From assembly GCF_006738645.1 (NCBI RefSeq), contig NZ_AP019700.1, forward strand, positions 5,576,351-5,640,350: DNA of 64,000 bases. The letters are read 5' to 3'. The notes beneath the pieces were generated by a model. The model made no database searches. It saw only the letters and a list, made by a program, of their open reading frames with translations, and was not told where the DNA came from. The stretch is from Stella humosa (GTDB taxonomy: Bacteria > Pseudomonadota > Alphaproteobacteria > ATCC43930 > Allostellaceae). Positions 1-64,000 of the stretch are shown here, piece after piece (within the stretch, counting starts at the first letter, position 1; the number at the start of each line of letters is the position of its first letter). A program made the position numbers and the translations under genes.

Positions 1-1211
1 ACCCCCTGCGGCAGCAGCAGCCAGTAGCCGCCGCGCGACTTCATCAGGCCGGCCCGTTCGGCGGCCTCGGCGCCGAAGCCCCAGAACACGTCGCCCCGCA
101 CCGGGCCGCGGATGGCACCGCCCGTGTCCTGGGCCACCATCAGGCGGCGGACGCGGGCGCTGCGCGACAGCGGATCCTCGGCGTCCAGCCAGACCGGCAC
201 GCCATAGGGCACGAAGCTGGGATCGACGGCGAGGCTGCGGCCGGGCGTGAGTGCCACGCCCTGGGCGCCCAGCGGCCCGTCGCCCTTCAACTCGCGGAAG
301 AAGACATAGGACGGGTTCTCGTTCATCAGCCGGCCGGCCTCGGCCGGATGGGCGGCGAGCCAGGCGCGGATGCTGGGCATGCTGACGCTCTCGCGCGGGA
401 TCTGGCCGCGATCGGCCAGCAAGCGGCCGATCGGTACGTAGGCATGGCCGTTCTGGGCCTCGTAGCCGACGCGCAGGACCGTCCCGTCGGTCAGCTTGAC
501 CCGGCCCGAGCCCTGGATATGAAGGAAGAAGGCATCGACGGCGTCGTCGACCCAGACCAGTTCCAGGCCCCGGCCCTGCAGCGCGCCCGCCTCGATCTCC
601 GCCCGGTCGGGATAGGGGCGCAGGCGCCCGCCCTCCAGCCGGCCGGCGATGCGCTGGCCGCGCAATGCCGGGCGGAACTGGGCCAGGTCGACCTCCACCA
701 GGTCGGGCGGGCGGCGCAGCAGGGGGGTGGAGAAGCGCTGGGTGCGGGTGCGCGAGCCGGACAGGAGCGGCTCGTAGTAGCCGGTGAACAGCCCTTCGGT
801 CTGGTCGCGATCGGCCGCACGCCAGGGCTGGAAGCGGGTTTCGAAGAAGCGGCGGGCAGCGGCGGCGTCATTGGCGGGGACCTGGGCCGCGGCCGTGCAA
901 ACGACCCGCCAGTCGCCAGCCTTGCCCGAGACGCCCTCCGGCCCGACCGGGCGGGCGGGATCAACCGCGGCGATGCGCTCGCAGGAGCGCCGCAGCGCGG
1001 GCAAGGCCTGGGCCTGATCGTCGGTCGTCCAGCCGGGAAGGTCGGCGAAGCGGGCCGGGGTCAGCGACAGGACGGCCGGGGTCTCCGGTGCCGTCTGGGC
1101 CGCGCCTGGGGTGGGCGGCGGCGGCGCGGGTGCATCGCGATCCCCGCCGCAGGATGCCACCAAACCGACCAGGGCAGCCGCCACCAGCCACCGTGCCCAC
1201 GCAGCCGGCAT
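1..1211 (-). CDS. mltA: Membrane-bound lytic murein transglycosylase A (partial)
   Basis: Cleaves the glycan strands of peptidoglycan to 1,6-anhydromuropeptides at the inner face of the outer membrane. The ATG at 1211 starts a lipoprotein signal peptide of about 22 residues ending in the lipobox VASC. An MltA barrel region with FTGYYEP follows, then the C-terminal 3D domain (VAQDTGGAIRGP...GDVFWG) with the catalytic aspartates. The reading frame is open to base 1, so the last residues are missing from the window; about 403 codons are present. It lies 5 nt downstream of timA on the same strand and is probably co-transcribed with it. Confidence 0.93.
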   Translation of the reverse strand, partial: MPAAWARWLVAAALVGLVASCGGDRDAPAPPPPTPGAAQTAPETPAVLSLTPARFADLPGWTTDDQAQALPALRRSCERIAAVDPARPVGPEGVSGKAGDWRVVCTAAAQVPANDAAAARRFFETRFQPWRAADRDQTEGLFTGYYEPLLSGSRTRTQRFSTPLLRRPPDLVEVDLAQFRPALRGQRIAGRLEGGRLRPYPDRAEIEAGALQGRGLELVWVDDAVDAFFLHIQGSGRVKLTDGTVLRVGYEAQNGHAYVPIGRLLADRGQIPRESVSMPSIRAWLAAHPAEAGRLMNENPSYVFFRELKGDGPLGAQGVALTPGRSLAVDPSFVPYGVPVWLDAEDPLSRSARVRRLMVAQDTGGAIRGPVRGDVFWGFGAEAAERAGLMKSRGGYWLLLPQG

Positions 1212-1216
1212 CTCTG

Positions 1217-1906
1217 CTACTGCGGCGTGGCCGTGGTGACCAGGAGCCAGTTCGGATCGCCCGAACGCGTATCGCGGGCAAAGGTCCAAAGGTCGATCAG
1301 CTCCACCGTCTGGCCCGGCTCGCCATCCACCACCGCGCCCGCGGCATTGCGCACGACGTTGATCTGGTCGGATACGAAGCGGACCGTCACGAAGGCCATC
1401 GGGCCTTCCATGTGGGCCTCGTGCAGATCGACCGCCTTCATGGCGACGATCGTCGTCTCCAGCGTCTGCTTCTGCGTTTCGCGTTCCCGGATGGCATCGG
1501 AGAACTGCGTGTAGACGGAATCGTTCAGCAGCGGCCGCAGGGTATGGATGTCGCCCTGGGCGAAGGCGCCGACGATCATCTCGAACGCGGACTTGGCACC
1601 CTCAACGAAGATGTCGGGGTCGAAGCCACGATCGGCTGCGCGGATCTGCGCGATGCCGGCCTCGGGGCTGATCGGCAGCGTTTCCTGGGGGGCGGGGACA
1701 TCGACCGGCGGCCGGTCCGCGCGCGGCGGCAGCGGGACGACCTTGCCATCGTCGCTGTCCGGCGCATCCTTGCGTCCGAAGATGCCGGTCGGCGGGGGAC
1801 GCTCGTTGCCGGTGCGCCGCCCGAGCACGCTGCGCAGCCGCAGCACGAGGAATGCGGCGATCATCGCGAAGAGGATGATGTCGAAGAGCTGAAAGCCGCT
1901 GTTCAT
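1217..1906 (-). CDS. timA: Tim44-like domain protein TimA
   Basis: 229 residues. One N-terminal membrane segment (about residues 5-26, FQLFDIILFAMIAAFL) is followed by a charged, proline-rich linker and a Tim44-like domain from about residue 85 to the end. In mitochondria Tim44 tethers the import motor. The bacterial homologue is an inner-membrane protein of uncertain role, so an envelope or membrane-assembly function is inferred only. It is next to mltA (same strand) and divergent from fxsA, an arrangement I associate with alphaproteobacteria. The ATG at 1906 gives a start directly before the membrane segment. Confidence 0.85.
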   Translation of the reverse strand: MNSGFQLFDIILFAMIAAFLVLRLRSVLGRRTGNERPPPTGIFGRKDAPDSDDGKVVPLPPRADRPPVDVPAPQETLPISPEAGIAQIRAADRGFDPDIFVEGAKSAFEMIVGAFAQGDIHTLRPLLNDSVYTQFSDAIRERETQKQTLETTIVAMKAVDLHEAHMEGPMAFVTVRFVSDQINVVRNAAGAVVDGEPGQTVELIDLWTFARDTRSGDPNWLLVTTATPQ

Positions 1907-2014
1907 CGATCCTGCCTTGGGTGACCCGGAATCGGCACGTCCGGGCTCCGTACCCTATGGCTTGCGCACGGCCCGATCCCGTGTAGATAGGACCATGCCA
2001 TCGGGTAAGCAAGC

Positions 2015-3031
2015 ATGCGCGCCATAGTTCCCTTCATCCTGCTCGTCATTCCGCTGATCGAGATCGCCCTTTTCGTCGTCGTCGGCGATGTGATCGGCCT
2101 GTGGCCGACGCTGGCCGCGACACTGCTGGCGGCCGTCGTCGGGGTCGTGCTGATCCGCGGCCGGGGCCGGGCCGCCTTCGAGCGCCTGCGCCCCGGGCAA
2201 GGCCCCGCGGCCGTGCCGATCGGGTCGGTAATCGACGGCGCTGCCGTGGTGATCGCCGGCATGCTGCTGCTGATACCGGGCTTCCTGACCGACCTGCTGG
2301 GCGTGTCGCTGCTATTGCCGCCGGTTCGCCGGCGTCTGGGCCGGGTGATTGGCCAACGCTTTCGCATGGCGGCCGGCCCGTCCCCTTTCGGCGACCCGGG
2401 TTTCGGGCAATCCGGATTCGGGCAATCCGGATTCGGGCAGGCGGGCTTCGACCCCGGCGGTTTCCCGTCCGCCGCCGGCCCCGTCATCGAGGGCGAGGCG
2501 GTGGTCGTGCGCGATCCGCCAGCACCGCCGGCAGCCGCGGCCGACGATCCATCCCATCCACCGCGCGTGGCCCCGCCCCGCCCGCGCGACCCACCCCTGA
2601 CCGGAACCGACCATGATCCTCGTGCGACACGGCCAATCGGAGTTCAATGCCGCCTTCTCGGTGACCAGGGTCGATCCCGGCATCCAGGACCCACGCCTGA
2701 CCGAGGAGGGAAAGCGGCAGGCGGCCCAGGCAGCCGCGACCCTGGCCGCAATGCCGATCCGCCATCTGGTCGCCAGCCCGTACACGCGCGCGATCGAGAC
2801 GGCCGAGATCATCGGCGAGGCCCTGGGCCTGCCGCTGACCATCGATCCGATCGTCGGCGAACGCGCCGCCTTCGTCTGCGACGTCGGCTCGATGACCAGC
2901 ATCCTCAGGACGCGCTGGCCGCATCTGGGGCTGGATCACATGGACGAGCAGTGGTGGCCGACCATGGAGGAGCCGGAGCACGCCATGCTGGACCGCTGCG
3001 CCCGCTTTCGCACGGCCATGCAGGCACGTGA
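2015..3031 (+). CDS. fxsA: FxsA family membrane protein with abnormally long 3' reading frame
   Basis: Residues 1-125 form a normal FxsA domain: membrane segments at about 5-30 and 75-95, with conserved IPLIEIALFVVVG and LLLIPGFLTDLLG. FxsA-family proteins are small inner-membrane proteins; E. coli FxsA relieves phage T7 exclusion. A Gly/Phe-rich repeat (FGQSG) and a typical tail motif VIEGEAVVV follow near residue 165. After that no stop appears, and the frame runs 419 nt into the next gene, giving 338 codons where about 160-190 are expected. The extra 140 residues are Arg/Pro-rich and look like out-of-frame translation. The true stop is probably near 2600-2616, reached by a one-base shift. 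The domain call is firm; the 3' end is not. Confidence 0.7.
   Translation: MRAIVPFILLVIPLIEIALFVVVGDVIGLWPTLAATLLAAVVGVVLIRGRGRAAFERLRPGQGPAAVPIGSVIDGAAVVIAGMLLLIPGFLTDLLGVSLLLPPVRRRLGRVIGQRFRMAAGPSPFGDPGFGQSGFGQSGFGQAGFDPGGFPSAAGPVIEGEAVVVRDPPAPPAAAADDPSHPPRVAPPRPRDPPLTGTDHDPRATRPIGVQCRLLGDQGRSRHPGPTPDRGGKAAGGPGSRDPGRNADPPSGRQPVHARDRDGRDHRRGPGPAADHRSDRRRTRRLRLRRRLDDQHPQDALAASGAGSHGRAVVADHGGAGARHAGPLRPLSHGHAGT
2402..2446 (+). repeat. 15-bp tandem repeat inside fxsA
   Basis: Two exact copies of TTCGGGCAATCCGGA followed by a third, diverged copy. They encode FGQSG-FGQSG-FGQAG in the cytoplasmic tail of FxsA. The unit is a multiple of three, so copy-number change would keep the frame. Confidence 0.85.
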
Positions 3032-3158
3032 CGACTGGCGCCATGTCGCCGTCGTCACCCACTGGGGCTTCATCCGCGGGCTGACGGGCAAGCGCGTCGG
3101 GAATGGCGAGGTCGTGCCGTTCGACCCGACCGGGCCGGCACCCACCGTTTTCGAATAG
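2613..3158 (+). CDS. Histidine phosphatase family protein
   Basis: 181 residues of the phosphoglycerate-mutase-like superfamily. The catalytic RHG motif stands at the very N-terminus (LVRHGQSEFN, residues 3-12). The second conserved block is SPYTRAIETAEII near residue 55, and the acid/base region is VVTHWGFIRGL near residue 147. The substrate cannot be told from sequence. It starts inside the extended fxsA frame. The nucleotides ATGA at 2613-2616 would form the usual overlapping stop/start of this genome if fxsA were in the other frame. Confidence 0.85.
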   Translation: MILVRHGQSEFNAAFSVTRVDPGIQDPRLTEEGKRQAAQAAATLAAMPIRHLVASPYTRAIETAEIIGEALGLPLTIDPIVGERAAFVCDVGSMTSILRTRWPHLGLDHMDEQWWPTMEEPEHAMLDRCARFRTAMQARDDWRHVAVVTHWGFIRGLTGKRVGNGEVVPFDPTGPAPTVFE

Positions 3159-3260
3159 CCCGCTTCGAGTAGCCCCGCCCGTCCCGCGACCGCTTGGCCG
3201 GCCGCGACAATCCGTGCTAGTGCGCCTTATCCGCGCCCGAACGTCTTTCCCCGAGGAACC

Positions 3261-3749
3261 ATGACCGACCAGACCCCCGCCCAGGCCGCCCAGGGCGCGC
3301 CCGTTTCGATCAATGCCCAGTACATCCGCGACCTGTCGTTCGAGAACCCGAACGCCCCACAGATCATGGCCGAGCTGCGCGAGCCGCCGCAGATCGAGGT
3401 GAAGGTCGACGTGAAGGTGCGCGCGCTGGCCGACAACGTGTTCGAGGTCGTCCTGTCGGTTTCCGCCAGCGCCACGGTCGCCGGCAAGAATGCGTTCGTG
3501 GTCGAACTGGAATACGGCTCGGTGGTGACGCTGGCGGCAGAGCTGCCGCAGGAGCATTTCGGGGCCATCCTGCTGATCGAGATTCCGCGGATGCTGTTCC
3601 CCTACGCCCGCCAGATCATCGGCGACGCCACGCGCGACGGCGGATTCCCGCCCCTGCTGCTGAACCCGATCGACTTCGCCGAGCTCTATCGCCAGCAGCA
3701 GGAAGCCCAGCAGCAGGCCGGGCCCGGCAACGGCGCAGCACTGGCGTGA
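3261..3749 (+). CDS. secB: Protein-export chaperone SecB
   Basis: 162 residues, full length for the family. SecB is a cytosolic tetramer that keeps precursor proteins unfolded and delivers them to SecA for export. Conserved blocks seen are QYIRDLSFENPNAP (about 20-33), a beta-rich core, IPRMLFPYARQII (about 109-121) and GGFPPLLLNPIDFAELY (about 128-144). A GAGGAA ribosome site lies just upstream of the ATG at 3261. The position next to fxsA/timA and close to dnaQ matches other alphaproteobacteria. Confidence 0.96.
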   Translation: MTDQTPAQAAQGAPVSINAQYIRDLSFENPNAPQIMAELREPPQIEVKVDVKVRALADNVFEVVLSVSASATVAGKNAFVVELEYGSVVTLAAELPQEHFGAILLIEIPRMLFPYARQIIGDATRDGGFPPLLLNPIDFAELYRQQQEAQQQAGPGNGAALA

Positions 3750-3755
3750 CCGGTC

Positions 3756-3782
3756 GCCGGGGCCGGTCGGACCAGCCCCGGC
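3756..3782. terminator. Hairpin between convergent secB and dnaQ
   Basis: A perfect 8-bp stem, GCCGGGGC (3756-3763) with GCCCCGGC (3775-3782), and an 11-nt loop. It sits in the 52-nt gap between two converging genes. There is no U-tract on either side, so it is only a likely bidirectional end point. Confidence 0.45.
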
Positions 3783-3801
3783 AGGCCTTCGGCATCGCGG
3801 G

Positions 3802-4476
3802 TCAACGGAGCCAGATGGCGCCCTTGATCCGCGCAACCAGCGCGGCGTGCGCGGCGGCCTCCGCCGGCGTCGGCGCGTGGGGCCTGGGCGCACGCGGCAC
3901 CCGCACCACGGCTGTCCGGCGTTCCACCACGACCGCCGTCTCGGCGGTCAGGCTGAGACCCTTCTGCCGGCCGCCGGTCAGTTCGAGATAGACGTCGGCC
4001 AGCAGCTCGGCGTCCAGGCGCGCGCCATGCTTGACGCGGGCACTGGTGTCGATGCCGAAGCGGCGGCAGAGCGCGTCCAGGCTGGCCGGGGACCCGGGAA
4101 AGCGCCGGCGCGCCATGGTCAGCGTGTCGACGGCACGGGTCGACGGGATGGCCGCGTGGCCGGTGCGGGCCAGTTCCGAATTGATGAAGCGCAGGTCGAA
4201 TTCCGCGTTGTGGATGACCAGCGGATCGTCGCCGATGAAGGCGAGGAAATCGGCCACCATCTCGGCGAAGACCGGCGCCCCGACCAGATCGGCGTCGGAG
4301 ATGCCGTGCACGGCATAGGCTTCGGGATCGACCAGCCGCTCGGGGTTGATGCGGCTGACATACTCCACGCCGGAGCGCACGCCGTTCTGCAGCTCGAGGC
4401 ACGCCACCTCGATCAGGCGGTGGCCATCGCGCGGGTCGAGGCCGGTCGTCTCGGTGTCGACGACGATTTCACGCAT
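3802..4476 (-). CDS. dnaQ: DNA polymerase III epsilon subunit (3'-5' exonuclease)
   Basis: Proofreading exonuclease of the replicative polymerase, DEDDh family. Exo I is VDTETTGLDP (D7, E9), Exo II is VIHNAEFDLRFIN, and Exo III is HGARLDAELLADVY with the histidine and final aspartate. 224 residues. The frame extends upstream to 4515, but the conserved MREIVVDTETTG supports the ATG at 4476. This start lies 8 nt inside the 3' end of coaE, so translation is probably coupled. It is the last gene of the ppsR-maf-aroE-coaE-dnaQ block. Confidence 0.95.
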   Translation of the reverse strand: MREIVVDTETTGLDPRDGHRLIEVACLELQNGVRSGVEYVSRINPERLVDPEAYAVHGISDADLVGAPVFAEMVADFLAFIGDDPLVIHNAEFDLRFINSELARTGHAAIPSTRAVDTLTMARRRFPGSPASLDALCRRFGIDTSARVKHGARLDAELLADVYLELTGGRQKGLSLTAETAVVVERRTAVVRVPRAPRPHAPTPAEAAAHAALVARIKGAIWLR

Positions 4477-5104
4477 GGGGTCTCTTCCTGTCCGCGGGGC
4501 AGCGCATTGCCCCAATGGAGCTGCGAACCTGTTGCATGACGGCCGCCAGCCGGTGCCAGGTGAAGCTGCGGCCCAGCCCGGTCGGCACCACCCAGTCGGC
4601 GCGGCGGCGCTTCTCGGCGTCCGGGGTCTGCTGGGCCAGCGTACCGCGGAACTTTTCCTCGGTCATGCCGCGACGGCGCATCACCCGCTGCCGTTGCAGG
4701 AAGGGGGGGGCCGTCACCACGATCACCTGATGGCAGTACCGTTCATTGCCCTTTTCGTACAAGAGCGGGATGTCGAGCACGATGATCGGGACCCGCCGCC
4801 GCCGCTGGCGTTGCAGGAACGCGCGCGAGGAGCGCCGGACCAGGGGGTGCACGATCGCCTCGAGTTGGCGCAACCGGGCCGGGTCGGCGAAGACGATGCG
4901 CCCGAGTGCCTGGCGGTCGACGGCACCATCCTTCACGACGCCCGGAAAAGCCTGGTCGATCGGCGCCACGGCGGCACCGCCGCGTGCCAGCAGGCGATGA
5001 ACGGCGGCGTCGGAATCATGCACCGGCACACCCATGCGCCGCAGCATGGCCGCACTGGTCGATTTTCCCATGCCGATCGACCCGGTCAGGCCGACGACGA
5101 TCAC
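4469..5104 (-). CDS. coaE: Dephospho-CoA kinase
   Basis: Final step of coenzyme A synthesis, ATP-dependent phosphorylation of dephospho-CoA. The P-loop is GLTGSIGMGKST (residues 5-16), followed by VHDSDAAVHRLL and a core with IIVLDIPLLYEKG. 211 residues, the usual size. The start is GTG at 5104, giving a 4-nt GTGA overlap with the stop of aroE. No ATG lies at the conserved N-terminus. The frame is open further upstream through aroE, but that part is out-of-frame translation. Confidence 0.93.
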   Translation of the reverse strand: MIVVGLTGSIGMGKSTSAAMLRRMGVPVHDSDAAVHRLLARGGAAVAPIDQAFPGVVKDGAVDRQALGRIVFADPARLRQLEAIVHPLVRRSSRAFLQRQRRRRVPIIVLDIPLLYEKGNERYCHQVIVVTAPPFLQRQRVMRRRGMTEEKFRGTLAQQTPDAEKRRRADWVVPTGLGRSFTWHRLAAVMQQVRSSIGAMRCPADRKRPHA

Positions 5105-5955
5105 CGGACGGGGCTCGCCGCCTGACCCAGGACGACCTGGCGCAGTTCCGGCGTCACTTCCGGAGCCTGGCCGAACCAGTGCTCGAAGCCGGGTCGGGCC
5201 TGGTGCAGCAGCATGCCAAGACCATCGACGATCGCGTTGCCGCGTGCCGCCGCAGCGGCCAACAGCGGCGTGACCAGCGGGACATAGACGATATCGGCGA
5301 CGACCGCCCGCGCCGGCAGATGGGAAAGATCGAGATCGAGCGGCGGCTCGCCCGTCATCCCCTGGGTCGTGCCGTTCACCAGCAGGGCGGCCCCGGCCAA
5401 CGCAGCGCCGCGATCGGCCCAGTCGACGACCGTCACCCCGCCCAGGTCGGCCGCGAGCGCCTCGGCCCGGGCGCGGGTTCGATTGGCGAGGCGAATCTCC
5501 GCGACGCCGGCATCCTGCAAGGCCGCCACGATGGCCCGCACGGCACCGCCGGCACCGATGATCGTGGCCGGCCCCCGGCTGCCGCGCCATCCCGGCGCTG
5601 CCTCGCGCAGGCTTTCGATGAAACCGAAGGCGTCGGTGTTGTAGCCGTGGAGGGCGCCTTCGCCGGTGACGACGACCGTGTTGACGGCGCCGATGCGGCG
5701 GGCCAGCGGATCGACCTGGTCCAGGACCGGGAACACCAGCTCCTTGTGCGGGACGGTCAGGTTGCAACCGGCAAAACCCAGCAGCGGCAGCGAGCGTACC
5801 GCCTCGACCACCCGTTCGGGCCGCACCGCCATCGGGATATAGGCCCCGTCGATGCCATAGCGGTCCAGCCAGTATCCGTGCAGCCGGGGCGACCGCGAAT
5901 GGGACACGGGCCATCCCATCACGCCGGCGATCCGGGCCTTGCCTGACAGCATCAT
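5101..5955 (-). CDS. aroE: Shikimate dehydrogenase
   Basis: NADPH-dependent reduction of 3-dehydroshikimate to shikimate in aromatic amino-acid synthesis. Visible motifs are the substrate site PVSHSRSPRLHGYWL, the catalytic lysine in NLTVPHKE, the N(T)DAFGF block, the nucleotide-binding GAGGAVRAIV and NRTRARAEAL, and DIVYVPLVTPLL near the end. 284 residues. The ATG at 5955 overlaps the maf stop as ATGA. A second ATG at 5952 follows at once and could also serve. Confidence 0.95.
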   Translation of the reverse strand: MMLSGKARIAGVMGWPVSHSRSPRLHGYWLDRYGIDGAYIPMAVRPERVVEAVRSLPLLGFAGCNLTVPHKELVFPVLDQVDPLARRIGAVNTVVVTGEGALHGYNTDAFGFIESLREAAPGWRGSRGPATIIGAGGAVRAIVAALQDAGVAEIRLANRTRARAEALAADLGGVTVVDWADRGAALAGAALLVNGTTQGMTGEPPLDLDLSHLPARAVVADIVYVPLVTPLLAAAAARGNAIVDGLGMLLHQARPGFEHWFGQAPEVTPELRQVVLGQAASPVR

Positions 5956-6563
5956 CGTTCGACCACCCCATGGCCCCGCAGGAATTCGAGAAGCGGCAAC
6001 AGCGGCAGGCCGAGGATCGCGGAATGGTCCCCGGCGATCGTCGAGAAGAGCTGGACGCCAGGGCCTTCCAGCCGGTAGCCGCCGACCGATACCAGCATCG
6101 CCCTGCCTTCGAGCGCGATATAAGCGTCCAGAAAGGCGTCGGAGAAGGCCCGCATCGTCAGCCGAGGCGCCTCGCGATGGTGCCAGAGCCGCTGCCCGTC
6201 GCGCACCACGCACACGGCCGTGGCAAGGCGGTGCTCGCGGCCGCGCAAGGCCACCAGATGGGCCCGGGCGTGGTCGAGGTCGGGCGGCTTGTCGAACCAG
6301 ACCCCGGCGCAATCGAGGATCTGGTCGGCACCGATCACCAGCGCTCCCGGCACCTTGCGGGAGACCCGCATGGCCTTGGCCTCGGCCAGCGCATCGGCGG
6401 TGGTCGCCGAATCGGCGCCGGCCGCACGCATGCTGTGCTTGATCTCGTCCTCGTCCACGGCAGATACGACGGTGGAGAAGGGGACGCCCGCTGCTGCCAG
6501 GAGCTGCCCTCGGGTCGGGCTGGCGGAGGCCAGGACCAGTGGCGGCGCTTCGGGCATCGTCAT
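5952..6563 (-). CDS. maf: Maf family nucleotide pyrophosphatase
   Basis: 203 residues of the Maf/HAM1-like fold, which hydrolyses non-canonical or modified nucleoside triphosphates. Motifs seen are LASASPTRGQLL at the N-terminus, EDEIKHSMRA, the central GADQILDC, and YRLEGPGVQLFSTIAGD near the C-terminus. The ATG at 6563 makes a 4-nt ATGA overlap with the end of ppsR. Family members differ between dTTP/UTP and m7GTP as substrate, and I cannot tell which applies. Confidence 0.9.
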   Translation of the reverse strand: MTMPEAPPLVLASASPTRGQLLAAAGVPFSTVVSAVDEDEIKHSMRAAGADSATTADALAEAKAMRVSRKVPGALVIGADQILDCAGVWFDKPPDLDHARAHLVALRGREHRLATAVCVVRDGQRLWHHREAPRLTMRAFSDAFLDAYIALEGRAMLVSVGGYRLEGPGVQLFSTIAGDHSAILGLPLLPLLEFLRGHGVVER

Positions 6564-7396
6564 TGCGGGCCGGCGGCGCTGGCCATGCCCTGACGGCGCG
6601 CCAGCAACTGCATGATGGTGGCCGCCGTCTCCTCGATCGACCGGCGGGTCACGTCGATGACCGGCCAGCGATGTTCGGCACACATGCGCCGCACGAAGGC
6701 GATCTCCTGGCGCACCGCTTCCAGGTCGACATAGTCGCCGCCCTCATGGTCCTGGATCATGCGCAGCCGCTGCCGGCGGATCTGCACCAGGCTCTCCGGG
6801 TCCTTGGTCAGGCCGACGACCAGGGGGTGGGTGGTCGTGAACAGCTCGTCCGGCGGCGGCACGCCGGGCACGATCGGCACATTGGCAGCCTTGATGCCGC
6901 GGTTGGCCAGGTACATCGCAGTCGGTGTCTTCGATGTGCGGGAGACCCCGGTCAGCACGACATCGGCGGCGTCGAGGTTCCACAGCCCCTGCCCGTCATC
7001 ATGGACGAGCGCGTAGGTCATCGCGTCGATGCGATGGAAATACTCGGCGTCCAGCGCGTGCTGCCGCCCGGGCTGGCCGCGGCTGCGGCGGCCGAGATAG
7101 CTGGCGAAGGCGCCGATGATCGGATCCAGGATCGGGATCGTCGGCACCTGCAGGCGACGACAGGCACCTTGCAACAACCCGCGCAGCGTCTCGTCGACCA
7201 GGGTGAAGAGGACGACGCCCGGGTTGGCCTCGATCCCGGCGATCACCCGCTCGACCTGGGTGCGCGTGCGCACCATCGACCAGGTGTGCTCGACCGGATC
7301 GACGTCCTCGAACTGCGACACGCACGCTCGTGCCAGGCCGTGGACCGTCTCGCCGGTGGCGTCGGATACGAGATGGAGATGGAAGGTCTTGCTCAC
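6560..7396 (-). CDS. ppsR: Pyruvate,water dikinase/PPDK regulatory protein (DUF299)
   Basis: Bifunctional kinase/pyrophosphorylase that switches PEP synthase or pyruvate phosphate dikinase off and on by phosphorylating an active-site threonine. The P-loop is GVSRTSKTPTAMYLA, and PTIPILDPIIGAFASYLG is conserved. The start is GTG at 7396 (VSKTFHLHLVSDATGET), preceded by AGGTAGG about 10 nt upstream. 278 residues is typical. The frame continues upstream to 7717, but that part lies in the intergenic region and is unlike the family. This is the RP001/DUF299 gene that borders oriC in Caulobacter and Rickettsia. Confidence 0.93.
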   Translation of the reverse strand: MSKTFHLHLVSDATGETVHGLARACVSQFEDVDPVEHTWSMVRTRTQVERVIAGIEANPGVVLFTLVDETLRGLLQGACRRLQVPTIPILDPIIGAFASYLGRRSRGQPGRQHALDAEYFHRIDAMTYALVHDDGQGLWNLDAADVVLTGVSRTSKTPTAMYLANRGIKAANVPIVPGVPPPDELFTTTHPLVVGLTKDPESLVQIRRQRLRMIQDHEGGDYVDLEAVRQEIAFVRRMCAEHRWPVIDVTRRSIEETAATIMQLLARRQGMASAAGPQ

Positions 7397-7768
7397 CGGG
7401 GGGAGCCTACCTGCTTTGCCGGCCCTGTGGACAGTCTGATGGCTCGAAGCTGCCGTCCCGAAGCATCCCCGCTGGCGGCAATCCATGCCCCGACATGCGG
7501 TGGCGGGGATAGAATCCCCCAGCGTCCCCTGCATGTCTGATAGCTGTAGCCCGCTTAGGATATCCACGGGATTCACAGCCCGAGCTTTATCGAAGCTACC
7601 AGAGTTGCAGGTGCGGTTATCGACTCCCGAAGCGGCGGTCCGCCCAGACTGTGGACAACTGGGGGGGTGCGGCATCGCAACGGTAATCCCCAGCATCCAC
7701 CGCACTGCTACAACCACTACCGTTTCAAAGGATTCGTTCTAGAAGGTAGTAGGAAGCAGGGGACGGGG
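7397..7768. other. oriC: Putative chromosomal replication origin (oriC)
   Basis: A 372-nt gene-free gap between divergent ppsR (DUF299) and hemE. In Caulobacter crescentus and Rickettsia the origin lies between the same two genes. Against the DnaA box TTATCCACA (either strand) I find TGTGGACAA at 7650-7658 (one mismatch). Five-to-seven-match neighbours include TGTGGACAG at 7426-7434, ATATCCACG at 7560-7568, GGATTCACA at about 7569-7577 and TTATCGACT at 7617-7625, each with two mismatches. Housekeeping genes lead away from the gap on both sides, and two parS sites lie 12-14 kb away. No TTAA-N7-TTAA CtrA site is seen. The AT-rich unwinding element is not obvious. The hemE and ppsR promoters must also be here. 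Confidence 0.68.
7650..7658 (-). promoter_or_regulatory. Best DnaA box in the putative origin
   Basis: TGTGGACAA on the plus strand, i.e. TTGTCCACA on the minus strand, differs from the consensus TTATCCACA at one position. It is the strongest of about five DnaA-box-like 9-mers in the ppsR-hemE gap. Confidence 0.5.
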
Positions 7769-8806
7769 ATGAAATCGACCGGCAAGCCGCTCTATGACGC
7801 TCTGAAGGGAGTCGCCCAGGCGACGCCACCCATCTGGTTCATGCGCCAGGCCGGCCGGTACCTGCCGGAGTACCGCCAGCTTCGGGCAAAGGCCGGCAGC
7901 TTCATGCAGCTCTGCCTCGATCCCGAGAAGGCAGCCACGGTGACGCTGCAGCCGATCGACCGCTTTGGAATGGATGGGGCGATCCTCTTCTCGGATATCC
8001 TGATCGTGCCGTACGGCCTGGGGACGGACGTGTCCTTCCGGGAAGGCGAGGGTCCCGTCCTGCCCAAGCTCCGTCCAGGCGATGGCCTGCCGGTGTTCGA
8101 TCCCGCGGCGTTCGCCGAGCGCACCGCGCCGATCATGGAGACGGTGCGCCTGGTGGCCGGACGGATGCCGGGGAGCACCACCCTGATCGGCTTTGCCGGG
8201 GCGCCCTGGACCGTGGCGACCTACATGGTGGAGGGCGGGTCCAGCCGGGATTTCTCTGCCACCAAGCGCTGGGCATACGGGCATCCGGGTGAGTTCCAGA
8301 CGCTGATCGACCGGATCGTCGAGGCGACGATCGCCTATCTCCGGGCGCAGCTCGACGCGGGGGCCGAGGCCCTCCAGCTATTCGACTCCTGGGCGGGCGT
8401 ATTGCCGCCCGAGGCGTTCCGCCGATGGAGCATCGAGCCCGCCGCGCGGATAGTCGAAGCCCTTCGCCAATCCCATCCGGGGGTTCCGCTGATCGGCTTT
8501 CCGCGTGGTGCGGGTGCCTCGATCGTGGACTATGCGGAGGCGACCGGCGTGGATGCCGTCAGCCTGGATACGGCCGTACCACTTGCCTGGGCGCGGCACT
8601 GGATGCCGGGGGTATGCCTGCAAGGCAATCTCGATCCGCAATGGCTGGTGGTCGGCGACGACGGTATGGCGGCCGAGGTGGAGCGGATTCGCGATGCCAT
8701 GACCGGAGCCCCCTTCGTCTTCAACCTCGGCCACGGCATCGTGCCAGAGACACCGCCCGAGCATGTCGGGCGCGCGGTCGCCGTGCTGCGCGGCGAAGGA
8801 GTCTAG
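7769..8806 (+). CDS. hemE: Uroporphyrinogen decarboxylase
   Basis: Decarboxylates the four acetate side chains of uroporphyrinogen III to coproporphyrinogen III in haem synthesis. 345 residues. The family signature PIWFMRQAGRYLPEYR is at about 17-32, and the second signature GFAGAPWTVATYMVEG at about 135-150. The ATG at 7769 follows a GGGGACGGGG purine run and puts the signature at the usual distance from the N-terminus. First of the hemE-hemH-hemJ operon; hemH begins 2 nt after its stop. Confidence 0.96.
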   Translation: MKSTGKPLYDALKGVAQATPPIWFMRQAGRYLPEYRQLRAKAGSFMQLCLDPEKAATVTLQPIDRFGMDGAILFSDILIVPYGLGTDVSFREGEGPVLPKLRPGDGLPVFDPAAFAERTAPIMETVRLVAGRMPGSTTLIGFAGAPWTVATYMVEGGSSRDFSATKRWAYGHPGEFQTLIDRIVEATIAYLRAQLDAGAEALQLFDSWAGVLPPEAFRRWSIEPAARIVEALRQSHPGVPLIGFPRGAGASIVDYAEATGVDAVSLDTAVPLAWARHWMPGVCLQGNLDPQWLVVGDDGMAAEVERIRDAMTGAPFVFNLGHGIVPETPPEHVGRAVAVLRGEGV

Positions 8807-8808
8807 GA

Positions 8809-9852
8809 ATGGCGCGGGTGGCGGTCGTCCTCTTCAACCTGGGCGGTCCGGATGGGCCGGCGGCGGTGAAGCCGTTCCTGGTGAACCTGTTCAGCGACCC
8901 TGCGATCATGCGGGTGCCGGGCGTGCTGCGCTGGCTGCTCGCCCGCGTCATTGCCAGGCGGCGGGCGCTGATCGCCCAGGCGAACTACGATCTGATCGGC
9001 GGCGGATCCCCGCTTCTGCCGAACACGATGGCCCAGGCTGACGCGCTGACGCAGGCCCTGGCTGACCTGGGGACCGTGCGGACCTTCGTCGCCATGCGGT
9101 ACTGGCGGCCGTTTGCCGCCGATGCGGCGCGCGCGGTCGCGGACTTCAAGCCGGACCGGGTGGTCCTCCTGCCGCTCTATCCGCAGTTCTCGACGACGAC
9201 CACGGCTTCGTCGCTGGCCGACTGGAAGCGGGCGGCGGACCGGGCCCGCATCACGGCGCCATCGACCAGCATCTGCTGCTATCCGCTGCAGCACGGCCTG
9301 GTTGCTGCCGAGGCGGAGCTGGTCGCGGCCGCCATCGCGGAAGCCTGCGCCGCTGGTCCGGTGCGGGTCTTGTTCTCGGCGCATGGCCTGCCGGAGAAAA
9401 TCGTCGCGGCCGGCGATCCCTACCAGTGGCAGGTGGAACAGACCTCGGCTGCGGTCGCCGCCCGGGCCGGGCTGGCCGATGGCGAATGGGTCGTCTGCTA
9501 CCAGAGCCGCGTCGGTCCCCTGCGCTGGATCGGGCCGTCGACGGAGGAGGAGATCGCCCGGGCCGGTCGTGACAAGGTGGCACTGGTGGTCGTACCGATC
9601 GCCTTCGTGTCGGAACATTCCGAGACGCTGGTCGAACTGGACATCGAATATCGCGAGTTGGCCCACAAGGCAGGGGTTCCGGCCTATGTCCGGTCGCCGA
9701 CGGTGGGCAGTGGTGACAGGTTCATCGACGGGCTGGCCGACCTCGTGCGGGATGCCGTGGCGCGGGGGCCTGGCTGGGCGCCACCCGGCGGCCAGCGGCT
9801 CTGCCCCGGTGCGCATGGCGACTGCCCGATCCGGGCGGGTGCCGCATCATGA
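8809..9852 (+). CDS. hemH: Ferrochelatase
   Basis: Inserts ferrous iron into protoporphyrin IX, the last step of haem synthesis. 347 residues. The N-terminal VVLFNLGGPDGPAAV, the catalytic LFSAHGLPEK histidine, and FVSEHSETLVELDIEY with the conserved His/Glu pair are all present. The C-terminus carries LCPGAHGDCP, a two-cysteine tail; some alphaproteobacterial ferrochelatases hold a 2Fe-2S cluster, but whether this one does is not shown. The stop overlaps the hemJ start as ATGA. Confidence 0.95.
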   Translation: MARVAVVLFNLGGPDGPAAVKPFLVNLFSDPAIMRVPGVLRWLLARVIARRRALIAQANYDLIGGGSPLLPNTMAQADALTQALADLGTVRTFVAMRYWRPFAADAARAVADFKPDRVVLLPLYPQFSTTTTASSLADWKRAADRARITAPSTSICCYPLQHGLVAAEAELVAAAIAEACAAGPVRVLFSAHGLPEKIVAAGDPYQWQVEQTSAAVAARAGLADGEWVVCYQSRVGPLRWIGPSTEEEIARAGRDKVALVVVPIAFVSEHSETLVELDIEYRELAHKAGVPAYVRSPTVGSGDRFIDGLADLVRDAVARGPGWAPPGGQRLCPGAHGDCPIRAGAAS

Positions 9853-10298
9853 GCGCGGTGCTGGCTGCGCTCTATCCCTGGACGAAGGCGCTGCACATCA
9901 TTGCGGTCATCTCGTGGATGGCCGGCCTGCTCTATCTGCCGCGCCTCTTCGTCTATCACTGCGCGGCCGAGCGGGGATCTTCCTCGTCCGAGACCTTCAA
10001 GGTCATGGAACGGCGCCTGCTGCGCGCCATCATGAACCCGGCCATGATCGCAGCCTATGTTTTCGGCCTGTCGCTGCTGCTGACGCCGGGCATCGTCGAC
10101 TGGCAGTCGGGCTGGATCTACGCCAAGCTTGGCCTCGTGGCAGTCCTGACTTGGCACCACCACCGGCAGGCGTCGTGGATGAAGGAATTTGCCGCCGACC
10201 GCAACGAGCGACCGGCGCGGTTCTTTCGCATGCAGAACGAGGTGCCGACGCTGCTCATGATCGTCATCGTGATCATGGTCGTGGTCCGGCCATTCTGA
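9849..10298 (+). CDS. hemJ: Protoporphyrinogen IX oxidase HemJ
   Basis: 149-residue integral membrane protein with four predicted membrane segments, of the HemJ (UPF0093) type used by many alphaproteobacteria in place of HemG or HemY. The N-terminal YPWTKALHIIAVISWMAGLLYLPRLFVYH holds the conserved histidine and the following segment. KLGLVAVLTWHHH and the final hydrophobic MIVIVIMVVV follow. It is translationally coupled to hemH by a 4-nt overlap, and it supplies the penultimate step of the pathway encoded by its two upstream neighbours. Confidence 0.93.
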   Translation: MSAVLAALYPWTKALHIIAVISWMAGLLYLPRLFVYHCAAERGSSSSETFKVMERRLLRAIMNPAMIAAYVFGLSLLLTPGIVDWQSGWIYAKLGLVAVLTWHHHRQASWMKEFAADRNERPARFFRMQNEVPTLLMIVIVIMVVVRPF

Positions 10299-10329
10299 CC
10301 GGCGGGACAAGGCAAAGGCTTGTTTCTGT

Positions 10330-10358
10330 TTGACTCGCAGGCCGTGTCTCGCTAACTA
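10330..10358 (+). promoter_or_regulatory. Possible sigma-70 promoter of rho
   Basis: A good -35 element TTGACT (10330-10335) is followed after 17 nt by a weak -10, TAACTA (10353-10358). It lies in the 221-nt hemJ-rho gap, 160 nt before the rho start, which would leave a long leader. Rho genes in other bacteria are often autoregulated through a leader, but no attenuator is proven here. Confidence 0.35.
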
Positions 10359-10519
10359 GCCCAGAGCGCCGTCCAACCGGCGTCCCTTCAGCCCACTCCC
10401 TGCCACAGAACGAGCGGCCGTCACCGGTCGCAGCCCAGGCGGTCATTCAATCCGCCGGGGGCGCATAGCAGGCAGGAAGCCCGGGTTCCCTTCCCTTCAT
10501 TACCGTCCAAGGTTCCCGG

Positions 10520-11776
10520 ATGAACCTGCAAGAACTCAAGCGCAAGTCACCCGCTGATCTTTTGGCATATGCCGAAGAACTGCAGATCGAGAACGCGAGC
10601 AGCCTGCGTCGGCAGGACATGATGTTCGCGATCCTGAAGCAGCTGGCGGACAATGACGTTGCGATATTCGGTGATGGCGTGCTCGAGGTGCTGCAGGATG
10701 GCTTCGGCTTCCTGCGCTCGCCCGAGGCCAACTATCTGCCGGGCCCCGACGACATCTATGTCAGCCCCAGCCAGGTCCGCCGCTTCGGCCTGCGCACGGG
10801 TGACACGGTCGAGGGGCAGATCCGCGCGCCGAAGGATGGCGAGCGGTATTTCGCACTTCTCAAAGTGAATGCGATCAATTTCGAGGAGCCGGAAAAGGTC
10901 CGGCACCGCATCAACTTCGACAACCTGACCCCGCTCTATCCCGACGAGCGGCTGAAGCTGGAGATCGAGGATCCGACGCGCAAGGAATACACCACGCGCG
11001 TCATCGACCTGATCGCCCCGCTCGGCAAGGGGCAGCGCGGCCTGATCGTGGCGCCGCCCCGCACCGGCAAGACGGTGATGTTGCAGAACGTGGCGCACGC
11101 CATCTCGCGCAACCATCCCGACGTCTACCTGATCGTCCTCCTGATCGACGAGCGTCCGGAAGAAGTGACGGACATGGCGCGCTCGGTGAAGGGCGAGGTC
11201 ATCAGCTCGACCTTCGACGAGCCGGCCATTCGCCACGTCCAGGTAGCCGAGATGGTCATCGAGAAGGCCAAGCGGCTGGTCGAGCACAAGCGCGATGTCG
11301 TCATCCTGCTCGATTCCATCACGCGCCTGGCGCGCGCCTACAACACCATCGTCCCATCCTCGGGCAAGGTGCTGACGGGCGGCGTCGATGCGAACGCCCT
11401 GCAACGGCCCAAGCGCTTCTTCGGTGCTGCCCGCAACATCGAGGAAGGCGGCTCGCTCACCATCGTGGCGACGGCGCTGATCGATACCGGCAGCCGCATG
11501 GACGAGGTGATCTTTGAGGAGTTCAAGGGCACCGGCAATTCCGAGATCATCCTCGACCGCAAGATCTCCGACAAGCGGACCTTCCCGGCGATCGACATCA
11601 CCAAGTCGGGCACCCGCAAGGAAGAGTTGCTGGTCGACAAGAAGGTGCTTCAGAAGATGTGGGTGCTACGCCGCATCCTGATGCCGATGGGGGTCGTCGA
11701 TGCAATCGACTTCCTCATCGACAAGCTGAAGCACTCGAAGACCAACAACGACTTCTTCGACCAGATGAACACCTGA
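10520..11776 (+). CDS. rho: Transcription termination factor Rho
   Basis: Hexameric RNA-dependent ATPase helicase that ends transcription. 418 residues, full length. The N-terminal helical domain ([15 protein letters not shown]) is followed by the cold-shock-like RNA-binding domain with [22 protein letters not shown] (about 68-89). Then come Walker [10 protein letters not shown] near residue 178, Walker [17 protein letters not shown] near 262, the Q-loop region with [14 protein letters not shown] and the R-loop. The ATG at 10520 gives the conserved start. It lies on the leading strand away from the putative origin. Confidence 0.97.
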
Positions 11777-11784
11777 CAGCAGCA

Positions 11785-11812
11785 TGGAGCGCGTTCAGCC
11801 GAACGCGCTCCA
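11785..11812. terminator. Shared hairpin ending rho and the convergent TSUP gene
   Basis: A perfect 12-bp stem, TGGAGCGCGTTC (11785-11796) with GAACGCGCTCCA (11801-11812), and loop AGCC. It begins 8 nt after the rho stop and contains the stop codon of the opposing gene (11795-11797). There is no U-tract. The symmetry suggests a bidirectional terminator. Confidence 0.6.
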
Positions 11813-12616
11813 CAGCATGCGCAGGGAGACGATGGCGAGGAACGCCGCGAAGACGCGGCGCATGGCGGCCTGCGGAATCGCATGCGCCAGCCGGGCCCCG
11901 ACCGGCGCCATCAGCGTCTGGGTCGGCGCCAGCATGATGAAGCCAACCAGGCTGACATAGCCAAGCGACCAGGGCAGGCGGTCGGGCACGCCCCAGCCGG
12001 CGATGGCGAAGCCGATCGCGCCCGGAATACCGACGATCAGTCCCACGGCCGACGACGTGCCGATGGCGCGGCGGATCGGATAGTTGAAGAGCGTCAGCAG
12101 GGGCACCGCCAGGGTGCCGCCGCCGATCCCCATGATCGCCGAAAAGCCACCAATGCCGACGGCCATGGGGATGCGGGCAGCCCCTTCGGGCAGGCGATCG
12201 GCGACGCGTGCCTCGCCGCTGACCACCGCCATGTGGATCGCGACCACTAGAGCGACCAGGCCGAACACCGCAGTCAGGACGGCCGGCTTGGCCCCGCCGC
12301 CCAGCAGGATGCCGACGCAGGCACCGGTCAGGATCCACGGACCCCAGGACCGCAGGAACTGGTCGTCGACGGCGCCCTTGGCCCGGTGCGAGCGCATGGA
12401 GTTCCAGGCCGTCGGTATCAGCGTCGCCAGGGAGGTCGCGACGGCGGTGTGCATGCGGACCGACTCGTCCACATCCAGCAGGCCCAGGGCCATGTAGAGC
12501 ATGGGCACGATGACGATGCCGCCGCCGACCCCGAGCAGGCCGGCCAGGAAGCCGGCGAAGGCGCCGACGAGCGCGGCACAGAGTGCCAGCGTCACGAGAA
12601 ACAACGGATCTTGCAT
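11795..12616 (-). CDS. TSUP (TauE/SafE) family membrane permease
   Basis: 273 residues with about eight hydrophobic segments arranged as two similar halves. Each half carries the family glycine-rich motif: FLAGLLGVGGGIVIVPML (about 22-40) and IMGIGGGTLAVPLLT (about 160-174). TSUP members export or take up small anions such as sulfite, sulfonates or carboxylates; the substrate is unknown here. The last codons lie inside a hairpin shared with rho. Confidence 0.85.
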   Translation of the reverse strand: MQDPLFLVTLALCAALVGAFAGFLAGLLGVGGGIVIVPMLYMALGLLDVDESVRMHTAVATSLATLIPTAWNSMRSHRAKGAVDDQFLRSWGPWILTGACVGILLGGGAKPAVLTAVFGLVALVVAIHMAVVSGEARVADRLPEGAARIPMAVGIGGFSAIMGIGGGTLAVPLLTLFNYPIRRAIGTSSAVGLIVGIPGAIGFAIAGWGVPDRLPWSLGYVSLVGFIMLAPTQTLMAPVGARLAHAIPQAAMRRVFAAFLAIVSLRMLWSAFG

Positions 12617-12646
12617 GGGTCAGGGCGCCAGGACTGATTCAAACGA

Positions 12647-12674
12647 ACGGCGGCGACCTGGAGGCCGCCGCCGT
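12647..12674 (-). terminator. Hairpin after the quinone oxidoreductase gene
   Basis: A 9-bp stem, ACGGCGGCG (12647-12655) with CGCCGCCGT (12666-12674), and a 10-nt loop. It lies between the minus-strand genes at 12702-13676 and 11795-12616. On the minus strand it is followed by TCGTTTGAATC, a weak U-rich tail. It probably ends the upstream transcript. Confidence 0.5.
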
Positions 12675-12701
12675 GGTGCTGCATGGACCGTGCCGGATAG
12701 C

Positions 12702-13676
12702 CTAGGGCATCAGCAGGGTCGAGCCGGTGGTCTTGCGGCCCTCCAGGTCGCGATGGGCCTGGGCCGCGTCCTTCAGCGCATAGCGCTGCGCGATCTCGAT
12801 CTTGACCGCGCCCTTCAGCACGACGTCGAAGAGATCCTTGGCCGTCTCCTCAAGGTCTGCGCGCTTGGCCGTGTAGGTCATCAGCGTGGGGCGCGTGAGG
12901 AAGAGCGAGCCCTTTGCCGCCAGGACCCCGGTGTCGAGGCCGGTCACCGGCCCGGAGGCGTTGCCGAAGGTGACCATGGTGCCGAGCGGCTGCAGGCAGT
13001 CCAGCGAGCCCATGAAGGTGTCCTTGCCGACACTGTCATAGACGACCGGCACGCCCTTGCCGCCGGTGATCTCCTTCACGCGGTCGACGAACTTCTCGCG
13101 GGTGTAGACGATCGGATGGTCGCAACCATTGGCCTTGGCCAGCGCCGCCTTGTCGTCGGATCCGACGGTGCCGATCACCGTGGCACCCAGATGCTTGGCC
13201 CACTGGCACATGATGAGGCCGACGCCGCCCGCCGCCGCATGGACGAGGATCGTGTCGCCCGCCTGTACCTTGTAGGTGCGGCGCAGCAGGTAGCGGCTGG
13301 TCATGCCCTTCAGCATGATGGCGGCCGCGGTCTCTTCCGACAGGCCCTCGGGCAGCAGGACGCAGCGATCGGCTGTCGTCAGCCGCTCAGTGGCATAGGC
13401 GCCCAGCGGGCCCGAGCCGTAGCCGACCCGGTCGCCGACCTTGAGGCCGGTCACGTCGGGACCGACCGCCGTGACCGTGCCGGCCGCCTCCAGCCCGATG
13501 CCCGACGGCAGCGGCACAGGGTAGAGGCCGCTGCGGTGGTAGGTGTCGATGTAGTTCAAGCCGACGGCGGAATTGCGGACGCGGATCTGGCCGGGGCCGG
13601 GCTCGCCGACCTGGACCTCTTCCCATTTCAGGACGTCGGGGCCGCCGGTCGCGTGGAAGCGGATCGCGTGGGCCAT
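12702..13676 (-). CDS. Quinone oxidoreductase (zeta-crystallin type)
   Basis: NADPH-dependent medium-chain reductase of the QOR type, 324 residues. It has the GroES-like N-terminal domain (about 1-120) with GLNYIDTYHRSGLYPVPLP and GLEAAGTVTAVG. The Rossmann domain follows with HAAAGGVGLIMCQWAKHLGA and the cofactor loop GTVGSDDKAALAK. No structural-zinc cysteines are seen, as expected for the zinc-free QOR subfamily. The ATG at 13676 is preceded by GAAAGGAA. It lies 38 nt downstream of the dienelactone hydrolase gene on the same strand. Its physiological quinone is unknown. Confidence 0.88.
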   Translation of the reverse strand: MAHAIRFHATGGPDVLKWEEVQVGEPGPGQIRVRNSAVGLNYIDTYHRSGLYPVPLPSGIGLEAAGTVTAVGPDVTGLKVGDRVGYGSGPLGAYATERLTTADRCVLLPEGLSEETAAAIMLKGMTSRYLLRRTYKVQAGDTILVHAAAGGVGLIMCQWAKHLGATVIGTVGSDDKAALAKANGCDHPIVYTREKFVDRVKEITGGKGVPVVYDSVGKDTFMGSLDCLQPLGTMVTFGNASGPVTGLDTGVLAAKGSLFLTRPTLMTYTAKRADLEETAKDLFDVVLKGAVKIEIAQRYALKDAAQAHRDLEGRKTTGSTLLMP

Positions 13677-13714
13677 GGGGGTTCCTTTCGAGAGGGGCTG
13701 GGAGGGGAAAGCCG

Positions 13715-14410
13715 TCAGCCCAGATGGGTCTTGAAGAACGTCCGCGTCCGCTCGTTCGCGAGGTCGGCTGCGGCCCGGTCGAAATGCTCGCCGCCGATGC
13801 GGGCGAAGGCGTGGTCGACGCCCGGATAGGAATGGACGGTCACCTGCGGATGGCCGGCCAGGGCCGCCTTCACCTTGGCCTGGGCCTCGGGCGGGACGAA
13901 CTTGTCCTTCTCGGCGATGTGCATGAGGAGCGGCCTGGTGATCGACTTCGCCTCGTCCACGAGGGCGTCGAGGCCGACGCCGTAGAAGGAGACGCTGCAG
14001 TCGGCGTCCGAGCGGGTTGCCATCAGGTAGGCGAGCTTGCCGCCCAGGCAGTAGCCGACGGTGCCGACCTTGCCCGTGCATTCCGGCCGGCTGCGCAGAT
14101 GGTTCATGGTGGAAACGAGGTCGCTGACGCCCTTGTCGACGTCGAACCCGCCGAAGAGTTGGAAGGCCTTCTTCCATTCGGCTTCGGACTTGTCGGTGAT
14201 CTGGATGCCCGGCTCCTGGCGCCAGAAGAGGTCGGGGCAAAGCGCCACATAGCCGAGCGCCGCGATCTCGTCGGAGATTTCCCGCATCACCTGGTTGACG
14301 CCGAACACTTCCTGGATGACGACGACGCCGGGGCCGCGATTGGCCTTGGGCAGCGACAGGTAGCCGGTGAACGAACCACCACCAATGGCGTCGATGGAGA
14401 TGTCGGGCAT
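13715..14410 (-). CDS. Dienelactone hydrolase family protein
   Basis: 231-residue alpha/beta hydrolase of the DLH family. The nucleophile is cysteine in GTVGYCLGGKLAYL (about 118-131). The aspartate lies in the AEKDKFVPPEA region and the histidine in YPGVDHAFARIGG. DLH enzymes open dienelactones in chloroaromatic degradation, but many family members have other ester substrates, and nothing around this gene points to an aromatic pathway. The ATG at 14410 is preceded by GGAGGATACCC. Confidence 0.87.
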   Translation of the reverse strand: MPDISIDAIGGGSFTGYLSLPKANRGPGVVVIQEVFGVNQVMREISDEIAALGYVALCPDLFWRQEPGIQITDKSEAEWKKAFQLFGGFDVDKGVSDLVSTMNHLRSRPECTGKVGTVGYCLGGKLAYLMATRSDADCSVSFYGVGLDALVDEAKSITRPLLMHIAEKDKFVPPEAQAKVKAALAGHPQVTVHSYPGVDHAFARIGGEHFDRAAADLANERTRTFFKTHLG

Positions 14411-14474
14411 GGGTATCCTCCGGTCATGAAAGGCTTCTGCAGAAGGACGGCAACCCTAGCGAAGGCGCCCTGCC

Positions 14475-15002
14475 ATGTCATCGCCTGCCATGTCTGACGA
14501 GCCATGCGGGGCACGTTGGAGACCCATGCTTGCGGCAGATCTTCCCGCAGTCGAGCGGATCGGCGAGATCGTGCATCCGGCCTATCCCGAGGCGGCCGCA
14601 GTGCCGGCCGAGCGCCTGTCCCTGTTCCCGGCGGGCTGCTTCATCGCCGAGGGTCCGGAGATCCTGGGCTATGCCGTGTCCCATCCCGGCATCCTGGGCG
14701 TGCCGCCCGTGCTCGACAGCCTGCTGGGCGGCCTGCCGGCGGTGGCGGACTGCCTCTACCTGCACGATGTGGCACTGCTGCCGGCAGCGCGCGGCCGAGG
14801 GCTGGGGAGGATGCTGGTCGATCGACTGCTGGGATTGGCGGCGGCGCGATCGCTGCCGTGCCTGGCGCTGGTCGCGGTGAACCGGTCGGTGCCCTACTGG
14901 ACGCGGCTGGGGTTCCAGCCACCGGAGGGGGCATCCGACCGGCTGCGGGCCAAGCTCGCCAGTTATGGCGGCGATGCGGCCTACCTGGTGCGGCCGGTCT
15001 AG
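14475..15002 (+). CDS. GNAT family N-acetyltransferase
   Basis: 175 residues. The acetyl-CoA-binding signature is seen as LHDVALLPAARGRGLGRMLVDRLLGLA (about 95-121). The C-terminal VPYWTRLGFQPP block follows. GAAGG lies 9 nt before the ATG at 14475; a second ATG at 14490 is possible. The substrate is unknown. It is convergent with the Ogt gene, and the two stop codons share the bases CTAG at 14999-15002. Confidence 0.83.
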   Translation: MSSPAMSDEPCGARWRPMLAADLPAVERIGEIVHPAYPEAAAVPAERLSLFPAGCFIAEGPEILGYAVSHPGILGVPPVLDSLLGGLPAVADCLYLHDVALLPAARGRGLGRMLVDRLLGLAAARSLPCLALVAVNRSVPYWTRLGFQPPEGASDRLRAKLASYGGDAAYLVRPV

Positions 15003-15472
15003 ATATCCAGCATGGCCCCTTCGAGGCCAAGCAGCCGGCGCTTCGTCATGCGCCCCTCGCCGCCGCTGAAGCCGCCCAGCCCGTGGCTGCCGGTGATGCG
15101 ATGGCAGGGAATGAAGATCGGGATCGGGTTGCTGCCGCAGGCCTGCCCCACGGCACGGGCGACACCGCCGGCCACCTTGGCCAGGTCGGCATAGGTCCGC
15201 GTCTGGCCATAGGGGATGGCGCACATGCCCTGCCACACGGCCCGCTCGAACGCCGTGCCCGCCGGCATCAGGGGCAGGTCGAAATCCTGCAGGCGGCGAT
15301 CGAAATAGGCGGCAAGCTGCCCGGCCGCCGCATCCAGCAAGGGCGACCGGGCGTCGCCGCCGGGACCGCGCCAGCCGGCCGCGACGACGGCACCTTCAGC
15401 CTCGGCGATGGTGAAACGACCGACCGGGGTATCGACCGAGCGATAGAGGCGAGGGGCTGCCGCCATCCTCAT
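14999..15472 (-). CDS. ogt: Methylated-DNA-[protein]-cysteine S-methyltransferase
   Basis: Suicide repair of O6-alkylguanine by transfer of the alkyl group to its own cysteine. 157 residues. The active site is IPIFIPCHRITGSHGLGGFSGG (around residues 115-136) with the PCHR cysteine. The helix-turn-helix start FERAVWQGMCAIPYGQTRTYADLA is present. It is the Ogt-type single domain, without the Ada N-terminal domain. The ATG at 15472 overlaps the preceding gene as ATGA, so it is translated together with the DUF255 gene. Confidence 0.93.
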   Translation of the reverse strand: MRMAAAPRLYRSVDTPVGRFTIAEAEGAVVAAGWRGPGGDARSPLLDAAAGQLAAYFDRRLQDFDLPLMPAGTAFERAVWQGMCAIPYGQTRTYADLAKVAGGVARAVGQACGSNPIPIFIPCHRITGSHGLGGFSGGEGRMTKRRLLGLEGAMLDI

Positions 15473-17484
15473 CGCTCCTCCAGATTGTCGCGCAGCAGGT
15501 CGGCATCGGCCAGCGGCAGCGAGCAGACGGGTCCGGCGCAGACGAACGCCGCTGGCGGATGGGGGATGCCTGTCTTGCCCGCAGCGGGGTGGCCGACGGG
15601 CAGCGATGCGCCGGGGCGGACGACCGACAGCACCCGGTCGGGCAGCGAGACGTCGAGCACGGCGCGGCGCAGGCCTTGCGTGGCGACATCGTCCTCGCCC
15701 ACCAGGACGATCTGCAAGGGCCGCTCGAGGAATGCGGCGGCGTTCAGCAGGCTGGCCAGGGGGAAGAAGTTGCGCGCGACCGCGCCCGAAAAGGCGCCGA
15801 CCACGGCTTCCGCCCGCGAACGGTAGCGCCCTTCGCCCGTCAACGTATGGAGGCGGGTCAGGACCTCGACCATCACGGCATTGCCGGACGGCACGGCATG
15901 GTCGTTGGCATGCTTCACGCGGGCGACGAGGTCGCGCGTGTCGGTCGCGGCGAAGAAATAGCCGGCCTCGGCCGGGTCCCAGTGGTAACGGTCGGCCTGA
16001 TCGACATGGGCGCGGGCCTCGGCCAGGAAGCGCTCGTCGCCAGTGGCCTCCAGCAGCGCCAGGGCAGCCCGCGCCAGATGGGCATGGTCGTCGAGCGTCG
16101 CTGGATGGCGGGCCGCGGCATCGCACCAGGAGTGGGTGCGCCGGCCGCTGCCGTCGACCAGGCGGGCAACCACGAAATCATAGGCTTCGACGGCGGCCGC
16201 AACCCAGTCGGGCCGTTCGAAGACGAGGCCGGCATTGGCAAGCGCGGCCACGGCCATGCCGTTCCAGTCCGCCAGCACCTTGTCATCGCGGCCCGGGCGG
16301 ATGCGGCCGGCGCGAACCGCCAGCAGCCGGGCCCGGCAGGCGGCCAGGAACGGCTCCTCGTCGGCGTTCCACGCCATGGATCGGCTGCGATTGAGGATCG
16401 TGCGTTCCTCCCAGTTGCCGTGCGGCGTCACATCGTAGACCGCCTTGAAGCGGGCCGCGTCGGGTCCTAGGACCTGGTCGATCTCGGCCGCCGTCCAGAC
16501 GTAGAACTTGCCCTCGACGCCCTCGCTGTCGGCGTCAAGAGCGGCCGCGAACGCGGCACCTTCCACGCGCATCTCGCGCAGCAACCATTCGATGGTCTCG
16601 CGCACCCGGGCGGCATGGAGCGGCTGGCGGGTTTCCTGCCAGACCAGCGTCAGCAGGTCGATGAGCTGGGCGTTGTCGTAGAGCATCTTCTCGAAGTGCG
16701 GCACCAGCCATTCGGCATCGACCGAATAGCGCGAGAAGCCCCCACCCAGATGATCGTAGATGCCGCCCTGGGCCATGTGGTCGAGCGTCAGCAGCACCGC
16801 ATGGCGGAAGGGCTGCTCACGGCGGCGGCGCCAGGCCCGCCACAGCAGCTGGATCACGAAAGGCTGCGGGAACTTGGGCGCGTCGCCGATGCCGCCATGG
16901 AAGGGATCTATCTCGCGCACCAGGCGGCGGGCGACCTGGTCGATGGCGGCAAGGCCGATGCCCGACCCGGGATGCGTCTTCGACAACTGGCCCAGCCCCT
17001 CGCGCAGGGTGGTCACGTTCTTGGCGACCTTGTCGGGATCGCGCGCGAAGGTCTCGGAGACGGCGCGCAGCACCTCCGGAAAGCCGGGGCGGCCGTAGCG
17101 TGCGGTCGGCGGGAAATAGGTGCCGCCCCAGAAGGGCTCGGCCGCCGGCGTCAGGAACATGGTGAGCGGCCAGCCGCCGCTCTCGCCCGTCAAGGCCAAG
17201 GCATGCTGGTAGATCTGGTCGAGATCGGGACGCTCCTCACGGTCGACCTTGATGTTGATGAAGAGCGCGTTCATCAGCCGCGCAATCTCGGGATCCTCGA
17301 AGCTCTCATGCGCCATGACGTGGCACCAGTGACAGGCCGCATAGCCGACCGACAGCAGGATGGGCTTGCCGGTCGTGCGCGCGAGCTCCAGTGTGGCCGC
17401 GTCCCAGGGCTGCCAGTGCACCGGGTTGTCGCGGTGCTGGCGCAGGTAAGGGCTGGTCTCGTCGCCGAGGCGGTTCTGGAGCAT
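15469..17484 (-). CDS. DUF255 thioredoxin-fold / six-hairpin protein (YyaL/Spermatogenesis-associated 20 family)
   Basis: 671 residues. The N-terminal thioredoxin-like DUF255 domain has LGDETSPYLRQHRDNPVHWQPW and the CHWCHVM redox-type motif (about 50-56). An alpha/alpha six-hairpin glycosidase-like domain follows, with GGIYDHLGGGFSRYSVDAEWLVPHFEKMLYDNAQL. The combination is widespread in bacteria and eukaryotes. Its biochemical role is not firmly known. It is coupled by a 4-nt overlap to the DNA-repair gene ogt downstream. Confidence 0.9.
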   Translation of the reverse strand: MLQNRLGDETSPYLRQHRDNPVHWQPWDAATLELARTTGKPILLSVGYAACHWCHVMAHESFEDPEIARLMNALFINIKVDREERPDLDQIYQHALALTGESGGWPLTMFLTPAAEPFWGGTYFPPTARYGRPGFPEVLRAVSETFARDPDKVAKNVTTLREGLGQLSKTHPGSGIGLAAIDQVARRLVREIDPFHGGIGDAPKFPQPFVIQLLWRAWRRRREQPFRHAVLLTLDHMAQGGIYDHLGGGFSRYSVDAEWLVPHFEKMLYDNAQLIDLLTLVWQETRQPLHAARVRETIEWLLREMRVEGAAFAAALDADSEGVEGKFYVWTAAEIDQVLGPDAARFKAVYDVTPHGNWEERTILNRSRSMAWNADEEPFLAACRARLLAVRAGRIRPGRDDKVLADWNGMAVAALANAGLVFERPDWVAAAVEAYDFVVARLVDGSGRRTHSWCDAAARHPATLDDHAHLARAALALLEATGDERFLAEARAHVDQADRYHWDPAEAGYFFAATDTRDLVARVKHANDHAVPSGNAVMVEVLTRLHTLTGEGRYRSRAEAVVGAFSGAVARNFFPLASLLNAAAFLERPLQIVLVGEDDVATQGLRRAVLDVSLPDRVLSVVRPGASLPVGHPAAGKTGIPHPPAAFVCAGPVCSLPLADADLLRDNLEER

Positions 17485-17654
17485 GCGATGTCCTCAAGGG
17501 GCGGCGGGCGTTGCCAGACGCAACGCGCGTGTCCGCCGCGTTGCGCCGGCGGCCGGGTCACTCGATAATGTGGGGAGCAATACCGGATGCTCAACCGCAT
17601 TCCGGTGTCGCCGCCCGGACCCTGCCCGCCCGAGAGCGAAAGAGAGCCTGACCA

Positions 17655-18023
17655 ATGACTTCATCCCGACCCGAGGCCGCGGGTGACCCGCCGCCCTTCT
17701 ATAATTGCCATGTCTTCGCCTGCACCAACGAGCGGCCGGATGGCCACCCCCGTGGCTCCTGCAAGGGTCGCGGCGGCGAGCGGCTGCGCAACTACATGAA
17801 GGCGCGGGCCAAGGAGCTGGGCCTGTCCGATACGCGGATCAATTCCGCGGGCTGCCTCGACCGGTGCGAACTCGGGCCGACGCTGGTCGTCTATCCCGAG
17901 GGCATCTGGTACACGGCCCACAACAACGCCGACATTGACGAGATCCTCCTGGTCCACCTGATCGAGGGCGGGCGGGTCGAGCGGCTGATGCTCGCGGTCG
18001 ACCAGACGGAGCCGCGACCCTGA
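17655..18023 (+). CDS. Thioredoxin-like [2Fe-2S] ferredoxin
   Basis: 122 residues. The four cluster ligands follow the thioredoxin-like ferredoxin pattern: two cysteines in the FACTNERPDGHPRGSC region (about 23-36) and two in GCLDRCELGP (CxxxC, about 69-73). YNCHVFACTNERP and LVVYPEGIWYT are typical of this family. It is probably a small electron carrier of unknown partner. It is cotranscribed with mnmE, whose CTG start overlaps its stop codon as CTGA. Confidence 0.88.
   Translation: MTSSRPEAAGDPPPFYNCHVFACTNERPDGHPRGSCKGRGGERLRNYMKARAKELGLSDTRINSAGCLDRCELGPTLVVYPEGIWYTAHNNADIDEILLVHLIEGGRVERLMLAVDQTEPRP
18008..18022 (+). promoter_or_regulatory. Shine-Dalgarno site and CTG start of mnmE
   Basis: GGAG at 18008-18011 stands 8 nt before CTG at 18020-18022. 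No in-frame ATG, GTG or TTG occurs between the in-frame stop at 17936-17938 and this CTG. The next candidate, GTG at 18092, would delete the conserved MnmE N-terminus. The CTG overlaps the upstream gene's TGA in the same 4-nt manner as the ATGA and GTGA junctions elsewhere in the window. Confidence 0.65.
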
Positions 18024-19345
18024 ATTCGGACGCAGCGCACGATACGATATTCGCGCTTACGACGGGTGCCGCGCGCGCCGGCGTAGCGATTGTGCGGGTT
18101 TCCGGACCCCGGGCCAGCGGCTTGGTAAGCGCGATTACGAAAAAGCCGCTGCCGCCGCCGCGCTATGCGGCGCGGCGGCGATTCTGGGGACCCGACGCGA
18201 TCGACGACGGCCTTCTGCTGTGGTTCCCAGGCCCGGCCAGCTTCACCGGGGAGGACGTGGCCGAGCTCCATGTCCATGGTGGGCGGGCCGTCTACCGCGC
18301 GCTGGCCGACGCGCTGGCAGCGGCGGGCGGCCGTCCGGCCGAGCCGGGAGAGTTCACGCGACGGGCCTTTCACAACGGCAAGCTCGACCTGACGCAGGCC
18401 GAGGCAATTGCCGACTTGGTCGCGGCCGAGACGGAGGGCCAGCGCCGGCAGGCCCTGCGCCAACTCGATGGCGCGCTGGGACAGCTCTACGAAGGCTGGC
18501 GGGCCCGACTGATCGCCATGAGTGCCCGGGCCGAAGCGGCAATCGATTTTCCCGAAGAGGACCTGCCGGACGGCCTGCTGGCCGGGGTGGCCACCGATGC
18601 TGCGGTGCTGGCGGGGGAGCTGCGGCGGCACCTGGACGATGGCGGCCGGGGCGAGCGGCTGCGGGAGGGGTTCCATGTGGCGATCCTGGGCGCGCCCAAT
18701 GCCGGCAAGTCGAGCCTGTTGAACGCGTTGGTCGGTCGCGCGGCCGCCATCGTGCATGAGACGGCTGGCACCACGCGCGACATCGTGGAGGCGGCGATCG
18801 ACCTCAATGGGTGGCCGGTGGTCTTTTCCGACACGGCCGGTCTGCGTGTCACAGCCGATCCGGTGGAAGCCGAGGGCGTGAGAAGGGCACAGGAGCGCGC
18901 AGGCCAGGCCGATCTGAAGCTGCTGATATTCGATGGTAGCACGCAGGCCGAGCCGGACGCGGCGACGATGGTGTTCGCCGGGCCGCGCGCGCTGCTCGTC
19001 GCGAATAAATCCGATCTGGGCCTGGTAGCGGGTTCCTGTTCGATATCGGGCTGGGTCCGAGTGTCCGCGGCTACCGGGGAAGGGCTCGGTGGTCTTGCCG
19101 GGCAAATTGCGGCTGCTGCTGCGGCCGCCCTGGATGGATCGGCCCCGGCGCCGACGCGGCTGCGCCATCGCATGGCGGTCGAGACCTGTATCCAGCATCT
19201 GGACGCCATGTGCCGAGCAAGTCTGCCGGAACTGCTGGTCGAGGACCTCCGGCTGGCGGCACGCGCGCTCGCCGCAGCGGTCGGGCGGATCGACATCGAG
19301 GACGTGCTGGATGCGGTCTTCCGGGAGTTCTGCATCGGCAAATAA
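18020..19345 (+). CDS. mnmE: tRNA uridine-5-carboxymethylaminomethyl GTPase MnmE
   Basis: With MnmG it makes 5-carboxymethylaminomethyl-uridine at wobble position 34 of tRNAs. 441 residues if started at CTG 18020. The N-terminal tetrahydrofolate-binding domain begins HDTIFALTTGAARAGVAIVRVSGP. The G domain has G1 GAPNAGKSS near residue 224, the switch region with AGTTRD, DTAGLR and NKSDLG. The C-terminal CIGK carries the essential cysteine. The GTG at 18092 would remove 24 conserved residues. Its partner mnmG follows after a parS-containing gap. Confidence 0.93.
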   Translation: MNSDAAHDTIFALTTGAARAGVAIVRVSGPRASGLVSAITKKPLPPPRYAARRRFWGPDAIDDGLLLWFPGPASFTGEDVAELHVHGGRAVYRALADALAAAGGRPAEPGEFTRRAFHNGKLDLTQAEAIADLVAAETEGQRRQALRQLDGALGQLYEGWRARLIAMSARAEAAIDFPEEDLPDGLLAGVATDAAVLAGELRRHLDDGGRGERLREGFHVAILGAPNAGKSSLLNALVGRAAAIVHETAGTTRDIVEAAIDLNGWPVVFSDTAGLRVTADPVEAEGVRRAQERAGQADLKLLIFDGSTQAEPDAATMVFAGPRALLVANKSDLGLVAGSCSISGWVRVSAATGEGLGGLAGQIAAAAAAALDGSAPAPTRLRHRMAVETCIQHLDAMCRASLPELLVEDLRLAARALAAAVGRIDIEDVLDAVFREFCIGK

Positions 19346-19361
19346 TGTTTCACGTGAAACA
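19346..19361. other. parS: parS centromere site 1
   Basis: TGTTTCACGTGAAACA, an exact match to the 16-bp palindromic parS consensus recognised by chromosomal ParB. It begins at the base after the mnmE stop codon, in the mnmE-mnmG gap. It lies about 11.8 kb from the putative origin and 3.4 kb from parB. Confidence 0.96.
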
Positions 19362-19446
19362 CGGCGTCCGATAGACAGCCGATCCCGTGGCCTGACCGAC
19401 GCCTTTCGCTTGGCTCGGAACGCCGCCATCCATAGAGTGCCGGCCC

Positions 19447-21321
19447 ATGGCCAACCAGGATCTACACCACGACGTCATCGTCATCGGCGGCGGCCATGCC
19501 GGCTGTGAGGCCGCGGCTGCAGCCGCCCGAATGGGCGCCCGGTGCCTGCTGTTGACCCACCGGCTCGATACGCTGGGTGAGATGTCCTGCAACCCGGCGA
19601 TCGGCGGTCTGGCCAAGGGCCATCTCGTGCGCGAGATCGACGCACTGGATGGGTTGATGGGCCGCGTCATCGACAAGGCGGGAATCCAGTTCCGCATCCT
19701 CAACCGCAGCAAGGGGCCGGCCGTTCGTGGCCCACGCGCCCAGGCGGATCGCAAGCTGTACCGCCAGGCCATGCAAGCGGCATTGGCCGAGCAGGGGGGA
19801 TTGTCCATCGTCGCGGATTCGGCCGAAGACCTTGTGCTGGATGCGGCCGGGCAGGCCGCGGGGGTTGTCGGCCGGAGCGGAACCACGTACCGGGCGGGCG
19901 CGGTCATCGTCACGACCGGCACGTTCCTGCGCGGGATGATCCACATCGGGACCGAGCAGCGGCCGGCCGGGCGGGTCGGCGAAGCGCCGGCGATCGGGTT
20001 GGCGCTGACGCTGGAGCGGGCGGGGTTTCGGCTCGGGCGGCTGAAGACGGGCACGCCGCCGCGTCTGGACGGCCGCACGATCGACTGGGCTGGTCTGGAG
20101 GCACAGCTTGGCGACGACCCGCCACCGCCTTTCTCGTTCCTGACGGAGCGTATCGACACGCCGCAGGTGGCCTGCCACGTGACCTGGACCACGCCCGCGG
20201 TGCACGCCGCGATCCGGGACAACCTGCATCGGGCGCCGCTCTATTCCGGCCAGATCGAGGGCGTCGGCCCGCGCTATTGCCCGTCGATCGAGGACAAGAT
20301 CGTGCGCTTCGCCGATCGCGACCGGCATCAGATTTTCCTGGAACCCGAAGGGCTGGACGACGACACGGTCTACCCGAACGGTATCTCCACCTCCTTGCCG
20401 GAGGACGTGCAGCGGGCGATGATCGCAGCCATTCCAGGCCTGGAGCATGCGCAGATCCTGCGGCCCGGATACGCGATCGAGTACGACTATGTGGACCCCA
20501 CGGAACTGCGCGGCAGTCTTGAGACCCGGCGCATACCGGGCCTGTTCCTGGCGGGGCAGATCAACGGCACCACCGGCTACGAGGAAGCGGCCGCCCAGGG
20601 GCTGATGGCCGGGATCAATGCCGCTGCATTGGCTGGGGGCGGAGCGCCCTTCATCCTCGACCGCGCGGACGGCTATATCGGCGTGATGATCGACGATCTG
20701 GTCACGCGGGGGACGAGCGAGCCCTATCGCATGTTCACGTCGCGAGCCGAGTATCGTCTGGTCTTGCGTGCCGACAATGCCGATCAGCGCCTGACGGGGC
20801 GCGGCATGGCTGTCGGCTGCGTCGGACAAGGACGGGCTACGGCCTTCGTAAGAAAGATGGATCTGCTGGCTGCTGCCCGGACTCTGGGTGCGGGCCTGAC
20901 GGCGACGCCGCCGCAGTTGGCCCGGGCGGGGTTCGGCATCAACCAGGACGGCGTGCCGCGATCGGCCCTGGACCTGCTGCGGTATCCGGATGTCGGCATG
21001 GCCGACATCGAGCGCCTATGGCCCGAAATGGCCGGTCTGCGGCCGGACATCGTCGAGCAGCTGGAGATTGACGCCCGGTACGCCGGCTACGTCGAGCGGC
21101 AGGAGGCCGACATTCGCGCGTTCCGCCGGGACGAGGCGCTGACCATCCCGCCGGACATTGACTATGACGAGCTCGGCAGCCTGTCGACCGAGGCGCGGGA
21201 GAAGCTGTCGCGCACCCGGCCGGAAACTCTGGGGCAGGCCGGGCGGGTCGCGGGCGTAACGCCGGCCGCGCTGGTTGCCCTGTTGAAGCACGTTCGGCGC
21301 GCGGATCGCCGTTCGGCATGA
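19447..21321 (+). CDS. mnmG: tRNA uridine-5-carboxymethylaminomethyl synthesis enzyme MnmG (GidA)
   Basis: FAD-dependent partner of MnmE in tRNA wobble-uridine modification. 624 residues, full length. The dinucleotide-binding [22 protein letters not shown] is at the N-terminus. Also seen are [36 protein letters not shown], the second glycine-rich stretch [22 protein letters not shown] and [19 protein letters not shown]-terminal helical domain binds MnmE and tRNA. Its stop overlaps the rsmG start as ATGA. Confidence 0.97.
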
Positions 21322-21938
21322 CCAGTGCTGCCCTTACAGCCAGCAGCAATGGCGCGCCGGACAATGTTTCACGTGAAACACGCGAGCGGCTGGCCATCTA
21401 TGTCGACCTGCTCGGCCGCTGGAACGCGCGCATCAACCTAGTGTCGGCGAGCACCATGGCAGATCCCTGGCAGCGCCACATCTGGGACAGCGCGCAACTC
21501 CTGCCGGACGCTCTGGCGGTCGGCGGCCGGATGGCCGACCTCGGTTCAGGGGCCGGACTGCCTGGGTTGATCCTGGCCATCATGGGTCGGCCGACGGTCG
21601 CTCTGCTGGAATCCGACCAGCGCAAATGCGCCTTCCTGCGCGAAGCCGCCCGGGCAACGGCGACCGAGGTGATCATCCTGCAAGGGCGGATGGAGGCCCT
21701 GCCGCCCGCTGACGCCACCTTGGTCACCGCCCGCGCCTGCGCGCCGCTGGACCGCTTGCTGGCCCATGCCATGCGGCACCTGGTTGCCGGCGGCACGGCC
21801 CTGTTCCTCAAGGGTCGATCGGCCGACGAGGAGATCGCCGAGGCGCGGAAGACCTGGACCTTCGACGTCCACCGCCGCCCCAGCACCACGGATCCCGAAG
21901 CCTGCGTCCTGCGCCTGGAGAACATTTCCCGTGGCTGA
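21318..21938 (+). CDS. rsmG: 16S rRNA (guanine527-N7)-methyltransferase
   Basis: 206 residues. It methylates G527 of 16S rRNA; loss gives low-level streptomycin resistance in other bacteria. The SAM-binding block is [19 protein letters not shown] (about 74-92), and [13 protein letters not shown] is conserved before it. Residues 16-21 (NVSRET) are encoded by a perfect parS site, so the N-terminal sequence is partly dictated by the DNA site. It starts by ATGA overlap with mnmG and overlaps parA by 8 nt at its end. Confidence 0.95.
21365..21380. other. parS: parS centromere site 2, inside rsmG
   Basis: A second exact TGTTTCACGTGAAACA, within the rsmG coding sequence and about 2.0 kb from site 1. 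It lies 566 nt upstream of parA. In many bacteria parS sites fall inside this gene cluster, so ParB can bind here and spread over its own operon. Confidence 0.96.
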
Positions 21939-22731
21939 GCCGTCCATTCGCTACCCGCGCCGGGTCATCGCCGTCGCCAACCAGAAGGGCGGGGTGGGCA
22001 AGACGACGACGGTCATCAACCTGGCCACGGCATTGGCGGCGGTCGGACATCAGGTCCTCGTGATCGATTTCGACCCCCAGGGCAATGCGTCGACCGGCCT
22101 GGGCGTGCCGCCGGCAGAGCGCCAGCGCAGTATCTACCAGGTGCTGACCGGCGAGCTCAGCCTGGACGAAGCGACCATGGCGACCCAGGTTCCCAACCTG
22201 CAGCTCGTGCCGGCGACGCGCGACCTCGTCGGTGCCGAGGTCGAGTTGATGGACGGGGAGCGGCGCGAGGCCCGGCTGCGCGACGCGCTCTTCGAAGGGG
22301 CGGCCGACATCGAGTTCGTGCTGCTGGATTGCCCGCCGTCGCTCGGCATGCTGACGGTGAACGGCCTGGTGGCGGCAGACGAGGTGCTGGTGCCGCTGCA
22401 GTGCGAGTTCCTGGCGCTGGAGGGGTTGAGCCACCTCCTGCATACGGTCGAGCGCATCCGCCGCAACCTCAACCCGCATCTGGCCATCCGCGGCATCGTC
22501 CTGACCATGTTCGACAAGCGCAACAACCTGTCCGAGGTGGTGGCCGAGGATGTCCGGGCGAACCTGGGCGGCCGGGTGTTCGATACCGTGATTCCGCGCA
22601 ACGTCCGGATCTCTGAAGCGCCGTCCCATGGCCTGCCGGTGCTGCTCTACGACTGGCGATCGACCGGGGCCCAGGCGTACATGCAACTTGCCCGGGAACT
22701 ACTCGGGCGATACGGAAAGGAAGCCGCATGA
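21931..22731 (+). CDS. parA: Chromosome partitioning ATPase ParA
   Basis: Nucleoid-bound ATPase that moves ParB-parS complexes to segregate origins. 266 residues. The deviant Walker A is NQKGGVGKTTT near residues 16-26, Walker A' is VIDFDPQGNASTGLG, and Walker B is VLLDCPPSLG. The start is GTG at 21931, with GGAG about 10 nt upstream, overlapping rsmG by 8 nt. No ATG gives the family N-terminus. Short N-terminus without an HTH, so it is the chromosomal (small ParA) type. Confidence 0.96.
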   Translation: MAEPSIRYPRRVIAVANQKGGVGKTTTVINLATALAAVGHQVLVIDFDPQGNASTGLGVPPAERQRSIYQVLTGELSLDEATMATQVPNLQLVPATRDLVGAEVELMDGERREARLRDALFEGAADIEFVLLDCPPSLGMLTVNGLVAADEVLVPLQCEFLALEGLSHLLHTVERIRRNLNPHLAIRGIVLTMFDKRNNLSEVVAEDVRANLGGRVFDTVIPRNVRISEAPSHGLPVLLYDWRSTGAQAYMQLARELLGRYGKEAA

Positions 22732-23591
22732 GCCGCGACGCGATCAAGCGCAAGCCGCTGGGCCGGGGCTTGTCCGCGCTGCTCGGCGAAACGCCGGAAC
22801 TGCCGCCGGAACACGCGCCGGACAGCAGCGCGTTGCGGACCGTGCCGATCGAGCAGCTTCGCCCGGGCCGCTATCAGCCGCGGCGACAGTTCGACGAGGT
22901 GGCGATGGCCGCCCTGGTGGAATCCATCCGCGAGAAGGGCATCCTGCAGCCGATCCTGGTCCGCCGCCATGGCGAGGACGGGTGGGAGATCGTCGCGGGC
23001 GAGCGCCGCTGGCGCGCCGCCCAGGCGGCCGGCATCCATGCGGTCCCGGTTCTGATCCAGGACATGGACGACCGCGCGGCGCTGGAGATCGCGCTCGTAG
23101 AGAACGTCCAGCGGCAGGACCTGACGGCGCTCGAGGAGGCCGAGGGCTACCAGCGCCTGATCGACGAGTTCGGCCACCGCCAGGAGGACCTGGCCAAGGC
23201 CGTCGGCAAGAGCCGCAGCCATATCGCCAACACGCTGCGCCTTCTCCAGTTGCCGCCGGACGTGCGGCGTCTCGTGCAGGATGGCGCCCTGTCGGCCGGA
23301 CACGGTCGCGCCCTGCTGGGGGCATCGGAGGCGGGTGAGCTGGCGCGGCGGGTCGTGGCCCAGGGCCTCAATGTCCGCCAGACCGAAAAGCTGGCGACGG
23401 CTGCCAAGGACAAGCCGGCCCGGGCGCCCGCGCCGGAATCGGACGCCGACACGCGTGCCCTGGAGCGCAGCCTGGAGGCGCAGCTCGGCCTGCGCGTCAA
23501 TATCGAGCATGGCGGCCGCGGCGGCCGCCTGGTGCTGCACTATGGTTCGCTCGACCAGCTCGACGAAGTCCTGAAGCGCCTGGCGCGCTGA
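22728..23591 (+). CDS. parB: Chromosome partitioning protein ParB
   Basis: CTP-dependent DNA clamp that loads at parS. 287 residues. The N-terminus KRKPLGRGLSALLG is the ParA-contact peptide. The ParB/Srx CTPase fold has IEQLRPGRYQPRRQFD, IREKGILQPILVRR and GERRWRAAQAAG. The HTH with GKSRSHIANTLRLLQLP binds parS. The C-terminal dimerisation domain ends the protein. The ATG overlaps parA as ATGA. Both parS sites of this window lie just upstream. Confidence 0.96.
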   Translation: MSRDAIKRKPLGRGLSALLGETPELPPEHAPDSSALRTVPIEQLRPGRYQPRRQFDEVAMAALVESIREKGILQPILVRRHGEDGWEIVAGERRWRAAQAAGIHAVPVLIQDMDDRAALEIALVENVQRQDLTALEEAEGYQRLIDEFGHRQEDLAKAVGKSRSHIANTLRLLQLPPDVRRLVQDGALSAGHGRALLGASEAGELARRVVAQGLNVRQTEKLATAAKDKPARAPAPESDADTRALERSLEAQLGLRVNIEHGGRGGRLVLHYGSLDQLDEVLKRLAR

Positions 23592-23598
23592 TGGCCGC

Positions 23599-24624
23599 TC
23601 AACGGCGCTGGGCGACCCTTGAGAGGTCGTCGAGCGCCCGGCGGCACACCAGCTCGGCCGGGAAGACAGACCGCTTGCAGTCGGCCTCCGCGTCCGCCAG
23701 GCGCGACAGCGCATAGGTGAGCCGCCGCCGCGACCAGCGCTGGACCTGCTGGGTCAGGTGCGGGGCTTCCTTGAAATGCGGTCGGGGCCGCAGGGATTCG
23801 ACGGCGGACTGGGCACTGGCCCCGGCCTCGACCGCGGCCGCCAGGGTGAACAGGCGCAGATAGTGGCGCTGCAACGCGCGCAGGACGCGAACGGGCTGCT
23901 CGCCCTCGGCGAAGACGCGGTCGAGCAACCGTTCCAGCCGCGCGCGGTCGCCGCCGGCCGTCGCCGTCACCACGGCATCCATGGCGATCTCGATGCTGTC
24001 GCCGACCACGGCGATGCAATCCTCGACGGTGATCCGGCCGCCGTCGCCGACATAGAGGGCCAGCTTGTCGGCCTCGCCGCGCAGCACGCCGCGATCGCCG
24101 CCCAGATGGGCCGCCAGCCAGCGCCCGGCCTCGCTGTCCAGGCTGACATTGTGGCGCCCAAGGGTCTCGCGCAGGACGCGCTCGAGCGCGGCACCTTCAT
24201 CGACATAGCAGGGGACGGCTGCTGCCGCCGCCGCCGCCTCGAACAGCTTGCGCAGGGGGCTGGTCGCCCGCAGTTCGCCGGCTTCGGCCACGATCAGGGT
24301 ATCGCCGGATGCGCCATCGCGCAGGACGCGGTCGAAGGCCGGCGCCGAGGCGTCGCTCGTCTCGCGCACGCGCACGAGGCGACGGCCGCCGACCAGCGAC
24401 TGGGCCGCGGTCTCCTCGGCCAGGCGCGGCGGGTCGGCGACGATGGCAGCGCCAGTCAGCACCGACACGCGGAACGGGTCGTCCAGCTCGGACAGGACGC
24501 TGCGTCCGAGCTGGTCGGCGCGCTCGCGTACGAGGCCGGCGTCCGGGCCATAAACGAGGACGGCGCGGATGCCGGCGTCCGGCTTCTTGCAGAAGGCGTC
24601 GAGCCGGGCATTCGGAACCTTCAT
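23599..24624 (-). CDS. holA: DNA polymerase III delta subunit
   Basis: Clamp-loader subunit that opens the beta sliding clamp. 341 residues. The N-terminal LDAFCKKPDAGIRAVLVYGPDAGLVRERADQLG is the family start. The middle AAA-like region contains VVTATAGGDRARLERLLDR, and the C-terminal collar domain contains VRVLRALQRHYLRLFTLAAAVEAG. It ends 7 nt from the convergent parB. It is the last gene of leuS-lptE-holA, a common gram-negative order. Confidence 0.92.
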   Translation of the reverse strand: MKVPNARLDAFCKKPDAGIRAVLVYGPDAGLVRERADQLGRSVLSELDDPFRVSVLTGAAIVADPPRLAEETAAQSLVGGRRLVRVRETSDASAPAFDRVLRDGASGDTLIVAEAGELRATSPLRKLFEAAAAAAAVPCYVDEGAALERVLRETLGRHNVSLDSEAGRWLAAHLGGDRGVLRGEADKLALYVGDGGRITVEDCIAVVGDSIEIAMDAVVTATAGGDRARLERLLDRVFAEGEQPVRVLRALQRHYLRLFTLAAAVEAGASAQSAVESLRPRPHFKEAPHLTQQVQRWSRRRLTYALSRLADAEADCKRSVFPAELVCRRALDDLSRVAQRR

Positions 24625-24664
24625 GACCGCCCGGAATCGCTGGTGGACGCGCTACCCAGGCGGA

Positions 24665-25180
24665 TCAGGGCCGGACAGCGGCCTCTGGCCGGCTGAAATG
24701 CAGCGACAGGCGGGTGCGGATGTCGGCACCGATCTGGCGCAGGCCCTGTTGGCGGGCATCCTGTTCCGAGACGACGTTGGTGTAGTCGTTGATCAGGATG
24801 TCGAAGCTGGACAGGGTGCGGCTGCGCCCCTGCAGCACCACCTTGCCGTCGACCAGGGCGACCAGCCGGTACTGCGCCTCCAGCGTCAGGTTCGTGCGCG
24901 TGCGGATGTCGTCCCGGCGCAGGCCGATGTCCGAACGCTGCTCGGCCAACTGGATCTCGAGCCGGTATTGCGGATTGCCGGGCACGCCGTACGGGTTGAT
25001 CTCGTCCCGCAGGTAGTTGCGCAGGTACTGCCCCGAGCGGTCGGGGATGTTGGCGATCTGCACGGTCGACAAGGCGGCCGGCACGGAGCCGCCGCCCGCA
25101 CGCGGCGCATGCAAGGGCTCGAACCCGCAGGCGGCGAGCAGCATCAGCCCGACCAGGGCTATCCGGCTAGACCACGACAT
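24665..25180 (-). CDS. lptE: LPS-assembly lipoprotein LptE
   Basis: Outer-membrane lipoprotein plug of the LptD translocon that inserts lipopolysaccharide in the outer leaflet. 171 residues. The signal peptide ends in the lipobox LAAC at about 15-18, followed by GFEPLHA. Conserved stretches are [22 protein letters not shown] and [22 protein letters not shown]. The ATG at 25180 lies 14 nt inside the 3' end of leuS. Placement between leuS and holA is the usual one. Confidence 0.9.
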
Positions 25181-27728
25181 TGACGATCCGGTTCGGCACC
25201 ACGACCACCTTCCGCGGCGGTTTACCCTCGGCGAAGCGGATGACGGCCGGCAGCTCCAGGGCGGCCCGCTCGATCAGCGCGCGATCGGCATCGCGCGGCA
25301 TGTCGAGGGTGCCACGGAGCTTGCCGTTCACCTGCACCGCCAGGGTTACCATATCATCGACCAGAAGCGCAGCATCGGCTTGGGGCCAGGGCGTGTCGAC
25401 CAGCAGGGCGGCGTGCCCCAGCTCCTTCCACAGCTCTTCCGACAGATGCGGCGTCATCGGGCACAGCAGCTGGGCCGCGGCCTCGCAGCCCTGGCGCAGC
25501 ACCCAGGGCGCGCCCGGCAGCGCCGGGTCGAGCTCGCCCAGGCCGTTGACCAGTTCGCGGATGCGGGCGACCGCCTTGTTGAAGCGGAAACCCTCCAGGT
25601 CCTCCGTCACCGCCTGGATCGTCTTGTGCACCAGGCGCAGGGCGGCATCGCCGGCGGGGTCGATCGCATCCGGGCGCGCGGCGCCCGCAGGCGGCAGGGC
25701 CACCGGCGACTCGGTGACCATGCGCCAGACGCGATTGATGAAGCGCCAGACACCCTCGGCACCGCCATCGGTCCATTCCAGGTCCCGCTCCGGCGGGCTG
25801 TCGGACAGCAGGAAGAGGCGCGCGGTATCGGCCCCGAAGCCTTCGACGATGGCCTCCAGCCCGACCACGTTCTTCTTCGACTTGCTCATCTTCTCCGAAC
25901 GCCCGACCGTCACCGGCCGGTCGCCGTCGATCGTGACGACGGCGCCGCCCTCGATGCGGCGGACCTCTTCCGGGAAGAGCCACTTGCCCTCCGGGTCCTG
26001 GTAGGTCTCGTGGCAGACCATGCCCTGGGTGAAGAGGCCTGCGAAGGGCTCCGCCATGTCGGCATAGCCGCAGCGCGACAAGGCGCGCATGAAGAAGCGC
26101 GAATAGAGCAGGTGCAGGACCGCATGCTCGACGCCGCCGATATACTGGTCGACGGGCATCCAGTAATCGACCGCCTTGCGATCGAACGCGTTCTCGTCGC
26201 GGGCCGAACAGAAGCGCAGAAAGTACCAGGACGACTCGACGAAGGTGTCGAACGTGTCGGTCTCGCGCCGGGCCGGCTTGCCGCAGGACGGGCAGGCGAC
26301 GTGCTTCCAGGTCGGGTGATGGTCGAGCGGGTTGCCCGGCCGGTCGAAGGTGACGTCCTCGGGCAGGCGCACCGGCAGGTCGGACTCGGGCACCGGGACG
26401 ATGCCGCAGGCTTCGCAATGGACGATCGGGATCGGGCAGCCCCAGTAGCGCTGGCGCGAGACGCCCCAGTCGCGCAGGCGGAACTGCACCTCGCCCGAGC
26501 CGCAGCCCAGCTCCTCCAGGCGGGCGATGGCCCGGCGCTTGGCCTCGGGCACGTCGAGCCCGTCGAGGAAGCGCGAATTGACCAGCACGCCGGGGTCGGT
26601 ATAGGCCTCGTCGCCGATCGCCACGTCCGCGCCGCCGCCGGGCGGGGCCACGACCGGCAGGACCGGCAGCCCGTACTTGCGGGCGAAGTCGAGGTCGCGC
26701 TGGTCGTGCGCCGGGCAGCCGAAGATGGCGCCCGTGCCGTATTCCATCAGCACGAAGTTGGCGACATAGACCGGCAGGCGGATGGTCTCGTCGAACGGAT
26801 GGACGGCTTTGATGCCGGTATCGAAGCCCAGCTTCTCGGCTGCCTCGATGACGGCCTCGCTGGTGCCGAGCCGGCTGCATTCCTGGATGAAGGCGGCCAC
26901 GGCCGGGTTGGCGCGCGCCGCTTCCTCGGCCAGCGGGTGGTTGGGAGAGACGGCGACGAAGGAGGCGCCGAACAGCGTGTCGGGCCGCGTCGAATAGACC
27001 TCGACCGAGTCGTCGCGGCCGGCCAGGCGGAAATGGAAGCGCGCACCCTCGGACCGGCCGATCCAGTTCTCCTGCATCAGGCGCACGCGCTCGGGCCAAC
27101 GATCGAGTGTCTTGATCGCGGCCAGCAGATCGTCGGCGAACTCGGTGATCTTGAAGAACCATTGCGACAGGCGCCGCCGCTCGACCGGGGCGCCGGAGCG
27201 CCAGCCGCGGCCGTCGATGACCTGCTCGTTGGCCAGCACCGTGTTCTCGACCGGGTCCCAGTTCACCCAGGATTCCTTGCGGTAGGCCAGCCCCGCCTTC
27301 AGGAAGTCCAGGAACATCTTCTGCTCATGCCGGTAGTATTCCGGATGGCAGGTGGCGATCTCGCGGTTCCAGTCGTAGGCGATGCCCATCCGCCGCAACT
27401 GGTCCCCCATCACCCCGATGTTCTCGTAGGTCCAGGTGGCAGGATGCACGCGGCTGGCGATGGCGGCGTTCTCGGCCGGCAGGCCGAAGGCGTCCCAGCC
27501 CATCGGGTGCAGCACGTTGAAGCCGCGCGCACGCTTGTAGCGCGCCAGCACGTCGCCCATCGTGTAGTTCCGCACATGGCCGACATGCAGCCGCCCGGAC
27601 GGGTAGGGGAACATCTCCAGGACGTAATATTTGGGCCTGGCCGGATCCTCGGTCACGGCAAAGGCGCGGCGGTCCGCCCAGGCGGCACGCCACTTGTCTT
27701 CATTCTCGCGGACGTTGTAGCGGGACAT
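25167..27728 (-). CDS. leuS: Leucyl-tRNA synthetase
   Basis: Class I aminoacyl-tRNA synthetase, 853 residues. The HIGH-type motif is [19 protein letters not shown] (HVGH at 48-51). The editing CP1 domain includes [24 protein letters not shown] zinc-like CEACG / CPSCG pair is seen at the connective domain. KMSKS stands near residue 613, and the C-terminal anticodon-binding domain has [11 protein letters not shown]. The ATG at 27728 is the conserved [13 protein letters not shown] start. It heads a leuS-lptE-holA operon. Confidence 0.97.
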
Positions 27729-27763
27729 GCGGATCGCTGCTTTTCCTGGGGTCTGTCGGTCGA

Positions 27764-27794
27764 AAGGCGGCCCCGTTGCTGCCGGGGCCGCCTT
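27764..27794 (-). terminator. Terminator after the DUF3576 gene
   Basis: A perfect 12-bp stem, AAGGCGGCCCCG (27764-27775) with CGGGGCCGCCTT (27783-27794), and loop TTGCTGC. On the minus strand it ends in CCTTTCG. It lies 57 nt after the stop of the minus-strand gene at 27851 and 35 nt before leuS, so leuS likely has its own promoter in the short remaining gap or relies on read-through. Confidence 0.62.
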
Positions 27795-27850
27795 CGCTCT
27801 TGAATCATCGGCCCATCGCGATGGGCCGGCAGGATCGGTCGGGAAGGGGC

Positions 27851-28459
27851 CTACTGGGCTGCCATGCCAAGGCGCATCTGACGCGCGCGGGTCAGGATGG
27901 CGTCTTCCAGCTCGATGCCCGTCTTGGCATCCACCGGCGCATCGACCCAGGCGCCCTGCCCATCGCGGCGCTGCCGGAACACGGCCGCGCGCACGCCATC
28001 GGCTCGCAGGGTGCGGTCGAGGATGAAGATGTTCACCTTCATCCGCTCGCCCGGTTGCTGCGGGGCCGAGTACCAGTCGGTGATGATGACGCCGCCGAAC
28101 GGGTCGACCTGGGCCATCGGCATGAAGGACAGCGTGTCGAGCGAGGCGCGCCACAGGAAGGTGTTGACGCCGATGCCGGCCCCGCCGCCGCCCGAGCCAT
28201 CGCCGCCCGGCTGGTTGGTCCGGCTCGACCCGAACAGCCACATGCCGCTGCTCTCGCCCCAGATCGTCTCGCGCGGCTGGTTGCTGTAGACGATGTCGCT
28301 GGCACCGGTGCGCCGCGTGGGATATGCGGCCTCCGTCGTGGGGCCGCCGCCACCGCAGGCGGTGAGGCCGGCCACCAGGCCGAGGCCGAGTGCCAGGAGG
28401 GCGGGCGCCCTGCGCGAGCGGGGCCGGGTGCCGGGGGTAGTCTGACGAGCAACGATCAT
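27851..28459 (-). CDS. DUF3576 domain lipoprotein
   Basis: 202 residues. An Arg-rich N-region is followed by a hydrophobic stretch ending in the lipobox LTAC (about 33-36) and then CGGGG, a lipoprotein signal. The mature part has [35 protein letters not shown], the conserved DUF3576 core, and a basic C-terminus. The family is known mainly from alphaproteobacteria and its function is unknown. The ATG at 28459 has GGAAGGACAG upstream. The frame extends further 5' to 28558 but without family similarity. Confidence 0.85.
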
Positions 28460-28875
28460 GTGGGCGAACTGTCCTTCCGTGGGTGCCGCGCGGTCGCAAC
28501 CCCTCGAAGTCCGCGCGGGGCACCGTGCCTGGCCCCTCAACCGGCGTTTCTCTAGCACTACACGGCCAGTCCCGTCAAAACGGCAGCGCCGCAGGGCCTG
28601 TCCGGGCTAGTATTGGTGTGCGGGCGGTGATTCGTCGCCGCGATCAGCGCCCGGCGGGTTCCGCGCCTATGCGCTATATATAGGGGCTCGGGGCTTCCCC
28701 GCCCCTGTATGCGGGAAGTCCTGGTGCAAATCTGCCACAGGTGAGCCAGGGCGACACAGCCAAGCCACCTTCGCCTTGACGGTACTCCGACCTTTCTCTC
28801 AGATTGCCGTGGTGGAGCCGTTCTGCGGTTTGAAGCGAATTGCTCGCATACAGGTTCGAACGTGAAGGGGGACTT
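28460..28875 (+). promoter_or_regulatory. Long divergent leader upstream of the porin
   Basis: 416 nt without a gene between the divergent DUF3576 and porin genes. An AT-rich TATATATA at 28675-28682 could hold the porin -10, though no good -35 is found. Downstream, 28692-28721 folds as a bulged hairpin (CTTCCC-C-GC with GCGGGAAG). GGTGCAAATC (28723-28732) and AGCCAGGGCGACA (about 28744-28756) follow. These short blocks resemble pieces of a cobalamin riboswitch, but the central CCGC-ACTGT segment is missing, so I call only a possibly structured 5' leader. AAGGGGG precedes the porin start. Confidence 0.35.
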
Positions 28876-30045
28876 ATGAAAAAGGTGTTGTTGGGCAGCA
28901 CCGCCCTGATCGCCGCCGCCGTGATCGGCGTCCCGGCGATGGCTCAGTCGGCTGCCCCGGGGAAGCAGCCGCAGCCGCTGCGGCTCGGTCTCGGTGGTTA
29001 CTTCCAGGCCTATGGTGTCTATGCCAGCCAGCCGGATGGCGTGGGCGAGTATGGCAACGGCCGTCGCGAATTCGACATCAAGCGCGAAGCCGAAGTGTGG
29101 TTCACGGGCTCCGTGAAGCTGGACAACGGCCTCACGGTCGGCGCCCAGATCGAGCTCGAGGCGGAAGTTTGCGCCGACCAGATCGACGAGAGCTACCTCT
29201 ACTTCGAAGGCGGCTGGGGTAAGCTGGTTCTCGGTTCCGAGAACTCCGCTGGTTACCTGCTGTCCGTCGGCCCGCCGTCGGTTGATGGCAACTTCGACGG
29301 TCTCGACCCGAACTATCGCATCATCAACGGCCTCGGCGGCAGCGGTAACCTCGCTTCCGAAGCCTGGTTGGTGAACCTGTCGGGCGACGCCGAGAAGATC
29401 ACGTACTTCTCGCCGAAGTTCGCCGGCTTCCAGGTCGGTGTGTCGTGGGCCCCGGATACCAAGGAAGAAGGCCCGAACACGGGTGGCTTCACCAACGGTA
29501 AGGGCGGTTCCTTCGGCGGCATGTCGTCGTCCCGTCAGTCCGGCAGCAGCGCCGGCGCGTGGGAAGACGTCGTCGCGGTCGGCGTGAACTACACGAACCG
29601 CTTCGGACCCGTCAGCTTCGCGATCAGCGGTTCGTACGAGCGTGGCGAGCTGTCCGGTTGCGGCGCGCTGGCTTGCCCGGCGAACCTCGATGACCGTCAG
29701 ACCTGGGGCGCCTATGCCAAGGTCGGCTTCGCCGGCTTCGAGCTCGGCGGCGGTTACTGGGAAGACGACAACGGCCTGAAGGGCAGCAACAAGTCGTCCG
29801 CCTACGGCGGCGGTCTGACCTACGGCGTCGGTCCGTTCGTGGTCGGTGCGTCCTACCTGAACGCCGAGCGCGAGCAGGTTGGCAAGGACGACAAGATGCA
29901 GCGCGTCCTCGTCGGCGGTCGCTACACCTACGGTCCCGGCATGGACCTGCGCGCTTCGGTCCAGTGGTATGGGCTGGACTCGCAGAAGAAGGCCGGCGAC
30001 GGCGACAGCTGGGCCTTCGTGCTCGGCACGACCGTCAGCTTCTGA
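28876..30045 (+). CDS. General porin
   Basis: 389 residues. A clear signal peptide MKKVLLGSTALIAAAVIG ends at AMA before Q. The mature protein opens with LRLGLGGYFQAYGVYA and shows alternating beta strands with aromatic ends (WFTGSVKLDNGLTVGAQIELEAE). It ends in the outer-membrane signature VLGTTVSF with terminal Phe. This is the gram-negative trimeric porin fold seen in Rhodospirillales. Codon choice (GGT, CGT, GTC, AAG) is more biased than in neighbours, as in highly expressed genes. Three cysteines (VCAD, CGALAC) are unusual for a porin. It has its own leader and terminator. Confidence 0.92.
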   Translation: MKKVLLGSTALIAAAVIGVPAMAQSAAPGKQPQPLRLGLGGYFQAYGVYASQPDGVGEYGNGRREFDIKREAEVWFTGSVKLDNGLTVGAQIELEAEVCADQIDESYLYFEGGWGKLVLGSENSAGYLLSVGPPSVDGNFDGLDPNYRIINGLGGSGNLASEAWLVNLSGDAEKITYFSPKFAGFQVGVSWAPDTKEEGPNTGGFTNGKGGSFGGMSSSRQSGSSAGAWEDVVAVGVNYTNRFGPVSFAISGSYERGELSGCGALACPANLDDRQTWGAYAKVGFAGFELGGGYWEDDNGLKGSNKSSAYGGGLTYGVGPFVVGASYLNAEREQVGKDDKMQRVLVGGRYTYGPGMDLRASVQWYGLDSQKKAGDGDSWAFVLGTTVSF

Positions 30046-30070
30046 TCCTCTCCCAAAGAGAGAGTCGCGG

Positions 30071-30103
30071 AACGGAGGGCCGAAAGGCCCTCCGTTTTGT
30101 TTT
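30071..30103 (+). terminator. Rho-independent terminator of the porin
   Basis: An 11-bp perfect stem, AACGGAGGGCC (30071-30081) with GGCCCTCCGTT (30086-30096), a GAAA tetraloop and TTTTGTTTT. This is the clearest intrinsic terminator in the window. Confidence 0.96.
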
Positions 30104-30154
30104 GGAGCAATAGACCGGCGAATCGATAACGAATCGGCCGGGAATGGTGCGGCC

Positions 30155-31393
30155 TTATTCCCTGAGGCGCGCGTCGAAATCCTGCAGCGCCGCCAGGACG
30201 ACCGTGGTTCCCATACCGCCCAGATGGGCGATGCAGGGAATCGGGTCCTGCAGCAACAGCCGCTCCACGGCAGCCGGATCGGCCGCCTGGGCCACCCGCG
30301 GCAACCGGTCCAGCGGCAGGCTGAGCGACCCCATGCAGCCCACGCGTCCGTCTGCCGCGATCCGCAGTTTCGCCAGGCCGCACGGGGCCGCGCAATCGGG
30401 CCCGACGAAGGGCACCGTCCACGGCGCGAGATTCCGGAACCGCCCCTGGAGGACCGTGGGCGGGGCGGAACTGTAGATCGCCATGCCCGGCAAGGCGAAC
30501 AGCTTCGTCATATGCGCGGGCCCGCTGTCGGCCAGGACCGCATAGTCGAAATCGGCGAGCGCCCGGAGCAGCCCGCCCACGGTCGGGTAGGAATCGACGA
30601 CGGGCACCCCCGCCGGCAGGCTCAGCGCCCGGTGATAGAGCCGACCCTGCTGCTGGTTGTCGTTGAGGCATAGCGTGACCTGTCCCCGGGTCGAGAGACC
30701 CGCCACCAGGGCGCCCGCGACGGCCGGCGGCAAGGTCCGCATCGGCGTCGAGGACAGCGGCATGACCGCGATCCGTGCGGGCCGGTCCTTCGGTAGCGCG
30801 CGCGCCGTGGGCGGATAGGTCGGCGCGGGCGGGATGCCGCCGAACGCCTCCAGCAGTTCCCCCTCCATGTCCACTGGCCAGATGTCGATGTCCCGCCGCG
30901 ACTCCAGGTGGCCCAGGTCGACCAGGACATCGAACCGCTTCATGTCGCGGGCGCCGATCCACAGCGTGAAGACCTCGATGGCCGGGTCGGTCCGATAGAT
31001 GTCGGCGGCCGACCCCGCACAGAACACGCCGACCCCGCGCAGGCGATAGCGGTCGCGCAGGGCCGCCAGGAACAGCAGGGTGCACACGTTCGACCCCAGC
31101 GCCTGGCTCGGCAGCAGGAACAGCGCGCGCTTGCCCGTGAAATCGAAGCCGGGCCACGCCTCCCGCGGCAGACAAGGCAGGCTGGTGCCGGCCGGGTCCA
31201 GGCGGAACTGCTGCGGATGGCGCGCCAGGACGTTGCGCGTGAACTGGGCCAGCGTCGTATGGCAGACTTCGCCACCACGCCCGTCCTGGGCCGTGGCGGC
31301 GTCCGTCCCAGCCTGGTGGAAGCGGAACGGGGAGTTGGGCCGGAACGACACCAGTGGCGTCCGCGTCCGCCCGCTCCTGGCAAGGGCACTCAT
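30155..31393 (-). CDS. Glycosyltransferase family 9-like protein
   Basis: 412 residues. The C-terminal half has the heptosyltransferase-type donor site, seen as YAVLADSGPAHMTKLFALPGMAIYS, and a first-domain core ALFLLPSQALGSNVCTLLFLAALR. The residues after it are cysteine-rich (CAAPCGLAKLRI...GRVGCMG). GT9 enzymes add heptose or similar sugars to LPS core. The acceptor here is unknown. The ATG at 31393 overlaps the end of the upstream methyltransferase gene as ATGA, which suggests both act on one glycan. Confidence 0.72.
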   Translation of the reverse strand: MSALARSGRTRTPLVSFRPNSPFRFHQAGTDAATAQDGRGGEVCHTTLAQFTRNVLARHPQQFRLDPAGTSLPCLPREAWPGFDFTGKRALFLLPSQALGSNVCTLLFLAALRDRYRLRGVGVFCAGSAADIYRTDPAIEVFTLWIGARDMKRFDVLVDLGHLESRRDIDIWPVDMEGELLEAFGGIPPAPTYPPTARALPKDRPARIAVMPLSSTPMRTLPPAVAGALVAGLSTRGQVTLCLNDNQQQGRLYHRALSLPAGVPVVDSYPTVGGLLRALADFDYAVLADSGPAHMTKLFALPGMAIYSSAPPTVLQGRFRNLAPWTVPFVGPDCAAPCGLAKLRIAADGRVGCMGSLSLPLDRLPRVAQAADPAAVERLLLQDPIPCIAHLGGMGTTVVLAALQDFDARLRE

Positions 31394-31956
31394 GGCGCCG
31401 ACTTAACGGCGCGCAGCACGATGTCGGTCGCCCGGATGACGTTCCAGTAGGAGCGCGCGGCAAAGGCCAGTTCCTGGCCGGTGATCTCGCGCCGGCGGAG
31501 GCGGCCGAGCCACGGCTCCTCGGGCTGGGCATCGGCCGACACCACTTCGAAATCCACCCCCAGCACCAGGGCAAGCGGGGTGGCCGACTGGCCCTTGGCC
31601 TGCCAGTCCAGGTTCTTGCGGCGCGAGAACAGCTCCAGCCCCTGGAGGGTTATTGGCCGTACATGAGTGGGATCGCTCAGATAGTCGTCATGGCGCGGGT
31701 GCGGCACCGTGATCCGGACCAGCGCTCCCGGCGCGCACACGCGATAGAGCTCCTGGATGATCGCCAGATAGAGCTTGGGCGTCTGGCCGAGATGCTCCAG
31801 GACATGGCTCAGGACGATCTCTTCGGCGCAGGACGTCTCGAACGGCCAGGGCAGCGTCTCGAGGTCGACCAGCCTGTCCGGCTCGCAGTGCGGCGCGCTG
31901 TCGACATTGACGAATCCGGCAAGCTTGCGGGAGCCGCAGCCGAGATTGAGCTTCAT
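31390..31956 (-). CDS. Class I SAM-dependent methyltransferase
   Basis: 188 residues. The N-terminus MKLNLGCGSRKLAGFVNVDSAPHCEPDRLVDL is the short SAM-binding type seen in sugar or polysaccharide methyltransferases. VLSHVLEHLGQTPKLYLAIIQELYRVCAPGALVRITVP is the following core. The frame extends upstream to 32034, but the ATG at 31956 puts the SAM motif at the N-terminus, as is usual for these proteins. It is coupled to the GT9-like gene downstream. Confidence 0.82.
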   Translation of the reverse strand: MKLNLGCGSRKLAGFVNVDSAPHCEPDRLVDLETLPWPFETSCAEEIVLSHVLEHLGQTPKLYLAIIQELYRVCAPGALVRITVPHPRHDDYLSDPTHVRPITLQGLELFSRRKNLDWQAKGQSATPLALVLGVDFEVVSADAQPEEPWLGRLRRREITGQELAFAARSYWNVIRATDIVLRAVKSAP

Positions 31957-32119
31957 GGTTCGGGAAGGCTCCGTTGCGGAACGGGTGGTGGCGTGGCCAT
32001 GGCCGATGGTGGGCAGAGCCGCGCTGCCGGTCAAGCGAGCGGCCGTTTACGGCGAAGCCGGCAGCCGCTAACAATCCCCCCACATCGTCCCAGCCACCCT
32101 CCATCAGGAGATCGCGACC

Positions 32120-32833
32120 TTGGCCAATCCCGCCGCCCGCCCGCCCGGTTCGGACCTCGACACGATCGCCGGCCGCCTGGCCCGCGTGCGCGCCGAGATC
32201 GCCTCGGCCGCCAAGGATGCCGGCCGCGATGCCGCCACGGTCGAGCTGGTCGCCGTCGGCAAGACGTATGGCGCCGAAGTCATGGTCGAAGCCATAGAGG
32301 CCGGGCAGCGGCTGTTCGGCGAAAACCGGGTGCAGGAAGCGGCCGGCAAGTGGCCGGCGCTGCGCGAGCGCTGGCCGGACCTGCGCCTGCACCTGATCGG
32401 GCCGCTGCAGACCAACAAGGTGAAGGACATCATCGGCCTGGTCGACATGCTCCACACGCTGGACCGTGACAGCCTGGCCGTCGCCCTGGTCAAGGCGCGC
32501 GACAAGGGGAACCGGCTGCCCGAACTGCTGGTCCAGATCAATACCGGCCGCGAGCCGCAGAAGGCCGGCGTCCCGCCCGAGGACGCGGACGCGTTTCTTG
32601 CCCGCTGCCGTGACGAGTGGTCGTTGCCGGTGGGCGGGCTCATGTGCATCCCACCGGCCGAGGAGCCGCCGGCCCTGCATTTCGCGCTGCTGCGCGAGAT
32701 CGGGCGCCGCAACGGCCTCGATCGCCTGAGCATGGGGATGAGCGGCGACTACGCCACCGGGATCCGCTTCGGGGCGACGATGGTCCGGGTCGGATCGGCC
32801 ATCTTCGGTTCCCGAGCGCCCCTGCCGGCCTGA
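32120..32833 (+). CDS. YggS family PLP homeostasis protein
   Basis: 237-residue alanine-racemase-like barrel that binds pyridoxal 5'-phosphate and keeps free PLP and amino-acid pools balanced. The PLP lysine lies in LVAVGKTYGAEVM. FGENRVQEAAGKW, LHLIGPLQTNKVK and LSMGMSGDYATGIRFGATMVRVGSAIFG are the family blocks. The start is TTG at 32120, supported by AGGAG 9 nt upstream (32106-32110) and the absence of an in-frame ATG nearby. Confidence 0.93.
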   Translation: MANPAARPPGSDLDTIAGRLARVRAEIASAAKDAGRDAATVELVAVGKTYGAEVMVEAIEAGQRLFGENRVQEAAGKWPALRERWPDLRLHLIGPLQTNKVKDIIGLVDMLHTLDRDSLAVALVKARDKGNRLPELLVQINTGREPQKAGVPPEDADAFLARCRDEWSLPVGGLMCIPPAEEPPALHFALLREIGRRNGLDRLSMGMSGDYATGIRFGATMVRVGSAIFGSRAPLPA

Positions 32834-32841
32834 CCCCGCCT

Positions 32842-33357
32842 TCAGGCGGGATCGACCTGCAGGACGGTGGCCGTCGTCGCCCGTTCCAGCAGCCACAGGA
32901 GGTCGGCCGGCGCCAGCGCGACGCAGCCCTCGGTCGGGGCATAGTTCTCGCGCGCGATATGGATGAATACGGCGCTGCCGGCCCCCGGCTCGACCGGCGA
33001 ATCATTGTGGCCGATCACCACCACCAGGTCGTAGAGGTCGTCCTCCCGCCACATCCGCTCATGGCGCGCCGGATGGGGCAGGGCGACCGGCTGGTTGTAG
33101 TCGGCGTGCCCGGGATCGTCGCACCACCCGTCTTCTCGCGCGATCGCTACGGTCGGCAGGCCCGTCCGCGGATCGGGGTGGCGGTCAGGCCGGTATAGCA
33201 GCCGGCGCAGGGCGAACCGCCCGACCGGCGTCGCCCCGTCCCCCTCCTGCTTGTCGGGCCGGATACCGCCGCGGCCGATGGCGCAGCGCAGCCGCCGTCC
33301 GGCGACCGTCAGATGGCCGTCGCCGCCCACCAGCCAGATGTCCGGGGCATGGCTCAC
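32842..33357 (-). CDS. L,D-transpeptidase (YkuD) family protein
   Basis: 171 residues. The YkuD catalytic motif is FIHIARENYAPTEGCVAL (about 131-148) with His and the nucleophilic cysteine in TEGC. DLVVVIGHND and the N-terminal GRGGIRPDKQEGDGATPVGRFALR fit the family fold. No signal peptide is evident, so it is either cytoplasmic or exported in another way. The family makes 3-3 peptidoglycan cross-links or attaches proteins to the wall; which applies is unknown. It starts by ATGA overlap with ribA. Confidence 0.85.
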   Translation of the reverse strand: MSHAPDIWLVGGDGHLTVAGRRLRCAIGRGGIRPDKQEGDGATPVGRFALRRLLYRPDRHPDPRTGLPTVAIAREDGWCDDPGHADYNQPVALPHPARHERMWREDDLYDLVVVIGHNDSPVEPGAGSAVFIHIARENYAPTEGCVALAPADLLWLLERATTATVLQVDPA

Positions 33358-34499
33358 AGCATGTGGCCGCTCTTGACGGCTTTGGTACGCAGGTAGTTCT
33401 CGTTATGGTCGTTGCTGGGGAAGATGTGGGCGACGCGTTCCACCACGGCGATGCCGCAATGGCCGAGCGCTTCCACCTTCAGCGGGTTGTTCGTCATCAG
33501 GCGCACCCGGTCGAAGCCGATCTGCCGCAGCATCTCGGCGGCCGGGACATAGATGCGCTCGTCGGCGTCGAAGCCCAACTGCAGGTTGGCGTCGACCGTG
33601 TCGAACCCCTCGTCCTGGAGCTGGTAGGCGCGCAGCTTGTTGACGAGCCCGATGCCGCGCCCTTCCTGGGCCAGGTATAGGAGGACGCCGGCACCCCGCT
33701 GGGCGATCTCGCGGATGGCGCCGCGTAGCTGGTCGCCGCAATCGCAGCGCAGGCTGGCCAGCAGGTCGCCGGTGAAGCACTCCGAGTGGATGCGCGCCAG
33801 GATGGGCTCGCTCGGGTCCGGGGTGCCGATGACGATGGCGATATGCTCCAGCCCGCCGTCGCTGGGGCGGAAGGCGATGATGCGCGTGTTCTCGGCCCCC
33901 GCCAGCGGCACGCGGGCCTCGCCCACCTTGGCCAGTCGCCGCGCGGTATCGACCGGGTAGTCCAGGATGGCCGCGGCCTCGACGATCAGCAGCCCTTCCA
34001 GCCGCGCCCAGTCCTCGACCTGGCGGCTGTCGATCAGACCGATCGTGGCGGTGACGGCGGCCGGCAGCAGGCGGGCAATCTTGGCCAGGGCCACGGCGGC
34101 CGAATCCGCATCCAGCGGTCGCGCGGCGGTCACGGCCACGACGGTCGGGGCAATGGCCGGTGCCGACAGGGGGTCGGCCAGGTCGCGCAGGCGCTGGGCC
34201 ACGGGGGTGCCCGAGAGCGAAACCCGGACCACGCCGGGCCCGTCGCTGCCCAGGCCCAGCAGGGATGCGCGCCGGCTGGTCATGGCCAGGCTCGGGCTCG
34301 ACCCGGCCAGCCGCACGAATCGCGCCAGCCGCTCGTCGCTCAGCGCCTCCACGGCCAGCGCCAGTACAGCCCGGTCGCCGTCGCGGACGACGAGCGGCTC
34401 GCCGCGGCGGAAATCGGCGGTGGCGCGGTCGACGGCAATGCCGCCGGTGCCGCGATGGGCGGCGGCGATGTCGGACAGGCGGACTCGGCTGAGCGGCAT
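33354..34499 (-). CDS. ribA: GTP cyclohydrolase II with degenerate RibB-like N-terminal region
   Basis: First step of riboflavin synthesis: GTP to 2,5-diamino-6-ribosylamino-pyrimidinone phosphate, formate and pyrophosphate. 381 residues, about twice a stand-alone RibA. The C-terminal 180 residues hold the enzyme, with zinc cysteines in HSECFTGDLLASLRCDCGDQL, the active-site QEGRGIGLVNKLRAYQLQDEG and MTNNPLKVEAL. The N-terminal 190 residues have the general layout of 3,4-DHBP synthase but lack a recognisable acidic active-site loop, so they are probably inactive. The L,D-transpeptidase follows by 4-nt overlap. Confidence 0.9.
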   Translation of the reverse strand: MPLSRVRLSDIAAAHRGTGGIAVDRATADFRRGEPLVVRDGDRAVLALAVEALSDERLARFVRLAGSSPSLAMTSRRASLLGLGSDGPGVVRVSLSGTPVAQRLRDLADPLSAPAIAPTVVAVTAARPLDADSAAVALAKIARLLPAAVTATIGLIDSRQVEDWARLEGLLIVEAAAILDYPVDTARRLAKVGEARVPLAGAENTRIIAFRPSDGGLEHIAIVIGTPDPSEPILARIHSECFTGDLLASLRCDCGDQLRGAIREIAQRGAGVLLYLAQEGRGIGLVNKLRAYQLQDEGFDTVDANLQLGFDADERIYVPAAEMLRQIGFDRVRLMTNNPLKVEALGHCGIAVVERVAHIFPSNDHNENYLRTKAVKSGHML

Positions 34500-34623
34500 G
34501 GCGTACCTGTAGCGGGATCGGGTTACGATGCGGGGGCGTGCACGGTCGGTCCGGATCTTCTTTGTTCTGCTGCGGACCAGCCGGGGCCGGCGAATTTATA
34601 CGTTGAGCCACCAGGAGATGGGG

Positions 34624-35487
34624 ATGGCCGTTTTCCTCGACTACGACCAAGCCACGCTTGATCTACAATATAACGCTCGGGCAGCGGTTCCGGATCACCC
34701 CTCCGTGATTCAGCGCTGGGACGTGCGGGGTGCGGCTGCAGCGACGCGGCTGGAGGCGGTGCGCGACATCGCCTATGGCGACGGGATCCTGGAGACCCTC
34801 GACATCTATCGCCCGCCCGCCCCGGCCGGCAAGCCGGCACCCGTTCTGTTCTTCATCCACGGCGGCTACTGGCAGTGGCGCGACAAGAAGGATTTCGTTT
34901 TCCTTGCCGAGCCGTGGGTCGCTTCGGGCGTCGTCACCGTCATCGTCAACTACCCCCTGGCGCCGGCCGCCGGGATGGACGAGATCGTCGATGCCTGCCG
35001 GCGCGCCGTCGCCTGGACGGCCGGCCGCATCGCCCGCCATGGCGGTGATCCGCACGATATCTGGCTGGCCGGGCATTCCGCGGGCGGCCACCTGACCGCG
35101 GAGATGCTGGCGACCGACTGGCGGCGCTTCGGCTATGCCATGCCGCCGATCGCGGGCGGCCTGGCGATCAGTGGGCTGTACGAGTTGGAACCGATCCGGC
35201 GCACCTATCTCAACGACGTGCTGGGGATGGATGCCGAAACGGCCCGCCGCAACAGCCCGCTCCTCCACCCGCCGGGCGAGTGCCCGCCCCTGATCTGCGC
35301 CGTGGGTGGCGACGAGACGGCGGAGTTCCATCGCCAGCAGGCTGCCCTGGTCGAAGCCTGGAGCCGCGCCGGCCGGACGGTGGAGACCATGCCGCTGCCG
35401 GGCCGCAACCACTTCACCGTGCTCGACGCCTTCGCCGATCCCGGCCATCCGCTGTTTGTGGGCCTGCGCCAGCGCATGGGGAGCTGA
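34624..35487 (+). CDS. Alpha/beta hydrolase, arylformamidase/carboxylesterase type
   Basis: 287 residues. The oxyanion-hole motif HGGYW (about residue 79) and the nucleophile elbow AGHSAGGHL (about 152-160) place it in the HSL/kynurenine-formamidase-like group. The aspartate is probably in the CAVGGDETAEF region, and the histidine in PGRNHFTVLD. Two ATGs are possible, at 34618 and 34624; the second is chosen because AGGAG is then 6 nt upstream. No kynurenine genes are nearby, so the substrate is open. Confidence 0.82.
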   Translation: MAVFLDYDQATLDLQYNARAAVPDHPSVIQRWDVRGAAAATRLEAVRDIAYGDGILETLDIYRPPAPAGKPAPVLFFIHGGYWQWRDKKDFVFLAEPWVASGVVTVIVNYPLAPAAGMDEIVDACRRAVAWTAGRIARHGGDPHDIWLAGHSAGGHLTAEMLATDWRRFGYAMPPIAGGLAISGLYELEPIRRTYLNDVLGMDAETARRNSPLLHPPGECPPLICAVGGDETAEFHRQQAALVEAWSRAGRTVETMPLPGRNHFTVLDAFADPGHPLFVGLRQRMGS

Positions 35488-35584
35488 GAGGGGGGGCGGC
35501 GGCACCGGTGGCGAGGGGGTGGCGACGCGGCACCCCCTGTCATGCTAGGTTCGCTGCCCAGTGGCCGCGGAGCGACCGGAATCG

Positions 35585-36283
35585 ATGACCACCCAGAAGA
35601 CCGGCAAGCGACTTCTTCTCGTCGACGACGACGATGCCCTGCGCAGCTCGCTCGCCGAGCAGCTGACGCTCTATGAGGAATTTCAGGCGGCCGAGGCGGA
35701 AACCGCGGCCAAGGGGCTGGAGCGCGCCAAGGCCGAGCCGTTCGACCTGATCCTGCTCGATGTCGGCCTGCCCGACATGGACGGGCGCGACGCCTGCCGG
35801 CTGATGCGCCGCAATGGCGTGCGCTGCCCGGTGATCATGCTGACCGGGGCCGATAGCGAGGCAGACACCATTCTCGGCCTGGATGCCGGCGCCAACGACT
35901 ACGTCACCAAGCCGTTCCGCCTGGGGGTGTTGCTGGCGCGCATCCGCGCCCAGCTGCGCCAGCACGAGCAGAGCGAGGACGCCGTCTTCCAGGTCGGTCC
36001 CTACAGCTTCCGACCCAGCGCCAAGCTGATGACCGATGCCTCGGGCAAGAAGAAGATCCGCCTGACCGAGAAGGAGACGGCGATCCTGAAATACCTCTTC
36101 CGCGCCGGCGACCGCTCGATCGGGCGCGACCAGCTGCTGCACGAGGTCTGGGGCTACAATGCCGGCGTTACCACCCACACGCTGGAAACGCATGTCTATC
36201 GCCTGCGGCAGAAGATCGAGCGCGATCCGCAGAAGGCCGAGATCCTGGTGACCGATCCGGGTGGCTACCGCCTGGTGCCGTAG
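35585..36283 (+). CDS. OmpR/PhoB-type response regulator, orphan
   Basis: 232 residues. The receiver domain has the acidic pocket LLVDDDDAL (D14-D16), phospho-acceptor D59 (LILLDVGLPDMDG), T87 and K109. A linker and a winged-helix DNA-binding domain (about 135-230) follow, with LTEKETAILKYLF and THTLETHVYRLRQKIE. No histidine kinase is next to it. The ATG at 35585 is used; an upstream GTG at 35561 is possible. It overlaps the convergent MFS gene by 19 nt. Confidence 0.92.
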   Translation: MTTQKTGKRLLLVDDDDALRSSLAEQLTLYEEFQAAEAETAAKGLERAKAEPFDLILLDVGLPDMDGRDACRLMRRNGVRCPVIMLTGADSEADTILGLDAGANDYVTKPFRLGVLLARIRAQLRQHEQSEDAVFQVGPYSFRPSAKLMTDASGKKKIRLTEKETAILKYLFRAGDRSIGRDQLLHEVWGYNAGVTTHTLETHVYRLRQKIERDPQKAEILVTDPGGYRLVP

Positions 36284-37473
36284 CCGCCGGCGGCCCGGCC
36301 GGCCAGGATCAGCGGCAGCACCGCCATGATCGCCAGTACCGACAGGACGGTGACGAAGCCGGCGACGACCGCCCAGTCGCCGAACGTCGCGAAAGCCTGG
36401 GCATAAGCAACGGGCCCGGCGATCACGCCCAGGTTGCGGCCGGCCATCAGCACGCCAAAGGCATGCGCGCCGGCCCGGCCCGGCCCCAGGATCATGCCCG
36501 GCAGCGCGAAGAGGCAGGTCGGCGTGATCCCCGCCCCCATGGCGTACAGCACCAGTCCGGCGGCGCCGACCGGCCCGCCATCGAGCCACGGCATGGCGGC
36601 CCATACCACGGCCTGGGCGACCAAGCCCGCCAGGATGACGCTGGTCGGCCGGGCCCCGGCACGCAGCACCCAGCCGCCGACAAGGTTGAAGCCGCCCACC
36701 ACCACCACCGGCAGGGTATAGGCGACCACCGCCCCCTCGCGGCCCAGCCCGTAGCGGTCGATCAGCAGTTGGGGCAGCCAGGTCATGGTGCCGATATACT
36801 GGGCCGACCACAGCATGAAGACGATGGCGACCAGGATGATGGCGCGGCGCTCGCCGGCCGACGGCGGTGCCGAACCGGCCCCGCCCGGCCGCGCGCCGAG
36901 GTCGACCCGGCCCGAGCGATGGAGCGTCAGCGTCCAGGCGATCGCCGCCAGCGCGACGCCGATCGCCACCCACCACAATGGCTCCCACCGGCCGGATGCC
37001 AGGAACGGAATGGCGATCAGCCCGGCCGCCACCTGGCCGATGGGGATCCAGGTGGCGGTCAGGGCAGCGGCGATCGCCAGGTGGCGCGGGCCGGCATTGA
37101 CGGTGGCGAAAGTCGGACCCGCGATGGCCAGGATGGCGAAGCCAATTCCCTCCAGGGTGCGCGCGCCCAGCACGACCAGGCCGTCCTCGGGCCGTAGCAG
37201 GGTCAGGATGGTGCCCGCCAGCGTCAGCCCGAATGCCCCCATCAGGAACGGCAGGGCGCCGTGGCGCTGCATCCAGCGGCCAAGGTTCCATGACAGCACC
37301 AGGCCGGCCAGGGCGAAGACCGACATGAAGCCGCCGGCCAGCACCCGGTCATAGCCATAGCGGTCGATCATCAGCGGCAGGACGGGCGGCAGCTTGAACT
37401 GCTGAAAGGCAGCGACCACCGCGATCGCGAGGCCGAAGAGCACGCCGGTCCAGTTGGTGGGTTTGTCGGCCAT
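36265..37473 (-). CDS. Major facilitator superfamily transporter
   Basis: 402 residues with about 12 hydrophobic segments, a central charged loop (SGRVDLGARPGGAGSAPPSAGERRA, broken here at the middle of the protein) and short termini. The first segment is LFGLAIAVVAAFQQFKLPPVLPLM. Motif A is weak (GRWMQRHG). The family is close to cyanate/nitrate-like or aromatic-acid MFS by general look only. The substrate is unknown. The ATG at 37473 begins MADKPTNW just before the first segment; the frame is open upstream but unlike a coding region. Confidence 0.8.
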   Translation of the reverse strand: MADKPTNWTGVLFGLAIAVVAAFQQFKLPPVLPLMIDRYGYDRVLAGGFMSVFALAGLVLSWNLGRWMQRHGALPFLMGAFGLTLAGTILTLLRPEDGLVVLGARTLEGIGFAILAIAGPTFATVNAGPRHLAIAAALTATWIPIGQVAAGLIAIPFLASGRWEPLWWVAIGVALAAIAWTLTLHRSGRVDLGARPGGAGSAPPSAGERRAIILVAIVFMLWSAQYIGTMTWLPQLLIDRYGLGREGAVVAYTLPVVVVGGFNLVGGWVLRAGARPTSVILAGLVAQAVVWAAMPWLDGGPVGAAGLVLYAMGAGITPTCLFALPGMILGPGRAGAHAFGVLMAGRNLGVIAGPVAYAQAFATFGDWAVVAGFVTVLSVLAIMAVLPLILAGRAAGGYGTRR

Positions 37474-37574
37474 GGGGTCGGGCCCGAGTGTCGCGGACCC
37501 GCGACCGCGGCGCAACCACGCTCGCGATGCAACGCTGACGCGGACGGGCATCGCTGGTACGATCGCATCCGGCG

Positions 37575-38405
37575 ATGGGCGATCCGGCAATCAGCGTGAC
37601 TTTCTGGGGCGTGCGCGGCTCGATCGCGTGCGCGGGCCCCGACACGGCGCGCTACGGCGGCAACACGGCCTGCGTCGAGATGCGCTGCGGCGACCATCGC
37701 CTGATCTTCGATGCCGGCACCGGCATTCGCCCGTTGGGGCAGGCCATGGCGGCCGAACCGGCGATGCCCTTCGACCTGCTCTTCAGCCATACCCATCTCG
37801 ACCACGTGGTCGGGCTGCCGTTCTTCGCCCCTGCGATGATGTCCGGGCGCCAGCTCACGCTGCGCGCCGGCCACCTGTTACCTGGCCGCACGCTGGAGGG
37901 CGCGCTGCGGCAGATGATGACGCCGCCGCTCTTCCCCGTGCCGGTCGACATCTTTGCCGCCGATCTCGTCTTTGCCGATTTCCTCGCGGGCGAGACCCTG
38001 CATCCGCGGCCGGGCGTCACGATCCGCACCTGCCCCTTGCCGCATCCGGACGGCGCCACCGGCTATCGGGTGGAGCATGCCGGCCGATCCGTCGCCTACG
38101 TCACCGACCTGGAGCACCGGGCCGGCCTACGCGACCCGGCGGTACTGGACCTCGTCCGCGGCGCCGACCTGATGATCTATGACGCCACCTATACCGACGC
38201 GGAGTTCCCGGCCCGGATCGGCTGGGGCCATTCCACCTGGCAGGAGGCGCTGCGCATCGCGGACGCAGCCGATGTCGGCCGGGTCGTCCTTTTCCACCAC
38301 GATCCGTCCCATGACGATCGGTTCATGGACGGGGTCGCCCGCGATGCCGAACGGAGCCGCCCAGGGACGACGGTCGCGCGCGAAGGGATGACGATCGCGG
38401 TCTGA
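37575..38405 (+). CDS. MBL-fold metallo-hydrolase
   Basis: 276 residues of the metallo-beta-lactamase fold. The metal motif is FSHTHLDHVVGLPFF (about 74-88). It begins VTFWGVRGSIACAGPDTARYGGNTACVE, which matches the group that includes the PhnP/RNase Z-like phosphodiesterases. Later ligands are in AYVTDLEH and FHHDPSHDD. Substrate unknown. It is divergent from the MFS gene and convergent with the SGNH/TPR gene 6 nt away. Confidence 0.85.
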   Translation: MGDPAISVTFWGVRGSIACAGPDTARYGGNTACVEMRCGDHRLIFDAGTGIRPLGQAMAAEPAMPFDLLFSHTHLDHVVGLPFFAPAMMSGRQLTLRAGHLLPGRTLEGALRQMMTPPLFPVPVDIFAADLVFADFLAGETLHPRPGVTIRTCPLPHPDGATGYRVEHAGRSVAYVTDLEHRAGLRDPAVLDLVRGADLMIYDATYTDAEFPARIGWGHSTWQEALRIADAADVGRVVLFHHDPSHDDRFMDGVARDAERSRPGTTVAREGMTIAV

Positions 38406-38411
38406 TCGCAC

Positions 38412-39878
38412 CTACTGGCGGATCTGTGCCAGCAGCCAGTGGACCTGCGGGTGATCGGGCTGCAGCAGGAAACAGTCGGCGGCCGCCGCCAGGGCGGCTG
38501 CCCGGTCGCCGGCCGCCAAATGAGCCCGGGCCAGCCAGTGGCAAAGCTCCTCGGAATCGGACACCGCGTCCCGGCAGGCTCCCATGGCGTCGATCGCGCG
38601 ATGAAGCTGGCCCGCCGCCAGGAGGTTGTAGCCAAGATGGCTGACGAACAGCGCGTTGTCGGGAAAGAGTGCGACCGCGCGGGCCGCGGCCTCGAGCGAG
38701 TCGGCAGGCCGGCCCAGGTGCCGCAGGATGATGTTGAGCAGGTGCCAGTAGGCCGGGCGGTCGTCGCGCAGGCCAATTGCCGTCCGGACGGCCGCTTCCG
38801 CCTCGGCATGCCGGCCAGCCTCCATCAGGATCTGGCCCAGCCAGAAGTGATGAATGGGGTTCCCCGGATCGGCCAGGGCGCCCTGTTGTGCATTCTCCAG
38901 CGCGCGAACCACCGCCCCTTCCTGCCGGTCGATCTGGGCCGCCAGGGCCAGCCGACCGGGCTCGGAGGCGACATCGAAGGCATAGGTCTCGTAGGCGCCG
39001 AACGGCAGGTGGTCGCGCGGCGGAAACGGCAGGCGCCTTTCGGCCGTCTCCCAGACCAGGACATCGGGCCGCTCCTGGTCCACGACCTCGAACGGCAGCG
39101 ACTGCGGCGCGCTGATCCAGTCGACGCGGGCGAAGGTGGCATTGAGGAACGGGGCCAGTTCGGTGGCGAAGGAATCGCGGGGCACCAAGGCCCGGCCGGC
39201 TCCTTGGGCGCAGTCGTAGCGGACCCAGGAATCGCGGGCCGCGCCCACATGGTTGAAGGCCGGGCGGATATCGCGGCCGTCGATGGTCGGCACCGGCACC
39301 TCGATTGCGAGTTCCGGCTCGACCAGGGCGCCCATGTCGCCGAAGGATCGTCGGAAGCGAAAGGCGATGTCCCGCGCCGCCAGCGCCCGGCGCGCCGGGT
39401 CCGCCGGCAGCATCGCCATTAGCTGCCGATAGGCGAGGAACGCGCCATAGGCCGACCAGTGGGTGTCGTTCGCCTTGCAGACGTCGATGCCGCCGCGGGC
39501 GTCGATCAGTGCCTGCTCGGGGTTGACGAAGACGACGTTGTCCACCCCCGCGAACCGCGCCAGGAACTGTGCCGACAGCGAGGCCGGCGGCAGGTTGACG
39601 GCAGCGGGAAGCTGGTCGCGATAGATGGAGTGGGCGTCGGGACCGAGCAGGATGTGCAGCACGAGCCCCCGCCGCTTCAGCCTCCGGGCGCGCGTTTCCA
39701 GCGTCCGCTGCCAGCGTAAGGCCAGGGGCGACGGGAACGGCTCGCGCGCGGCCAGCGCCGCAATCGACGCGCCTTCATACTCCTCATAGAAGAGCCGGCC
39801 CGAAGGCCCGCGGAGGATGGACCGGGCCCGCCCGCGGAGCGCCGTCCGCTCGTCGGCAATGGCCAGCGGCGCGGTCAC
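38412..39878 (-). CDS. AlgX/AlgJ-like SGNH acyltransferase with C-terminal TPRs
   Basis: 488 residues from GTG at 39878, which forms a GTGA overlap with the ACP gene. Residues 1-320 match the SGNH-hydrolase-like domain of AlgJ/AlgX O-acetyltransferases. The aspartate and histidine are in NDTHWSAYGAFLAY (D138, H140), and the serine nucleophile is S236 in RDSFATELAPFLNATF. The region after about 330 is TPR-rich (AEAEAAVRTAIGL, DSLEAAARAVALFPDNALFVSHLGYNLLAAGQ). No signal peptide or anchoring helix is clear, unlike periplasmic AlgX. I infer transfer of an acyl group, possibly from the neighbouring ACP, to a glycan. Confidence 0.78.
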   Translation of the reverse strand: MTAPLAIADERTALRGRARSILRGPSGRLFYEEYEGASIAALAAREPFPSPLALRWQRTLETRARRLKRRGLVLHILLGPDAHSIYRDQLPAAVNLPPASLSAQFLARFAGVDNVVFVNPEQALIDARGGIDVCKANDTHWSAYGAFLAYRQLMAMLPADPARRALAARDIAFRFRRSFGDMGALVEPELAIEVPVPTIDGRDIRPAFNHVGAARDSWVRYDCAQGAGRALVPRDSFATELAPFLNATFARVDWISAPQSLPFEVVDQERPDVLVWETAERRLPFPPRDHLPFGAYETYAFDVASEPGRLALAAQIDRQEGAVVRALENAQQGALADPGNPIHHFWLGQILMEAGRHAEAEAAVRTAIGLRDDRPAYWHLLNIILRHLGRPADSLEAAARAVALFPDNALFVSHLGYNLLAAGQLHRAIDAMGACRDAVSDSEELCHWLARAHLAAGDRAAALAAAADCFLLQPDHPQVHWLLAQIRQ

Positions 39879-40134
39879 GCCGCACCCTCGGCCAGCATGT
39901 CGATCAACTGACCGACGTTGCGTGCCATCGTTGCCACCCGTTCGTCGATGCGGATGCCGAGCGCCCTTTCCAGCCGTAGCATCAGGATGGTGTGGGCCAG
40001 CGAATCCCATCCGTCGACGTCGTCGGCGGTGGTGTGGCGCCCGATCGCGGCGGCCGGCAGGTCGAAGGTTTCGGCGACCACCCCGATCACGGTGCGAGCC
40101 AGCACGGTGCGTGGCGGCTCCGCCTTGCCGCCCC

Positions 40135-40138
<4 letters not shown>
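39875..40138 (-). CDS. Acyl carrier protein
   Basis: 87 residues with the phosphopantetheine-attachment serine S46 in DVDGWDSLAHTILMLRLERALGI. It is a four-helix carrier domain. It overlaps the ligase gene by 4 nt at its start and the SGNH gene by 4 nt at its end, so the three are made together. This strongly suggests the ligase loads this carrier. It is not the fatty-acid AcpP, since the usual DSLD/TVEL context is absent. Confidence 0.9.
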
Positions 40139-41820
<1,682 letters not shown>

Positions 41821-41848
41821 CGGAGCTCCCTCCCCGCGTCATGGCTGG

Positions 41849-42559
41849 CTAGCCGGTCCGCCTGATCAGGTGCTCGGCCCGTTCGACGGCCTGCCGGTAG
41901 AGCTCCACCTCCTCGGGCATCCGCCCGAACGCCTCGACGCGCTCGCTGTCGGTGATGGTCGACAGCATCTCGTACTGCGCCCGCTCCTCGTCACCCGCGA
42001 ACAGGCGGCGTTCCCCGAGATTGATCTCGGGCAGGCTGCCGACATAGGGGTCGGCGCGATGGAAGCCGAAGAGACGCGAGAAAGCGAGGATGCCGGGCAG
42101 CAGCATCTCGTGGACGAAGAGGAACTCGTAGTCGGCGACGTCGCGCCCGGCCAGGTGGACCGGCTGGGCGCAGCGCACGTTCTCGTCGGACACGATGAAG
42201 TCGATCAGGCCCATCCGACCGCTGCGCAGGGCGGCCGCGCGCCAGCCAAGCCCACCGCGGACCGCGTCGTAGATCTCGTGCCGATACTGCGAGACGACGC
42301 GGTCGACCGGGTGGCGGACGCAGGCGATGTAGCGCGCGTCGGGCAGGGCCTCGGCGTATTTCGAATAGAGGAAGTGGCCGTGGATGCCCCAGAACCAGTG
42401 GCGCACGAAATCGAGATTGGCCAGCAGCCGCGGCTCGATGGTGCGGGCGTTGGCGTAGCCCTGGTCGTAGTCCCAGAGGATGCGGCGCCCGGAGCCGAAG
42501 TCGAACACGTAGCCCAGCATCGTGCCGGCGGTCTTGGGGATGTGGATCGAGACGAACAT
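41849..42559 (-). CDS. PAPS-dependent sulfotransferase family protein
   Basis: 236 residues. The 5'-phosphosulfate loop HIPKTAGT stands at residues 6-13, and the 3'-phosphate binding RHPVDRVVSQYRHEI at about 81-95. These two define the sulfotransferase 2/3 family, which moves sulfate from PAPS to hydroxyl groups of sugars or lipids. No membrane anchor is seen. It sits 13 nt downstream of a methyltransferase gene and 28 nt upstream of the acyl-AMP ligase gene, all on the minus strand. It likely modifies the same product. Confidence 0.85.
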   Translation of the reverse strand: MFVSIHIPKTAGTMLGYVFDFGSGRRILWDYDQGYANARTIEPRLLANLDFVRHWFWGIHGHFLYSKYAEALPDARYIACVRHPVDRVVSQYRHEIYDAVRGGLGWRAAALRSGRMGLIDFIVSDENVRCAQPVHLAGRDVADYEFLFVHEMLLPGILAFSRLFGFHRADPYVGSLPEINLGERRLFAGDEERAQYEMLSTITDSERVEAFGRMPEEVELYRQAVERAEHLIRRTG

Positions 42560-42572
42560 CGTGTGTACCGGG

Positions 42573-43736
42573 TCACGCGGGCCGGGCCCGCCGCTGGCGG
42601 CGCCGCCCCTTCTTCAAGACCAGCAGGTCCTGGTAGCCGAACATGCAGGGGTAGATCGCCTCGATGGCGAAATGTCGGGCGCAGACTGCGCGCGCCGTCT
42701 CGGCCGTCTGCTTGACGTTGCGATAGTAGTTGGAATCCGGAATCAGGCCGGCCAGGTCCTTGTTCGGCACGTCCCGGCCGACGCCCTTGGCCAGATAGTC
42801 GTCCAGCCAGGCGCGGTCGAGAAACTGCGAACTGTAGGCGACGGCGCTGTCGCCGGTGAAGGTCAGCAGCGCGATGCCCCCGGGCGCCAGGATCCGGTCG
42901 AGCTCGACCAGCCAGGCCTGCTGCACGGCCGGCGCCAGATGGGTCATCACCGAGATGCCGAAAACGAGGCCGAACTGCCCGTCGCCATAGACCGAGGGCG
43001 GCATCAGCGGCCCGTGGGCGAATGCGATTCCCGGCAGGTGGCTGGCCGCCCAGGCGATGTTGTCGGGATCGATGTCCGTGCCGTGGAGGGCGCCGGCGGC
43101 ACCGGCCTGGCGCAGGAAGCGAATGACCCGCCCATGGCCGGTGCCCCAGTCGAGGACGGCGCCCGCCTGCGGATCGAAGCCATGCAGCCGGGCGATCTCG
43201 ACGATGCGGAAGGCGTCGGCCGATGCCTGCGGCACCACGTTGTTGATCGTATGGAAGCGATGCACCCGGCTCAGCGCGGCCGCGCCGGGAAAGTTCTGCA
43301 TCTGCCCCAGGTCCTTGGGCACGAGGATGGTCGTGCGCAGCCGTTCGGCCACATCGTCCGGCCGGCCGGCGAAGTGAATGCGAAAGCGGAAGTCCTCCCC
43401 CTCATGGCGCGTGGCGGCGAGGTCGACGCGAAGTCGGAAGGCGCTGGCGCCGGCATTGGGCCAGTACCAGAACACCTGGCCGGCGGTGGGGTTGGCCAGC
43501 GGATAGTCGACCGCGAAGACGACGCCCGGCTCGGCCGACAGCGAAACCGCGGCGGGGTCGCCGTCGGGCGCCAGTATCAGCCCGGTTATGGTCAGCTCGC
43601 CGCCCTGCAGCGAGAAGCCCTGGACCGAGAACAGGGGGGCTGCCTGCAACGCGCGGATCTCGTCTGCGTGCAGCCCCCGCAATGAGGCCCTGGCCGGGGC
43701 GGCAGTCGACGCGAACTCAGCGATCCGGTTGCTCAT
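42573..43736 (-). CDS. SAM-dependent methyltransferase with N-terminal beta domain
   Basis: 387 residues. The SAM-binding core is GAVLDWGTGHGRVIRFLRQAG (about 200-220), followed by GTDIDPDNIAWAASHLP and a motif-III-like ILAPGGIALLTFTG. An N-terminal region of about 140 residues (LFSVQGFSLQGGELTITGLILAPDGDPAAVSL) looks like a beta-rich domain; such domains precede methyltransferases in some polysaccharide loci. It is the first gene of the minus-strand operon, 53 nt from the divergent glycosyltransferase. Confidence 0.82.
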   Translation of the reverse strand: MSNRIAEFASTAAPARASLRGLHADEIRALQAAPLFSVQGFSLQGGELTITGLILAPDGDPAAVSLSAEPGVVFAVDYPLANPTAGQVFWYWPNAGASAFRLRVDLAATRHEGEDFRFRIHFAGRPDDVAERLRTTILVPKDLGQMQNFPGAAALSRVHRFHTINNVVPQASADAFRIVEIARLHGFDPQAGAVLDWGTGHGRVIRFLRQAGAAGALHGTDIDPDNIAWAASHLPGIAFAHGPLMPPSVYGDGQFGLVFGISVMTHLAPAVQQAWLVELDRILAPGGIALLTFTGDSAVAYSSQFLDRAWLDDYLAKGVGRDVPNKDLAGLIPDSNYYRNVKQTAETARAVCARHFAIEAIYPCMFGYQDLLVLKKGRRRQRRARPA

Positions 43737-43789
43737 GAAAGCCGCCCATTGCCATCCGACCCAGTGATGGTAATTATCTAGAGGATAAT

Positions 43790-45874
43790 GTGCAATTATC
43801 TTCCGGAGATTCCAGCAGCGGGGCGATGACGGAGATGGGCAGCGTCGATCCTCGCTACAGCGTACCGGCCGACCGCCGCGAGATGTTCCGCAGTGCCTTT
43901 GAATGCGAGCTCTTCGTGCGGCGCGCGCAGCATTTCTATCCCGACGAACCGGTGACCGTGGCCAATGCCGTCCGCCAGTACGGATCGCGCCCGGTGCTGC
44001 GCCGGGTCAGCCCCAATCTGCTGTTCGACGAAACCTGGTATCGCGCGGCCAACCCGGACGTGGAGAGCGGCATTGCCGGCGGCCGGCTCTATTCGGGCTT
44101 CCATCACTTCGTCTTCTGGGGCTGGCGGCAGGGGCGCTTTCCCAACCCGATGATGGGCGCGGACCAGCCGTCGGCGACGCTGCCGGCTGTCGACCCGTCG
44201 CGCTTCGAGACGGAGCGGTACCTGGCGGGCAATGCCGCTGCCCAGACCTTCCTCCGCCACTTTCCGTTTGTCTCGGCCTACGCGTATTTCGACCTCTACG
44301 GCCGGCGCCTGGACCAGCCCGCCGCGGCGGCCGGGGATGAGCTGGAAAGCGCCCTGAAGGCGGAGTTCGACGCCGACTTCTACCGCGCGGCCTATCTGGA
44401 GGACGAACCGGCGCGCATCGCCGACCGGCCGTTCGAGCATTATTTCTATGTCGGGCGCAGGCTCGGCCACTCCCCCAACCGCTGGTTCGACGAGGGCTGG
44501 TACCTCGCCTTCTATGCCGACGTGCGGGCGGCGGTGCAGCGGCGGGAGCTGCTGTGCGGCTTCCACCACTATGTCGCGGCCGGCATGCGCGAGGGACGGT
44601 CGCCCCGCTATGCGCTGGAGCGCGCGCTGGAGGTGACGGTGCCGGGCGTCACCCGGCCCGACCTGATCGCCCGAGCTCGGGAAATCCAGCAGCGCATCCA
44701 GCCGATCCCGGCGACGGTGACGGCCGGCACCGCCCGGACGCTGTGGCTCCTGGTGCCGCGCCTCAATCCCGACATCGCCTTCGGCGGCTATCGCGCGCTT
44801 TTCGAACTGACCCGCGCACTCAAGCGCTACGGTGCGGCCCGCGGGATGCGCATGGCCGTGGTGACGACGGAAGAGCGGCACGCCAACCAGGAATACTTCT
44901 CCTGGCGCATGCGCGGCCAGGCCGGGTGCGACCTGCTGGACGGGGTCGTGGTCCGCTCGCGCTACGAGATCGACCGGCTGGAGATGGGGCCGCGCGACCG
45001 CTTCCTGGCCTACTCCACCTGGGACGCACTCCTCGCCTCGCCCCTGGCGGCGCGCACCGACGAGCCGCGCATCCTGGCGCTGGTGCAGGAGTACGAGCCG
45101 CTCTTCAGCGACCATTCCTCGCTCTACAGCCTGAGCGCCAGCGGGCTGGAAGTGCCGTCCTATCCGATCTTCAACTCGTCCATCCTGCGCGACTATTTCC
45201 GCCGCCGCCGGCTGGGCATCTTCCGCGAAGGCGCAAGCCCGGTGCCGGAGCGGGACTATGCCGTCTTCGAGCATGTGATCAACCGGCTGCCGAACCAGTG
45301 CGAGGCGGACATCGCCGGTCGCGAGGAACGGGTGCTCGCCTTCTATGCCCGGCCCGAGACCCACGCCTCGCGCAATCTCTACGAGATCGCCGAACTGGCG
45401 CTGCGGCGCCTCTGCCAGTCCGGCCTGTTCGACCGGCGCTGGCGCTTCGTCGGGCTCGGCTGCCTGACGGCCTTGCCCGCGGTCGAACTGGGTGGCGGCC
45501 ATCGGCTGGAGTTCGTCAAGAAGATGCCGGAGGCCGAGTACATCGCCTTCGTGAAGCGGCTCGATATCGGCCTCAGCCTGATGTACGCGCCCCACCCCAG
45601 CCTGATGCCGTATGAGTTCGCGACGACCGGGGCGCTGGTCGTGACCAATACCTTCGAGAACCGGTCCCGGCGCTACTTCGAGCGGACCTGCGCCAACTTC
45701 GTGCCCTGCGCCCCAACCATCGACGGCGTGGCCGATGCCATCCGCCAGGCCCATGAGCGGGTGGAAGACTGGCCCCGGCGCGTGGCCGGGGCCTACCGGC
45801 CGCCCGTGCGCGGCTGGGCCGAAACCTTCGACGATCCATTCATGGAGCGAACGGTGGGCCGGGTGCTGCGATAG
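43790..45874 (+). CDS. WsaF-like glycosyltransferase with tandem FDxxWY repeats
   Basis: 694 residues. The N-terminal 275 residues contain three copies of a repeat of about 40 residues: a Phe-Asp-x-x-Trp/Phe-Tyr start, a (N)PDV-like turn, then GFHHY-type and G-x-x-EGRxPN ends (about 78-121, 192-232 and 232-273). The C-terminal part resembles GT4 rhamnosyltransferases of the WsaF type, with LVQEYEPLF, a GT-B core and EFATTGALVVTNTFENRSR at the donor end. Start GTG at 43790 is chosen because GAGG lies 5 nt upstream; ATG at 43826 has no close SD. Divergent from the acyl/sulfo operon. Confidence 0.78.
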   Translation: MQLSSGDSSSGAMTEMGSVDPRYSVPADRREMFRSAFECELFVRRAQHFYPDEPVTVANAVRQYGSRPVLRRVSPNLLFDETWYRAANPDVESGIAGGRLYSGFHHFVFWGWRQGRFPNPMMGADQPSATLPAVDPSRFETERYLAGNAAAQTFLRHFPFVSAYAYFDLYGRRLDQPAAAAGDELESALKAEFDADFYRAAYLEDEPARIADRPFEHYFYVGRRLGHSPNRWFDEGWYLAFYADVRAAVQRRELLCGFHHYVAAGMREGRSPRYALERALEVTVPGVTRPDLIARAREIQQRIQPIPATVTAGTARTLWLLVPRLNPDIAFGGYRALFELTRALKRYGAARGMRMAVVTTEERHANQEYFSWRMRGQAGCDLLDGVVVRSRYEIDRLEMGPRDRFLAYSTWDALLASPLAARTDEPRILALVQEYEPLFSDHSSLYSLSASGLEVPSYPIFNSSILRDYFRRRRLGIFREGASPVPERDYAVFEHVINRLPNQCEADIAGREERVLAFYARPETHASRNLYEIAELALRRLCQSGLFDRRWRFVGLGCLTALPAVELGGGHRLEFVKKMPEAEYIAFVKRLDIGLSLMYAPHPSLMPYEFATTGALVVTNTFENRSRRYFERTCANFVPCAPTIDGVADAIRQAHERVEDWPRRVAGAYRPPVRGWAETFDDPFMERTVGRVLR

Positions 45875-45876
45875 CC

Positions 45877-46341
45877 TCAGGCAGCGACGTCGAGACCGAA
45901 GGTCCGCTTCCAGTTGGCAACCGACATGGAGGCCATGTAGTCGCGCTGCATGGCGGGCGTCAGCGCCTCGAGCATGAAGTGGTTGTCGATCCACACCTCG
46001 ACCACGCTGAACATGCCGCCGCGGTCGCACTCGCGCGCCGTCCAGCCCATGCGCCGGGCGATCTCCAGGATGCGGGGCGCGTCGTGCGGCACGCCGATCG
46101 CGACATGCACGGGGGTCGGCCGGGCCGGGCCGACGGGGGTGGCGGCGACCTCGGTCGGGCCGGGGATCAGGCCCATCTCGGCCGGGCAGACCTCGATCTG
46201 GGTCCCGCGGTCGTCGCCGGCGAAGACGACGAAGGAACCGGGAAGGGGCGGGAAAGGCAGCGCCTCGCCCTGCCACATCTCGGCCAGGGCGGCGGCGGTG
46301 GCGGCAGGGTCGCGGGCCGGAATGGAAGCGTGGAACATCAT
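45877..46341 (-). CDS. VOC (glyoxalase-like) family protein
   Basis: 154 residues. The N-terminal MMFHASIPARDPAATAAALAEMW is the usual beta-alpha opening of a VOC module. GMFSVVEVWIDNHFMLEALTP holds a Glu/His pattern like the metal site. It is too short for two full modules, so it is probably a dimer. Function is unknown. Convergent with the glycosyltransferase, with 2 nt between the stops. Confidence 0.65.
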   Translation of the reverse strand: MMFHASIPARDPAATAAALAEMWQGEALPFPPLPGSFVVFAGDDRGTQIEVCPAEMGLIPGPTEVAATPVGPARPTPVHVAIGVPHDAPRILEIARRMGWTARECDRGGMFSVVEVWIDNHFMLEALTPAMQRDYMASMSVANWKRTFGLDVAA

Positions 46342-46413
46342 GGTCGTCGGGCCTCGATCGGGTGGAGATACCCGAACGGTCGCCGCGACCAAGGCCCCGG
46401 TTCTATCGTCGCT

Positions 46414-46950
46414 TCAGTGATCCGTGGGCAATGCGTCGACGGCCGGCGCGCCATCCGCCGGCAGGTCGTCGACCGGCGCCCCCAGCGCGCGGAAGTTGGC
46501 CCGGGTCACCTCGTCGACCGGCAGGGCGCGCTGGCGCACCATGGCCGATGCCCGCTCGGCGATGCGGCCGAAATCCTCGATCGTGGAATCGATCCGCACC
46601 GCGCCGCCGGGCGCTTCCAGCCGCAGGTGCATCCAGCCGCCGGAACGATCGCGCTTGGTCGAATAATAGCGCAGGCGGACTTCGGTCACCCGGTCCCAGG
46701 CGATCTGCCGCCGGGGCGGCTCGCCCAGCGCGATGCCGGCTTCGTCGACGGCGATACGGGTGCGCTGCCGCTCGAAGGTGCGCCAGGCGAAGACCGCGAA
46801 CAGGAGTGCCAGCACGAAGAGCACGGCCGCGATCCAGTCGGCGACCGGCACCAGCAGCAGTGGACCGGCGGTGGCGACCAGGCCCGCACCTGCCCGGGCA
46901 TAGTCGGCCCACAGCGCTTCGGCCGGATAGCGATGGTGGGTGGTCGTCAT
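46414..46950 (-). CDS. Bacterial PH-like membrane protein
   Basis: 178 residues. A double hydrophobic hairpin (about residues 22-57, TAGPLLLVPVADWIAAVLFVLALLFAVFAW) is followed by a region resembling the bacterial PH fold (RIAVDEAGIALGEPPRRQIAWDRVTEVRLRYYSTKRDRSGGWMHLRL). The function is unknown. It is coupled to the upstream xth gene by ATGA, a pairing whose meaning is unclear. Confidence 0.62.
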   Translation of the reverse strand: MTTTHHRYPAEALWADYARAGAGLVATAGPLLLVPVADWIAAVLFVLALLFAVFAWRTFERQRTRIAVDEAGIALGEPPRRQIAWDRVTEVRLRYYSTKRDRSGGWMHLRLEAPGGAVRIDSTIEDFGRIAERASAMVRQRALPVDEVTRANFRALGAPVDDLPADGAPAVDALPTDH

Positions 46951-47753
46951 GCGATGCCGCCGTCGAGCGTGACCAGGACCGGCACATGGTCGGACGGCTG
47001 GGTCCAGCCGCGTGCCTCGCGGAGGATCTCGGCGCGTTGCAACCCACTCTTCAGGGGCGGCGTCACCCAGATGTGGTCCAGCCGACGGCCGCGGTCGGCT
47101 TCCGCCCAGTCGCGCGCGCGATAGCTCCACCAGGAATAGAGCTTCTGGTCGGCCGGCACGAAATGGCGCACGGCATCGATCCAGTCGCCGGCCGCCTGGA
47201 TCTCGGTCAGCTTCTCCACCTCGATCGGCGTGTGGCTGACCACGCCCAGCAACTGCTTGTGCGACCAGACGTCATGCTCGAGCGGCGCGATGTTGAGGTC
47301 GCCCACCAGGATCATCGGCCGGTCCGGCCGCCGCTCGCGCAGCAGCCAGTCGCGCGTCTCGTCCAGGAAGGCCAGCTTGTGCGCGAACTTCGTATTCTCG
47401 ACCGGGTCCGGAATATCCCCGCCCGCCGGGATGTAGAAGTTGTGCAGCTCGATCCCGCCCGGCAGCGTGGCGAAGACGTGGCGACAGTCGTCCTTGCCGC
47501 ACCAGACATGCCCGCCGACATTCTCCAGCGGCAGCTTCGACAGGATCGCCACCCCGTTGTAGCTCTTCATGCCGCGGATGATGCGGTGGCGGTAGCCCGC
47601 TTCGGCGAACGCCTTGGATGGAAAGGCGTCGTCGATAGCCTTGGTTTCCTGCAGGCAGAGCACGTCCGGGCGCTTTTCCTGGAGGAAGCGCAGGACCATG
47701 TCCAGCCGCAGGCGGACGGAGTTGATGTTCCAGGTCGCGACCGTGATCGCCAT
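46947..47753 (-). CDS. xth: Exodeoxyribonuclease III
   Basis: AP endonuclease and 3'-5' exonuclease of base-excision repair, 268 residues. The EEP-fold motifs are all present: MAITVATWNINSVRLRL, LCLQETKA (metal Glu), the Tyr in HNFYIPAGGDIP, VGDLNIAPLEHDVW (Asp/Asn), RGRRLDHIWVTP and the catalytic TQPSDHVPVLV (Asp/His). The ATG at 47753 is the family start. Confidence 0.95.
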   Translation of the reverse strand: MAITVATWNINSVRLRLDMVLRFLQEKRPDVLCLQETKAIDDAFPSKAFAEAGYRHRIIRGMKSYNGVAILSKLPLENVGGHVWCGKDDCRHVFATLPGGIELHNFYIPAGGDIPDPVENTKFAHKLAFLDETRDWLLRERRPDRPMILVGDLNIAPLEHDVWSHKQLLGVVSHTPIEVEKLTEIQAAGDWIDAVRHFVPADQKLYSWWSYRARDWAEADRGRRLDHIWVTPPLKSGLQRAEILREARGWTQPSDHVPVLVTLDGGIA

Positions 47754-47770
47754 GTCGGATGACGGCCCGC

Positions 47771-48460
47771 TCAGCCGATGGTGATGTCGAGGTCGCCGAC
47801 GCCGTCGACATGGCCTTCCAGCCGGTCGCCGCGCACGACGGCCTTCACGCCCTCGGGCGTGCCGCTGAAGATCAGGTCGCCGGCGGCCAGCGTCACCAGG
47901 GTCGACAGGTAGGCGATGGTCTCCGGCACGCTCCAGATCAGGTCGGCCAGGTCGCCGCGCTGGCGCTCGGCGCCGTTCACCTTCAGCCAGATGGCACCCT
48001 TGTCGGGATGGCCGATCTGGTCGGCGCGCACCAGCGCGGTGCACGGGGCCGAATGGTCGAAGCCCTTGCCCATGTCCCACGGCCGGCCCGCGGTCTTGGC
48101 GATGCCCTGGATGTCGCGCCGGGTCATGTCGAGGCCGACGGCATAGCCGTAGACATGGCTCAGCGCCTGGTCGACCGGGATGTCGGCGCCGCCGCTCTTC
48201 AGCGCGACCACCATCTCGATCTCGTGGTGCATGTCCTTGGTGACCGGCGGATAGGGCATGACGCTGCCGCTGGGCAGCAGCGCGTCGGCCGGCTTCATGA
48301 AGAAGAACGGCTCCTCCCGGTCCGGATTGTGGCCCATCTCGCGTGCGTGGGCCGCGTAGTTCCGCCCCACGCAATAGATGCGGCGGACGGGAAACAGATC
48401 GCTGGTGCCCACGATCGGCAGGGCAGGCTGGGTCCAGAGCGGAATCGCGTAGGAGGGCAT
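47771..48460 (-). CDS. Fumarylacetoacetate hydrolase family protein
   Basis: 229 residues of the FAH-like fold. Metal-binding residues appear in HHEIEMVVAL (Glu-x-Glu) and GLDMTRRDIQ (Asp). IYCVGRNYAAHAREMG is the N-terminal signature and IFSGTPEGVKAV the C-terminal one. Members act as fumarylpyruvate hydrolases, acylpyruvases or oxaloacetate decarboxylases; the exact activity cannot be told. It lies 103 nt downstream of the ABC permease genes. Confidence 0.87.
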   Translation of the reverse strand: MPSYAIPLWTQPALPIVGTSDLFPVRRIYCVGRNYAAHAREMGHNPDREEPFFFMKPADALLPSGSVMPYPPVTKDMHHEIEMVVALKSGGADIPVDQALSHVYGYAVGLDMTRRDIQGIAKTAGRPWDMGKGFDHSAPCTALVRADQIGHPDKGAIWLKVNGAERQRGDLADLIWSVPETIAYLSTLVTLAAGDLIFSGTPEGVKAVVRGDRLEGHVDGVGDLDITIG

Positions 48461-48563
48461 GGAGGTCCTCGGGCGGGAGAGGGGCCGGAAATCGCGGGGG
48501 GCAATCTAAGGGCAAGCGCGCCCACATGCCAGGGGCCCCGCGCGCGCCGATCGGTGGACCCGT

Positions 48564-49493
48564 CTAGTTCCGGTTCTCGGGCGCGGTGACGTCGCGGACG
48601 CCGTCGCCCAGCAGGTTGATGCCCAGGACGAGGATGAAGAGGGCGATGCCGGGCAGGCCGATCATCCAGGTGTTGAAGAAGATCTCCTCCTTGGCCTCGG
48701 CCAGCATCAGGCCCCAGGACGGCTGCGGCGGGCGCACGCCCAGGCCGAGGAAGGACAGGGCCGCCTCCAGCAGGATCGCGTTCGCCATCTCGATGGTGGC
48801 GACGACGATCAGCGGGTTCAGCACGTTGGGCAGCACCTCCCGCAGCAGCAGATAGCGGGTGGAGCAGCCGATCGCCTCGGCGGCGGCGACATAGTCCAGG
48901 CTGCGCGCCTGCTGGGTGGCCGAGCGCATGACCACGGCAAAGCGGTCCCAGAGCAGGAACCCCAGCACGAGTACCAGGACGATGAGCGAACTGCCCGATA
49001 CCGCGACCACGGCCAGCGCCACCAGTACGACGGGCAGGCTGAGGCGGGTGGTGACGAAGAAGCTGACCACCATGTCGACCTTGCCGCCGAAATAGCCCGC
49101 CAGCAGCCCCAGGGTCGAGCCGATCACGCCCGAGATCAGCATGGCCGAGAAGCCGATGATCAGCGAGATCTGGCTGCCGTAGATGAGCCGGCTGAGGAAA
49201 TCGCGGCCGAGCCGGTCCGTGCCCAGCGGATAGGTCCAGCCGGCCTTGGGGTTGTCCCAGAACCAGGCATGCCAGATGGGCGGGATGCGGCGGCGGGCGA
49301 GCGCGCCGGTATAGGGGTCGTGCGGGGCGATCAGGGGGGCCGCCAGCGCCATCAGGATGATCGCCACCAGCACCACGGTGCCGAAGACCAGGCCCTTGTG
49401 CTTGCGCGCCCGGCGCCACAACAGGGCTCGCGGTGATGGCGCCGCCGGTTCGGCCGCAATCTTCCTGTCGGCCATGTGGGTGTCGGCCGTCAT
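48564..49493 (-). CDS. ABC transporter permease, DppC type
   Basis: 309 residues of the dipeptide/oligopeptide/nickel permease family. About six membrane segments, an N-terminal OppC-like region (ALLWRRARKHKGLVFGTVVLVAIILMALAAPLIAPHDPY), LGTDRLGRDFLSRLIYGSQISL and the EAA loop DYVAAAEAIGCSTRYLLLREVLPN. It pairs with the DppB-type gene upstream through a 4-nt overlap. The ATPases that would complete the transporter are not in the window. Confidence 0.92.
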   Translation of the reverse strand: MTADTHMADRKIAAEPAAPSPRALLWRRARKHKGLVFGTVVLVAIILMALAAPLIAPHDPYTGALARRRIPPIWHAWFWDNPKAGWTYPLGTDRLGRDFLSRLIYGSQISLIIGFSAMLISGVIGSTLGLLAGYFGGKVDMVVSFFVTTRLSLPVVLVALAVVAVSGSSLIVLVLVLGFLLWDRFAVVMRSATQQARSLDYVAAAEAIGCSTRYLLLREVLPNVLNPLIVVATIEMANAILLEAALSFLGLGVRPPQPSWGLMLAEAKEEIFFNTWMIGLPGIALFILVLGINLLGDGVRDVTAPENRN

Positions 49494-50413
49494 GCGCCAG
49501 CCACCCGCAGCCGGGGGTCGAGCCAGCCGTTCAGCAGGTCGGCCAGGAAGGTCAGCACGACATAGAAGAGGGAGATCATCAGCACGATCGCCTGGATCAC
49601 CGGCAGGTCGGAGCGCTGGATCGATTCCCAGGCGAGGTAGCCGACGCCATGCATCGAGAACACGGCCTCGATGACGATGGAGCCGCCCAGCATGAAGCCG
49701 AACTGCACGGCCGCCAGCGACACCACCGGGATGACCGCGTTGCGCAATGCGTGCTTGAAAAGGACCGATGGCGGCAGCAGGCCCTTGGCGCGCGCCGTGC
49801 GGATATAGTCCGACCCCAGCGCCTCCAGCATGCCGGTGCGCGTCAGCCGCATCAGCGCCGGCGTGGCGTAGTAGCCCAGCGCCACGGCCGGCAGGATCAT
49901 GTGCTCCCAGCTATCGGCGCCCGAGGTCGGCAGCCACTGCAGCCAGACCCCGAAGACGACGATCAGCACCAGCGCGAACCAGAAGTTCGGCAGCGCCTGG
50001 CCCAGCACGGCGACCGCCAGCGCGATGCGGTCGATCAGCGAGTTCTGGCGCACGGCCGCCAGCACGCCCAGCGGCAGTGCGACGGCCAGCGCGAAGGCAA
50101 GGGCCATCACCCCCAGGGTCAGCGTCACCGGCAGGCGATGGGCGACGATGCCCAGCACCGGTTCCTTCATGAGGTAGGAGCGGCCGAAATCACCCACCGC
50201 CACCCGGCTGATCCATTCGCCGTACTGGATCGGCAGCGGCCGGTCGAAGCCTTCCGCCTTGCGGATGGCCGCGACATCGGCCGCCGTCGCGTTCTCGCCG
50301 GCCATGGCGCGCGCCGGGTCGGCGGCGACATGGGTCAGCCCGAAGACGATGATCGAGACGACGAGGACGACCAGGGCGGCAATCCCCAGCCGCCCCAGCG
50401 TGAAGCGCAGCAC
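49490..50413 (-). CDS. ABC transporter permease, DppB type
   Basis: 307 residues. The N-terminus MLRFTLGRLGIAALVVLVVSIIVFGLTHVAADPARAM is the classic DppB/OppB opening. Further on, DYIRTARAKGLLPPSVLFKHALRNAVIPV is the EAA cytoplasmic loop that contacts the ATPase. About six membrane segments. It forms the heterodimeric channel with the next gene. Confidence 0.92.
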   Translation of the reverse strand: MLRFTLGRLGIAALVVLVVSIIVFGLTHVAADPARAMAGENATAADVAAIRKAEGFDRPLPIQYGEWISRVAVGDFGRSYLMKEPVLGIVAHRLPVTLTLGVMALAFALAVALPLGVLAAVRQNSLIDRIALAVAVLGQALPNFWFALVLIVVFGVWLQWLPTSGADSWEHMILPAVALGYYATPALMRLTRTGMLEALGSDYIRTARAKGLLPPSVLFKHALRNAVIPVVSLAAVQFGFMLGGSIVIEAVFSMHGVGYLAWESIQRSDLPVIQAIVLMISLFYVVLTFLADLLNGWLDPRLRVAGA

Positions 50414-50454
50414 GGTCTATCCCCGGGCCGGCCGGATCCGTTCCAGCGACCGCG

Positions 50455-51975
50455 TCACTTCCACGAATAGACCCAGTAGCGCGGGATCTCGTCCTTGTAG
50501 GCGCGGAAGTCGACCTCGGCGGTGTGGGCATAGTTCGTGACGAACGTATGCAGCGGCACCCAGTAGGCCTGTTCCATGATGCGGTTCACGGCCTTCTTGT
50601 AGTTCTCCTTGCGCACCGCGACGTCGTTGGAGTTGTCGGCGGTGTCGAGCCAGGCCTTCACCTGCTCGTCCCGGGCATAGTCGTCTTCGGTGCCCTTGAA
50701 GAACGAGCTGATGATGGCCGAGGCGTCGTTGATCGAGAAGGAACCCCAGTCGCCCTGGTAGATCGGCGTCTCGCCCTTCTGGAAGCGCTGGATGAGGGTG
50801 GCGACGGGCAGCATCTGCACCTCGGCGTCGATGCCGACCGCCTTCAGGTCCTGCTGCAGCGCCTCGGTCCAGGTGCGCGAGCGGAAGGCCATGAGCTGCG
50901 TCTTGAAGCCGTTCGGATATCCGGCCTCGGCCAGCAGCGCCTTGGCCTTCTTCGGGTCGTAGGCGTACTTGGGCACGCCGCTGTCGTCGCAGCCGAGCTG
51001 GGTCGGGAAGCAGGGGGCGTGGATCACCCGCGCTTCGCCCTGCACCAGGTTGTCGACGAAGCTCTTGCGATCGATCGAGTGGATGATCGCCTGGCGCACC
51101 TTCTGCTTGGTCAGCGGGTTGTCGGCGCCCGTGCGACCGGCCGCGTCCAGCGACAGGAAGCCGATGCGCATCGTCTCGGCGCTGACCGTCTTCAGGTTGC
51201 GCTGGCGCTGGATGTTCGGAAGCTGGTCGGCATCGACGTACCACAGCAGGTCGGCCCGGCCGGCCAGCAGCTCGGCCAGTTCGGTGGCGGCATCGGTGAT
51301 GATGCGGACCTGGACCTTGCCGATCTTGGCCTTGCCCTTGGGGCTGCCCTCGTAGTGGTCGGCGAAGCGCTCGAAGCGATATTCCTTGCCGCCCTCGATC
51401 GAGGCGACGCGGTAGGGCCCGGTGCCCATCGGCCGGCGGTTCTGCTCCTCCGGGCCGGTGTAGTTGCGCGAGAAGATGAAGACCGGCAGCGACAGGAACT
51501 CCAGCGCCGGCGGGAACGGCCGGTGCAGGTGGATGCGGACCTTGTGGCCGTCGACCTTCTCGGCCTTCTTGATCCAGTTCGTGTTGCGCTGGTAGAGCGC
51601 CTTGTTCGCCGGGTCCGAGACGTAGTTCAGGGTGTGGACGACGTCCTCGGCGCCGAAGGCCGAGCCGTCATGGAACTTCACGCCCTGGCGCAGGGTCAGG
51701 TCGAGCGTGACGTCGTCGACCCACTTCCATTCGGTGGCCAAGCCCGGCTTGTACTCGAACGTGTCCGGGTCGCGCTCGATCAGGTGGTCCCAGACGTGAT
51801 GGGCGAAAACCACGCCGTCGCGCAGCCCGTTGAAGTACGGGTCGACGTTGGCGATCACGTTGCGCCAGATGACCCGCAGCTCGTCCTTGGACTTCTGCGC
51901 CTCGGCCGGCATGGAGGCGGTGGCCGCGGCCAGTGCCCCAGCCGCCACGAAGAGAATGCGCCGCGCGAACCCCAT
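50455..51975 (-). CDS. ABC transporter substrate-binding protein (SBP family 5), copy 1
   Basis: 506 residues. The signal peptide (MGFARRILFVAAGALAAATASMPAEA) is followed by a mature family-5 binding protein (peptide, nickel or other solute). HHVWDHLIERDPDTFEYKPGLATEWKWVDD is the typical N-lobe. AGGGGGG lies just before the ATG at 51975. Over the first 110 mature residues it is about 85% identical, counted by eye, to the product of the gene upstream. It lies 41 nt before the DppB-type permease gene. Ligand unknown. Confidence 0.92.
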   Translation of the reverse strand: MGFARRILFVAAGALAAATASMPAEAQKSKDELRVIWRNVIANVDPYFNGLRDGVVFAHHVWDHLIERDPDTFEYKPGLATEWKWVDDVTLDLTLRQGVKFHDGSAFGAEDVVHTLNYVSDPANKALYQRNTNWIKKAEKVDGHKVRIHLHRPFPPALEFLSLPVFIFSRNYTGPEEQNRRPMGTGPYRVASIEGGKEYRFERFADHYEGSPKGKAKIGKVQVRIITDAATELAELLAGRADLLWYVDADQLPNIQRQRNLKTVSAETMRIGFLSLDAAGRTGADNPLTKQKVRQAIIHSIDRKSFVDNLVQGEARVIHAPCFPTQLGCDDSGVPKYAYDPKKAKALLAEAGYPNGFKTQLMAFRSRTWTEALQQDLKAVGIDAEVQMLPVATLIQRFQKGETPIYQGDWGSFSINDASAIISSFFKGTEDDYARDEQVKAWLDTADNSNDVAVRKENYKKAVNRIMEQAYWVPLHTFVTNYAHTAEVDFRAYKDEIPRYWVYSWK

Positions 51976-52063
51976 CCCAGACCCCCCTGAAGATTCGATC
52001 AAGTGGGCGCGAGTATGATCGCCTCGCAGGCCCGACCGCAACTCGCGACATTCCCCGCAGCGG

Positions 52064-53581
52064 CTATTTCCAGCGATAGACCCAATAGCGCGGGATCTCG
52101 TCCTTGTAGGCGCGGAACTCCAGGTCGGCGGTGAAGGCATAGTTGGTGACGAACGTATGGAGCGGCAGCCAGTAGGCCTGCTCCATGATCCGGCCGATCG
52201 CCCGGCGATAATGGTCCTTGCGAACGGCCGGGTCGCTGGCATTGTCGGCAACGTCGAGCAATGCCTTGACCTCGGGGTCGCGGGCGTAGTCGTCCTCGGT
52301 ATCCTTGAAGAACGTGCTGACGACGGCCGAGGCGTCGTTGACCGAGAAGGACCCCCAGTCGCCCTGCCCCATCGGCGTCTCGCCCTTCTGGAACTTCTGG
52401 ATGAAGGTCGACACCGGCAGCATCTGCACCTCGGCGTCGATCCCCACACCTTTCAGGTCGGCCTGGATCGCCTCGGTCCAGTCGCGCACGCGATAGGCGA
52501 AGAGCTGGGTCTTGAAGCCGTTCGGATAGCCCGCCTCCGCCAGCAGCCGCTTGGCCTTCGCCGGATCGAAGGCATAGCGCGGCGCCAGGGAATCGTCGCA
52601 GCCGAACTGCAGCGGGAAGCAGGGTGCGTGGATCACCCGGGCTTCGCCCTGCACCAGGTTCCGGACGTAGCCCTCGCGGTCGATGGCATGGGCGATTGCA
52701 TGGCGCACCTTCTGCTTGGTCAGCGGGTTGCCGGCCCCCGTCCGCCCGGCCGCGTCGAGCGCCAGGTAGCCGATCCGCATCGCCTCGGCCTGGAGGATCT
52801 GCAGGTTCCGGCGGCGCTGGATGTTCGGCAACTGGTCGGCGTCGACATACCAGATGAGGTCGGCATTGCCGGCCAGCAGCTCTGCCAGTTCGGTCGCCCG
52901 GTCGGTGATGGTGCGGGCGTGGATGCGCTGGATCGTGGCGCCGCTCTTCGGGCTGCCGGCATAATGCTCGGCAAACCGCTCGAACTTGTAGTCCTTGCCC
53001 TGGTCGAGCGAGACGACGCGGTAGGGGCCGGTGCCGATGGGCCGCCGGTTCATCTCCTCCGGGCCCTTGTAGTTGCGCGAATAGACGAACATCGGCATCG
53101 ACAGGAAGTCGATGGCCGGCGGGAAGGGCCGGTGCAGGTGGATGCGCACCTTGTGCCCGTCGAGGATGTCGACCTTCTTGATCCAGTTGGTGTTGCGCTG
53201 GTAGAGCGCCTTGTTCGCCGGATCGGCCACGAAGTTGAACGTGTGGGCGACGTCCTCTGCGCCGAAGGCAGAGCCATCGTGGAACTTCACGCCCTGGCGC
53301 AGCTGCACGTCGAGCGTGACGTCGTCGACCCATTTCCACTCGGTCGCCAAGCCCGGCTTGTACGCGAAGGTCTCGGGATCGCGCTCGATCAGGTGGTCCC
53401 AGACATGGTGGGCGAAGACGATCCCGTCGCGCAGGCCGTTGTAATAGGAATCGATGTTGGGAACGACGTTGCGCCAGATCGGCCGCAACTCGTCCTTGGC
53501 CTTCTGGGCCGCGGCGGGCGCTGCCGGAAGGAAGGCTGCGAAGATGGCCGCCAGAAACGCCGCGAACATGCGCTGATGCAT
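52064..53581 (-). CDS. ABC transporter substrate-binding protein (SBP family 5), copy 2
   Basis: 505 residues, a paralogue of copy 1 directly downstream. The signal peptide is MHQRMFAAFLAAIFAAFLPA followed by APAAA. Both share CFP...GCDDS, the TNWIKK stretch and the C-terminal AYKDEIPRYWVY(S/R)WK. The ATG at 53581 is preceded by GGGACCGGG; ATG at 53569 is an alternative. Copy 1 and copy 2 differ most in scattered positions, not in blocks, which suggests a complete duplication with later point divergence. Confidence 0.92.
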   Translation of the reverse strand: MHQRMFAAFLAAIFAAFLPAAPAAAQKAKDELRPIWRNVVPNIDSYYNGLRDGIVFAHHVWDHLIERDPETFAYKPGLATEWKWVDDVTLDVQLRQGVKFHDGSAFGAEDVAHTFNFVADPANKALYQRNTNWIKKVDILDGHKVRIHLHRPFPPAIDFLSMPMFVYSRNYKGPEEMNRRPIGTGPYRVVSLDQGKDYKFERFAEHYAGSPKSGATIQRIHARTITDRATELAELLAGNADLIWYVDADQLPNIQRRRNLQILQAEAMRIGYLALDAAGRTGAGNPLTKQKVRHAIAHAIDREGYVRNLVQGEARVIHAPCFPLQFGCDDSLAPRYAFDPAKAKRLLAEAGYPNGFKTQLFAYRVRDWTEAIQADLKGVGIDAEVQMLPVSTFIQKFQKGETPMGQGDWGSFSVNDASAVVSTFFKDTEDDYARDPEVKALLDVADNASDPAVRKDHYRRAIGRIMEQAYWLPLHTFVTNYAFTADLEFRAYKDEIPRYWVYRWK

Positions 53582-53646
53582 CCCGGTCCCCCTGTTCCCA
53601 CCGCAGTCTGCGGGCATCCGGCCGCACCGGATCTTCCCGCATCGGG

Positions 53647-53676
53647 AGTATGGCGACCGGGTGCCTTCGCTGGCAA
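53647..53676 (-). promoter_or_regulatory. Possible promoter of the dpp-like operon
   Basis: On the minus strand TTGCCA (53676-53671), an 18-nt spacer and CATACT (53652-53647), about 66 nt before the first binding-protein gene. Match to the -10 consensus is only moderate. Confidence 0.35.
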
Positions 53677-53693
53677 CCGGGGTGGTTGCAATT

Positions 53694-54410
53694 CTATCCG
53701 GTGATCGCCGCGCGAATCTCCTCCACGATGGCCGCCGCTGCCGCCGCCGGGTCGGAGGCCGTGGTGACCGGCCGGCCGACGACCAGGTAGTCGGCACCGG
53801 CGGCGATGGCCGCGGCCGGGGTCGCCACGCGCTTCTGGTCCTGCGCGTCGGTCCCGGCCGGGCGGATGCCGGGAGTGACGATGGTCAGGCCGGCGCCGGC
53901 CCGCGCGCGGATGGCGGCGGCCTCGGCCCCCGATGCCACGACGCCGTCGCCGCCCGCCGCGAGCACCATGTCGACGCGGTCGAGCACGAGGTCGGCCAGC
54001 CCGCGCGAGAAGCCCTCGCGCTGCAGGTCGGCATTGCCGACGCTGGTCAGCACGGTGACGAACAGCAGTTTCAGGGCCGAGTCGCCGCGGCCTTCGATCG
54101 CCGCCCGGCAGGTGCGCGGGTCGGCGTGCAGCGTCAGGAAGGTGGCGTCCAGGCGGGCCACGCTCTCCACCGCCTTGCGCACGGTCTCGGGGATGTCGAG
54201 GAACTTGGCGTCGATGAAGACCTGGTGCCCCTCGCCGACGAGGCGGCGGACGAGGTCGATGCCACCCGCGAACAGGAGCTGCAGGCCGATCTTGTAGAAG
54301 CCCGCGGCAGGGCCGATGCGGCGCACCATGGCCTCGGCCTCGGCGACGGTCGGCAGGTCGAGTGCGACGATGAGGCGGTCGCGCGGGTCGATCCGGCGGG
54401 CTTCTGGCAT
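53694..54410 (-). CDS. pyrF: Orotidine 5'-phosphate decarboxylase
   Basis: Last step of UMP synthesis. 238 residues. The barrel opens DRLIVALDLPTVAEAEAMV. The active-site motif DAKFLDIPETV (the DxKxxDI pattern) is at about 65-75. VTVLTSVG, the phosphate-binding IVTPGIRP and YLVVGRPVTTA end the protein. It is the standard type 1 enzyme. It is the downstream neighbour of the 2Fe-2S reductase gene on the same strand. Confidence 0.95.
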   Translation of the reverse strand: MPEARRIDPRDRLIVALDLPTVAEAEAMVRRIGPAAGFYKIGLQLLFAGGIDLVRRLVGEGHQVFIDAKFLDIPETVRKAVESVARLDATFLTLHADPRTCRAAIEGRGDSALKLLFVTVLTSVGNADLQREGFSRGLADLVLDRVDMVLAAGGDGVVASGAEAAAIRARAGAGLTIVTPGIRPAGTDAQDQKRVATPAAAIAAGADYLVVGRPVTTASDPAAAAAAIVEEIRAAITG

Positions 54411-54516
54411 GGCTGGGCTACCTCGCAGAGGGTTGTTGGCCGGTGCGGCGGTGGTCGGGGCGGCGCTCTTTTGGCGCGTAGGCTTGCGGCTGGCAAGTCC
54501 GCGCGGCCGGGCCGGC

Positions 54517-55470
54517 TCAGCCGACCGGGTTGAAGGCGTCGGAATGGAACGCCGCCGGCCGGACGCCGGATACCCGCAGTCCACTGCGTAATGCCCGAAC
54601 CATGGCGGGCGGCCCTGCGGCATGGATGACCGGGGCATCCAGCGATTCCGCCGTCGTGACCGCAACGGCCACCAGCCGATCGGTGGCGGCCTGCCAGGCG
54701 AAGGACGGGTGGGCAGCGGCCAGCCCGTCCAGGCAGGCGGCGCCATAGAGGTCGGCCGGGTCGGTGGCCCCGGCGCATAGCGTCGTCGGCCGGTCCGGCT
54801 GCTCCGCCAGCGCGGCGCGTGCGATCGCCAGCATCGGTGCCAGGCCGGTGCCGCCCGCCACCAACAGCAGCGGCCCGGCGCCATCCGGCCGCAGATAGGC
54901 GCGCCCGAATGGCCCCTCCATCGTCACCGGGTCACCCGGCCGCAGGTCGGCGGCCGCCGCCGCCGCCCCGCCGGAGCCGGCTGCGCGCAGGTGGAAGGTG
55001 ATGGTGGCGTCGCCCGGCAGACCGGCCATCGAGAAATCGCGCGGCGCAGCTCCGGCAAAGCCCAACGTCGCATACTGCCCGGCCAGATACGCGAGCCCGC
55101 CGGGCGGCGGCTCGACCGCCAGTTCGGTGATGCGGGGTCCGAGCGGGCGCCGGTTCGCGACGCGGGTGTCGAAGCGGCGGGGGAAGGGTGGCGGCAACGG
55201 TGCGTCCGCCAGGGCCAGGGTCACGTCGCTGGTAGCCCGGGCGCGGCAGGCCAGGACGATGCCGCCGCGGCGCTCGGCCGGCGACAATGCCGCGGCGGCG
55301 TGTGGATCATGGGTCACTTCGCCAGCCACGAGCCGCATGCGGCAGGCGCCGCACAGGCCAGACCGGCAGCCATAGGGCAGCGGCAATCCAGCCGCCAGAC
55401 CCGCTTCCAGCAGCGTTTGCCCATGCTCGATCGTGGCCGGAGCGTGGCCGTCGACTTTCAGCAGGATCAT
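54517..55470 (-). CDS. 2Fe-2S ferredoxin-NAD(P)H oxidoreductase
   Basis: 317 residues. The N-terminal plant-type ferredoxin domain has ligands C35, C40, C43 and C75 (GCRSGLCGACR then VLACRA). The FAD domain has the RDFSMAG-type motif and the NAD(P) domain GPLLLVAGGTGLAPMLAI. This is the layout of the reductase component of soluble oxygenases (phenol or toluene monooxygenase type). No oxygenase gene is nearby, so the partner is unknown. Confidence 0.88.
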   Translation of the reverse strand: MILLKVDGHAPATIEHGQTLLEAGLAAGLPLPYGCRSGLCGACRMRLVAGEVTHDPHAAAALSPAERRGGIVLACRARATSDVTLALADAPLPPPFPRRFDTRVANRRPLGPRITELAVEPPPGGLAYLAGQYATLGFAGAAPRDFSMAGLPGDATITFHLRAAGSGGAAAAAADLRPGDPVTMEGPFGRAYLRPDGAGPLLLVAGGTGLAPMLAIARAALAEQPDRPTTLCAGATDPADLYGAACLDGLAAAHPSFAWQAATDRLVAVAVTTAESLDAPVIHAAGPPAMVRALRSGLRVSGVRPAAFHSDAFNPVG

Positions 55471-55483
55471 TCTGGCCGGAAAC

Positions 55484-55516
55484 GCAAAAACGCCCGGCCG
55501 GGGGCGGCCGGGCGTT
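55484..55516 (-). terminator. Rho-independent terminator of the candidate sRNA
   Basis: On the minus strand an 11-bp perfect stem, AACGCCCGGCC (55516-55506) with GGCCGGGCGTT (55499-55489), loop GCCCCC, then TTTTTGCG. It lies 14 nt before the start of the 2Fe-2S reductase gene. Confidence 0.93.
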
Positions 55517-55601
55517 CAGGGGGCGAGGAGGTTGACTGCGGCAGGGGGGGCGCCGCAGCCATCGCCGCGTCGCGATCAACAGGGAGAGAGGATCGCGTGA
55601 C
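55484..55601 (-). ncRNA. Candidate trans-acting small RNA, about 118 nt
   Basis: On the minus strand, between the glutamine-amidotransferase and reductase genes. Stem-loop 1 is CGCGATC (55597-55591) / GATCGCG (55577-55571) with a 13-nt loop holding CTCTCTCCC. Stem-loop 2 is CTGCGGC (55558-55552) / GCCGCAG (55542-55536). An unpaired stretch with ACCTCCTCGCCCCC (55535-55517) follows, then the strong terminator at 55516-55484. Exposed CU-rich loops complementary to Shine-Dalgarno sequences are typical of alphaproteobacterial Hfq-dependent sRNAs. I do not recognise it as a named family. A 64-codon frame starting at ATG 55661 crosses the region but runs through the terminator. Confidence 0.6.
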
Positions 55602-55607
55602 GCAGAT

Positions 55608-55638
55608 ATTAAAATCCCAGATTCGCCCGATGGTCCAA
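55608..55638 (-). promoter_or_regulatory. Candidate sigma-70 promoter of the small RNA
   Basis: On the minus strand, -35 TTGGAC (55638-55633), spacer 19 nt, -10 TTTAAT (55613-55608; an 18-nt spacing to TTTTAA is the alternative). The -10 is 5 of 6 to consensus. Predicted start is near 55601. This is the most A+T-rich spot of the gap. Confidence 0.5.
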
Positions 55639-55726
55639 CGCGACTCTTGCAATTCAGTCATGCAAACCCGGCATGCCCGCGACGAATTCTCGCCCAACCC
55701 TGGATAGAGCCGATGCCGGACGCCGA

Positions 55727-56512
55727 TCAGGCGGCGGCGCGGGCCGCCAGCGGCAGACGCCGCCGGGCACGCGCGTGAATGGCATCGCCGAACGCCTGGA
55801 AGATGCGCACGCTGTAGGGGTTCTCCTGCGGCTTGTATTCCGGGTGCCACTGCACGCCCAGCACGAAGGCCGCCGCCGACGGCATCGAGACCGCCTCGAC
55901 CGTGCCGTCCGGCGCCATCGCCTCGACCCGCAGCGGGTCGGCGACGCGGCAGATCGCCTGCTGGTGCAGGGAATTGACGCACATGTCCTCGACCCCCAGC
56001 AGGTCGCGCAGCATGCCGCCCTCGGCCAGCGTGATCGCATGGGCGGGGCCGTAGTTGCGGTCCATGTCGGGCGAGCGGATCGAGCGATGGTCGAAGCGGC
56101 CCGCGACCGTCTGCACGCGCTGGGTCAGGCTGCCGCCCAGTGCCACGTTCAGCTCCTGGATGCCGCGGCAGATCGCCAGCACCGGCACGCCTTCCTCGAT
56201 CGCCGTGCGGATCAGCGGCAAGGTGGTCGCGTCGCGCTTGGGGTCGTGCAACTCGGGCGTCTCGCTGTCGCCGCCCTCATAGAGATGCGGCTCGACGTTC
56301 GACGGGCTGCCGGTCAGCAACAGGCCATCCAGCCGGCGCACCACCTCGTGCAGGTCGATCGACGGGCCGGCCGCGGGGATCAGCAGCGGCAGGGTTCCGA
56401 CCCAGGTCATCGCGTCGACATAGCGCTCGTTGACGCAATGGAACGTCGCGTAGCGCACGAAGCGGATGCAGGACGGAATGCCGACGATGGGCGGGCTTGC
56501 GGGCAGGGTCAT
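55727..56512 (-). CDS. Class I glutamine amidotransferase-like (gamma-glutamyl-GABA hydrolase family)
   Basis: 261 residues. The nucleophile is cysteine in VLAICRGIQELNVALGGSL. The histidine/glutamate pair is in VQWHPEYKPQ near the end. GLLLTGSPSNVEPHLYEGG is the family N-terminal motif. PuuD-like enzymes hydrolyse gamma-glutamyl-GABA in putrescine breakdown; no other put genes are here, so the substrate is uncertain. The ATG at 56512 is used; the frame stays open further upstream into the divergent region. Confidence 0.9.
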   Translation of the reverse strand: MTLPASPPIVGIPSCIRFVRYATFHCVNERYVDAMTWVGTLPLLIPAAGPSIDLHEVVRRLDGLLLTGSPSNVEPHLYEGGDSETPELHDPKRDATTLPLIRTAIEEGVPVLAICRGIQELNVALGGSLTQRVQTVAGRFDHRSIRSPDMDRNYGPAHAITLAEGGMLRDLLGVEDMCVNSLHQQAICRVADPLRVEAMAPDGTVEAVSMPSAAAFVLGVQWHPEYKPQENPYSVRIFQAFGDAIHARARRRLPLAARAAA

Positions 56513-56622
56513 GCCGGTCTCGATCGCTGGATGGGTTCGGGCCGCGGCCAAATCTCGAACGGCCAAACTGGGGCGAGTGCGATTATCATTGCACGGAACG
56601 GACCAGACTGTGGAGCCATTCC

Positions 56623-57360
56623 ATGACGTTTTCGTTCGCGCGATCGGTCGTGGCCCTGGCGCTTGCCGCCTGGGCCTGGGGGACGCCGGCCCTGGCCCAG
56701 GCACCCGTCGACACCGCCCTGGTGCTGGCGGTCGATTCGTCGGGCAGCATCGACGAGACCGAGTTCCGCCTCCAGCGCGAGGGGATCGCGGCGGCACTCA
56801 CCAGCCCGCGGGTGCTCCAGGCGGTGGCCGGCGGCGCCTTCGGCCGACTGGCCGTCGCCTATGTCGAGTGGGGGTCGCCCGGCGGGGCGGAAACGGTGGT
56901 GGGCTGGGCTTTCGTGACGGACCGGGCCTCGGCAGAGGCGGCGGCCGCCGCGATCGTGTCGGCACCGCGTTCGCCCCAGAGCTACAACGCCATCGGCGAT
57001 GCGATCGACCACGCCGCCGGCCTGTTCTCGGCATGCGGCTGCGAGGCGACGCGCCGCGTGATCGACCTGTCGGGTGACAACGCCGACATGCGCAGCCGAA
57101 ACCCCGCGGCGGCCGCCCGCGACGGTGCCGTCGCCCGCGGGATCACGGTGAACGCGCTGGCGGTGCTGGAGGACGATCGCCGGGGGCCGGGCGGGCGGCC
57201 CTGGCTGGTGGAATACTATGAGGGCAACGTCATCGGCGGACCCGGCGCCTTCGTCATGGCGGCCAGCGACCGGGCCGACTTCACGCGCGCACTCCTCGAC
57301 AAGATGGTGCTGGAGATCGCCGGCACGCCGACGCCGGTCCGGACGATCGCCGGCCGTTGA
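56623..57360 (+). CDS. DUF1194 VWA-like exported protein
   Basis: 245 residues. A signal peptide (SFARSVVALALAAWAWGTPALA) precedes a von Willebrand factor A-like fold. The MIDAS DSSGSID (about 36-42) is clear, and later parts are VAYVEWG, SYNAIGDAIDHA and VIDLSGDNADM. The family is common in Rhizobiales and Rhodospirillales and has no known function. GGAG is 7 nt before the ATG at 56623. Divergent from the amidotransferase gene and convergent with the Sel1-repeat gene, 9 nt apart. Confidence 0.85.
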   Translation: MTFSFARSVVALALAAWAWGTPALAQAPVDTALVLAVDSSGSIDETEFRLQREGIAAALTSPRVLQAVAGGAFGRLAVAYVEWGSPGGAETVVGWAFVTDRASAEAAAAAIVSAPRSPQSYNAIGDAIDHAAGLFSACGCEATRRVIDLSGDNADMRSRNPAAAARDGAVARGITVNALAVLEDDRRGPGGRPWLVEYYEGNVIGGPGAFVMAASDRADFTRALLDKMVLEIAGTPTPVRTIAGR

Positions 57361-57369
57361 ACGCCGGGT

Positions 57370-58845
57370 TCAGCGTGTCCGCAGCTTCTCCTGCAGCCGC
57401 AGGAGCTGGGAGGCCGCGGGCCGGGCGGCCAGCGCCTTCTCCCACTGCGCCCGGGCTTCGTCGCGCCGGTTGAGGGCGGCATAGACGTCGCCCAGATGCT
57501 CGCGCACGCGTGCGGGTTCGACCGCGTCCATGCCGATCGCCCGCTCCAGGGCGGCCTGTGCCTCCACCAGCCGGCCGCTGCGGAACAAGGTGTAGCCCAG
57601 CGTATCCTGGACATCGCCCGATTGCGGTTGCTGGGCGGCGGCCGCGCGGGCCTGGCGCAGCGCCTCGGGCAGGTCGCGGCCGCGGATGGCAAGGAACCAG
57701 GCGAGCGCGTTCTGCCCCTGCCAGAAGCCCTGGCGCGCGGCGGTGCGATAGAGCCGCTCGGCCGCGGCCTCGTCGACCGGGATGCCCATGCCCTGCTCGT
57801 GCAGCCAGGCCAGCGCCACCTGGGCCCGGGGGTCGCCCTGGGCCGCGGCCGCCTCGTACCAGCGCGCGGCCTGGCCCGGGTCCTGGGGCACGCCGCGGCC
57901 AAGCTGGTAGAGCCAGGCGAGGTTGCGCTGGGCATCGGCCGCCCCCAGGCGGGCCGCGCGCAAGTACCAGCGGGCGGCCTCGGCATCGCTGGCCGGCACG
58001 CCCAGCCCTTGCTCGTAGATCCAGCCGAGTTGGCTCTGGGCGGCGATGTCGCCCTGGTCGGCGGCGCGACGGAACCAGCGCGCGGCCTCGGCCGGGTCGG
58101 CGCGCACGCCGCGGCCCTGTTGCAGGACGAAGCCGTAGGCGGTCTCGGCCTCCGCCTCGCCCTGGCGGGCAGCCCGGCCGATCCATTCCGCGCCGGCGGT
58201 CTCGTCGGCGACAACGCCGCGGCCCTGCTGGAACAGCCGGCCCAGCATGAGCTGGCCGACGGCATCGCCGCGATCGGCGCTCTGGCGAAACCAGCGGGCC
58301 GCCTCGCGCTCGTCGCGCCGCGTGCCCTGCCCCTCGAGGTGGAGGAGGCCGATCGCGGTATCGGCCGGCGGGTAGTTCTGGATCGAGGCCAGGCGATACC
58401 AGCGCATGGCGGTCGCGGGATCCTGCGGCACGCCGCGCCCATCTTCGTACAGCAATCCGAGGCTGGTCTGGGCGGGTGCGTAGGATTCCTCGGCCGCGCG
58501 GCGGTACTGTGCCACGGCCTCGTCCCAGCGCTGGGCCTTGTCGAGCGCGCGGCCGAGCTGGAAGCGGATGCGGACATGCTCGGGGCGGTCGGCCAGCGCC
58601 TTCCGGCAGGCCTGGATCGCGGGCTCGCTTTCGATGCGCGGGAAGGCGGTCCCGGCCCGCGGCGGCGGGGTCTCGCCATGGTTAAGCCAGGGCTGCGGCA
58701 GCCCGGCCAGACGGTCGCAGCCGGCCAGGTCGGCCCTGGCTGGCGCAGCAGACATGGCCTCGCCCAGCACGACCATGCCGACCAGGGCTGCGGCCACCGC
58801 GGGCGGCAGGGGGCGGCGGGCCCCCCGGCCCGCGGGGTTGGTCAC
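57370..58845 (-). CDS. Sel1-repeat/TPR periplasmic protein
   Basis: 491 residues. An N-terminal hydrophobic signal (AVAAALVGMVVLGEAMS, cut near APARA) is followed by TPRs, then at least seven Sel1 repeats of about 36 residues (AQTSLGLLYEDGRGVPQDPATAMRWYRLAS is typical), then three more TPRs at the C-terminus. Sel1 proteins are scaffolds for protein complexes; the partner is unknown. The start is GTG at 58845, a GTGA overlap with the LolA-like gene, so the two are translated together. Confidence 0.85.
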   Translation of the reverse strand: MTNPAGRGARRPLPPAVAAALVGMVVLGEAMSAAPARADLAGCDRLAGLPQPWLNHGETPPPRAGTAFPRIESEPAIQACRKALADRPEHVRIRFQLGRALDKAQRWDEAVAQYRRAAEESYAPAQTSLGLLYEDGRGVPQDPATAMRWYRLASIQNYPPADTAIGLLHLEGQGTRRDEREAARWFRQSADRGDAVGQLMLGRLFQQGRGVVADETAGAEWIGRAARQGEAEAETAYGFVLQQGRGVRADPAEAARWFRRAADQGDIAAQSQLGWIYEQGLGVPASDAEAARWYLRAARLGAADAQRNLAWLYQLGRGVPQDPGQAARWYEAAAAQGDPRAQVALAWLHEQGMGIPVDEAAAERLYRTAARQGFWQGQNALAWFLAIRGRDLPEALRQARAAAAQQPQSGDVQDTLGYTLFRSGRLVEAQAALERAIGMDAVEPARVREHLGDVYAALNRRDEARAQWEKALAARPAASQLLRLQEKLRTR

Positions 58846-59513
58846 TGGTGCTGCTGGACGCCCCCGGGCTGGTTCTCGTTGAAGACGAACAGCTTGCCAT
58901 CCAGGCGGACGTCCTGGCGCGCCTCGGTCAGCGCGATGTTGGTGGTGATGCCCTGCCCGTCCGTCACCGACCATTGCCGCAGGGCCAGCGGCTCGCTCTG
59001 CAGGGCCAGCTCGACCGAGCCGGCGGCCGGGTCCTTGGTCTGCACCAGCGTCAGCCGGACGACGCCGGCCTGGCGGTCGTAGCGGGTCAGCGTCACGTCG
59101 CCCGTGAAGCTGATGCGCTCGCGCAGCAGGAACCAGAGCGGGGTCAGGTTGACCGGGATCTGGGTCGTCTGCTTCAGGGCGGTGTCGTAGGAATAGACCA
59201 CCGTGCCGTCCGAGATGATCAGCAGCGGCGCCGGCGGATCGTACTGGAAGCGCAGCTTGCCGGGCCGCGACAGGTAGAAGGTGCCCTCGGCATAGGCCCC
59301 GTTCGAGGCGACCTGGACGAAGCGGGCCTGCATGGTGCGGATGCCCGAGAGGTAGGCCTGCATGCGCTCGACGTCGGCCTGCTGCTCGGCCGTCAGGCGG
59401 GCGGGGGCCGTCTGGGCCAGGGCGGGCCAGGGGAAGGAGGCACCGGTCACCAGCGCGGCAAAGGCCATCGCCAGAATGGAGCGGCGCCCGGTCGGAAGCT
59501 GGGAATAGCGCAT
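58842..59513 (-). CDS. lolA: LolA-like outer-membrane lipoprotein carrier
   Basis: 223 residues. A signal peptide (SILAMAFAALVTGASFPWPALA) and a LolA fold: YLSGIRTMQARFVQVASNGAYAEGTFYLSRPGKLRFQYDPP, LLIISDGTVVYSYD, WFLLRERISFTGDV and LFVFNENQPGG. LolA takes lipoproteins from LolCDE across the periplasm to LolB. The family also contains paralogues with other cargo, and this one is paired with a Sel1 protein and not with ftsK or a lol gene, so the symbol is a likely assignment. Confidence 0.82.
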   Translation of the reverse strand: MRYSQLPTGRRSILAMAFAALVTGASFPWPALAQTAPARLTAEQQADVERMQAYLSGIRTMQARFVQVASNGAYAEGTFYLSRPGKLRFQYDPPAPLLIISDGTVVYSYDTALKQTTQIPVNLTPLWFLLRERISFTGDVTLTRYDRQAGVVRLTLVQTKDPAAGSVELALQSEPLALRQWSVTDGQGITTNIALTEARQDVRLDGKLFVFNENQPGGVQQHQ

Positions 59514-59613
59514 CGAACCCTCGGCGGAACAGCAGGTGAAGCCCGGCGGATCCGGGTGCTGCGGCGTGGGATGAAGCCAGGGGAATGCGGCAAAGGCAAG
59601 GCGTCGCCGCCGC

Positions 59614-60405
59614 TCAACCGGTGCGTTGGTCGACCCCGCCGTGCTCCGGCTCGGCCAGGGCTGGCGGCGGTGCCGGGTTGCGGTAGGCGATGGCGGCCAG
59701 GAAGCGGCCGCGGCCCGCCCGCCCGTGCTCCTCGGCCCGCGCGCGGGCCTGTTCGCCGTCGCCGGCCAGGATCGCCTCGACCAGGCGGCGATGCTCGGCG
59801 TTGGATGCGGCCATGTTGGCGACCGGTTCCAGCGAGCGGCGGCGGAACAGGCGCAGCGCCTTGGTCTGCTCCAGGTAGGCTGCCTCGATCCGCCGGTTGG
59901 GCGCCATCTCGACGATCCGGCGGTGCAGCAGGGTGTTCAGTTCAAAGAACCGCTCGCGATCCACGGCCGCGATGGCGCGGTCCATCTCGTCGACGAGCCC
60001 GGCCAGCTCGAGCGCCTGGGCGGCGCCGGCCGCCATGGCGAGCTGGCGGCCGGCCTGCGCGAAGAGCAGGGTCGCCAGCTCGTAGGTGTCGATCGCCTCG
60101 TCGACGGCCAGCATGCGCACGAAGGCGCCGCGGTTCATGATCACGGTGACCAGGCCGCTGCGTTCCAGCGCGCGGGCGGCCTCGCGCACCGGGCCGCGGC
60201 TGACGCCCAGCCGGCGGGCGAGCGCGATCTCGTTCAGGCGCTCGCCCGGGGCGATGCTGCCGTCCAGGATCAAGGCCTCGATCGCAGCCTGCACGCGCGC
60301 GGCGAGTGCTACGCCAGCCGTTTCCGGGGGCGTCGGAATCGCCTCCCGGTCGGGATCGGGGGCGGTGGAATGAGCGCGGACGGATTGTTTACAATCGATC
60401 GCCAT
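59614..60405 (-). CDS. GntR family transcriptional regulator, FCD type
   Basis: 263 residues from ATG 60405. The winged-helix DNA-binding domain (about 30-100) has LNEIALARRLGVSRGPVREAARALERSGLV. The all-helical FCD effector domain (about 110-245) has ELNTLLHRRIVEMAPN and AEHRRLVEAILAGDG. FCD regulators respond to carboxylic acids. The start could instead be ATG 60420; neither has a good SD. It is divergent from the CoA-transferase operon and probably controls it. One likely operator lies inside its first codons. Confidence 0.85.
   Translation of the reverse strand: MAIDCKQSVRAHSTAPDPDREAIPTPPETAGVALAARVQAAIEALILDGSIAPGERLNEIALARRLGVSRGPVREAARALERSGLVTVIMNRGAFVRMLAVDEAIDTYELATLLFAQAGRQLAMAAGAAQALELAGLVDEMDRAIAAVDRERFFELNTLLHRRIVEMAPNRRIEAAYLEQTKALRLFRRRSLEPVANMAASNAEHRRLVEAILAGDGEQARARAEEHGRAGRGRFLAAIAYRNPAPPPALAEPEHGGVDQRTG
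60383..60396. promoter_or_regulatory. Likely GntR operator 1
   Basis: Perfect palindrome GATTGTTTACAATC (60383-60396), of the TTGTNNACAA shape bound by FCD-type GntR proteins. It lies inside codons 4-8 of the gntR gene. Confidence 0.5.
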
Positions 60406-60470
60406 GGCTGATACGATCATCGGACCGAGGGAGAGAAACTACAGGAAGACGGCCGGAAAAGGCCATCTCC

Positions 60471-60484
60471 GATTGTCTACAGAC
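60471..60484. promoter_or_regulatory. Likely GntR operator 2
   Basis: GATTGTCTACAGAC shares TTGTnTACA with operator 1, 88 nt away. It is 47 nt before the CoA-transferase start, in the right place to block its promoter. Confidence 0.45.
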
Positions 60485-60530
60485 GATCAAGCCAGCCGGC
60501 GCCCGAGCAGGCGACGGGGATGGAGGAGCC

Positions 60531-61739
60531 ATGAACGAAGCCGGGCTTGCCGCCGACAGCCGCCTCGATGCCGGATTGCCGCTGCGCCGCCTCAAGTTGC
60601 TGGACCTCACGGTCGCCCGCGCCGGCCCGACCTGCGTGCGCCACCTGGCCGACTGGGGCGCCGACGTGATCCGCATCGAGCCGCCGCGCACCGGCGGCGG
60701 CGAGGTCGGCAACCGCGACGGCTTCGACTTCCAGAACCTGCACCGCAACAAGCGCGCGATCGAGCTCGACCTGAAGTCCGAGAAGGGCAAGGAGATCTTC
60801 TTCCAGCTCGCCCGCGACGCCGACGTGATCGTCGAGAACATGCGGGCACAGGTGAAGTTCCGCCTCGGGGTCGACTACGAGACCGTGCGCCGGGTCAACA
60901 AGCGCATCGTCTATGCCTCCATCTCGGGCTTCGGCCAGGACGGGCCCTATGGCCACCGGGCCGGCGTCGACCAGATCGCCCAGGGCATGGGCGGGCTGAT
61001 GTCGATCACGGGCGAGCCCGGCCAGGGCCCGTTGCGCGTGGGCATCCCGATCGCCGACCTGACGGCCGGCAACCTGCTGGCGCTGGCGGTGATGATGGCG
61101 CTGTTCCAGCGCGAGGAGACGGGCGAGGGGCGCTGGGTGCATACCAGCCTGCTCGAGGCGCAGGTCTTCATGCTGGATTTCCAGGCGTCGCGCTGGCTGC
61201 TGGCGGGCGAGGTCGCCAAGGCGGCCGGCAACGACCATCCAACCGCGATCCCGACCGGCGTGTTCCCCGCGTCCGACCGGCCGATTACCATCGCCGCGTC
61301 GTCGCCCCGCCTGTGGGGCCGTTTCTGCCAGGCGCTGGGCAAGCCCGACTGGGTGGCCAAGCCCGGCTGGGACACTGGCGAGGGTCGCTCGAAGGACCGG
61401 CTGGCGATCAACCAGGCGATCTCGGACGTGACGCGCGAGAAATCGAGCCTCCACTGGATCGAGGTGCTGGACGAGGCCGGTATTCCCTGCGGGCCGATCA
61501 ACACCATCGACCAGACCTTCGCCGACCCCCAGGTCCAGCATCTGGGCCTGGCTCGGCCGGTCGAGCATGCGCGCCTCGGCCCGCAGCGCATCGTCGGCAC
61601 GCCCCTCAACATGAGCGGGCTGGAGGATCGCATCCGCCGCCCGACGCCGGACGCCGGCCAGCACACCGACGAGGTGCTGGGCGCGCTCGGCTACGACGCC
61701 GGCACGATCGCCAAGCTCAGGGCCGACGGCATCATCTGA
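60531..61739 (+). CDS. CoA-transferase, family III (CaiB/BaiF)
   Basis: 402 residues. Class III enzymes move CoA between acids through a mixed anhydride on an aspartate; here it is the Asp in VGIPIADLTAGNLLAL (about 174-177). VARAGPTCVRHLADWGADVIRIEPP is the N-terminal signature, and NRDGFDFQNLHRNKRAIELDLKSEKG follows. GGAGGAG is just before the ATG at 60531. The substrate is unknown; it forms an operon with an enoyl-CoA hydratase. Confidence 0.92.
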   Translation: MNEAGLAADSRLDAGLPLRRLKLLDLTVARAGPTCVRHLADWGADVIRIEPPRTGGGEVGNRDGFDFQNLHRNKRAIELDLKSEKGKEIFFQLARDADVIVENMRAQVKFRLGVDYETVRRVNKRIVYASISGFGQDGPYGHRAGVDQIAQGMGGLMSITGEPGQGPLRVGIPIADLTAGNLLALAVMMALFQREETGEGRWVHTSLLEAQVFMLDFQASRWLLAGEVAKAAGNDHPTAIPTGVFPASDRPITIAASSPRLWGRFCQALGKPDWVAKPGWDTGEGRSKDRLAINQAISDVTREKSSLHWIEVLDEAGIPCGPINTIDQTFADPQVQHLGLARPVEHARLGPQRIVGTPLNMSGLEDRIRRPTPDAGQHTDEVLGALGYDAGTIAKLRADGII

Positions 61740-61789
61740 ATTTCCGGCGCATCGGCCGGCCAGCCCAGGACGACAGGAGAACCCCGCAC

Positions 61790-62602
61790 ATGGATGGCGG
61801 CTCGCGCATCGCACTTCCGACCGAGAAGATCATCGCCGAGCGCCGGGGCGGGGTCGGCTGGCTCATCTTCAACCAGCCCGAGCGGCGCAACGCCATCTCG
61901 CAGGAGATGTGGGACGGCATCGCGGTGGCGGGCACGGCGTTCGCGGCCGATCCCGAGATCCGCGTGGTGATCATGCGCGGTGCCGGCGACAAGGCCTTCA
62001 CTGCCGGCGCCGACATCAGCGAGTTCGAGAAGGTGCGCGCCGACGCCGCGGCCGAGGAGGCCTACCACGCGCGCTCGGCCGCGGCCGGCCGGGCGATGAA
62101 GTCGCTGACGGTGCCGCTGGTGGCGATGATCCGCGGCTTCTGCGTCGGCGGCGGCATGGCGATGGCCATGCGGGCCGACCTGCGCATCGCATCCTCGGAC
62201 AGCAAGTTCGGCATCCCGGCCGCCAAGCTGGGCGTGTCCTACGCCCAGGAGTCGCTGGAGCGGCTGACCCAGTTGGTCGGGCCGTCGATGGCCAAGCACG
62301 TGATGTTCCTGGGCCGGCTCTACACCGCCGACCAGGCGCTGGCCATGGGCCTGGTGAACGAGGTGGTGGCGCCCGAGGAACTGGAGGCGACCGTCGAGGG
62401 TATTGCGGCCGAGATCGCCGCCAACGCCCCATTGTCGATCCGCGCGGCCAAGACGATGATCGAGCAGAGCCTGATCGACGCGCCGCGCCGCGACCATGAC
62501 GGCAACGCCGCGCTGGAGCGCGCGTGCTTCGACAGCGAGGACTACAAGGAAGGCCGTCGCGCCTTCATGGAGAAGCGGCGGCCGGTGTTTCGCGGCCGCT
62601 GA
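61790..62602 (+). CDS. Enoyl-CoA hydratase/isomerase family protein
   Basis: 270-residue crotonase fold. The oxyanion-hole stretches are KAFTAGADISEFE (about 64-76) and RGFCVGGGMAMAMRADLRIAS (about 113-133). One of the usual catalytic glutamates is not clear at the second loop, where the stretch reads KLGVSYAQESLERL, so the activity may be other than simple hydration. RBS CAGGAG. It lies 50 nt after the CoA-transferase gene. Confidence 0.87.
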   Translation: MDGGSRIALPTEKIIAERRGGVGWLIFNQPERRNAISQEMWDGIAVAGTAFAADPEIRVVIMRGAGDKAFTAGADISEFEKVRADAAAEEAYHARSAAAGRAMKSLTVPLVAMIRGFCVGGGMAMAMRADLRIASSDSKFGIPAAKLGVSYAQESLERLTQLVGPSMAKHVMFLGRLYTADQALAMGLVNEVVAPEELEATVEGIAAEIAANAPLSIRAAKTMIEQSLIDAPRRDHDGNAALERACFDSEDYKEGRRAFMEKRRPVFRGR

Positions 62603-62709
62603 GGGCCGACGACCTTCAAGGCGAGAGGACGGCGCGAGATGGCGGCCGGACCGGCAACGGGTCCGCAACGCCATCCGGCCGGAAACGACAAGGCAGGAGG
62701 AACGCCAAC

Positions 62710-63771
62710 ATGACCATCATTACCAGACGAGGTCTGCTGCAGGCCGGTGCCGCGCTCGGCACCGTTGGCGCCATGGGCCGTTTCCCGGCCCTGGCGCAGG
62801 AGATGACCCCGCACGAGAAGCAGCTCTACGAGGCGGCCAAGAAAGAGGGCGAGGTCACCTGGTACTCAGGCCAGCTCAGCGCCGAGCCGGGCGAGGCGGT
62901 GGGCAAGGCCTTCGGCGAGCGCTATCCGGGCCTGAAGGCGAACGTCATCCGCAGCACGTCCCAGGTGGCCTTCCAGCGCCTGTCGCAGGACATGCGCGCC
63001 CGCACCGCCCAGTGCGACATCTTCAGCTCGACCGATTCCGGCCATTACGGCTTCCTGAAAAAGGAAGGCCTGCTGATGAAGTACCGGCCGAAGAACGCGG
63101 ACGGCATGATCGAGGCGGCCCGCAAGGGCGACCCCGACGACATGTTCCAGACCTGCTACTTCGGCCTCTACCTGATGGGCTACAACACCCAGAAGGTATC
63201 CGCGGCCGACGCGCCCAAGAGCTGGACCGACCTGCTCGACCCCAAATGGAAGGACCAGATCGCGGTCGGCCATCCGGGCTACAGCGGGGCCATCGGCATC
63301 TGGGCCCTGCTGATGAAGCAGATGTACGGCGTCGACTACCTGAAGAAGCTGGAGCGCAACAAGCCGCAGATCGGCCGTTCCAGCATGGACCCGGTGACGC
63401 TGATGAACGGCGGCGAGCGGGCGATCGGCGTGGCGATCCCGTCCGCCACCACGCTGCTCAGCATCTCGCGCGGCAACCCGCTGAAGCTGATCTACCCGAC
63501 CGACGGCACGGTGGCGACGCCGGCGCCGACGGCGATCATCGCCAACGCGCCGCACCCCAATGCCGCCAAGCTCTTCATGGAGTTCGCGACCGGGCCGGAA
63601 TATTCGCGGGTCATCACCAAGCTGTTCAACGAGTCGCTGCGGCCGGAAGTGCCGCCCCCGGTGGGCGGCCGGCCGCTCAACGACATCAAGCTGATCATGC
63701 CGACCATGGAAGAGGCCGAGAAGGGCGTGCCGGAAATGCGCGAGGTCTGGCGCGACATCTTCGGCGTCTGA
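62710..63771 (+). CDS. Fbp-type ABC transporter substrate-binding protein
   Basis: 353 residues. The N-terminus ITRRGLLQAGAALGTVGAM with RR-G-L-L is a likely twin-arginine (Tat) signal. The mature part is the type 2 PBP fold of the iron(III)/spermidine-like group: EKQLYEAAKKEGEVTWYSGQ, DIFSSTDSGHYGFLKKEGLL, and TDLLDPKWKDQIAVG. The Tyr ligands of iron-binding FbpA are not clearly present, so the solute may be organic, in line with the upstream catabolic genes. GGCAGGAGGAA precedes the ATG. Confidence 0.87.
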   Translation: MTIITRRGLLQAGAALGTVGAMGRFPALAQEMTPHEKQLYEAAKKEGEVTWYSGQLSAEPGEAVGKAFGERYPGLKANVIRSTSQVAFQRLSQDMRARTAQCDIFSSTDSGHYGFLKKEGLLMKYRPKNADGMIEAARKGDPDDMFQTCYFGLYLMGYNTQKVSAADAPKSWTDLLDPKWKDQIAVGHPGYSGAIGIWALLMKQMYGVDYLKKLERNKPQIGRSSMDPVTLMNGGERAIGVAIPSATTLLSISRGNPLKLIYPTDGTVATPAPTAIIANAPHPNAAKLFMEFATGPEYSRVITKLFNESLRPEVPPPVGGRPLNDIKLIMPTMEEAEKGVPEMREVWRDIFGV

Positions 63772-63796
63772 CACCGCCGGCATGTAAGACCGGATC

Positions 63797-63820
63797 CCCG
63801 GCGCCCATGCGGGCGCCGGG
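63797..63820 (+). other. Intercistronic hairpin between binding protein and permease genes
   Basis: A perfect 10-bp stem, CCCGGCGCCC / GGGCGCCGGG, and a 4-nt loop ATGC, 25 nt after the binding-protein stop. No U-tract. Such stems often protect the upstream mRNA or cut downstream expression, so that binding protein exceeds permease. Confidence 0.65.
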
Positions 63821-63853
63821 TCGCCGACACCATTCCAGGCGGATCGTTCCAGC

Positions 63854-64000
63854 ATGACCGACAGTGCGGCAATGGGCGCGCCGGGTCGCCCCCTCTCCAT
63901 CCAGGCGCGGCTGCGCAACATCGAGCCCGCCACCCTCATCTGGGTGGCGCTGGCGGCCGTTCTTCTCGTCCTCGTCGCCTATCCCATGGGCAAGCTGCTC
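63854..64000 (+). CDS. ABC transporter permease (partial, FbpB-like)
   Basis: The first 49 codons only; the window ends inside the gene. After a polar N-terminus (MTDSAAMGAPGRPLSIQARL) a hydrophobic segment begins at about residue 27 (ATLIWVALAAVLLVLVAYPMG), typical of the first helix of iron(III)-type permeases. The position after an Fbp-type binding-protein gene supports the call. Confidence 0.7.
   Translation, partial: MTDSAAMGAPGRPLSIQARLRNIEPATLIWVALAAVLLVLVAYPMGKLL

Follow-up and report, generated by a model that had tools for sequence, protein, structure and literature searches.

Where does replication of the Stella humosa chromosome begin? The chromosome is one contig of 5,832,650 bp that starts at dnaA. 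Its putative origin had been placed by a first-pass annotation in the gap between ppsR and hemE. This gap lies 249 kb from dnaA. We followed up this proposal computationally in the 64-kb window that contains the gap (bases 5576351-5640350) and elsewhere on the chromosome. The switch in strand composition, the clustering of DnaA boxes, the footprints shared between species, the parS sites and the synteny all support it, and we conclude with a probability of roughly 95% that this gap serves S. humosa as its single chromosomal replication origin (oriC). The genus Stella has since been renamed Allostella (PMC12488387).

The ppsR-hemE gap and its surroundings

The PF03618 and PF01208 matches and the start codons of the two flanking genes bear out that the gap lies between DUF299/ppsR and hemE (Table 1). 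The genes stand head to head, 372 bp apart, and hemE/COG1806-type origins are expected to occupy more than 300 bp. Origins of this type are also expected to be AT-richer than their genome, and the GC content of the gap is 61% vs 70% in the genome (AT 39% vs about 30%). The same ppsR-hemE arrangement is common to all four Stella species and is also found in most of the relatives checked. An Rfam search of the gap returned no match, the one sub-threshold microRNA hit being a chance match inside hemE. Core genes on both sides had been described as pointing away from the gap. This holds for ppsR, maf and coaE (minus strand) on the left and for hemE, hemH, hemJ, rho, mnmE, mnmG, rsmG, parA and parB (plus strand) on the right, but not for fxsA, which lies on the plus strand at 2015-3031, nor for a TauE-family gene on the minus strand at 11795-12616.

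Table 1 Features of the S. humosa ppsR-hemE locus, with positions counted from the first base of the 64-kb window.
Feature	Position	Strand	Remarks
ppsR (COG1806/DUF299)	6560-7396	minus	PF03618, E 1.1e-92; GTG start at 7396; left flank
Putative oriC	7397-7768		Whole ppsR-hemE intergenic gap; genome 5583747-5584118; 372 bp
DnaA box CTGTCCACA	7426-7434	minus	2 mismatches; position kept in 4/4 Stella
GANTC sites (CcrM-type methylation motif)	7512-7735		Four sites; starts 7512, 7570, 7622, 7731
DnaA box ATATCCACG	7560-7568	plus	2 mismatches; position not conserved at threshold used
DnaA box TTATCGACT	7617-7625	plus	2 mismatches; kept in 3/4 Stella
DnaA box TTGTCCACA	7650-7658	minus	1 mismatch; kept in 4/4 Stella
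DnaA box TAATCCCCA	7684-7692	plus	2 mismatches; first of tandem pair beside AT-rich stretch; kept in 3/4 Stella
Weak DnaA box GCATCCACC	7693-7701	plus	3 mismatches; second of tandem pair; 6 nt ahead of CTA repeats
Degenerate DnaA-trio-like element CTACAACCACTACC	7708-7721	plus	CTA = complement of 3'-GAT-5'
Candidate DNA unwinding element	7712-7753		Lowest-GC stretch; 40% GC in 40 bp
hemE (uroporphyrinogen decarboxylase)	7769-8806	plus	PF01208, E 4.3e-116; ATG start at 7769; right flank
parS TGTTTCACGTGAAACA	19346-19361		Perfect
parS	21365-21380		Perfect; inside rsmG
parA	21766-22731	plus	Start not fixed
parB	22728-23591	plus

DnaA boxes cluster in the gap and are conserved

The gap was said to contain one DnaA-box-like 9-mer at one mismatch and about four more at two, and this count proved exact (1 + 4). 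The five boxes with at most two mismatches compare with 0.59 expected when the dinucleotides of the gap are shuffled, and 0 of 300 shuffles reached this number; under the stricter limit of one mismatch, one box is seen vs 0.03 expected (P=0.033). Across the 64-kb window four one-mismatch boxes are present vs 2.3 expected, and a single such box is unremarkable. The notable feature is therefore the clustering of DnaA boxes rather than the lone one-mismatch box. No exact TTATCCACA or TTATNCACA box occurs in the gap. The box-density check that had been proposed was carried out on 1.63 Mb, about a third of the genome, within which 5.396-5.833 Mb was read completely, and the gap obtained the second-highest box score of this sample.

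Four of the boxes (7426, 7617, 7650 and 7684) are aligned in at least three of the four Stella species; 500 column shuffles gave a mean of 0.004 such conserved boxes and never more than one. At 7426-7434 the remaining three Stella species read TTGTCCACA. Over a wider range, 26 alphaproteobacterial ppsR-hemE gaps contain 47 boxes with at most one mismatch in 10.8 kb (4.3 per kb), whereas the flanks of these loci have 10 in 89.9 kb (0.11 per kb), a 39-fold difference in density.

Could the gap be just the divergent promoter of ppsR and hemE, with boxes that regulate transcription, while replication in fact begins at another site no more than about 100 kb away? The Stella gaps share a conserved block near the beginning of hemE, the hemE promoter could account for part of the conservation upstream of hemE, and the bootstrap interval of the strand switch described below spans about 190 kb, all of which this reading would accommodate. 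Against it, box clustering in ppsR-hemE gaps is kept across the class. Moreover, the completely read 5.396-5.833 Mb holds no comparable box cluster elsewhere, and in Caulobacter the origin has been mapped to the hemE/COG1806 gap (PMC1914354). We consider a promoter function alone very improbable.

The strand switch maps to the ppsR-hemE gap

Cumulative GC skew had been suggested as a check on the location of the origin, and its outcome was divided: raw GC skew fits best at about 5.42 Mb and not at the gap, whereas the switch corrected for gene strand falls exactly at ppsR-hemE. The best fits were about 5.77 Mb for AT skew and about 5.455 or 5.815 Mb for KOPS, and these raw signals are too noisy and mutually inconsistent to give an exact origin position. 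Consequently we used a gene-strand-corrected synonymous-codon test. Genes were called by their codon-position GC content, third-position differences between leading and lagging strands were learned in distant arms, and the model was applied to the region that runs from about 4.9 Mb across the zero point to 0.32 Mb. This analysis placed the best leading/lagging switch of S. humosa between the gene midpoints 5583490 (ppsR) and 5584585 (hemE). Retraining on 0.33-2.5 and 3.1-4.9 Mb only, which do not overlap the tested region, gave an identical switch. Because the log-likelihoods are overdispersed, the uncertainty was read from the bootstrap alone, in which training genes and 10-kb blocks were resampled. 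The 5-95% interval of the switch is 5.555-5.741 Mb, 70% of the bootstraps lie within 50 kb, and a minor second mode appears near 5.725-5.75 Mb (88/500). When the S. humosa model was applied unchanged to S. vacuolata, the switch fell at the ppsR/hemE gap of that species, and 80% of the bootstrap replicates lay within 50 kb. The orientation of KOPS reverses at some point between about 2.74 and 2.81 Mb, which makes the two arms near-equal, about 3.0 and 2.8 Mb. Synonymous-codon strand bias can thus narrow an origin down to one intergenic gap where GC skew is too noisy.

Origins linked to dnaA are common in bacteria, and an origin adjoining dnaA (genome position 1, coordinate zero of the deposited record) would fit this general habit. 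A position near 5.8 Mb is also weakly allowed by the AT skew and KOPS fits. However, a strand-corrected switch at dnaA scores 64-102 log-units worse, depending on settings, and no DnaA box with two mismatches or fewer lies within about 500 bp on either side of the dnaA start. In addition, dnaA is only a few bases from an upstream rhodanese-like gene, and the parS sites are about 235 kb away from it. Given the far worse strand-switch score and the absence of boxes around dnaA, we rejected a dnaA-linked origin, which has very little chance of being correct. dnaA is the starting point of the deposited chromosomes of S. humosa, S. vacuolata and Stella sp. ATCC 35155, and the origin inferred here lies about 221-249 kb away from it in all three. 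Since the S. humosa chromosome was circularised with Circlator (PMC6687932), the start of its record probably reflects an assembly convention.

The top DnaA-box score of the sampled genome belongs to neither locus. At genome 5159211-5159274, between two convergent genes (one symporter-like, the other of 113 aa), four DnaA-box-like sites are packed into 64 bp, one of them perfect, two at one mismatch and one at two. The three strongest boxes are kept in S. vacuolata and Stella sp. ATCC 35155, and in all three genomes the cluster or its counterpart is situated to the left of the origin, about 412-425 kb away. An origin at this site would agree with its box score, with its conservation in these two genomes and with raw GC skew, whose favoured range includes it, but the two arms would then measure about 3.4 and 2.4 Mb. 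The strand-corrected test is 183-252 log-units worse there, and no more than about 1% of the bootstraps place the switch below 5.4 Mb. Furthermore, no parS lies near the cluster, which was not found beside the homologous gene outside the genus. The strand test excludes this cluster as the origin, and we give that assignment practically no weight. It is more likely to be a DnaA-titrating or regulatory site, and could act by titrating or reactivating DnaA.

parS sites lie close to the gap

Two perfect parS sites had been reported 12-14 kb to the right of the gap. Both are present, 11.6 and 13.6 kb from it, adjoining mnmG, rsmG, parA and parB, and they are the only ones in the whole genome at two mismatches or fewer. 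S. vacuolata and two other alphaproteobacteria have a similar pair of parS sites at a distance of about 12-15 kb from hemE; in Stella sp. ATCC 35155 a single parS site, with one mismatch, occurs. As the first-pass annotation had claimed, sequence, synteny and parS placement agree, and all three support the gap as the origin.

A candidate unwinding element next to hemE

The tandem box pair is followed by CTA triplets and by the lowest-GC stretch of the gap, within which GATTCGTTCTAGAAGGTAGTAGG (7731-7753) is near-identical in the four Stella species. The CTA triplet is complementary to the 3'-GAT-5' DnaA-trio (PMC8235120), and in the C. difficile origin a similar element, CTACTACTATTACTACTA, is found next to boxes (PMC7561715). 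Tandem boxes, a short spacer, CTA (3'-GAT-5') triplets and AT-rich DNA follow one another in the same order in the bacterial origin unwinding system, or BUS, which consists of a DnaA box plus a DnaA-trio (PMC8287927, PMC6669920). For the box-to-trio part of the BUS, a box with at most two mismatches and a spacer of 0-16 are required, and TAATCCCCA is separated from the first CTA by a spacer of 15. The published rule further asks for three consecutive N-A-N trios (PMC8287927). Whereas the trios of the BUS are uninterrupted, S. humosa has CTA CAA CCA CTA, provided that the strand complementary to CTA is the one read, and three or more consecutive central-A trios are absent from its presumed bound strand. 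As these interrupted triplets fail the three-in-a-row rule on that strand, we term the element BUS-like only. The opposite strand carries a four-triplet N-A-N run, TACAACCACTAC, with a spacer of 16; we take this strand not to be the one bound by DnaA.

Several relatives have CTACTACTA-type runs at the corresponding place. In the gaps of relatives the CTA score averages 2.15 on the strand of the CTA element vs 1.43 for the opposite strand and 1.46 for shuffled sequences. In ppsR-hemE gaps across alphaproteobacterial families, the region about 50-130 bases ahead of hemE repeatedly carries a CTA-rich, strand-specific element with AT-rich DNA behind it. This recurrence suggests a shared DnaA-trio unwinding module.

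By analogy with other bacteria, we infer how the Stella gap might be opened. DnaA would bind the boxes of low and medium affinity throughout the gap, and the tandem pair (7684-7701) would seat a DnaA-ATP filament extending onto the CTA/GAT trinucleotides at 7708-7721. This filament would open the AT-rich stretch just upstream of hemE, where the helicase would load and from which forks would depart both ways, while ParB on parS would segregate the sister origins.

Comparison with other hemE-type origins

The genes flanking the gap had been described as those that flank the origin in Caulobacter crescentus and Rickettsia, which agrees with the hemE/COG1806 pair of PMC1914354; this pair flanks the experimentally mapped Caulobacter origin (PMC1914354). 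C. crescentus Cori and the Stella gap have in common the flanking genes, a length of several hundred bp, several DnaA boxes and a composition AT-richer than the genome. They differ in that the Stella gap is without a TTAA-N7-TTAA CtrA site or an IHF consensus and that dnaA is 249 kb away in Stella. More generally, none of the four Stella gaps contains a CtrA site of the form TTAA-N7-TTAA or TTWW-N7-TTWW or an IHF site WATCAN5WTR, and in the absence of these consensus sites the gap is not a CtrA-type Caulobacter origin. Among the hemE origins identified in silico (PMC1914354), which include that of Rickettsia prowazekii, the flanking pair in Rickettsia is the one seen in Stella, with a similar gap size (383-395 bp). 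In contrast, most in silico alphaproteobacterial hemE origins were called with TTATNCACA, CtrA and IHF patterns that the Stella gap does not match, and Stella differs from them by its 70% GC and its more diverged boxes.

Many alphaproteobacteria keep their origin at this place, and the Stella origin is therefore ordinary in kind. No earlier origin call for Stella was found in the literature searched, DoriC aside. As far as this literature goes, the origin is of the known hemE/COG1806 type and new for the star-shaped genus Stella. Its place is 249 kb from where the database coordinates suggest, which calls for re-centring analyses of coverage, gene dosage and replichores in Stella.

GANTC sites

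The density of GANTC in the gap is 10.8/kb vs 1.08/kb in the sampled genome. As many GANTC are found in 0.4% of all sampled windows and in 2.7% of windows with similar or lower GC, so that the enrichment is suggestive, not compelling. A tentative and rather unlikely proposal is that S. humosa has a hemE-type origin minus CtrA/IHF control, governed by GANTC methylation together with the distal DnaA-binding cluster 425 kb away, which would resemble datA/DARS of E. coli. Each Stella species has 3-5 GANTC sites in its gap, and the site at 7731 lies inside the most conserved block. The densest GANTC of the sampled genome, up to nine in 372 bp, occur at genome 5726790-5727440, near the minor bootstrap mode.
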